Positions 1 through 28,029 of a stretch of 28,029 nt of DNA are shown piece by piece. Both the position numbers and the translations under genes were made by a program. Position 1 is the first letter of the stretch. Each line of letters starts with the position of its first letter. Source of the DNA: a virus; the IMG/VR virus record IMGVR_UViG_3300030000_000242, positions 1 to 28,029 of that record, one strand, 5' to 3'. The notes beneath the pieces are model-generated. The model worked only from the letters and a program-made list of their open reading frames with translations. It did not search any database and was not told the origin of the DNA.

Positions 1-566
1 GCTATTATATTTCCAATTTTAAGCATTTCAGGTTGCAATAAAAAAGCAGCAATTACTGCTTTTGAATTTCCGTTAGTTCCTGCACTTACTTTACCTTTTA
101 TACGACCTAAAACAATTACATTTCCAAATGCATAAACTTCTGCACCACTATTTATATCACCAATTATAACTATGTTACCTGGGTAATCAATACATTCTCC
201 ACTTCTAACTGTTTTTCGTATAAATTTAGTTTTTCCTTCATTAACACCAGAAAATACTTTAGTCTCTTTTTCAATTACTTTTTCATTTATAAGTTCTATT
301 TCCTTTTCTATATCCTCTAGCACAATATCTTTTAATTCTATCTTAGTTAATAAAGTTTCTTTAAGAATTTCAACTTGTTTTTTATTAATTGATTTTAAAT
401 CCATTCTTAAAATTAGTGTTGTTCCTTTATAAAAATGCTTACCCTTAGAAAGTTTTTTTATTAACAACAAAAGCATATCTTCAAAACAAGCAAATTTATT
501 CATGTGAATAGTTGTATTTATTCCGTCTTTATTCCCTTTTATTAAAATACCCTCATTATTATACAT
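1..566 (-). CDS. minC: Septum site-determining protein MinC (partial, 3' end outside window)
   Basis: MinC inhibits FtsZ assembly and, with MinD, restricts division septa to mid-cell. The 188 visible codons start at ATG 566, preceded by a perfect GGAGGT seven bases upstream, and stay open to the left edge. The first ~100 residues (MYNNEGILIKGNKDG...) fit the divergent MinC N-terminal domain. The second part carries the C-terminal beta-helix signature: RKTVRSGECIDYPGNIVI, then VIIGDINSGAEVYAFGNVIV, then LGRIKGKVSAGTNG. The usual MinC length is about 200-230 aa, so only the C-terminal tip and MinD-facing end are missing. This is host chromosome, not phage. The sfsA remnant lies upstream on the same strand. 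Confidence 0.93.
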   Translation of the reverse strand, partial: MYNNEGILIKGNKDGINTTIHMNKFACFEDMLLLLIKKLSKGKHFYKGTTLILRMDLKSINKKQVEILKETLLTKIELKDIVLEDIEKEIELINEKVIEKETKVFSGVNEGKTKFIRKTVRSGECIDYPGNIVIIGDINSGAEVYAFGNVIVLGRIKGKVSAGTNGNSKAVIAAFLLQPEMLKIGNII

Positions 567-632
567 TGATTACCTCCAATGAATTTTGCAGGTTAAAATA
601 TTTTAATTTTTAAAAATGACAACCTATTTAAG

Positions 633-673
633 ATTATATCATTATACCAACTATTTTTGTATATTTGTTTCAA
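633..673 (-). promoter_or_regulatory. Candidate minC promoter (twin TATAAT, extended -10)
   Basis: Two TATAAT hexamers (641-646 and 633-638, minus strand) lie in the sfsA-minC gap. The first is preceded by TGG, an extended -10 element. A TTGAAA at 668-673 is 21 bases from the first -10, which is too far for a standard -35, so recognition would depend on the extended -10. Sequence inspection only. Confidence 0.4.
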
Positions 674-746
674 TAAATTTTGATTAATTTTATTAAAGTA
701 TATAAAAAGTTAAATTTCGATATAGATACAAACATTTAAAATCTAC

Positions 747-1001
747 TTACACCATAACCTTAACATAGTCCACTATATCGATGCTATTCTCATTAACATT
801 ACAATCAACTGCAATTATATGTACACCTTGTTTCTTTGCTTCTTTTAATGCTTCTGCAAATTCTTTATGTGTTTCTGAATTAGGTTCAAAATGCATCACA
901 TCTTTCATTTGTATTACAAATATTATATAAGCCTCATAACCATCTTTTATACAATCGCAAAGTTCTCTAACATGCTTAACGCCTCTTTCTGTATATAGTG
1001 T
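747..1001 (-). pseudogene. sfsA: sfsA 3' fragment, disrupted by prophage integration
   Basis: The frame encodes 84 residues ending ...SIDIVDYVKVMV and containing TERGVKHVRELCDCIKDGY, FVIQMKDVMHFEPNSETHKE and KKQGVHIIAVDCNVNENS. These match the conserved C-terminal third of SfsA, a ~230-residue nucleic-acid-binding, sugar-fermentation-stimulation family protein. Going upstream, the similarity ends at the TERG motif (about 985-995) and an in-frame TAG follows at 1002-1004. There is no start codon or ribosome site. The simplest reading is that phage integration split sfsA, leaving the 5' two thirds beyond the far end of the prophage. Alternatively the fragment is an old degraded copy, but the intact C-terminus with no internal stop favours a recent insertion. 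Confidence 0.85.
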
Positions 1002-1004
1002 CTA
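978..1004. other. Inferred phage attachment-site junction inside sfsA
   Basis: The host-to-phage boundary is placed where SfsA similarity ends, near the codons for TERG, just before the in-frame TAG at 1002-1004. The exact core cannot be read from one side. It should be a short identity block shared with the other prophage end, which lies outside the window. Confidence 0.5.
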
Positions 1005-1019
1005 ATTAGTAAACATAAA

Positions 1020-1050
1020 TTAAAGCTAGGAAATTTAATCCTAGCTTTAA
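1020..1050 (-). terminator. Rho-independent terminator at the prophage edge
   Basis: A perfect stem, TTAAAGCTAGG with CCTAGCTTTAA plus one more A-T pair, closes a 7-nt loop. On the minus strand it is followed by TTTATGTTT. It lies about 70 bases past the DUF4236 gene and would end the moron transcript before it enters host sfsA. The plus-strand side also has TTTT, so it may work in both directions. Confidence 0.75.
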
Positions 1051-1121
1051 TTTTATGTTATCCTACATACTTACTGAAATATATGTAATAATCATCTATA
1101 CTTTATTTTTTCCCCTAGTTC

Positions 1122-1571
1122 TTATCTATTCTTTCTAATTTTATATTCTTGATTTATTCTTTTCCAATTCTTAGCCATACAAACTAAACTTGATATTAAA
1201 AGTATAATTGCAATAAATAATAGTGGTGGGAATATAAATCCAATAAATAAACATGGAAATCCTAAAAACAATAATGTTATATGTCTAGTATAACTATTAG
1301 CTAAATTTTCTTTAATGTTATTGCCTATAGGATCTTGAACTATATTGCTATTTTCCATTGTTGCTGCTGGAGTATTATTTTTACCCATACTCTTAAATGA
1401 TTTTCTTTTACTATATCTAATTCCATTAGCACCTACAGAACCACCAACACCATTTTTATTTACTGATACTCTAACACCTTTTACACCTGCAGATAATCCT
1501 ACACCAGTTTTACCAACACTTACATTTAAAAGTTTACCAACTTTAATTGATTTCCTAAAATTTAGTCCCAT
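1122..1571 (-). CDS. DUF4236 family membrane protein (prophage cargo)
   Basis: The protein has 149 aa. Residues 1-60 (GLNFRKSIKVGKLLNVSVGK..., VGLSAGVKGVRVSVNKNGVG, GANGIRYSKRK) are the glycine-rich DUF4236 domain. The family is widespread in bacteria and has no established function. A polar linker follows, then two strongly hydrophobic segments around residues 95-138 and a basic tail, giving a likely inner-membrane hairpin with the DUF4236 domain in the cytoplasm. The ATG at 1571 is chosen because GGGAGGT sits six bases upstream; earlier in-frame starts fall within or abut that site. The gene lies 26 bp downstream of the wall-binding protein gene and probably shares its transcript. It lies outside the late operon, so it is a candidate lysogenic-conversion gene. 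Confidence 0.8.
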   Translation of the reverse strand: MGLNFRKSIKVGKLLNVSVGKTGVGLSAGVKGVRVSVNKNGVGGSVGANGIRYSKRKSFKSMGKNNTPAATMENSNIVQDPIGNNIKENLANSYTRHITLLFLGFPCLFIGFIFPPLLFIAIILLISSLVCMAKNWKRINQEYKIRKNR

Positions 1572-1597
1572 GATCATACCTCCCCCCAATATTTATT

Positions 1598-2128
1598 TTA
1601 TTGAATCCAAACTCCATCAGCACCAATTTTATATCCATCTTGTGTAGTTGTATTTATTGCCATTGTTAAGTCTGAATTGAAATAATACCACTTGCCATTA
1701 ATTAATTGCCAACCTGCATTAATTGGAACTATTGTTGTTGCCATTTGACCTTTTTGTCCTTTACTAATATCATTATGATTTATACCATATATTCCAGTAC
1801 CATCTGCATTAATGATATATCCATCTATAATTGCATTAGTTAACATTTTTCCTGTGTTATCAAAGTAATACCAGTCTGTTTTATGTTCTTTAGTCCATTT
1901 TCCATTATCGTCTTTATTTACTACTCGCCACCATCCTGTTTTAAGATCAGTACCAACTGTATAATATTTATTGTTATTTATTTCATGCCAGCGTTCATAC
2001 CAAATTGAGACTGTAACTTTCTCACCATCAATTGTAAGAGTTTCATTGTCAATATTTTGTTTTGCACTTACACCTACAGGCAATAACAGTATTAAAATTA
2101 ATAACACTATTGAAATTATCTTTTTCAT
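1598..2128 (-). CDS. Secreted protein with cell-wall-binding (choline-binding-like) repeats
   Basis: The protein has 176 aa. Residues 1-22 are a classic signal peptide (MKK, a hydrophobic core, then GVSA before KQ). The mature part has aromatic/glycine repeats of the CW_binding_1 type: GWWRVV...WYYFDNTGKML..DGYIINADG (about 65-112) and GWQLINGKWYYFNSDLTMA...DGYKIGADGVW (about 139-174). No catalytic domain is visible, so it looks like a wall-anchoring or wall-masking protein, not a hydrolase. The repeats resemble those on the phage endolysin at 2373-3101. The gene has its own promoter and is separated from the lysis genes by a strong terminator, so it is probably expressed in the lysogen. Its exact role is unknown. 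Confidence 0.8.
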   Translation of the reverse strand: MKKIISIVLLILILLLPVGVSAKQNIDNETLTIDGEKVTVSIWYERWHEINNNKYYTVGTDLKTGWWRVVNKDDNGKWTKEHKTDWYYFDNTGKMLTNAIIDGYIINADGTGIYGINHNDISKGQKGQMATTIVPINAGWQLINGKWYYFNSDLTMAINTTTQDGYKIGADGVWIQ

Positions 2129-2164
2129 TATAATCTACACCCTTTCATACTTATTATTACTTTT

Positions 2165-2192
2165 ATTGTATATTAATTGGTATATTTGTCAA
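2165..2192 (-). promoter_or_regulatory. Sigma-A-type promoter for the moron cassette
   Basis: On the minus strand TTGACA (2187-2192) is followed 16 bases later by TACAAT (2165-2170), a perfect -35 and a one-mismatch -10. It lies about 40 bases upstream of the secreted-protein start, with AGGGTG as ribosome site. It is independent of the phage late operon, which ends at the terminator at 2316-2340. Confidence 0.75.
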
Positions 2193-2315
2193 ATATAAAT
2201 ACTAAATGATGTGATTTTATGTTAGATTATTTATACATAATAGCTTTAATTCTATATGGAATATTTATAGATAGATTTTCAATTTTTATATATAAGAAAT
2301 TATAAAAAAATTAAA

Positions 2316-2340
2316 GGGTACAGGATTAACTCCTATACCC
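2316..2340 (-). terminator. Late-operon terminator after the endolysin
   Basis: Read on the minus strand, GGGUAUAGGA pairs with UCCUGUACCC (10 pairs, one G-U wobble) around a 5-nt loop and runs into UUUAAUUUUUUU. It sits 33 bases past the endolysin stop and marks the end of the structural and lysis operon. Confidence 0.85.
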
Positions 2341-2372
2341 TAAAATACTCTTGCTCTCAAATTTATACAATT

Positions 2373-3101
2373 TTAAATATTGCCTGTATAGTCTGCATTT
2401 AAAAACATAGTAGCTTCTTTAGTTCTCCTTCTGTAAAGTCCTTCTATTCTCATTCCTCCACCATTGCTCCATGCTTGAAAATTAGAAGTGATTATAGCTG
2501 AATTTCTTACTCCAGCAACTACATTTTTATATAGAGTAGATTGATTAATTAAACCATCTGTTCCACAATTATATGCAAAACTTACTAGAGCGTCAAATTC
2601 GTTTTGATTTAATACTATACCTTTAGAATCTAAATCAGATTTAATAATAGGTGCATATTTATTATTAATCCAATTTCTTAACATTTCTGTTGCTTGTACC
2701 TCTGTAACACTTGATAATTCTTGTATTTCTTCTCCTGTCATTCCATAACCTAATGTTAATACTCCAACTTCATCATAATATGGAGTAGCTGAAAAGCCCT
2801 CCCATGACTTAATAAAATTAATAAGCGCATCTGATACTAATTTATTATTTTCAATCCATGCTCCAGAACTGTCAAAACGATAAGATTTGCCATCTATAGT
2901 ATAAGACCCATTGCAATACATAGCACCCATGTTTCCATTACTGGAAGGTTCTAAGTAATACCATTTTTCATTTGTATCTCTTATCCACCCTGTTTGCATA
3001 ATTCCTTCATCATTTAAATAATACCAAGTGCCATTATCTTTATACCAACCCTTTACAACTTTCCCATCTGGACCTTGTACACACCATTTCCAGTTAGACA
3101 T
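2373..3101 (-). CDS. Endolysin: wall-binding repeats plus GH24 lysozyme
   Basis: The protein has 242 aa. Residues 1-85 are wall-binding repeats (GWYKDNGTWYYLNDEGIMQT, GWIRDTNEKWYYLEP, YTIDGKSYRFDSSGAW). Residues 88-235 are a T4-type lysozyme (glycoside hydrolase family 24), which cuts the MurNAc-GlcNAc bond of peptidoglycan. The catalytic triad E101-D110-T116 keeps the T4 spacing (9 and 6 residues). There is no signal peptide, so release depends on the holin encoded 2 bp upstream. The start is preceded by AAAGGAGG. Placing the binding module before the catalytic domain reverses the usual Gram-positive endolysin order. Confidence 0.92.
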   Translation of the reverse strand: MSNWKWCVQGPDGKVVKGWYKDNGTWYYLNDEGIMQTGWIRDTNEKWYYLEPSSNGNMGAMYCNGSYTIDGKSYRFDSSGAWIENNKLVSDALINFIKSWEGFSATPYYDEVGVLTLGYGMTGEEIQELSSVTEVQATEMLRNWINNKYAPIIKSDLDSKGIVLNQNEFDALVSFAYNCGTDGLINQSTLYKNVVAGVRNSAIITSNFQAWSNGGGMRIEGLYRRRTKEATMFLNADYTGNI

Positions 3102-3103
3102 AA

Positions 3104-3535
3104 CTATTCCTCCTTTGAGCCTATAGGCAATTCATCTGTCATAATATCTAGAAAACTCTCTACTCTATCTCGCAACTTTTTAGGTACTGGCAAACCACAT
3201 AAAAGCATGTTCTTTAATATGCTTACAGCTTCATATAAAATGAAGAGAATAGAAAAGAATTCACATAACCCTAATTTATTTATACCTAAATAGCTTATCC
3301 ATTCTAGTGGTAACATAAATAATAGATTAAATGTAAAACACATATCTAATGCTGCTAAGAAAGCAATGCACCCTAGCATAGCTACTTTTCTTATCCCCCC
3401 ATCTATTCCAACACCACTATTAAATTTTCTTTCCTTTATCGCTCTTAAAACCCCTAAAAATGTATCTAAAAATATAGCCCATACGACTATTTGTGCAAAT
3501 AAATTATGTGTTAATGAATTAATATAATTTTCCAT
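3104..3535 (-). CDS. Holin, TcdE/UtxA-like (phage_holin_4 family)
   Basis: The protein has 143 aa. It contains the family signature VVWAIFLDTFLGVLRAIKER, then GVGIDGGIRKVAMLGCIAFL, followed by further hydrophobic segments (FTFNLLFMLPLEWISYLGI and EFFSILFILYEAVSILKNM). That suggests three or four membrane spans with a charged C-terminal tail (KLRDRVESFLDIM). The family forms membrane lesions that release endolysin; its best-known member, TcdE of Clostridioides difficile, also influences toxin release. The endolysin start lies 2 bp past the stop, so the two form a standard lysis pair. AAGG lies upstream of the ATG. Confidence 0.9.
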   Translation of the reverse strand: MENYINSLTHNLFAQIVVWAIFLDTFLGVLRAIKERKFNSGVGIDGGIRKVAMLGCIAFLAALDMCFTFNLLFMLPLEWISYLGINKLGLCEFFSILFILYEAVSILKNMLLCGLPVPKKLRDRVESFLDIMTDELPIGSKEE

Positions 3536-3584
3536 CTCTCTTCTACCTTCTTTCTTGATTTTTTGTAAAAATAAGCAATAAAAA

Positions 3585-3606
3585 AAGACTAGCCTTAACT
3601 ACTCTT
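3585..3606 (-). terminator. Weak terminator-like hairpin before the lysis genes
   Basis: On the minus strand AAGAGTAG and CTAGTCTT form an 8-position stem with one central G-G mismatch and a 6-nt loop, followed by TTTTTTATTG. It lies between the receptor-binding gene and the holin and could partly attenuate transcription into the lysis genes. The stem is short and imperfect, hence low confidence. Confidence 0.35.
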
Positions 3607-3654
3607 GCAATTTAAATCTTATTTACTGTTCTACATTCTTATTCCTATTGTGTA

Positions 3655-6600
3655 TTACAATGTGTTTAGAAATGCTAATATTTTATCAGCTAACACTTGA
3701 TGCCCAGCATCATTAGGGTGAAGCCCATCTGGGTCTACATAACCTGGTGCTGTAAAATAATAACTGTTTGATGCTGAATTTTGAACATTTAGATTTGCGT
3801 TACTGTATAAATCTAGCACCGGTATTCCAAAGTGATTACCATACTTTATAATTAAATCACTTAATTGTTTTAGAGTATATCCTTGCCCATTATTTGAAGC
3901 TAAACTTCCGTAATTATCACTTCTTTGAAGTGGTGTAAAAATAGCTAAAATCTTAGTTGGGTACTTAGCTACTAAATTAGTTAATAGAGTATTTATACAA
4001 CCACTAATAGTCACAGTTCCAGTATCTCCGAACATTCCTAAAGCTTTATTATTTGAAGCTACATTTGCCCAGTCATTAGTTCCGAAGAAAACAGTAATCA
4101 AATCTGCTATTTCAGTTATACCAGCTAAATCATTTCTTCCGTAATAGCCTGTTCCACTAATTCCTTTATTTATTACCGTGCATCCTATCTTAGATGCAAT
4201 ATAATCGTGATAATTTTTAGATGTTCTGAAATTATGCTCTGTTATACTATCACCGATGCACATCCAAGTTTTTCCGTTCCATCTACTAGCCATTACTTCT
4301 TTAATAAAACTTAAATCTAACCAATCGAAACTATATTTTGATTTTTCATTATACTCAAGATAGGTGCTTGGATAAGTGCTGCCATTTACAATATTCATAT
4401 TAGCAGCGCCAGCTGCACCATTATCACAATTCCAAATCAAATATCTAGCGTTAAACGGTGATTTCAAAGTAATCGTTGATAGAGATATACTTGATAACTC
4501 TGATATATATTTCTTATCTTTATCATACCACGCACCACTTTGGTCACACATTTTATAGAACGTATAATCTGTATTAGGCTCAATCTCTATATATTCTGTA
4601 TGATATAAAGCTGATGAACTAGATGCTAAAGGCAACCCTGTTGTATCTTGAATATACTCATAAAAAACAACAGCGCTTGGATTAAGTAGATTTTTTGTAA
4701 CTAAAGTTGCTCCCTTAATTTGAGTAGGTAAAACTTCCAACCATTCAGCATTATAAATATCTTCATCACCGGTATACGCTACATATGTATCAGGCAGCGC
4801 ATTCCCTCTGACTATCATATCTAATTTTGCACCCTCTATATCATCATCACAATTCCATCTTAAATATTTAGCTTTCATAGGCGAACAAATTAAAGCATTA
4901 TATTTAGTTGTACCAATTTCTTCTATACACAAAGGAGAAATATAAACTTTATCTTTGTCATACCACGCTCCGCTTGATGTACATATTTTAGAGAACGTGT
5001 AATTTGTGTTTGATTCAATTTCTATATAATCTGTGCAATAAACATTAGTTCCAAAAGCGAACGATTCAGTTCCATCTGATGGTACTATATAGCGTGAATA
5101 AGTAACTCTTTCTTTATTGAATAAATTTCTAACTACAATATTAATATCTTTAATTTGAGAATGTTTAACACTCAAATTATCAACACTATATACATTGGAA
5201 TATTTATTATACGGAAGATAAACACTTGGATAAGAGCTACCTTTCACAATCATAGATTTTAATGAACCAGCTAAACCATCATCACAATTCCACATTAAAT
5301 ACTTAGCGTTTTTCGGAGACAATATAGTTGGCTTAGATAAACTTTTTGGTAACCCTGAAATAAAAATTTTATCCTTATCATACCATGCTCCGCTCTCGTC
5401 ACAAGTTTTTGAAAACGTGTATTTTGTATCGGGAAATATTTCAATATAATCTGTACGGTATATATCTTTAGATGCGTTTATTTTTATAGTACCATCAACT
5501 TCAGCTATATACTCTCCAAAAATAGCCTCTTTTTGATTGAAAATATTCCCTAACTGTTCATCTAGTAATACACCGTCTATACTTTTGAGATTAACTAAAT
5601 TATCTTTTGACATTATATTACCAAATTTATTATCTAAATACTCATGAGTTATAAAACCTTTATTAAAATAATTTTGTAGGCTTACATAAGACAACGATGC
5701 TGGGGCGAATAAACCTACTGCTTTTATTGGGAATGCAATCCCATTTATAGTAACACCAATATTTCTAAAGTAACCTGTTGTATACAATGCCCTATTCGTT
5801 TGTTTAACAGCAATCATAAAATGTGCATAATTATAAGATGTTGAAGGCAATACTCCTCTAGTCGCTGAATAATATGAAAACTTTTTAGGTGTAACCGGAA
5901 TAGGAGCGTATGTTGTACCATAAGCTATATCTCCACCTAGAACATCACCCGCCATACTAGAATTGTTTAAAAATATTCTCATACCAACACCGATGTTATT
6001 AGCGTCCTCTGAATAAAAATCAAAAGACATCACGCATTGACTATTTATATCTATCTGTGAGCTAGAAATAGCATTTGTCATATCAACAACTATATCTATT
6101 AAAATATCATCATAATCAGCTTTTTGATAAAATTTATATATCGGAACATCACTTACTAAAGTGTCCGCTAATTTATTATAATCAATAGCTTTATCATTCA
6201 CTCCGGTTGCTTGATAAACTCCACCAGGTACCCATCCAGCATTATAATAATACCAATAACCATCGGCAACTACTACATAAGTATTAGAATTTCCTGTAGG
6301 AAAAGCTGTCTGTAATAATGCCAAGGTTGCATAAATTCCTTTAGGTCCACCACCTGCTAAACTTAATATAGTATTTGTATTTTTAGCAGATTGCGTGGCA
6401 AGTGAATTAATTCTATCATCTATTTCTATAATATCCGGATGCAAAGAAACAAAATCATTTATATTTTTAAAATAATCAGTGGCTTGGTCTAATTTATTTT
6501 CTAGTTCTTCCAGTAAAGTATATGTAGCTGTGCTTATACTTGCATTTACTTCAAGTGTACTTGGTACTACATTTAAAACTAAATTAAAAGTGGCTTTCTT

Positions 6601-6915
6601 TTTGCCTGTAGATTTATTAATAAACTGTACTTCTATTAAAGTTTTTCCAGATGTAGTTGTTAATTGTTCATTAGCTTCTATAGTAACCATATTGCTTGGA
6701 TTAGTTGAAATAGTAATTCCAGCATGTTCTTGAACGAGTGGCACTTTATCTGATTTCATAGCCTTTAATCTTACATTGTAATTGCTTAAATCTGCTTGTA
6801 AACTATTATCATATATACTTAAGATCAAATTTAAACTATCAAATTGCTTACAGGTAGCATAGATATTTAAATTTTGCTTAAGATCTAAACTTGCTGTTAA
6901 ATCATGTATTGACAT
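3655..6915 (-). CDS. Tail tip/receptor-binding protein: BppU N-terminus, triplicated module, SGNH hydrolase
   Basis: The protein has 1086 aa. Residues 1-160 resemble the BppU N-terminal domain that docks side-tail proteins onto the baseplate. A short coiled-coil-like stretch (about 133-185) and a beta-rich middle follow. Residues 458-570, 597-715 and 742-856 are three copies of one module with the shared core YIEI..NT.YTFSK.C..SGAWYDKDK..IS, ending in AKYL.WNCDD. Residues 880-1086 are an SGNH/GDSL hydrolase: GDSIT (S890), G918, GTND (N947) and DGLHPN (D1063, H1066) give all four blocks. Members of this family hydrolyse esters, often O-acetyl groups on sugars. The inferred role is host-surface recognition plus deacylation of a wall or capsular glycan. 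The start is preceded by AGAGGTG. Confidence 0.85.
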   Translation of the reverse strand: MSIHDLTASLDLKQNLNIYATCKQFDSLNLILSIYDNSLQADLSNYNVRLKAMKSDKVPLVQEHAGITISTNPSNMVTIEANEQLTTTSGKTLIEVQFINKSTGKKKATFNLVLNVVPSTLEVNASISTATYTLLEELENKLDQATDYFKNINDFVSLHPDIIEIDDRINSLATQSAKNTNTILSLAGGGPKGIYATLALLQTAFPTGNSNTYVVVADGYWYYYNAGWVPGGVYQATGVNDKAIDYNKLADTLVSDVPIYKFYQKADYDDILIDIVVDMTNAISSSQIDINSQCVMSFDFYSEDANNIGVGMRIFLNNSSMAGDVLGGDIAYGTTYAPIPVTPKKFSYYSATRGVLPSTSYNYAHFMIAVKQTNRALYTTGYFRNIGVTINGIAFPIKAVGLFAPASLSYVSLQNYFNKGFITHEYLDNKFGNIMSKDNLVNLKSIDGVLLDEQLGNIFNQKEAIFGEYIAEVDGTIKINASKDIYRTDYIEIFPDTKYTFSKTCDESGAWYDKDKIFISGLPKSLSKPTILSPKNAKYLMWNCDDGLAGSLKSMIVKGSSYPSVYLPYNKYSNVYSVDNLSVKHSQIKDINIVVRNLFNKERVTYSRYIVPSDGTESFAFGTNVYCTDYIEIESNTNYTFSKICTSSGAWYDKDKVYISPLCIEEIGTTKYNALICSPMKAKYLRWNCDDDIEGAKLDMIVRGNALPDTYVAYTGDEDIYNAEWLEVLPTQIKGATLVTKNLLNPSAVVFYEYIQDTTGLPLASSSSALYHTEYIEIEPNTDYTFYKMCDQSGAWYDKDKKYISELSSISLSTITLKSPFNARYLIWNCDNGAAGAANMNIVNGSTYPSTYLEYNEKSKYSFDWLDLSFIKEVMASRWNGKTWMCIGDSITEHNFRTSKNYHDYIASKIGCTVINKGISGTGYYGRNDLAGITEIADLITVFFGTNDWANVASNNKALGMFGDTGTVTISGCINTLLTNLVAKYPTKILAIFTPLQRSDNYGSLASNNGQGYTLKQLSDLIIKYGNHFGIPVLDLYSNANLNVQNSASNSYYFTAPGYVDPDGLHPNDAGHQVLADKILAFLNTL
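4348..5544 (-). repeat. Three tandem in-frame modules within the receptor-binding gene
   Basis: Three ~113-119-residue units (5544-5206, 5127-4771, 4692-4348) share NLxN, TDYIEIE.NT.YTFSK, SGAWYDKDK, and WNCDD...M.V.GSSYPS.YL.YN. The units are clearly diverged from one another and separated by 26-residue linkers. The size and the aromatic/Asp-rich motif suggest a sugar-binding beta-sandwich, but this is inference. Confidence 0.85.
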
Positions 6916-6930
6916 TTTATCACCTCTTTC

Positions 6931-8652
6931 TTACTCTGTAGTAGAAGCAGCAGCTATTCTTGCATCAATTATGTCTTCCAAGCTATCTCCATTAACTATT
7001 AATGTGCCACTAACATATAAATCTCCCATAATATCCACGTTTTCGTAAAATTTTGAATACGCTCTGAATCTAGCAGTATCTATTACATTTAAAGTATTGT
7101 TTATTTGAAAATCATCATCAGCAATTAATGTTGTTCCATCAGGTGAAACATAAATTCTACTGGTATATCCATTTTCATTAGTCATGGTTATTCCATCGCT
7201 ATCTATTTTATAAGTAGAATCACCATCAGTTACAATAAATCCTTTATCAGCTGTACATTTCCCAGAAGTACTTACTTTAAAAACTATATCTCCATTACTA
7301 TTTCTAACAATTATCTTCCCATTATTAACATTTAGTCCATTTGCATCTATTGTTACATTAGAATTACTTGCACCACTACAGGCTACTATAAAAGCATCTT
7401 CTTTTAATATCCATGTCATTCCACCATCATTACTTTTTACAACAGCAGTTATTTGAGTTTCCGTTAAGTCAATACTTGATTGCAATCCTTTAGCAGTATT
7501 AGCAACGGATAGCATTATTTCATCTTTAGCAAATTTAATGCTCTTTATTGTGGTCTTAATAATATCTGTTATATCTTTTCTATTGAATCCAATAGATACC
7601 GTATCTATAGTGGTAATACCTTCACTATCTACACTATAGGATATTTTATTAACTCTACCCTCTAGGTTTAAATTTAATTTTTTATGCTTAATCGTCACTT
7701 TATCACCTAGATTTACAGTTTCTAAAATAGCATAATTCTTATACTCTTCTGTTTGACTCAACTGTACAAAATCAACTGTATAGTTAAAGGTCATTTGGTC
7801 AACTTTATCTACTGTAAACATCTTATTACATGTTGCTCTCATAAGGTCATATGCTTCTTCTAATGTTATTTGATCCTCGCCTTGCTCATTTTCTCCATCC
7901 CAAATATTTAAATTTAAATCTACTTCTTTAAAATATCTTTTTTCATATACTCCAATATTATGACTTTCAATATAATATTCTGGCAATCTGTAGTCACCAC
8001 TTTTAGGAATTAAAACTGTTGCTAAATCTATATTATTTATTTTCTCACTAATGGAAGATAAATTCTTTCCATATTCAATAACCACACCATTATCAGAACC
8101 TCTAGAATTAACTATATCAATGGTATTGTTATCTACAACAAACTCTCCACCATATTCACTTAAAATGCTATTTTCATCACCTACAATTGCACTCAATAAA
8201 CTTCCTTCTTTAATACTAACAATTACATTTGTATTAGTAGAAATACTCTTAGTTCCAACTGTATAATTATGACTTTCTAATGCTGCATTTAGTACCGCTG
8301 TTATAGCTTCTGCTACAGTTAATCCAGTAAGTGTCATAGCTCTTACTCTATTTTCTTTTAAATCAGCTAACAATTTTGCTTGACATTGTACTATTATTGT
8401 ACTGCTGGTGGTTTCTTTATCTATAATTCTAAATAGCTGATCCGGTCTACTATCAATAGTAGGACTTGAAATTACACCACCTACAATAAAATTGCTAGAA
8501 ATACCTTTAGTATCTTCTAATGGATATTCTAATTCTGTTGTATAATCATCATTAATGCCCTCAATAGGCTTACAAGAGATAATTTTATTTAATACCCATT
8601 CATTATGTGTAAAGTCTGTTTCAGTGTTTCTAAATAGTCTAATACTACTCAT
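6931..8652 (-). CDS. Tail-associated protein Tal (prophage endopeptidase tail family)
   Basis: The protein has 573 aa. The first ~370 residues match the baseplate-hub fold of Gram-positive siphophage Tal proteins (T4 gp27-like, PF06605): an opening SSIRLFRNTETDFTHNEWVL, the block YPLEDTKGISSNFIVGGVIS, and VNLGDKVTIKHKKLNLNLEG about residues 315-335. The C-terminal third is beta-rich (NSNVTIDANGLNVNNGKIIV, YKIDSDGITMTNENGYTSRI), typical of fibre or adaptor repeats. No clear peptidase motif is seen. ATG 8652 is chosen because GGAGGT lies seven bases upstream and the codon overlaps the Dit stop as TAATG. It sits between Dit and the receptor-binding protein, as expected. Confidence 0.8.
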   Translation of the reverse strand: MSSIRLFRNTETDFTHNEWVLNKIISCKPIEGINDDYTTELEYPLEDTKGISSNFIVGGVISSPTIDSRPDQLFRIIDKETTSSTIIVQCQAKLLADLKENRVRAMTLTGLTVAEAITAVLNAALESHNYTVGTKSISTNTNVIVSIKEGSLLSAIVGDENSILSEYGGEFVVDNNTIDIVNSRGSDNGVVIEYGKNLSSISEKINNIDLATVLIPKSGDYRLPEYYIESHNIGVYEKRYFKEVDLNLNIWDGENEQGEDQITLEEAYDLMRATCNKMFTVDKVDQMTFNYTVDFVQLSQTEEYKNYAILETVNLGDKVTIKHKKLNLNLEGRVNKISYSVDSEGITTIDTVSIGFNRKDITDIIKTTIKSIKFAKDEIMLSVANTAKGLQSSIDLTETQITAVVKSNDGGMTWILKEDAFIVACSGASNSNVTIDANGLNVNNGKIIVRNSNGDIVFKVSTSGKCTADKGFIVTDGDSTYKIDSDGITMTNENGYTSRIYVSPDGTTLIADDDFQINNTLNVIDTARFRAYSKFYENVDIMGDLYVSGTLIVNGDSLEDIIDARIAAASTTE

Positions 8653-9356
8653 TAGTAGCACCTCCAGTTTGGTATTATTTCTAATTTAGTTACTGTACCT
8701 GTCCAACTTATAGCATTTTGACCTCTATGCAATATTGGATAATCTCCAGTCATATATTTACCTCTGTTAGTACTATCTTTGTAGCACTCTTTTAAAACAG
8801 AATTTACAGTCACATAACTACCAACACTACTAACAGTAAAACTCTTCCCATTTATGTTCACTGTTATTGTTCCAGTTCCATATATTTTAATTATTGGTTT
8901 TGCTTCATATGATCCAAAATTATTTAATATGGTACCTGTAGTAGTAATAGTTACTCTTTCGAATCCGCTAAGCATATATTTCAATCCTTCACATATAAAA
9001 GTAACCGTAAATCTTCTTAATATCCTACTGGCTGTACTAGTTTGACCTATAGATATTCGCTTAACTTTATAAAGACTAAAATTATCTAAGCTATAGACTA
9101 AATTTTTATTTATATTCCCTAGTAACCAACCATCAATTCTAGCTTTCTTCATCAGATATTCTTCTGGAATAGCTTTATATGCAAAGTCAAAACTTATTTC
9201 TATATCATTAAATCCTTTAATTTTTGTAAGATTTTCACCACCATCTATAGGAACTATTTCGTATTCAATATTTGAAGGAGGAATTTGTGGAGTATTTTCT
9301 ATTATTAAATCTAAATTTTGACTAATCTCATTGTTATAAACTATAAATGAAAGCAC
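8652..9356 (-). CDS. Distal tail protein Dit (Sipho_tail family)
   Basis: The protein has 234 aa and belongs to the phage tail component family. An N-terminal ring-forming domain contains NLTKIKGFNDIEISFDFAYK and KKARIDGWLLGNINKNLVYS, then VTFICEGLKYMLSGF before the C-terminal galectin-like part (YEAKPIIKIYGTGTITVNIN). Dit forms the hub joining the tail tube to Tal. A GTG at 9356 is chosen because it overlaps the tape-measure stop as TAGTG and has a GGGGTG site six bases upstream. A second in-frame GTG nine bases earlier has no room for a ribosome site. The gene lies between the tape measure and Tal genes. Confidence 0.82.
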   Translation of the reverse strand: MLSFIVYNNEISQNLDLIIENTPQIPPSNIEYEIVPIDGGENLTKIKGFNDIEISFDFAYKAIPEEYLMKKARIDGWLLGNINKNLVYSLDNFSLYKVKRISIGQTSTASRILRRFTVTFICEGLKYMLSGFERVTITTTGTILNNFGSYEAKPIIKIYGTGTITVNINGKSFTVSSVGSYVTVNSVLKECYKDSTNRGKYMTGDYPILHRGQNAISWTGTVTKLEIIPNWRCY

Positions 9357-12300
9357 TAATCCCACCCCTTCCTACCATTATTAAATGCTAAATTACTACT
9401 TACTGGTTGTGTCACTGCTCTAGCTAATTCTCTATTATCCATTTTTAAAACCACATTAAATGCTTTTTCTAAGCTGTCCATTTTAGAAAGTATTGCATCT
9501 AAACTACCACCTGCAGATAAATTATTGCCACCTATAGAATTTGAATTAACACCCATATCATAAGTGCCAGCATTAACATTTGGCATTGCTGCATCTGCTA
9601 TTGCATTTGCTTGTTTAGATATACTGCCTATAGTAGATTCAATACCAAGACCAAACCCTTCTCCTGTATAGGCTCCTAATTGCATCATTACTCTAGAAGG
9701 TGAGTGAATATCTAAAGCATCCTTAATTCCATCAGTAAAACTATCACATAGATCACCTATCCAACCTGTCATACCTTCCCATGCTTTTTTAATACCTTCT
9801 TTTATACCTACTACTATGTTTGTACCTATCTCCATCATTTTAGAAGGTAAATTTGTAAAAGTATTAACTATACCATTAAACACGTCTTTCATACCTTTTT
9901 CAGCTTCTGTAAGCATATTAGTTCCCCAAGTGCCTAAGTCTGTTACGCACTGTGTTAACCAAGTACCTATTTGAGTTGGTAATTGAGTAAAATAATTAAC
10001 TATTCCATTAATAGTATTGCTTGCAGCTGTAGTTGCTTCTGTTAGCATATTACTGCCCCATGTTGTTATATTGGTTATAGTATTAGTTAACCATGTTCCT
10101 ATCTTTCCTGGTAGTTCAGAAAACCATGTAGATATACTTTCAATCCATATTGGCACATTAGTCGTTAAATAATTATATGTATTTATCCCCCAACTAACTA
10201 TGCCAGCTAATGTAGCACCTAACCCATAGGCAATTTTATTGGGTAATTCTGCAAACCATGCTCCCATTGACTCTAACCAAGCAGGCACGCTTTCAGTAAA
10301 GAATGTAACTATATTTGTCCATCCAGTAGAAATAGCATTACTTATACTTTCTTGAAACCTAACTATGAATTCTTTAAAGTCATCACAATTGTTATACAAA
10401 AGTGCAAAAGCTCCAGCAAAAGGATTAACTAAAAATAATAATAATTCTTGCCAGTTATTAGCTACAAAATCAATTACAGTTTGAAATACAGCCGGTATTG
10501 TCTCAGTGAAAAATGTAGCTATTCCATTCCATACATTACTAAATGCTGTTCCGATAGCTTCCCATGCTCCTATAATTGCAGTTCTAAAACCATCATTTGT
10601 ATTCCATAAATATACTATTGCAGCAACCAAACCAGCGACTGCTGCTATTACTAAGCCTATAGGATTTGAAGCAATAGCTGTATTGTATAGCCATTGTGCT
10701 ACTGTTAACCCTTCTGTTGCCAGTTGTGCTGATTTAAATGCTGTTACTAATCCTTGTACCAAAGAAACAACCTTAAATACTTCCATAGCCACACCTATAC
10801 CAATTATTCCTGCCGCTATGGTATTTGCATTTTCCATTATCCAACCCAAACCCTCTAATAATTTCGGCAACACATCGGATATAAAACTCGCAAAACCTTT
10901 AACCATTCCACTAATGCCATCAGACAAGCTTTGTATACCTGCCTGTACACTCGAATTTGCAAAAGCTTCTTGCAGTTTGCTTACCATATCATTAAGACTA
11001 GGCATAATATCTTTAGCTATAGGTAGTAATACACTTGTTTCTATTTGTCTTCCTAGTCCTTGAAGTGCTTCTATTGGAGTATTATATTTAATTGCATTGA
11101 TTTCTTCCATGGATGCTTTAGTTTTATCAAAAGAGCTTTTAGTTGAACCTAAGCTTGTTATTACACTCGCCCCTAGATCTTCCCATTGTGTACCAAATAA
11201 TTCTACTCCGACTATACTTTGTTGAACTGGATCATCCATATTTTTCAACGCTTCAATAGTTTGATTAAATGCTTCTTTTGCAACCTCTCCACCTTGACCA
11301 AATTTTGAAGTCATATCATCAGCACTAAATCCTAATTGCGTAAATCCATCAATAGAAGTCTTAGAACCATCTATCGCTCTTATACTAAATTCCTTAACTG
11401 CATCACCTATTTTATCAATATTAAACGCTCCATTTTCAGCGCCAGTACTAAAAATATTAAACATATCTTCTGCACCTAGTCCAAATTTAGTAAATTGAGG
11501 TGAATATTCATTTATACTATCATATAATTCATCACTAAAATTTAAGCCTTGTTGTTGTCCTTGTACTAATAAATTAAAAGCTTCCGTGCTTGTTAGTCCA
11601 AATTGTTTCATAAGTGATTGAACACTTCTCATACTTTCAGGAACTTCTACTCCAAATGTATCTTTAAAAGCAATAGCATTTTCTGTTGCTCCTTGGATAT
11701 CCTCGCCAGTACCTTTTAAATAACTTTGTACAGTTGACATACTTTCTGCAACATCTTGCATACTTTCACCAAAATTATTACCATATACATTAGTCATAGC
11801 TTGGTTTAAAGTTTCCATTTCTTCTGCTGTAGCACCTGTTTGAGTTTGCAAAGTATTACTTGCCTTTTGATAATCATCACCAAGATTAATTGCAAGAACT
11901 CCAGCACCTACTATTGCAGCACCTACTGCGACCATACTACCAACTACTGCAACCTTGGCTGTATTTCCAAACTCGCTTAATTTGCCTTTAGATTCATCAA
12001 GATTTTTATTCAAATTTTCTACCGGTTCAGATATATCTGTTTTAGGTGGATTCATTGCATCTTGGTAAGCTGTTTTGAATTTATTTAATGAAGCTTCTGT
12101 GAATGCAATTTCTCTTTGAAATGATCTATATTGTTCTTCTCCAATTTTTCCACTGGCGAATTGCTGTTCAACTTGGCTTTGCGCACTTTTTAAACCCTGT
12201 AGCTTTTGACTTGTTACTTCTATTTGTTTAGATAATAACTCTTGCTTTTGTGCAAGTGCCGCTGTATTGCCTGGATCAAATTTAAGCAATCTATTTACAT

Positions 12301-12415
12301 CTGTTAATTCCTTTTGAATAGATATACTTTGACTTGTAACATCGCCTAAAGCCTTTTTTAAGCCTGTAGTTTGTCCATCAATTTCTATTGTTATACCTTT
12401 AATTCTATCTGCCAT
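9356..12415 (-). CDS. Tail tape measure protein
   Basis: The protein has 1019 aa. The start is strongly helical (LKKALGDVTSQSISIQKELT with long Gln/Lys heptads to about residue 125). The TMP core runs from about 150 to 440 (GDDYQKASNTLQTQTGATAE, VYGNNFGESMQDVAES). Hydrophobic segments lie near residues 154-178, 532-558 and 585-604. From ~640 to 880 there are degenerate Trp-rich repeats of the WF.ELP.KIGTWLT type. The C-terminal part has the common LDIHSPSRVM motif. TMP sets tail length and is ejected with DNA; hydrophobic stretches fit membrane insertion. At about 0.15 nm per residue the tail would be ~150 nm. ATG 12415 follows AAAGGAGG. Confidence 0.93.
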   Translation of the reverse strand: MADRIKGITIEIDGQTTGLKKALGDVTSQSISIQKELTDVNRLLKFDPGNTAALAQKQELLSKQIEVTSQKLQGLKSAQSQVEQQFASGKIGEEQYRSFQREIAFTEASLNKFKTAYQDAMNPPKTDISEPVENLNKNLDESKGKLSEFGNTAKVAVVGSMVAVGAAIVGAGVLAINLGDDYQKASNTLQTQTGATAEEMETLNQAMTNVYGNNFGESMQDVAESMSTVQSYLKGTGEDIQGATENAIAFKDTFGVEVPESMRSVQSLMKQFGLTSTEAFNLLVQGQQQGLNFSDELYDSINEYSPQFTKFGLGAEDMFNIFSTGAENGAFNIDKIGDAVKEFSIRAIDGSKTSIDGFTQLGFSADDMTSKFGQGGEVAKEAFNQTIEALKNMDDPVQQSIVGVELFGTQWEDLGASVITSLGSTKSSFDKTKASMEEINAIKYNTPIEALQGLGRQIETSVLLPIAKDIMPSLNDMVSKLQEAFANSSVQAGIQSLSDGISGMVKGFASFISDVLPKLLEGLGWIMENANTIAAGIIGIGVAMEVFKVVSLVQGLVTAFKSAQLATEGLTVAQWLYNTAIASNPIGLVIAAVAGLVAAIVYLWNTNDGFRTAIIGAWEAIGTAFSNVWNGIATFFTETIPAVFQTVIDFVANNWQELLLFLVNPFAGAFALLYNNCDDFKEFIVRFQESISNAISTGWTNIVTFFTESVPAWLESMGAWFAELPNKIAYGLGATLAGIVSWGINTYNYLTTNVPIWIESISTWFSELPGKIGTWLTNTITNITTWGSNMLTEATTAASNTINGIVNYFTQLPTQIGTWLTQCVTDLGTWGTNMLTEAEKGMKDVFNGIVNTFTNLPSKMMEIGTNIVVGIKEGIKKAWEGMTGWIGDLCDSFTDGIKDALDIHSPSRVMMQLGAYTGEGFGLGIESTIGSISKQANAIADAAMPNVNAGTYDMGVNSNSIGGNNLSAGGSLDAILSKMDSLEKAFNVVLKMDNRELARAVTQPVSSNLAFNNGRKGWD

Positions 12416-12433
12416 ATTTCCTCCTTTCAAGAA

Positions 12434-12984
12434 TTAGAAATTATCAAAATCACTTTGAGATGCATTTCTAGCTCTTTGTTTTTTAGGATTACCCATGTCA
12501 ACATATTCTTCTATGTAGTCCAAGCACATGCCTATAGTCATTATTTCTAAATCTTCATTAGTCAATTTACTTTTTTTACATAAAACAAGGAACAGTTCAG
12601 TTGTTATAACTTCTCCGTTCCCTGTATCTTCATATTCTATTTTTTTTTACTTTGCATATTAGATGTAATCAACTCTAGTAGTTGAGGTAATATTTCACCT
12701 ATAGGAAAAGAATCAAATTCATCTAACCACTCTATAGGCTCTTTTATAGACTTGTTTGCTGTTTTAGCAAATATCCAAGCTATATTATAAAACAATTCAA
12801 AGTCTACTTTAGCAAGTTTCTCAGCATCAGTTAATTTTTTAGATTGCATTGTCTTTTGCAATCCTTCTAATTTGTAAATTTCTGAAAAATAGTCCTTATT
12901 AAATTGAGCCTTAAACCTTAATGGTGTTGCAGCAGTGCTTTTAAAACTTACTTGTTTACCATCTATTTCAATAGTTTTTTCCAT
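12434..12984 (-). CDS. Tail assembly chaperone fusion gpGT made by -1 frameshift
   Basis: The gpG frame ends ...AGT AAA AAA AAA TAG. Slipping back one base on the nine-A run lets ribosomes read past the stop into 68 further codons: IEYEDTGNGEVITTELFL..., ending ASQSDFDNF, stop at 12434-12436. The fusion is 183 aa. The extension has no start codon of its own in frame, no internal stop, and fills the gap to the tape measure gene. In lambda-like and HK97-like phages gpG and gpGT coat the tape measure protein and recruit tail tube subunits. Position, size and slippery sequence all match that system. Confidence 0.85.
12637..12984 (-). CDS. Tail assembly chaperone gpG-like
   Basis: The protein has 115 aa (MEKTIEIDGKQVSFKSTAAT..., LRFKAQFNKDYFSEIYKLEG, then IAWIFAKTANKSIKEPIEWL). 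This pattern is typical of the short tail assembly chaperones of Gram-positive siphophages, with a small beta start then helices around an aromatic IAW.FAK core. It binds the tape measure protein during tail assembly and is absent from virions. It is the normal termination product; the longer gpGT comes from frameshifting at its last codons. The start is preceded by AAGGAGG. It lies directly between the major tail protein and tape measure genes. Confidence 0.82.
   Translation of the reverse strand: MEKTIEIDGKQVSFKSTAATPLRFKAQFNKDYFSEIYKLEGLQKTMQSKKLTDAEKLAKVDFELFYNIAWIFAKTANKSIKEPIEWLDEFDSFPIGEILPQLLELITSNMQSKKK
12640..12648 (-). promoter_or_regulatory. Slippery A-run for programmed -1 frameshift
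   Basis: Nine consecutive A residues in mRNA sense, giving A AAA AAA in the zero frame, are followed at once by the UAG stop. This is a known efficient bacterial slippery heptamer. No obvious downstream stem is needed to explain slippage with a stop codon in the A site. Confidence 0.8.
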
Positions 12985-12996
12985 CTCTAATCCTCC

Positions 12997-13566
12997 TTAA
13001 ATTGCTACTACTTTTTCATAAACTTTTGTGTACCATGCATCATATATTGGTTGTGGAGTTGTTGCAGTAGTTTTTGTTTTAACAGCTAAATCTGTTTCTC
13101 TCGGACTCGATACAAATTTTAATTCATTTGTATTTGGCTCTTTGGCATTTGTTTTTGTACCTGATGCAATTTTAGGTCTACTTGCAGTACAACTATACAA
13201 TACATGTCTTACTGCCTTTATATCACCATCAAATTCAAACATAAGTGCATATGGTTTTCCTACTGAACTTGCTTTTTCTGTCATTACCATATCTTCTGAA
13301 TCTTTTTCTTCACCTATACAGTCAATTGCAAATTGTTCAATAATATTAGCAATTTCTAATGTTCCATCATAGCCTTGGTTATTACTTGCAGAATAATATA
13401 ACATGTCATCTGCATAAAATTCTGTCATATCTCCTCTTGGTTCTAAACTTAAATTTACTGAACCCGGAATTTTTATCGGTGTTTCATAAGTTATCACTCC
13501 AGCTGTAACTGTGAAAGGTGCATAATGCACATTCTTTAATCCAAACGTTACTTTATTTTCACTCAT
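12997..13566 (-). CDS. Major tail protein (phi13 family)
   Basis: The protein has 189 aa. FGLKNVHYAPFTVTAG, IKIPGSVNLSLEPRGDMTEF and YYSASNNQGYDGTLEIANI match the phi13-type major tail (tube) protein of Gram-positive siphophages. It polymerises into the tail tube around the tape measure protein. The start overlaps the preceding stop as ATGA with GAGGTTG upstream, which suggests translational coupling. It is located between the tail completion and chaperone genes, as expected. The length is normal, with no Ig-like C-terminal extension. Confidence 0.85.
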   Translation of the reverse strand: MSENKVTFGLKNVHYAPFTVTAGVITYETPIKIPGSVNLSLEPRGDMTEFYADDMLYYSASNNQGYDGTLEIANIIEQFAIDCIGEEKDSEDMVMTEKASSVGKPYALMFEFDGDIKAVRHVLYSCTASRPKIASGTKTNAKEPNTNELKFVSSPRETDLAVKTKTTATTPQPIYDAWYTKVYEKVVAI

Positions 13567-13895
13567 TTTATCAACCTCACTTCATATATTTTTTGAAATA
13601 ATTTTTCTGATTCTATCCATGTTTCTGTACTTTCATAGGTAATTTCATTTTCATCGAGTAAATCCTCTAGCACCGTTTCTGCCTCTAAGTCTTTCTTAGA
13701 TGTATAAAGTTCTATTTGTAAATTGTCTATTTTCTTATAGACTTTATTATCTGCTTTCAGATTAGAACTATATGAACTCAAATAGGCTATATAAGGTGGT
13801 TTAGGCAAAGGAGTATCATCACTTGAATTAAAATGTGAATAAGCTACTGGATAGCCAGTAGCCTTTAGAATTGTATATAATTCATTTTGTATCAC
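13563..13895 (-). CDS. Tail completion/terminator-like protein
   Basis: The protein has 110 aa (LYTILKATGYPVAYSHFNSS, PKPPYIAYLSSYSSNLKADN, LQIELYTSKKDLEAETVLED). Small proteins of this kind, with the PPYIAYL and LQIELYT strands, occupy the position just before the major tail protein in many Clostridium and Lactobacillus phages. They fit the tail-terminator fold that caps the tube and joins it to the head. The start is a GTG overlapping the previous gene by 4 nt, with AAGGTG upstream; a nearby ATG is out of frame. The assignment depends on position and general pattern, not on a diagnostic motif. Confidence 0.6.
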   Translation of the reverse strand: MIQNELYTILKATGYPVAYSHFNSSDDTPLPKPPYIAYLSSYSSNLKADNKVYKKIDNLQIELYTSKKDLEAETVLEDLLDENEITYESTETWIESEKLFQKIYEVRLIK

Positions 13896-14248
13896 CCTCG
13901 AATCACCTTCTCTATACCATCAATAAAGTCATTAACCGCTTTTTCTTCTGCTATTCTTATGTGTGGCTTAGATTCAGATCTACCACCATCTGCCTTTACA
14001 TGCCCAAACTCCAATAAATGTGTTAATTGATAATCTGTTTTATTATGTATTACTTGTACACCATTAATATTTGAATTTGTCCAACCTTTTGCATAATCTC
14101 CAGTATGCTTAGGACTTATATCTTTAAGCATTGAAACTGTATCTTTAGCAACTTTTATTTTTCCATCTTCAATCTCTTTGACAACTTCATCTGTATAATC
14201 CCTTAATGCTTGTGTTAATTGTTCTGAAAAACCTTGTTGTCTAGCCAT
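13892..14248 (-). CDS. HK97 gp10-like head-tail/tail completion protein
   Basis: The protein has 118 aa. The segment KDTVSMLKDISPKHTGDYAK, then GWTNSN, followed by YQLTHLLEFGHVKADGGRSE and KPHIRIAEE is the recognisable signature of the HK97 gp10 family: a TG.YA.GW motif, then LTHLLEFGH, then PHI. These proteins act at the neck or tail-completion step. ATG 14248 is chosen with AAGGTG seven bases upstream. It overlaps the preceding stop by 8 nt. Confidence 0.82.
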   Translation of the reverse strand: MARQQGFSEQLTQALRDYTDEVVKEIEDGKIKVAKDTVSMLKDISPKHTGDYAKGWTNSNINGVQVIHNKTDYQLTHLLEFGHVKADGGRSESKPHIRIAEEKAVNDFIDGIEKVIRG

Positions 14249-14561
14249 TACCAATCACCTTCTCACAAGTTAATTCTAAATCTTCCATATTAGCCTTATA
14301 TGTTTTAATAACACTATATCTTTGTTTAGGACTTTCATTTTCACTGAACTTAATATATCTCTCACCACTATATTCATAAGGATGAACTACTAATATCATT
14401 TCTGGCTTTAAATCGTTGGCAGCAGCATTATAAAACTCTGTTCTCCCTATAGATTTAAGTCCGCATAAAATATTAGTTTCAGCCTCTACAGGTATTTGAT
14501 TACCAATTCCATCATCTTCAATAGTCTGTGCTATTAATGTTAACTCATTATCATATGTCAT
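14241..14561 (-). CDS. Head closure (phage head-tail joining) protein
   Basis: The protein has 106 aa. The opening TYDNELTLIAQTIEDDGIGN, the central SIGRTEFYNAAANDLKPEMI and YIKFSENESPKQRYSVIKTY fit the head-tail joining family (SPP1 gp16-like, Phage_H_T_join), which seals the connector after DNA packaging. The start overlaps the connector stop by 4 nt (ATGA) with GGTGGTGG upstream, implying coupled translation. The order connector, closure, gp10-like, terminator, tube is the standard neck order. Confidence 0.72.
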   Translation of the reverse strand: MTYDNELTLIAQTIEDDGIGNQIPVEAETNILCGLKSIGRTEFYNAAANDLKPEMILVVHPYEYSGERYIKFSENESPKQRYSVIKTYKANMEDLELTCEKVIGNG

Positions 14562-14842
14562 GCATTACCACCACCTGCACCAACATGAATAACTAAATTA
14601 TGAAACCTAAACTGTAAGTGCCTTGGCATAGCTCCATCTTTATCTTTGCTTTCATATCTCCACGTAGCATAATCTACAACAAAAAGAAGATGATACGAGT
14701 TAGCACCATCAAGCACTAACCCCTTTTCATCTTCCAACTCTTTAACTACACCATTTATAATTGCCGTAAGGTAAGTATCTCTTAACATTGTGCTTATACC
14801 TAATTTACTTTTTACTAATTGGAGGATTACTATTACATCCAT
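14558..14842 (-). CDS. Head-tail connector (HK97 gp6-like)
   Basis: The protein has 94 aa. It is helical, with LQLVKSKLGISTMLRDTYLT, AIINGVVKELEDEKGL and LLFVVDYATWRYESKDKDGA, which matches the gp6-like connector/DNA packaging family that forms a ring under the portal. ATG 14842 is preferred over the upstream GTG because AAGGAG lies eight bases before it, and the GTG overlaps that site. It lies directly after the poly-Asn protein gene and before the closure gene. Confidence 0.72.
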   Translation of the reverse strand: MDVIVILQLVKSKLGISTMLRDTYLTAIINGVVKELEDEKGLVLDGANSYHLLFVVDYATWRYESKDKDGAMPRHLQFRFHNLVIHVGAGGGNA

Positions 14843-14847
14843 TTTAA

Positions 14848-15195
14848 TCACTCCTTATCATTAGATTTATTAATTTCGCCTTGTGCAATGATAGCAGCAT
14901 CCTTTCCTTTTAACTTTTCACCATTTGAAAGTTCATATTTTCCACCACCAATATGTTTTGGATATTCTGATTTTGATTTGTCTGCTAAATCATCTGAATT
15001 ATTATTATTATTATTATTAGGCTCTCCACTAGAGTTCTTAGCATCATTTTCTTCTATTATTTCAACAAACAAGTTTTCCTTGTCAGCATTAAATATCTCT
15101 TCATAACGTTCTCTAGTAACTCCAAATTCTTCTCCAATTGCACGAAGTTTATTTCCTTTTAAATCATTAAATACTCTTAATGCTTTTACTCTCAT
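14848..15195 (-). CDS. Unknown head-region protein with poly-Asn linker
   Basis: The protein has 115 aa and is not recognised by a named family. Residues 1-50 (RVKALRVFNDLKGNKLRAIG, EEFGVTRERYEEI) look like a small folded domain of the Rho-N or DUF type often found next to capsid genes. Residues ~59-67 include seven consecutive Asn encoded by AAT repeats (14998-15018). The end (PKHIGGGKYELSNGEKLKGK, DAAIIAQGE) resembles a short beta-rich domain. It lies between the capsid and connector genes, so a minor head or decoration role is possible but unproven. GGAGGT precedes the ATG. The repeat is a multiple of three, so length change would not break the frame. Confidence 0.65.
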   Translation of the reverse strand: MRVKALRVFNDLKGNKLRAIGEEFGVTRERYEEIFNADKENLFVEIIEENDAKNSSGEPNNNNNNNSDDLADKSKSEYPKHIGGGKYELSNGEKLKGKDAAIIAQGEINKSNDKE

Positions 15196-15208
15196 TATTA
15201 ATTACCTC

Positions 15209-16615
15209 CTATGCATTAGCTGTATCAGCTACAAATGTTACTGCGGTAGCTGTTGGTGCTACTTGTAAATCTTCTTGACTAATATTTATAGCAACAAAAC
15301 CTTCCCCTATTACTGGTCTACCATCATATCTAGCAGTACCTTTAAAAACTGTATTGTCTTCTATGAATTGTACCTCTGTAGATTGTGCTAATGTTGCACC
15401 TGCTCTTTCTACAAGTAAGTAAAGAGAACCATAACCACCAACAATAACGTTATCTGGAATAAAATCTAATTCAATTATATCTCCACCAATTATAGGCATT
15501 ATGTTACTTTGACCTGTTACTATTGCACCAGCTGCATTTATAGTAAGAGCTTTAGCTGCTAATGTTGCTTTAGTATTTGAACTCATGCACCAGAACTTCC
15601 CTCCATTAGAATAATTGGCTTTTGCTTTTCCACATTTAAGTATTAAATCTTTGTAGAATAATACATCTGTATTAGCTGCTGGATCTATTAATAATAAATT
15701 ACTTGTGTGTAAATCAGTCCAAGTTCTTTCGTTATCTCCCCAATAAGCAGGCTTAGCAGTTTCAGCAAGTCTTTTTAAAATACCTATAGGCATCTTTGTT
15801 CCTGTGCCATAAAGAATAGCTTTATCAATAGCAAGTCCTATGGCTTGGCTAATTGAGTACATAATTTCATTAACTAAATCAAGGTCAGAATCTTCTAACA
15901 ATGCGTTAGGTGCTGCAATAAATCCACCAACTTTATAACCGTCAACCTCAACTTGATTAAAGCTTATGCTTAACTCATTAAGTTTTCCGTAAGCTTCAAT
16001 CCAAATACCTTCTGGAATTGTTCCAGCAATATTTTGCCTTGCTTTTCCCTTTATAGCTTTTAAATTAACCCTAGATATTAATTTTGAATAAGTATTTAAT
16101 GTATCTCTTAAGATATCTAAAAATATAGTAGGTATTCCCAATTCTCCACCAGTAACACTTCTCTTTTGATCCATGAGTTCCCTAGTTCTAGTTATAAACT
16201 CTTTAACATCTTCTCTTTCGATTAAGTTTTGTATTGCTGCTCTTTCCATACCTTTAAAAAATTTTGCCCTTGCCATTGTTCTTTCATCTCCTTTTAAATT
16301 TTTATTTCTTTCACTTACTACTGGTGCTGGATCATTTTTAGGTTCATTAGAATTTAATTTTTCTAATTCACCTTCTAGCTCTGAAATTTCACCTTCCAAT
16401 TTCCCTTTTTTTTCATCAAGTTCAGTTTGTTCAGTATCTAATTTATTTACCTCTTCTTCAACTACTGCAATTTCTTCCTCAGATTTTGCTTCTTCTAATG
16501 CTTTTTCTAACTCTGCTGATCTCGTATTTAAACCCTCTGCTTGTGTAGTTAAATCTGTTAATATTGCTTTTCTTTGTTCAATCTTTTTACTAATCATTAA
16601 TTGTTTTATTGCCAT
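15209..16615 (-). CDS. HK97-family major capsid protein with N-terminal delta domain
   Basis: The protein has 468 aa. Residues 10-88 form a Glu/Lys-rich coiled coil (the delta, scaffold-like domain), followed by a linker. The mature HK97 fold should begin around residues 110-135 after cleavage by the protease encoded just upstream. Fold hallmarks include SVTGGELGIPTIFLDILRDT, GKARQNIAGTIPEGIW, DLDLVNEIMYSISQAIGLAI and ILYGTGTKMPIGIL. It forms the icosahedral shell. The start overlaps the protease gene by 26 nt; GAGAGG is ten bases upstream. Confidence 0.92.
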   Translation of the reverse strand: MAIKQLMISKKIEQRKAILTDLTTQAEGLNTRSAELEKALEEAKSEEEIAVVEEEVNKLDTEQTELDEKKGKLEGEISELEGELEKLNSNEPKNDPAPVVSERNKNLKGDERTMARAKFFKGMERAAIQNLIEREDVKEFITRTRELMDQKRSVTGGELGIPTIFLDILRDTLNTYSKLISRVNLKAIKGKARQNIAGTIPEGIWIEAYGKLNELSISFNQVEVDGYKVGGFIAAPNALLEDSDLDLVNEIMYSISQAIGLAIDKAILYGTGTKMPIGILKRLAETAKPAYWGDNERTWTDLHTSNLLLIDPAANTDVLFYKDLILKCGKAKANYSNGGKFWCMSSNTKATLAAKALTINAAGAIVTGQSNIMPIIGGDIIELDFIPDNVIVGGYGSLYLLVERAGATLAQSTEVQFIEDNTVFKGTARYDGRPVIGEGFVAINISQEDLQVAPTATAVTFVADTANA

Positions 16616-17183
16616 GATTGTTCAACCTCTCTTTCAATTTTTGTTTTCTTACTTCAAATTGTTTTTCTTTATATTGTTCAACTTCTTTTTCTCTAGCTTG
16701 TACCCCTGTATCTTCATATTGTGGGAAAGTACATACACTTACTTCATGTAAGTCTACCTCTGTGATAGTCCACTTAACTGTTCCATCATCTCTCCATTCA
16801 GTTTCTTCTGATACAACATTAAACCCAAAGGAACATTGGTCTACATCTCCACGCTTTACTCTTTCATAAAGATTAACTGCATCAGAATCGTTAGGATTAA
16901 TCTTTATACTACCCCATAAACCTCTAGAATCTGTTTTAAGTTCTAATGTTCTAGCCTTATTTCTAGCCAGCACAAGCGTTGAATCATGGTTTATTAATCC
17001 TCTAATATCATTACTTAATGTTTTATCAAGTGCCTGTGGAGCAATTTCTTCAAACGCACCTCTCCATAATTCTGTAGGTGTATTAAAAACTACAAAATAA
17101 CCTTCAATAACCATTTCATCATTTTCAGCTCTAGTCTTTAATTCTGTTTTTAAACTTCTAGTTTGTTTCTTATCTCTATTCAC
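16590..17183 (-). CDS. HK97-family prohead protease
   Basis: The protein has 197 aa and is a serine protease of the U35/S78 type that cleaves the capsid delta domain during maturation. Visible motifs are [20 protein letters not shown], the catalytic-His region [14 protein letters not shown] (H66) and the catalytic-Ser region [11 protein letters not shown] (S118), then [18 protein letters not shown]. The C-terminus is a charged helical tail. A GTG at 17183 is taken as start since AGGGGGTG lies upstream; a GTG nine bases earlier is part of that site. It overlaps the portal stop by 8 nt. Confidence 0.9.
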
Positions 17184-18375
17184 TATTACCACCCCCTTGA
17201 TTCAATTTCTTTTGGTCACCTATCATTCCAGCTGGAATATAATTTTCAAGAATTACTCTTTCATCTAATCCCTCTAAAGGCGATAATCCTATCCAGTCCC
17301 TAACCTCATTACCTGTCATAATCCCACGAATATACATATTCCCACCCACATTAGATAAATCCGTTAGATTATAAGCATATAGGCTTCGAGGATTGAACCT
17401 AAAATAATAATCCGGACTGTACAACAAACCTTTAGATATTACTTGTTGTAATATCTGTGCAATAGACATAATTCTAGTATTAATAAAATTGTTATATTCT
17501 TCATCCGTATAGGTACCAACTCCAAGAAAAAAAGCAGGTATATCAAATATAGCTGCTACTGTCCTTTTATCTATTTGTACTGCATCATTAATTGCTAAAT
17601 CTGTAAGACTTAAAGGCTTTACTGTTTCGATTTTCATCAAATCAGCAGGAACTATCCAAGGTTTACCTCCACCAGTTTCATTAATATACTTTTTAAGTAT
17701 TGCATCTCTGCCCTCTTCGCTTGCCATTTCATCATTGAATGCATCAACTGAAATAATTATTGAAGGTTTCCATTTATCCGACATAAAACTGTTTTTTGTT
17801 TTGCTTGCTTGCTTAAGATTATTAATAATATCCTTTAGAACAACTTTATAGCCTGTACCTTTCCATGGATAATTAGAGTCTGGATTAATTGCAAAATGTA
17901 ATACTTCATCATGCATATAAGTTTGTCCATTGTAAAGTACGTTATAGCCTGTAGGTGTTTCCACGAAACTTACACCACTAGCCTTTAAAGGAATTAATTC
18001 ATCAATATAGCCATCAACTATCTTTGGATAAACAACGCTATTACCATTTCCCTCGAGGAGCATAGTATAAACTATGTTATACACCCAAGTCTTACGAGTC
18101 ATAAGGCTATAGGGATTAATGTCCATCTTTCTAGATAATGCATTCTTAACTCTTATATCTCCATTTTCTGTATTCTGCATCAAGTGAATTGTCATACTAG
18201 AAACTAGGTCTGCGATTTTGTGGACAGCTATCTTGACTTCTGGATTATCAGATAATCTTGTATATCCTGGAACTGTCAAAGTATCTGTTGCATCACTTGT
18301 TAAAAACCAATTTAATGAACTTGTAGGCTCTGCTCTAGTCTTGCCTATAGGATTTCTTTTTCTGTTCTTTTTCAC
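17176..18375 (-). CDS. Portal protein (HK97 family)
   Basis: The protein has 399 aa. It carries portal signatures: [77 protein letters not shown] and [15 protein letters not shown]. The portal forms the dodecameric ring through which DNA is packaged and ejected. The start is taken as GTG 18375 after AAAGGTGGTG; the in-frame TTG 18 bases earlier lies upstream of that ribosome site. It stands between the TerL-linked small protein and the protease. Confidence 0.92.
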
Positions 18376-18436
18376 ATTCTCACCACCTTTCAAGGGTAAA
18401 ATAATAAGCCTTTAATGTAAGACTCTAATGAGATAT

Positions 18437-18700
18437 TTAGATCACCTTATCCTTTCTATATTCCTTCCAAAATTCTTCACTAAGTTCTCCAAACATATCA
18501 ATCCAATGAGTACTAAAAAGCTTAATACCTTCTTTCTCAACTTGATAATTAAATTCATCTATCTGCATTTTATCAGCCATATCCTGCATTTTATCTGCAA
18601 GCTTTCTAACTCCATCATCTTTCATACCTGTATTAATCCAATATTCACGTATTAAATCACTTATGTTATCTATCAATTTACTTTTTTCTTCAATATTCAT
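18437..18700 (-). CDS. Unknown small protein between TerL and portal
   Basis: The protein has 87 aa and is not recognised. It is largely helical and charged (NIEEKSKLIDNISDLIREYW, RKLADKMQDMADKMQIDEFN, MFGELSEEFWKEYRKDKVI) with no cysteines or membrane segment. ATG 18700 is chosen because AGGTGG lies six bases upstream; an earlier ATG overlapping the TerL stop lacks a site. Small proteins at this position occur in several HK97-like phages without an assigned role. Confidence 0.6.
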   Translation of the reverse strand: MNIEEKSKLIDNISDLIREYWINTGMKDDGVRKLADKMQDMADKMQIDEFNYQVEKEGIKLFSTHWIDMFGELSEEFWKEYRKDKVI

Positions 18701-18710
18701 ATTTATCCAC

Positions 18711-20468
18711 CTATCCATTAAGCCATTTAGATACCTTCTGACCTTTTTCTAAATCTTCTAATTTTCTTACACACGCAAAAACAGCAGCATCAAAAATATC
18801 AATTCTTTGAGTGCCACCGTCACCATCAACTTTTTCATATTGAATCATATCATCAGTTTTTTCAATTGCTCTTACATTTTGTACGCAATATTCAAAACAA
18901 TCAGCATGGAAATAATAAAGATCACCATCTTTAGCTTTTTTCTCAATATGTCTAAATCCTTCACTCTTCTTATAGAAATACTGTGGTTGATCTACAATAT
19001 TAAAACCAGCTTTTTTCATTCCAATAAAATATTCTCGAGCGAATTTTCTATCATGTCCCACCTGTTTAATTTTATATCCTTTTTTCTTCATACCTATAAA
19101 CCAATTAACAACTTCACTTGTATTAGTTGTTGGACTATTTGACATATCAAGCCAGCCATCATCTTGCCAGCCGAATAATGGTATACCATCCTCGTCAGCT
19201 TTCTTAGCTGCCATTACAATAGGAAACCAAGCATGAGGAATAATTATGTCTACATCATGCATATCTCCTTTATCATCTCTATAGGCATTGTAATAAGTTC
19301 CATATAAAGCACTAGCAGTTAAATCATGCATTTTAGATAAGTCAGCACCACCATACCAATTTATAGGTAACTTTAGTACATCTTGTAGAGTCCAATTATA
19401 TTTTCTATCTGATACCCTAAATTCATCAATATTAAAGTATGCCTTTAATGCAGCCGTATATATATTTAAAGATTTAGCAAAAAAAGATTTCCTTTGTTGT
19501 GGGTCATTTTGTGCCTGTAGTGCATCATTAAGGAGATCTCTACCAGATACAGAAATATTATAATTAGGAGTAGCTTTCTCATGTTCTATAGGATTGGTAT
19601 AATCAATATTACCATTTTCATCTTCATCTGCTTTCGCCAAGAAAATAAATAATTGTTCATCTTTTACGGTTTCGTTAAGAATTTTTTGAGCATAAACCAT
19701 TCTATTGTGACAAAATGAAACTGGATTATCTCCAGCAGTAGTAATACCTATACATAGAGAATTTCTATAGGCTTTTCCAGATTCTTTTATTGTATTGTAT
19801 TGACTTGCACTTTTATATAAATGCAATTCGTCAAGTATTTGAATCAAAGTATTCAAACTATCCATTCTATCACTATTACCAGCAATAGTTTCTATTCTCA
19901 TATAGCCATCACCTAAGTTCCCACTAATAGAATGCTCTTGGTTATTATCAATTACTCTAAAGTTCTCTTTTTCTCCCATCTGTTCAAGGTTAAAATTTAT
20001 AAAATTAAATCCTTGTAGAGCTTGTTTTAATACTGCTCCTACAATTACTATTTCAGCTCCAGACTTTCTTTCTAATAATCCTAATCCCCAAGCTAATGCA
20101 CTCATAAAAGGAGTTTTTCCTTGCTTCCTTGGTAGCATACAAAAGGCTTCTTTATATCTTCTCATTCGTGTACCTTTATATTTAAACCCGAGCAAATTAT
20201 ATACTATATATTTTTGCCATGGTTCTAATAAAAAAGGCTCACCCCTCAAAGGTATGCCCTGCATACTTTCTCCTTTTTGATGAACAAAAGTTTTTTCGAT
20301 TATTCCAATTACAAATTCAGCATCTTTGGGATTAAAATCGTAATCAGTATTTTTTAAATCTTTTAAGAATCTTTGGCAGCCTTGTATTTGTTCCTTATTG
20401 CCTAGTTTTCTTCTTTCCAGAATAGATGTTGCATATTCCATTACAATGTCATAATTTTTATAATTCAT
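18711..20468 (-). CDS. terL: Terminase large subunit (TerL)
   Basis: The protein has 585 aa. The ATPase domain has a Walker A-like PRKQGKT (113-119) and Walker B LIQILDEL (208-215, D213/E214). The C-terminal nuclease domain begins [15 protein letters not shown] (D376, D382) and continues through [16 protein letters not shown] and [15 protein letters not shown]. It translocates DNA into the prohead and cuts concatemers. The Terminase_1/HK97-type pairing with a P27-like small subunit and a nearby HNH suggests cos packaging. The ATG overlaps the TerS stop by 4 nt. Confidence 0.94.
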
Positions 20469-20821
20469 TTCATCTCACTTAGCACTGCTGCTAATTTAGA
20501 TTTATTGGATTTTTCTGTAGTAACAGTTTCTAAGGATTTAGGATTAAGACAAAGCCTGTCGGAATATGCTGCTATGTCTTTTCTCAAACTTTCCATTGCA
20601 CTATATACAGGAACTTTTCTGTCATTGGTTGCACCAGCTTTATTGGTATACTTTTCTGTTATTTCGAATCCATTTTCTTCAAACTGTCTTTCAAATTCTT
20701 GATATTGAAATAACATTCCCGAAAATATTCCTATCATTTTATTGTACTCATCCTTGTATGTGCCTAATTTTTTCATCTGTCTTTTAACTTCATTTTCCAT
20801 AGCCTTTTTTGACTTTGCCAT
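20465..20821 (-). CDS. terS: Terminase small subunit (P27 family)
   Basis: The protein has 118 aa. The pattern [20 protein letters not shown], a flexible Lys/Asn segment, then [20 protein letters not shown] and RLCLNP is characteristic of P27-type TerS. It recognises the packaging site and delivers DNA to TerL. AGGGGGTG precedes the ATG. The short GC-richer gap upstream (20822-20903) is the natural place for a cos site. Confidence 0.85.
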
Positions 20822-20854
20822 CCTAGCACCCCCTTTTTTCTGAATATCACTCTA

Positions 20855-20888
20855 TTGGAAAGAGTTCCTCCCCTCGGTCTCCAACCGA
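20855..20888. other. Candidate cos/packaging site with inverted repeats
   Basis: Between the HNH and terS genes, an 82-nt gap holds GGAA-AGAG-TTCC (20857-20868), TCGGT-CTCCA-ACCGA (20874-20888) and TTGGA...TCCAA (20855-20884). The block is noticeably richer in G+C than its surroundings. The location fits cos in HNH/P27 phages. It has no diagnostic sequence, so this is positional inference. Confidence 0.3.
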
Positions 20889-20903
20889 TTAACTTAAAAT
20901 ATT

Positions 20904-21206
20904 TTAAGGTGGGGGGATACTTGAAATTAATTTCTTTATCCTCTCCACCCATTGAATTCCTGTAGATGTTAGGTCATTGTTTGTTCTATCATGCATCTTC
21001 TCATGGCACTTACTACATAAACTAATTAAATTATTATTATTTAATTTAAGTTCTAGTTTTTGTTCCAAAGGAATAACATGATGTACTGTTGTAGCTCCTG
21101 TAGTCTTTCCATACCTTATACATTCTCTGCATAGATAATTGTCACGCTTTAATATATTTATTCTCTTAGTTTTCCATCTTGTGGATTTATAAAAGTCTTT
21201 AGACAT
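20904..21206 (-). CDS. HNH endonuclease (packaging-associated)
   Basis: The protein has 100 aa. It has a canonical zinc-stapled HNH: C26-x2-C29, HHVIPL (H42/H43), N59 in NNNNLISLC, then C64-x2-C67-H68 and H72. It starts KDFYKSTRWKTKRINILKRD, as is usual for HNH proteins next to terS. In HK97-like phages this nicking enzyme works with terminase in specific DNA cleavage during packaging. It is the first gene of the late operon, 25 nt past the 19-bp hairpin. GGAGA precedes the ATG. Confidence 0.9.
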   Translation of the reverse strand: MSKDFYKSTRWKTKRINILKRDNYLCRECIRYGKTTGATTVHHVIPLEQKLELKLNNNNLISLCSKCHEKMHDRTNNDLTSTGIQWVERIKKLISSIPPP

Positions 21207-21231
21207 TCAATCATCTCCATATTATTCTTTC

Positions 21232-21275
21232 ATACTCAAAAGGCGCTTAGAAATCACTAAGCGCCTTTTGAGTAT
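21232..21275. terminator. Perfect 19-bp hairpin between early and late genes
   Basis: ATACTCAAAAGGCGCTTAG and its exact complement flank a 6-nt loop. With AAAAGGCGCTT...AAGCGCCTTTT inside it, the stem reads as a terminator in both directions. It lies between the ArpU-like gene and the late operon, so late transcription must either start past it or read through it. It could instead be a protein-binding palindrome. Confidence 0.7.
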
Positions 21276-21340
21276 CTGTTAAATGGGAATTATGAGATTA
21301 GAAAAAATGTATTGGGGTTTTACAACTTTTTCATATTATC

Positions 21341-21369
21341 ATTATAAAACTTTACATCTACTATTAAAA
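21341..21369 (-). promoter_or_regulatory. Weak candidate late promoter
   Basis: On the minus strand TATAAT (21341-21346) has only TTTTAA 17 bases upstream (21364-21369). A good -10 with a poor -35 fits an activator-dependent promoter downstream of the ArpU-like gene. However, transcripts would then meet the hairpin at 21232-21275. Confidence 0.3.
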
Positions 21370-21393
21370 CACCGACTTTTTACCATTGTTTCA

Positions 21394-21894
21394 TCATTCT
21401 AGCTTTATTCCATCTACTCCAAATAATAATACTCCTAATCTATCTAGCATTTGCTTTACCCATCTACTCGGAGTATTCTTTCCTGTATTTAATTCCTCTG
21501 CTATCTTTTCATATGATTTCTTTTCAATGTAATACATTTCTAATGCTTGATATCTTTCAATTGTTCCTTCCCTCTTCTGTTCCATTTCTAAAAGCTCTAA
21601 TGATGTTTCTATATGAGATGTCATTATTAGAGTTTTAGCTTTACTTTGTTTTATACTTAATATAAATAATTGGTCGCAATCATTTTTTTGCAAATCCATT
21701 TTTACTATTCCTTGAATATCTTCTATATCTGATACTGAATAATCAATATGTTTCTTAAAGTTATTATAATTTTCCATTAAAAGCTTTGTATTTCTAAATG
21801 CTCTTCTTTGTGTTTTTGATTTTTGTTTTCTCTCATATTCTTTTATAGTTCTTTCTATAATTTCATCTACTGTTAATTCGCTCAACAATTCCAT
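21394..21894 (-). CDS. ArpU/RinA-like late transcription regulator
   Basis: The protein has 166 aa. The N-terminal two thirds are helical (VDEIIERTIKEYERKQKS, MENYNNFKKHIDYSVSD). Residues ~113-152 (YQALEMYYIEKKSYEKIAEE, LNTGKNTPSRWVKQMLDRLG) form a sigma-70 region-4-like helix-turn-helix. This layout and position, last gene before the packaging module, match the ArpU/RinA group of phage late-gene activators. It probably switches on the HNH-terminase operon from the adjacent intergenic region. AGGGGGA precedes the ATG. The fine family label is uncertain. Confidence 0.65.
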   Translation of the reverse strand: MELLSELTVDEIIERTIKEYERKQKSKTQRRAFRNTKLLMENYNNFKKHIDYSVSDIEDIQGIVKMDLQKNDCDQLFILSIKQSKAKTLIMTSHIETSLELLEMEQKREGTIERYQALEMYYIEKKSYEKIAEELNTGKNTPSRWVKQMLDRLGVLLFGVDGIKLE

Positions 21895-21904
21895 ATTTAT
21901 CCCC

Positions 21905-22165
21905 CTAGCAATATGACTCTACTATGTTTTCATCATCTTCATTTTCTCTATTAAATCTAACCATGTTCTTCGGAATCTTTTCTCTCAATGTTTCTAGATC
22001 TTCACTGATAATAACTAAATTGGTTGGAACGTTAATTTCAAATATTCTTGCCACATAGCTTTTGTCATAATCTTTGGGATGTTCATATATAACTATAAAA
22101 GGCATTTTCATTCGGCTAATATTAACTTGATTAAAATTTGTTATTATTACATCTTTAGAGTTCAT
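21905..22165 (-). CDS. Unknown small phage protein
   Basis: The protein has 86 aa and is not recognised. It alternates beta-like stretches (DVIITNFNQVNISRMKMPFI, KSYVARIFEINVPTNLVIIS) with a short helix (EDLETLREKIPK) and an acidic end. The layout resembles small phage proteins with a ferredoxin-like or HicB-like fold, but no diagnostic motif is visible. It overlaps the upstream gene by 4 nt (ATGA), implying coupled translation, and sits just ahead of the ArpU-like gene. Confidence 0.6.
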   Translation of the reverse strand: MNSKDVIITNFNQVNISRMKMPFIVIYEHPKDYDKSYVARIFEINVPTNLVIISEDLETLREKIPKNMVRFNRENEDDENIVESYC

Positions 22166-22347
22166 CCCTCTTCACCTTCTTTAAATCCTTTTTTAATAGT
22201 TGGCTCGATGCTATATTCATAGCATTTATTATTACACGCTCCATCAGTTCCGCTATCTTTTGGACATGATAACCAAGGAAAACTTTTATATTTACATTCA
22301 ATTGGAGATTTCAATGAAATAACTTTTGCATATTTACATAGTTTCAT
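22162..22347 (-). CDS. Unknown Cys-containing small protein
   Basis: The protein has 61 aa with five cysteines (KLCKYAKVISLKSPIECKYK, WLSCPKDSGTDGACNNKCYE), suggesting a small metal-binding fold. ATG 22347 is preferred: AAGGA lies nine bases upstream, while earlier in-frame starts overlap it. It is coupled to the downstream 86-aa gene. No function can be assigned. Confidence 0.55.
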   Translation of the reverse strand: MKLCKYAKVISLKSPIECKYKSFPWLSCPKDSGTDGACNNKCYEYSIEPTIKKGFKEGEEG

Positions 22348-22380
22348 TCCTCCCATTCCTTCCCGCACAAAAATATAATA

Positions 22381-22677
22381 TTAATTCTTACCATATTTCG
22401 CTTTGCACTTAGCATAAAGTATTTTTCTATTTTTAATTCTTTTCTTATATTTTAAATATCTCTTATATCTATCCCAATCTATTGTATTAAATATTTTTTT
22501 AAACATTTCCCATACTGGCTCTATGAAATCCTTAATAAATTTCTTTATAAAATTACTTACTGATTCAATTGCATTTTTTATTTTTTCTTTCTGATCTTCT
22601 GTTAATTTAATTCCTTTTCCTCTACAATAATTTTCTAATCTTTCATCTCTTTCATCTCTTTCATCAATAATATCCAT
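22381..22677 (-). CDS. Unknown basic helical protein
   Basis: The protein has 98 aa and is not recognised. The N-terminus has a short DER repeat (three 9-nt copies of GATGAAAGA), followed by an amphipathic region (NAIESVSNFIKKFIKDFIEP, VWEMFKKIFNTID) and a very basic tail (WDRYKRYLKYKKRIKNRKI). It could bind nucleic acid or the membrane surface. ATG 22677 follows AAAGG; a GTG 24 bases earlier is possible. Confidence 0.5.
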   Translation of the reverse strand: MDIIDERDERDERLENYCRGKGIKLTEDQKEKIKNAIESVSNFIKKFIKDFIEPVWEMFKKIFNTIDWDRYKRYLKYKKRIKNRKILYAKCKAKYGKN

Positions 22678-22713
22678 TAACCTTTCACTTCCTTTCTGCA
22701 CCCAATACTAGTA

Positions 22714-22857
22714 TTACGCATCATAACTATCACATTCAGATGCATATAAATCTATAGCATCAAATTCCGGTTCTTCCGATTTTAAGCAGTCAAAACAACG
22801 TTGACAATGATTTGAACATGTATCACACTTGCAACCTTCACATTTATTATTATCCAT
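22714..22857 (-). CDS. 47-aa Cys-rich microprotein
   Basis: The sequence is MDNNKCEGCKCDTCSNHCQR, then CFDCLKSEEPEF..., ending in an acidic tail. The first 24 residues hold seven cysteines and one His, with CxxC pairs spaced like a small zinc-binding knuckle; an eighth Cys lies in the tail. AGGAAGGGTG precedes the ATG, which supports a real gene. The role is unknown; it is one of several CxxC microproteins in this block. Confidence 0.6.
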   Translation of the reverse strand: MDNNKCEGCKCDTCSNHCQRCFDCLKSEEPEFDAIDLYASECDSYDA

Positions 22858-22966
22858 TAAATACACCCTTCCTACAAACTGTTGATTTTTTACTATTGTG
22901 TATTATTTTATTGATAACTTCATATAATAATAATGTTTTCATTACTTAAATCCTTCATTATTTTTT

Positions 22967-22985
22967 AGCCCCTTTCATAGGGGCT
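22967..22985. other. GC-rich hairpin in a 172-nt gap
   Basis: AGCCCCT and AGGGGCT form a 7-bp stem with a 5-nt loop. On the minus strand it is followed by AAAAAA, not T, so it is not a convincing terminator for these genes. The plus side continues CTTTACT. The rest of the gap (22858-23032) shows nothing recognisable. Confidence 0.4.
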
Positions 22986-23032
22986 CTTTACTCTTCTACT
23001 AAAATGTTTTGCAAAAATAGTATTGCGTAGGA

Positions 23033-23380
23033 TCACATATCAATTTCAATTAACTTATCTGCTTCATAAGCTATATTTGAACTTCTTGATAATATCCTAT
23101 CAAATATAATTTGTAGATCATTTATATCCTCTTGGGTGATATCTGATTGTATAGAATCATCCCAATCCTCATACATTCCATTTTCTTGTTGATTTTCTAT
23201 TGCATCATCTAGAATTCTTCTAGCATCAAATTTTGCATGATACTCTGTTGTTGTATATATTTTTTTAGTTTTATAATTTTCTAAATCCTCTAAAATATCT
23301 GATACAGTATCGATAATGCTATTTCCATCTACTAAAACAATAGTGTCTTTTGATAATGTTGATAATTTTACTTTTTTCAT
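23033..23380 (-). CDS. Unknown phage protein
   Basis: The protein has 115 aa and is not recognised. It starts KKVKLSTLSKDTIVLVDGNS, followed by helices (DTVSDILEDLENYKTKKIYT, FDARRILDDAIENQQ) and an acidic DWDD stretch. The ATG overlaps the previous stop as ATGA, indicating translational coupling to the Cys-rich 101-aa protein. Proteins of this general kind occur in clostridial prophages without a known role. Confidence 0.6.
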   Translation of the reverse strand: MKKVKLSTLSKDTIVLVDGNSIIDTVSDILEDLENYKTKKIYTTTEYHAKFDARRILDDAIENQQENGMYEDWDDSIQSDITQEDINDLQIIFDRILSRSSNIAYEADKLIEIDM

Positions 23381-23682
23381 AGCTCTGCCTCACTTTCATA
23401 ATTTTCATTTTCTTCATAACATTCAAAGCATAATCCACAAGTTAGTTCAAATTCTTCAAATAAGTTGCCACATTGTCTACATGTTTCATAATGTGGTATT
23501 TCAATATCATCATATTCCTCTGAAAGTCTCTTATTTTCTTCTATGAAACCATTATATATTTTTTCCTGTAACCCCTTGTTTTCTGTTGTTATAGCACATG
23601 GACATGCATGTTCCCAACATAACTCCCAATATCCACATCCATGTTCAGATTCTATCTTTTCAAACTGCTCTTTACTTATCAT
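23377..23682 (-). CDS. Unknown Cys-rich protein with zinc-ribbon-like pairs
   Basis: The protein has 101 aa and nine cysteines. There is an N-terminal HGCGYWELCWEHACPCAI cluster and, near residues 67-88, CRQCG...LTCGLCFEC with two or three CxxC knuckles typical of zinc ribbons. A Glu-rich end follows. GAGGTGGAG precedes the ATG. It is coupled to the downstream 115-aa gene. It could be a nucleic-acid or protein adaptor, but no family is recognised. Confidence 0.6.
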   Translation of the reverse strand: MISKEQFEKIESEHGCGYWELCWEHACPCAITTENKGLQEKIYNGFIEENKRLSEEYDDIEIPHYETCRQCGNLFEEFELTCGLCFECYEENENYESEAEL

Positions 23683-23691
23683 TGCTCCACC

Positions 23692-24306
23692 TCACTTTCT
23701 GTCACTTATTTTGTTATATATATCTGCGATGATTAAACCGGTTCTAGTTAAATCCGCATCATTTTGTATCAAGTTATTTTTATTTAATGTTAATAATTGC
23801 TTTTGAGATACTAAAATTAAATTATTAATGTCTAAATTACTTTTATCCCTATCCCCAAATATCACATTATGATTTTCAGGTATTAATCCATTATGTTCCT
23901 CCCAAACGATTCTATGTTTTAGTTTCCACTCGTGAGGTTCAGCAACTTTAATTTCTACATATCCATATACATTTATTCTTTCACTTCCTAAAGGTCTATG
24001 ATTTATTGCTTCATTTCCTTTTTTAAACCAGGTCTTTTTACATCCTTCATATATGACTCCTTTAATTCCTTTATTTGCAGGAGTATGTCCTCTATTAAAT
24101 TGTCCTGTAATTCCTGTACTCAATTTATATCTACCAATAGCACCTTTTATCTGATCTATAGTAAAACTCAACTTGAATTTTTTATTCATAAGTTCTTGAA
24201 TTTCAATGTAATGATGTCCTGGGGTTATCTTTTTTAAATATTCTTTTTCCGCTTCACTCCATATATGAAACGCTCTATTTTTACTCCCTTTAGGTCTACC
24301 TTTCAT
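23692..24306 (-). CDS. HNH_3-type endonuclease-like protein, active site incomplete
   Basis: The protein has 204 aa. Residues 1-65 (GRPKGSKNRAFHIWSEAEKE, YLKKITPGHHYIEIQELMNK) form a basic helix-turn-helix/SANT-like DNA-binding region. Residues ~110-170 (GYVEIKVAEPHEWKLKHRIV, WEEHNGLIPENHNVIFGDRD, KSNLDINNLILVS) are an HNH_3 domain of the free-standing homing type. H131 is kept, but the usual second histidine before the DGD turn is replaced in VIFGDRD (F150), so cleavage may be lost and the protein may act as a DNA-binding factor. AGAAGG precedes the ATG. Confidence 0.8.
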   Translation of the reverse strand: MKGRPKGSKNRAFHIWSEAEKEYLKKITPGHHYIEIQELMNKKFKLSFTIDQIKGAIGRYKLSTGITGQFNRGHTPANKGIKGVIYEGCKKTWFKKGNEAINHRPLGSERINVYGYVEIKVAEPHEWKLKHRIVWEEHNGLIPENHNVIFGDRDKSNLDINNLILVSQKQLLTLNKNNLIQNDADLTRTGLIIADIYNKISDRK

Positions 24307-24317
24307 ATTCTAACCTT

Positions 24318-24542
24318 CTAACATTCCAGGCATTTTTGTATTTTCTCTTCCCAATGTATCTGCCTGTATTTTTTAGCTTGCAATAACAATGAACCATTTG
24401 CAATTATCTTTGCAGCGATATCACTTACTGCCTTTGCTCTTCCTATCTCTTCCTGTAATTCTTCGCCTTTTATCTCTTCATCATTTAATCTTTCCAATTG
24501 AGCAAATAAATGATTATTTAAATCTCCTAGTGTATTTTGCAT
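24318..24542 (-). CDS. Conserved small phage protein (NTLGDLNNHLF type)
   Basis: The protein has 74 aa (NTLGDLNNHLFAQLERLNDE, IKGEELQEEIGRAKAVSDIA, AKIIANGSLLLQAKKY). The NTLGDLNNHLFxQLERL opening followed by an RAKA helix is a pattern I associate with a widespread small protein of Firmicutes phages. No biochemical function is known to me. It is helical, without Cys or membrane segments. AAAGGGTGAGGA lies upstream. Confidence 0.7.
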   Translation of the reverse strand: MQNTLGDLNNHLFAQLERLNDEEIKGEELQEEIGRAKAVSDIAAKIIANGSLLLQAKKYRQIHWEEKIQKCLEC

Positions 24543-24563
24543 ATTTTCCTCACCCTTTCTATG

Positions 24564-24764
24564 TTAATTCCACTTAATTCTGCCTTTGTATTCATTCTTC
24601 GGGTTATCTGCATCATCCCAATTAACTTTCTGTCCACATTTACACTTTGTTTGGCTATTACCACCACACAAAAATAATTTACAGTTAGGACAAAGATAAG
24701 CTATTCCTAATTCACTATCATATTTCCAAAGAATACTTTTCATTATTTCTACAACTTTTTGCAT
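24564..24764 (-). CDS. Zinc-ribbon-like small protein
   Basis: The protein has 66 aa. CPNC (residues 25-28) plus CKCG (about 41-44) around a GIAYLCPNCKLFLCGG core make a short zinc-ribbon fold, with an acidic/aromatic tail (KVNWDDADNPKNEYKGRIKW). The ATG at 24764 has AGGAGC nine bases upstream and overlaps the 43-aa gene by 16 nt. The role is unknown; DNA or RNA contact is possible. Confidence 0.6.
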   Translation of the reverse strand: MQKVVEIMKSILWKYDSELGIAYLCPNCKLFLCGGNSQTKCKCGQKVNWDDADNPKNEYKGRIKWN

Positions 24765-24880
24765 AAGCCTAACGCTCCTAAAGATGTTCTTGGAAGTCTT
24801 TGATACTTGTCTTTATATTGGCATTTATCTTTTAATTCACACTTCCAGCATTCACACTTTTTATCTTTATTCTCATACAT
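24749..24880 (-). CDS. 43-aa Cys-rich microprotein
   Basis: The frame encodes MYENKDKKCECWKCELKDKC, then QYKDKYQRLPRTSLGALG, ending LCKKL. Four cysteines fall within 12 residues. AAAGGATG lies eight bases before the ATG, a good ribosome site, and the gene overlaps the zinc-ribbon gene by 16 nt, typical of coupled phage genes. No family is recognised. Confidence 0.6.
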   Translation of the reverse strand: MYENKDKKCECWKCELKDKCQYKDKYQRLPRTSLGALGLCKKL

Positions 24881-24914
24881 ATTTATTGCATCCTTTCTAC
24901 GCCATATCTACAAA

Positions 24915-25310
24915 CTACTTATTTATTACTTTTGATATTTTTGAACCTATTGCATTTACTGTCATTAAATCTCTCTCCAAAGATTCTCTTTCTAATTCTG
25001 AATCACACTCATTTATTTCCTTTTGGATCTTCACGCTTTCATTTACCACCATGCTCATAACTCTTGTTAATTCTTTATTATCAAACATTTCTATATCCCT
25101 CACTTTCAGCACTTTATTTTTTCGCTTGCCTATACATACAGTTATATCTAATGCTTTAAAAACCTTATCCGCATTTTCAAGACTTATTTTTCTTTCTCCA
25201 CTCTCCCAATACTCAATTGCTCTTGCTGTACAACCTACTTTTTCTGCTAATTGAGTTTTTGATATATCTATAGTTCTTCTTCCTCTTTTTATCAATTCAC
25301 ACAATTTCAT
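24915..25310 (-). CDS. XRE-family HTH transcriptional regulator
   Basis: The protein has 131 aa. Residues 1-57 are a Cro/CI-type helix-turn-helix: LCELIKRGRRTIDISKTQLA, EKVGCTARAIEYWESGERKI, SLENADKVFKALDI. The C-terminal half is a coiled-coil-like helix (NKELTRVMSMVVNESVKIQK, EINECDSELERESLERDL), probably for dimerisation. Being in the middle of the co-oriented block and not divergent, it is unlikely to be the lysogeny repressor; an internal regulator is more likely. ATG 25310 follows AAGGGTG. Confidence 0.8.
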   Translation of the reverse strand: MKLCELIKRGRRTIDISKTQLAEKVGCTARAIEYWESGERKISLENADKVFKALDITVCIGKRKNKVLKVRDIEMFDNKELTRVMSMVVNESVKIQKEINECDSELERESLERDLMTVNAIGSKISKVINK

Positions 25311-25328
25311 TACTTGTATCACCCTTTT

Positions 25329-25472
25329 TTATAAAACATCTTCTACAATCTGAAAATTTCTTCCACAATTATTACAAATAACAATTCCTTCATCTGTATG
25401 AAGCTCCAAGTCTTTTTCTTCTTTACAGAAAGGACAACATTCTATTTCTAAAATGTCTACTTCTTTTGCCAT
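25329..25472 (-). CDS. 47-aa zinc-ribbon microprotein
   Basis: The sequence MAKEVDILEIECCPFCKEEK, DLELHTDEGIVICNNCGRNF, QIVEDVL has CPFC and CNNC knuckles about 18 residues apart, a minimal zinc ribbon like the N-terminal ribbons of transcription factors. AGGGGGAA precedes the ATG. It is the kind of small adaptor seen in phage early operons. Confidence 0.65.
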   Translation of the reverse strand: MAKEVDILEIECCPFCKEEKDLELHTDEGIVICNNCGRNFQIVEDVL

Positions 25473-25489
25473 AACTTACTTCCCCCTTT

Positions 25490-25609
25490 CTACTCATTGC
25501 TCTCAACCTCACTTTTACACACATCTGAAATTTTGCTCTTTAATTTATCTATACTCTCATGTAGCAAATCAATAATTTGATCTACTACTTCTTCAACATT
25601 TCCATTCAT
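25490..25609 (-). CDS. 39-aa helical microprotein
   Basis: The frame MNGNVEEVVDQIIDLLHESI, DKLKSKISDVCKSEVESNE is acidic and fully helical. The ribosome site is AAAGGGTG, eight bases upstream. It is 17 bp from the next gene and 2 bp from the previous one. No family is recognised; the short length keeps confidence moderate. Confidence 0.5.
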   Translation of the reverse strand: MNGNVEEVVDQIIDLLHESIDKLKSKISDVCKSEVESNE

Positions 25610-25611
25610 TG

Positions 25612-25725
25612 CTACACCCTTTCTTCTTGTTCCTCTTCATTCTCTATATATGACATAATAGCCTTACAAATATCAGCATTTTCATGATCACATTTTTCAT
25701 TATTTAAACATTCATCACAAATCAA
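25612..25725 (-). CDS. 37-aa Cys-containing microprotein (TTG start)
   Basis: The frame begins TTG at 25725, seven bases after GGAGGG, and reads (M)ICDECLNNEKCDHENADICK, AIMSYIENEEEQEERV. Four cysteines with one CxxC give a possible metal site. The perfect ribosome site and tight spacing support translation despite the rare start codon. Function is unknown. Confidence 0.5.
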   Translation of the reverse strand: MICDECLNNEKCDHENADICKAIMSYIENEEEQEERV

Positions 25726-25740
25726 TATCTTTCCCTCCGC

Positions 25741-26046
25741 CTAACTGTCTTCCTTATTGTTCCTTAAATCTTCTTTACTAAATCTCCAAATCATTCTAGA
25801 ATTTGTGTGTACTTCTTTTAAGTATCTACAAATATCCTCTAGCCTGTCCTTTTCTTCCGTTTTCTCTCCACGTTTAAGTAATTTTCTATATTCACATCTT
25901 ATATAGCTCCATCTGTTATAAGCTTGTAAACTATCTTTCATCAACTTAAAAGCCTCTACAATGTCATTTTCCTGTATTATAGAATATCTTTTATCAATGT
26001 CATTTAATATGTTAACTTCTTCTTTATACTTCTCTTCATAATTCAT
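25741..26046 (-). CDS. Unknown helical phage protein
   Basis: The protein has 101 aa and is not recognised. It is highly charged and helical throughout (NYEEKYKEEVNILNDIDKRY, FKLMKDSLQAYNRWSYIRCE, YRKLLKRGEKTEEKDRLEDI), probably a coiled coil. AAAAGGAAA lies upstream of the ATG. It follows the hairpin and structured intergenic element at 26084-26171, which could regulate it. Confidence 0.6.
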   Translation of the reverse strand: MNYEEKYKEEVNILNDIDKRYSIIQENDIVEAFKLMKDSLQAYNRWSYIRCEYRKLLKRGEKTEEKDRLEDICRYLKEVHTNSRMIWRFSKEDLRNNKEDS

Positions 26047-26083
26047 TTTATTTTCCTTTTTAAATCTATTATTTTATATTTCA

Positions 26084-26111
26084 GAAGAGAGCTACCTTAA
26101 AAGCTCTCTTC
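26084..26111 (-). terminator. 10-bp perfect hairpin upstream of the 101-aa gene
   Basis: GAAGAGAGCT and AGCTCTCTTC flank an 8-nt loop. On the minus strand the 3' side is TGAAATATAAAATAAT, lacking a T-run, so termination would be weak. It sits 6 nt beyond the structured element and may be part of the same RNA leader or an mRNA-processing/stability hairpin. Confidence 0.5.
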
Positions 26112-26117
26112 AATTTA

Positions 26118-26171
26118 TTGCAGTCCTTTAACATTAGCTTGTAATCCCTAACGTGCCGCCTAGTCCTGCAA
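26118..26171 (-). ncRNA. Candidate structured RNA element in parB-downstream gap
   Basis: Read on the minus strand, an outer stem TTGCAG/CTGCAA (26166-26171 with 26118-26123) encloses an asymmetric internal loop (GACTAGGCGGC on one side, TAAAGGA on the other). An inner stem ACGTTAG/CTAATGT (7 pairs, one G-U) has the loop GGATTACAAG. The G-rich internal loop stands out from the AT-rich surroundings. No start codon with a ribosome site is present. The 10-bp hairpin follows at once. I cannot match it to a named RNA family. Confidence 0.45.
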
Positions 26172-26179
26172 GTTTAACT

Positions 26180-27193
26180 TTATGTTTGTGTATTTAACCA
26201 TTTAACACATGTTTCATGCTTATTTTCATTTGTACATGTAATGGCTAGATCACAAATTCCAGCACAACCACTTCCACCATTACATTTACTACATATGAAA
26301 TCTGCCATTTCATCTATATTCATATCTTTTATTCTGTCAAATACTTTCTTTACCATATAACCTGGTACTCTTTGTTCTATTATTTGACCAGTTTCTATAT
26401 TTACAATGTTATTATCAATAATCGTTAAATTCTCATTATCTTCTTCTTTAGTTTCGGTGTCCGAAACGGACACCGTTTCTTTTATGGTTTCTCTAACTAT
26501 CTTGGCTATATCTTTTGGTTTTACTTCTATTCCTCCAGAAGCTATTGCTGCTATTTCTTTTTGTTTTTCTTCTTCCAATCTGCTTACTTCATATGCAGCA
26601 GTCATTCCAAAATTACCTTCTTTAAATTGCTCTTTAGCCTCTTCGATAAGATTATTATTAATGCTTTCCATTCTCCCTATCTGTGTACTGCTTGTATTCA
26701 TTAATTCAGCAATAATATTTCTTAGCTTTCCATTGATTTCTATTCCATCTTCATCTCTCGCCCTTATTAATGCCTCTTTTAATCTTAAAGCCTGTTCAGT
26801 CTCTTCGTACGGAGTTAGCTTCCTACTAAAAGCGTTTCCTATCAATAGAGATAATTCAAATACTGCTCCGCTCATATCCTTATACAAATAATCTACTTCT
26901 TCATATTTCTTATATCCTCTTTCAACATTTAAGATATTAGCCAGGTTTCTTCTATGACCACTTAATATCCTAAACTCTCCATCTACTCTACCAAGTACAG
27001 TTGGTTGTTGTTGTCCTACGAGCAAAAACGTATCTGCTAATTCTTCAATATTATCCTGGCTATAGAAATTGCTTTGTGACGGAATAACATCATAAGGATT
27101 TAATTTTATACTCTTATAATCACTTGTGTTTAATTCTGTAGTTTCTTTACTTTTATCATTTAACAAATCCATCATATTGAATTTTTTACTCAT
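26180..27193 (-). CDS. ParB/Spo0J-like protein with C-terminal Cys cluster
   Basis: The protein has 337 aa. Residues 28-125 are the ParB N-terminal (CTP-binding) domain, with INLNPYDVIP-like opening (SIKLNPYDVIPSQSNFYSQD), LADTFLLVGQQQPTVLGR and the signature GHRRNLA (79-85). Residues ~125-205 form the helix-turn-helix region (NAFSRKLTPYEETEQALRLK, LMNTSSTQIGRMESINN). A Glu/Ser/Thr linker (235-260) leads to a C-terminal segment with six cysteines (301, 304, 310, 314, 320, 329: CSKCNGGSGCAGIC), likely metal-binding. No ParA partner is visible nearby. In temperate phages such proteins may regulate genes instead of segregating DNA. GAGGT precedes the ATG; it overlaps the upstream gene by 8 nt. 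Confidence 0.82.
   Translation of the reverse strand: MSKKFNMMDLLNDKSKETTELNTSDYKSIKLNPYDVIPSQSNFYSQDNIEELADTFLLVGQQQPTVLGRVDGEFRILSGHRRNLANILNVERGYKKYEEVDYLYKDMSGAVFELSLLIGNAFSRKLTPYEETEQALRLKEALIRARDEDGIEINGKLRNIIAELMNTSSTQIGRMESINNNLIEEAKEQFKEGNFGMTAAYEVSRLEEEKQKEIAAIASGGIEVKPKDIAKIVRETIKETVSVSDTETKEEDNENLTIIDNNIVNIETGQIIEQRVPGYMVKKVFDRIKDMNIDEMADFICSKCNGGSGCAGICDLAITCTNENKHETCVKWLNTQT
26451..26479. repeat. Nested 29-bp palindrome inside the parB-like gene
   Basis: Two overlapping perfect palindromes, GTTTCGGTGTCCGAAAC (26451-26467) and GAAACGGACACCGTTTC (26463-26479), share GAAAC. Between them CGGTGTCC and GGACACCG also pair perfectly around it. It falls in codons 239-248, the flexible linker of the protein. 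The GTTTC/GAAAC arms equal the arms of the bacterial parS site, but with 7 instead of 4 bases between them. It may be a binding site for the encoded protein. Confidence 0.5.
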
Positions 27194-27602
27194 ACCCAGC
27201 TACCTCATGCAGTTCTGGATTTTGATAAACATTACCCAGAATTACATCTATAGCAGTTTCACTAAATAGATGCACTGCTCTTTGCTCCTTATGGTTTACA
27301 ATCCACCAAGCACATTCCATTTCTTCAACAACTCCAGTTATATCTTCTTCACCATCAACTCCAGCTTTTCTTTTAACTACAAAATCTTTATATATTTCTT
27401 TTTTACGAATGTCTTTTTTATTCGCATATTGAAGAGGAATTAAATGTGCGTTAACTGCTGTTCCTTCTAAATTTCCTTTTTTATCGAATGATTGAACAGT
27501 CCCATCTGCTATTGCTATTGAACAATTCATATAGTTTACCAATTCATTTTTCTTTTTATCAAATAGTATAAATTTTATTTTATATCCGCTTATATAATTC
27601 AT
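27186..27602 (-). CDS. Unknown phage protein upstream of parB
   Basis: The protein has 138 aa and is not recognised. It looks like a single beta-rich domain (YISGYKIKFILFDKKKNELV, MNCSIAIADGTVQSFDKKGN, EEMECAWWIVNHKEQRAVHL) with a central Lys-rich strand. No Cys cluster, signal peptide or membrane segment is present. GAGGAGTGAGG precedes the ATG. The stop overlaps the parB start by 8 nt, so the two are translationally coupled and may work together. Confidence 0.6.
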   Translation of the reverse strand: MNYISGYKIKFILFDKKKNELVNYMNCSIAIADGTVQSFDKKGNLEGTAVNAHLIPLQYANKKDIRKKEIYKDFVVKRKAGVDGEEDITGVVEEMECAWWIVNHKEQRAVHLFSETAIDVILGNVYQNPELHEVAGYE

Positions 27603-27640
27603 ATCCTCACTCCTCGTATAGCACTTTCTAAATAGGTATA

Positions 27641-28029
27641 TTATTTTCTGAACTGATTGTTACTTTTTAAATTCTTCTTGACCTTTTCAATTCTCTTCAC
27701 TTCATCCAGTTTGCATTTTGACAAGTCTACTGCATATGGACAATTTGACTCTTCCTCTACACGACCAAGACTTATATCATCAAATGCCTGGTATAAAGAG
27801 CATGTCTTATAATCTTCTTTACATCCAATACACTTAATCTCTGCAAGTTCCTCTATTATTGGATTAAATTTTTCTCTTTCCATGACAATATACTTATTAT
27901 TTTTATGATCTCTATATAATTTTTTAACTGTGAAATCATCAACTAATCTAAATTCAAATTTAATTAATTGTTTTTCAAGTTTTCTTCTTTCTGCATCGTC
28001 TATATTTTCTTCTATATCATTACAGAATT
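27641..28029 (-). CDS. DUF5651-like protein (partial, start beyond right edge)
   Basis: The frame stays open from the right edge to the stop at 27641. An internal ATG at 27883 has no ribosome site, so the true start lies outside the window. Visible: 128 residues, ...ERRKLEKQLIKFEFRLVDDF, then MEREKFNPIIEELAEIKCIG, CKEDYKTCSLYQAFDDISLG, and SNCPYAVDLSKCKLDEVKRI. The CIGCKEDYKTC...NCPYAVDLSKC cysteine pattern resembles the DUF5651 family of clostridial phages and hosts, with no known function. It probably heads the same minus-strand operon as the parB pair. Confidence 0.6.
   Translation of the reverse strand, partial: FCNDIEENIDDAERRKLEKQLIKFEFRLVDDFTVKKLYRDHKNNKYIVMEREKFNPIIEELAEIKCIGCKEDYKTCSLYQAFDDISLGRVEEESNCPYAVDLSKCKLDEVKRIEKVKKNLKSNNQFRK

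What the first reader, a model, noticed from the sequence alone, without database searches (positions are those of the whole stretch)
1020..2340. Self-contained moron cassette beside the attachment site: secreted wall-binding protein plus DUF4236 membrane protein
Two genes lie beyond the late-operon terminator, with their own near-consensus promoter (TTGACA-16-TACAAT) and own terminator at the attL/attR edge. One product is exported and carries wall-binding repeats but no hydrolase. The other pairs a DUF4236 domain of unknown function with a membrane hairpin. This layout predicts expression in the lysogen and suggests a surface-acting trait, such as exclusion of related phages by masking the wall ligand shared with the endolysin, or a defence pair. 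The function is inference.
Basis: partly seen in the sequence, partly recalled or inferred. Interest (0 to 1): 0.75.

Follow-up and report, generated by a model that had tools for sequence, protein, structure and literature searches.

The report
Prophage surface-gene cassette with host-type promoter
At one end of a dormant virus in a Clostridium beijerinckii-like bacterium sit two accessory genes, for a wall-binding protein and a membrane protein, run by a promoter that these bacteria and their other prophages place in front of surface proteins; the likeliest role is altering the cell envelope, probably to keep rival phages out.

Summary
Two minus-strand genes lie between the lysozyme terminator and the phage/host junction (sfsA, window 993): a secreted protein with choline-binding repeats and no hydrolase (1598-2128), and a DUF4236 membrane protein (1122-1571), sharing one promoter at 2192-2165.

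New here: (1) That promoter belongs to a class, TTGACA-N14-TATACAAT, found in 20 Clostridium genomes (69 sites against 10 control matches). 47 of 57 downstream genes are exported or membrane proteins, including Ltp and choline-binding proteins. A model built from host sites finds it as the only strong site in the window, and just before surface genes beside the lysin in other prophages. (2) The DUF4236 gene moves alone: a 90%-identical copy in another prophage lies beside an Ltp superinfection-exclusion gene. (3) DUF4236-membrane proteins recur in temperate phages next to the integrase, including the ImmA-X-integrase slot of TP-J34 ltp, and just before the tape-measure gene; they also occur in large, apparently virulent phages.

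Best reading: a lysogenic-conversion cassette expressed in the lysogen, most likely for superinfection exclusion at entry. Lysogen expression and envelope action are well supported by sequence; exclusion is inferred. The wall-masking mechanism has no direct support.

The parts
2165..2192 (-). promoter TTGACA-16-TACAAT of the Clostridium surface-protein class; start site expected near 2158
   Evidence: 11/12 match; host-site model scores it 34.8 bits, next site in the window 11.7, null maxima up to 10.5
1598..2128 (-). secreted choline-binding-repeat protein, 176 aa, no hydrolase domain
1122..1571 (-). DUF4236 membrane protein, 149 aa: cationic N-terminal domain, hydrophobic hairpin, basic tail
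   Evidence: 93% protein identity to L007
1122..1583 (-). block of 89.6% DNA identity to another prophage (L007), limited to the DUF4236 gene and its ribosome-binding site
1017..1053 (.). strong bidirectional hairpin at the prophage edge, probable terminator; a 37-base stretch is 92% alike after Ltp in L007
2315..2341 (-). intrinsic terminator that closes the late operon after the lysozyme gene
980..993 (.). last host bases before phage sequence; insertion interrupts sfsA
   Evidence: sfsA homology of four relatives ends here; single copy in record
2373..3101 (-). endolysin: phage lysozyme with N-terminal choline-binding repeats (upstream neighbour, not part of the cassette)
3104..3535 (-). 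holin (context)
   Evidence: PF05105

Best explanation
A lysogenic-conversion (moron) cassette at the lysin/attachment end of a siphovirus prophage. Shown by sequence: the two genes stand outside the late operon behind its terminator, share one promoter, and that promoter belongs to a class that host Clostridium genomes and other prophages put in front of surface proteins. Inferred: host RNA polymerase therefore transcribes the cassette in the lysogen. The first product is exported and held on the wall by choline-binding repeats. The second sits in the membrane with its strongly cationic DUF4236 domain on the cytoplasmic face. Inferred with moderate confidence: they change the envelope so that related phages fail at entry (superinfection exclusion). 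The likeliest step is genome injection, the step blocked by Ltp, with DUF4236 meeting the tape-measure conduit or the entering DNA at the inner membrane face. Of the chain, expression from the lysogen is about 0.85 likely, envelope action about 0.85, exclusion about 0.45.
For: Promoter class: 69 exact sites in 68 genomes of the genus against 10 for the reversed control; outside the genus 20 against 16. Downstream genes 47/57 exported or membrane against a 49% base rate, p 4e-6, with 8 choline-binding proteins (expected about 0.3) and five Pfam-confirmed Ltp proteins. A host-built model finds the window site alone, and in other prophages only sites before DUF4236, Ltp, choline-binding or other membrane proteins, including L054/L055 sites that did not match the defining pattern. 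Near-identical DUF4236 gene beside Ltp (PF07553 3e-48, phrog_4980 'superinfection exclusion' 7.6e-53) between lysin and integrase in L007. The same membrane anchor carries Ltp repeats in L007 and choline-binding repeats in L055 (E 5e-12). DUF4236 next to the integrase in 5/23 clusters (null 0.65, p 1.5e-4) and within three genes upstream of the tape measure in 5/23 (null 0.79, p 1e-4). M78 metalloprotease-DUF4236-integrase order in L078, L094, L186 matches int-ltp-metalloproteinase of TP-J34 (PMC3952083). Induced or temperate isolates show repressor-DUF4236-integrase. Domain charge +9 to +13 with almost no acidic residue, background median +1.
Against: No expression or infection data. Neither window protein has an Ltp domain and neither hits any PADLOC model. 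DUF4236 genes also occur in large, apparently virulent Klebsiella and Brevundimonas phages and in host chromosomes, once inside a ter operon, so the domain is not tied to prophages or exclusion. Neighbours of DUF4236 are not significantly enriched in exported proteins. Host genes under the same promoter include non-defence lipoproteins, so the promoter shows envelope wiring, not exclusion. Position tests use few clusters, several from one host genus.
Confidence: 0.5

Rival explanations
1. Host-fitness lysogenic conversion without phage exclusion: the cassette adds surface proteins that help the bacterium (adhesion, wall maintenance, stress), selected through the lysogen's growth.
For: The promoter class drives many ordinary surface genes in the host, including secreted metallo-beta-lactamase-fold lipoproteins and other secreted families; choline-binding proteins are abundant in these genomes; one DUF4236 gene lies in a ter operon.
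Against: The other occupants of the same slot under the same promoter are Ltp proteins in L007 and L149, and DUF4236 prefers integrase- and tape-measure-adjacent positions.
Confidence: 0.3
2. Wall masking or lysin buffering: the choline-binding protein occupies wall sites used by the endolysin or by receptor-binding proteins, blocking adsorption or sparing neighbouring lysogens from released lysin.
Against: Repeats of the two are only weakly alike; many host proteins carry such repeats, so one more would add little masking; it leaves DUF4236 unexplained; no evidence that the tail uses these ligands.
Confidence: 0.08
3. Lysis accessory: the two genes belong functionally to the lysis module and act late.
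For: They follow the holin and lysozyme genes on the same strand.
Against: Separated by a convincing terminator and supplied with a non-phage promoter class; no catalytic domain; relatives of DUF4236 lie far from lysis genes, including between repressor and integrase.
Confidence: 0.07
4. Passenger host DNA: a host surface gene block picked up by imprecise excision, with no function for the phage.
For: Host-type promoter class and host-type repeats; the block lies next to the attachment edge.
Against: The DUF4236 gene is shared at 90% identity with an unrelated prophage but no copy was found in genome contigs and it is absent from most genomes of the genus (6 of 68); similar cargo recurs at this slot in several prophages.
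Confidence: 0.05

Closest known systems
Ltp superinfection-exclusion proteins (PF07553; Streptococcus thermophilus phage TP-J34)
   Same: Prophage accessory genes with surface or membrane products; DUF4236 relatives occupy the same metalloprotease-X-integrase slot; the window's DUF4236 gene has a near twin beside an Ltp gene; same promoter class in Clostridium prophages.
   Different: Neither window protein has an Ltp domain. Ltp is a lipoprotein exposed outside; DUF4236 is probably cytoplasmic-facing. The window cassette lies at the lysin end, not in the lysogeny module.
Pneumococcal CbpL (choline-binding module plus Ltp domain; PMC5137146)
   Same: Shows that choline-binding repeats and Ltp modules can be combined in one surface protein.
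   Different: Chromosomal protein with an Excalibur domain; the window has repeats and DUF4236 in separate proteins and no Ltp domain.
HK97 gp15 and other inner-membrane exclusion morons
   Same: Small prophage membrane protein expected to act at DNA injection; DUF4236 relatives often lie just before the tape-measure gene.
   Different: No sequence relation tested or claimed; the gp15 paper was not held, so this rests on PMC10883804 and general knowledge.
SNIPE (membrane-bound DUF4041 plus GIY-YIG nuclease; PMC13190303)
   Same: Membrane-tethered protein with a positively charged cytoplasmic domain acting during genome injection.
   Different: No DUF4041 and no nuclease domain was found in the window proteins.
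DUF4236 family (PF14020; phrog_8279)
   Same: Member by profile score.
   Different: No function described; one paper in the searched library mentions the name.

Membership tests
Moron / lysogenic-conversion cassette | own promoter, outside phage lytic control | tested here: met
   sole strong site of a host promoter class in the window
Moron / lysogenic-conversion cassette | own terminator | tested here: inconclusive
   strong hairpin 1053-1017, no clear U-run on the gene side
Moron / lysogenic-conversion cassette | moves independently of neighbouring phage genes | tested here: met
   89.6% DNA identity to L007 confined to 1122-1583
Moron / lysogenic-conversion cassette | expressed in the lysogen | not testable with these tools
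   no transcript data
Ltp superinfection exclusion (PF07553) | Ltp repeat domain | tested here: not met
   no PF07553 match in either window protein
Ltp superinfection exclusion (PF07553) | blocks DNA injection of infecting phages | not testable with these tools
   needs infection assays
DUF4236 (PF14020) | profile score above cut-off | tested here: met
   42.6 against 27 bits
Choline-binding proteins | choline-binding repeats and export signal | tested here: met
   three Pfam families over cut-off; N-terminal hydrophobic segment
Choline-binding proteins | binds choline on the wall | not testable with these tools
   ligand of clostridial repeats not established here
Endolysin or wall hydrolase | catalytic domain | tested here: not met
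   none found in 1598-2128
Catalogued anti-phage defence systems | match to a PADLOC model | tested here: not met
   no hit up to E 0.1 for either protein
SNIPE | DUF4041 and GIY-YIG nuclease | tested here: not met
   no such domain

The most novel reading that the evidence does not exclude
DUF4236-membrane proteins are a widespread, undescribed family of phage-exclusion proteins that fill the same genomic slots as Ltp and act from the cytoplasmic face of the membrane through a cationic domain; in the C. beijerinckii group, prophages wire such cargo into a dedicated surface-protein promoter class shared with the host.
Probability: 0.3. Interest if true: 0.75.

Novelty: new variant of a known kind. 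Interest (0 to 1): 0.55.

Why it matters
It gives a function lead for DUF4236, a domain found in many phages with no described role, and makes that role directly testable. It also exposes a promoter class restricted to one group of Clostridium that marks surface genes in both host and prophage. That promoter can be used to find further lysogenic-conversion genes, and raises the question of which regulator couples prophage cargo to the host's envelope programme.

Tried and rejected
Fixed defence pair: rejected, because the DUF4236 gene moves alone and exported neighbours are not enriched. Known defence system: no PADLOC hit. Structured RNA: no Rfam match in the window. Structure prediction: both models are poor (mean pLDDT 57 and 59), so no fold search was run on them; the DUF4236 model suggests short strands then helix, with low confidence. 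DNA search of phage records with the cassette found nothing, and protein searches with the two window proteins found almost nothing; more typical DUF4236 relatives were needed. Search of genome contigs with the DUF4236 protein: none. First count of nine Ltp-like genes under the promoter was too generous: Pfam confirms the domain in five of seven checked; L214 and L228 are not confirmed and may share only the membrane anchor.

Full report
What the window is. The window is a whole IMG/VR record of 28,029 bases classed as linear. Its first 993 bases are host: minC and the 3' part of sfsA, closest to the Clostridium beijerinckii group. Homology to sfsA of four relatives ends at 993 and the relatives continue where the window diverges, so the prophage interrupts sfsA. 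The rest is a siphovirus-type prophage read mostly on the minus strand: terminase, portal, protease, capsid, tail tube, tape measure, tail proteins and tail fibre, then holin and a lysozyme with choline-binding repeats. The integrase end is missing.

The observation. All main points hold. After the lysozyme gene comes a strong terminator (2341-2315), then a promoter (2192-2165), then the secreted choline-binding-repeat protein (1598-2128), a 26-bp gap, the DUF4236 membrane protein (1122-1571), a strong hairpin (1053-1017) and the host junction at 993. The hairpin lacks a clear U-run on the gene side. The att repeats cannot be verified because only one end is in the record.

The promoter is a class, not a chance match. 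In L007, a different Clostridium prophage, both the DUF4236 gene and the following Ltp gene have TTGACA-16-TACAAT promoters; the three sequences also agree in the spacer. In about 200 loci there are nine distinct sites of this form, and eight stand 49-120 nt before exported or membrane proteins: choline-binding proteins, Ltp proteins, DUF4236 and one other membrane protein. In 68 genomes of the genus the pattern TTGACA-N14-TATACAAT occurs 69 times against 10 for the same pattern read backwards; in the other 139 genomes of the family it occurs 20 times against 16 (sums made by hand from the tables). Downstream genes in the genus are exported or membrane proteins in 47 of 57 cases by a crude hydropathy rule whose base rate on host contigs is 49% (p 4e-6), with 8 choline-binding proteins and 7 secreted metallo-beta-lactamase-fold proteins. 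Pfam confirms the Ltp domain in five of seven genes checked. A weight matrix built from host sites only gives the window site 34.8 bits; the next best site in 28 kb is 11.7 and random sequences reach 10.5. It also finds L007 (40.5 and 35.7), L149 (42.0, before Ltp), L058 (33.3, before a secreted choline-binding protein) and L055/L054 (25.9/24.9, 50 nt before a membrane-anchored choline-binding protein), the last two not matching the original pattern. Caveat: the host sites were collected with a pattern first seen in these prophages, so the fixed positions are not independent; the spacer positions, the downstream genes and L054/L055 are.

The two genes are not a fixed pair. DNA identity between the window and L007 (89.6%) is confined to the DUF4236 gene with its ribosome-binding site, 1122-1583. 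In L007 its neighbour is an Ltp protein (PF07553 3.1e-48; phrog_4980 'superinfection exclusion' 7.6e-53), followed by a hairpin like the window's and an integrase on the other strand. L055 carries, after a related lysin, a protein with the same membrane anchor as the L007 Ltp protein (40% over 52 residues, E 5e-12) but choline-binding repeats in place of Ltp repeats. L058/L059 have a secreted choline-binding protein directly after the lysin. Choline-binding and Ltp modules therefore look interchangeable at this slot. Pneumococcal CbpL, which joins both modules in one protein, is a published precedent (PMC5137146).

DUF4236 in general. A profile search of viral contigs returned 132 relatives, of which 80 were kept; those read fall into 22 clusters at 70% identity, 21 of which have a predicted membrane segment after the domain. 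In 23 clusters including the window the gene is next to an integrase in 5 (null 0.65, p 1.5e-4) and within three genes upstream of the tape measure in 5 (null 0.79, p 1e-4); exported neighbours are not significantly enriched. Several of the tape-measure cases come from similar Acinetobacter prophages, so these are not fully independent. Annotated isolates agree: repressor-DUF4236-integrase in Roseburia phage Shimadzu and regulator-DUF4236-integrase in an induced Ruminococcus gnavus phage, and DUF4236 next before the tape measure in a Clostridioides phage. In L078, L094 and L186 the order is HELGH metalloprotease, DUF4236, integrase (PF06114 in L078), the slot that ltp fills in TP-J34 (PMC3952083). 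In Clostridiaceae genomes the short DUF4236-membrane genes mostly lie in prophages before the terminase or before the tape measure. The domain is strikingly basic: net +9 to +13 in 58 residues, median no acidic residue, background median +1. By the positive-inside rule this favours a cytoplasmic domain (inference). A cysteine-rich tail found on some DUF4236 proteins also occurs on choline-binding proteins of L003, L004, L054 and L055 and on the CWB2 wall protein beside DUF4236 in L050, a second link between DUF4236 and wall-anchored proteins. Against a purely lysogenic role, DUF4236 genes occur in large, apparently virulent Klebsiella and Brevundimonas phages and on chromosomes, once in a ter operon.

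Mechanism. Shown by sequence: independent transcription unit, promoter class, export signal and wall repeats, DUF4236 plus membrane segment, mobility of the DUF4236 gene. Inferred: expression in the lysogen (about 0.85) and envelope action (about 0.85). Inferred with less confidence: superinfection exclusion (about 0.45), most likely at DNA injection, because the slot-mates and neighbours are Ltp proteins, whose target in TP-J34 is the tape-measure protein (PMC5137146 and PMC10883804 citing Bebeacua 2013), and because DUF4236 genes cluster near tape-measure and integrase genes. Host fitness without exclusion is the main rival (about 0.3).

Comparison and novelty. It works like a lysogenic-conversion module of the kind described after the lysis genes in S. 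thermophilus phages, and resembles Ltp-type exclusion cargo, but is not a member of the Ltp family (no PF07553 domain). DUF4236 has no described function; one paper in the library mentions the name. I rate it a new variant of a known kind, with the promoter class as the most useful by-product.

Noticed in passing
window 2165-2192; L007 5953 and 6701; L149 4916; L058 6968; L055 7989; host loci L199-L228 and L349-L387: Promoter class TTGACA-N14-TATACAAT with a partly conserved spacer precedes surface proteins in about 20 genomes of the genus; the regulator is unknown. Some sites lie near TPR-type (RRNPP-like by eye) regulators in L003, L004 and L149.
   Followed up: partly
window 1017-1053; L007 7524-7552: A hairpin with the core CTAGGATTAAATTTCCTAG is shared between the edges of two otherwise different prophages; terminator or another edge element.
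   Followed up: partly
window 980-993: The prophage interrupts sfsA in a Clostridium beijerinckii-like host.
   Followed up: partly
L026 1495-1668: A 57-aa DUF4236 protein without a membrane segment is encoded inside a ter-type operon, between a TerD protein and a TerF-like protein.
   Followed up: no
L050 5995-7524: DUF4236 gene next to a CWB2 wall-binding protein that carries the cysteine-rich tail also found on DUF4236 fusion proteins.
   Followed up: partly
L055 8039-11104: Cluster of cargo after the lysin, including a secreted metallo-beta-lactamase-fold protein with only a weak, below-cut-off match to Anti-Pycsar Apyc1.
   Followed up: no
window 3655-6915: The tail fibre ends in what looks by eye like an SGNH-type hydrolase (GDSIT motif).
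   Followed up: no
window 20904-21206 and 23692-24306: Two HNH endonuclease genes; the first lies just upstream of the terminase genes.
   Followed up: no
L198 3501-3818 (Klebsiella phage GZ7): DUF4236 gene alone on the opposite strand among tail genes, a typical moron layout in another host.
   Followed up: partly
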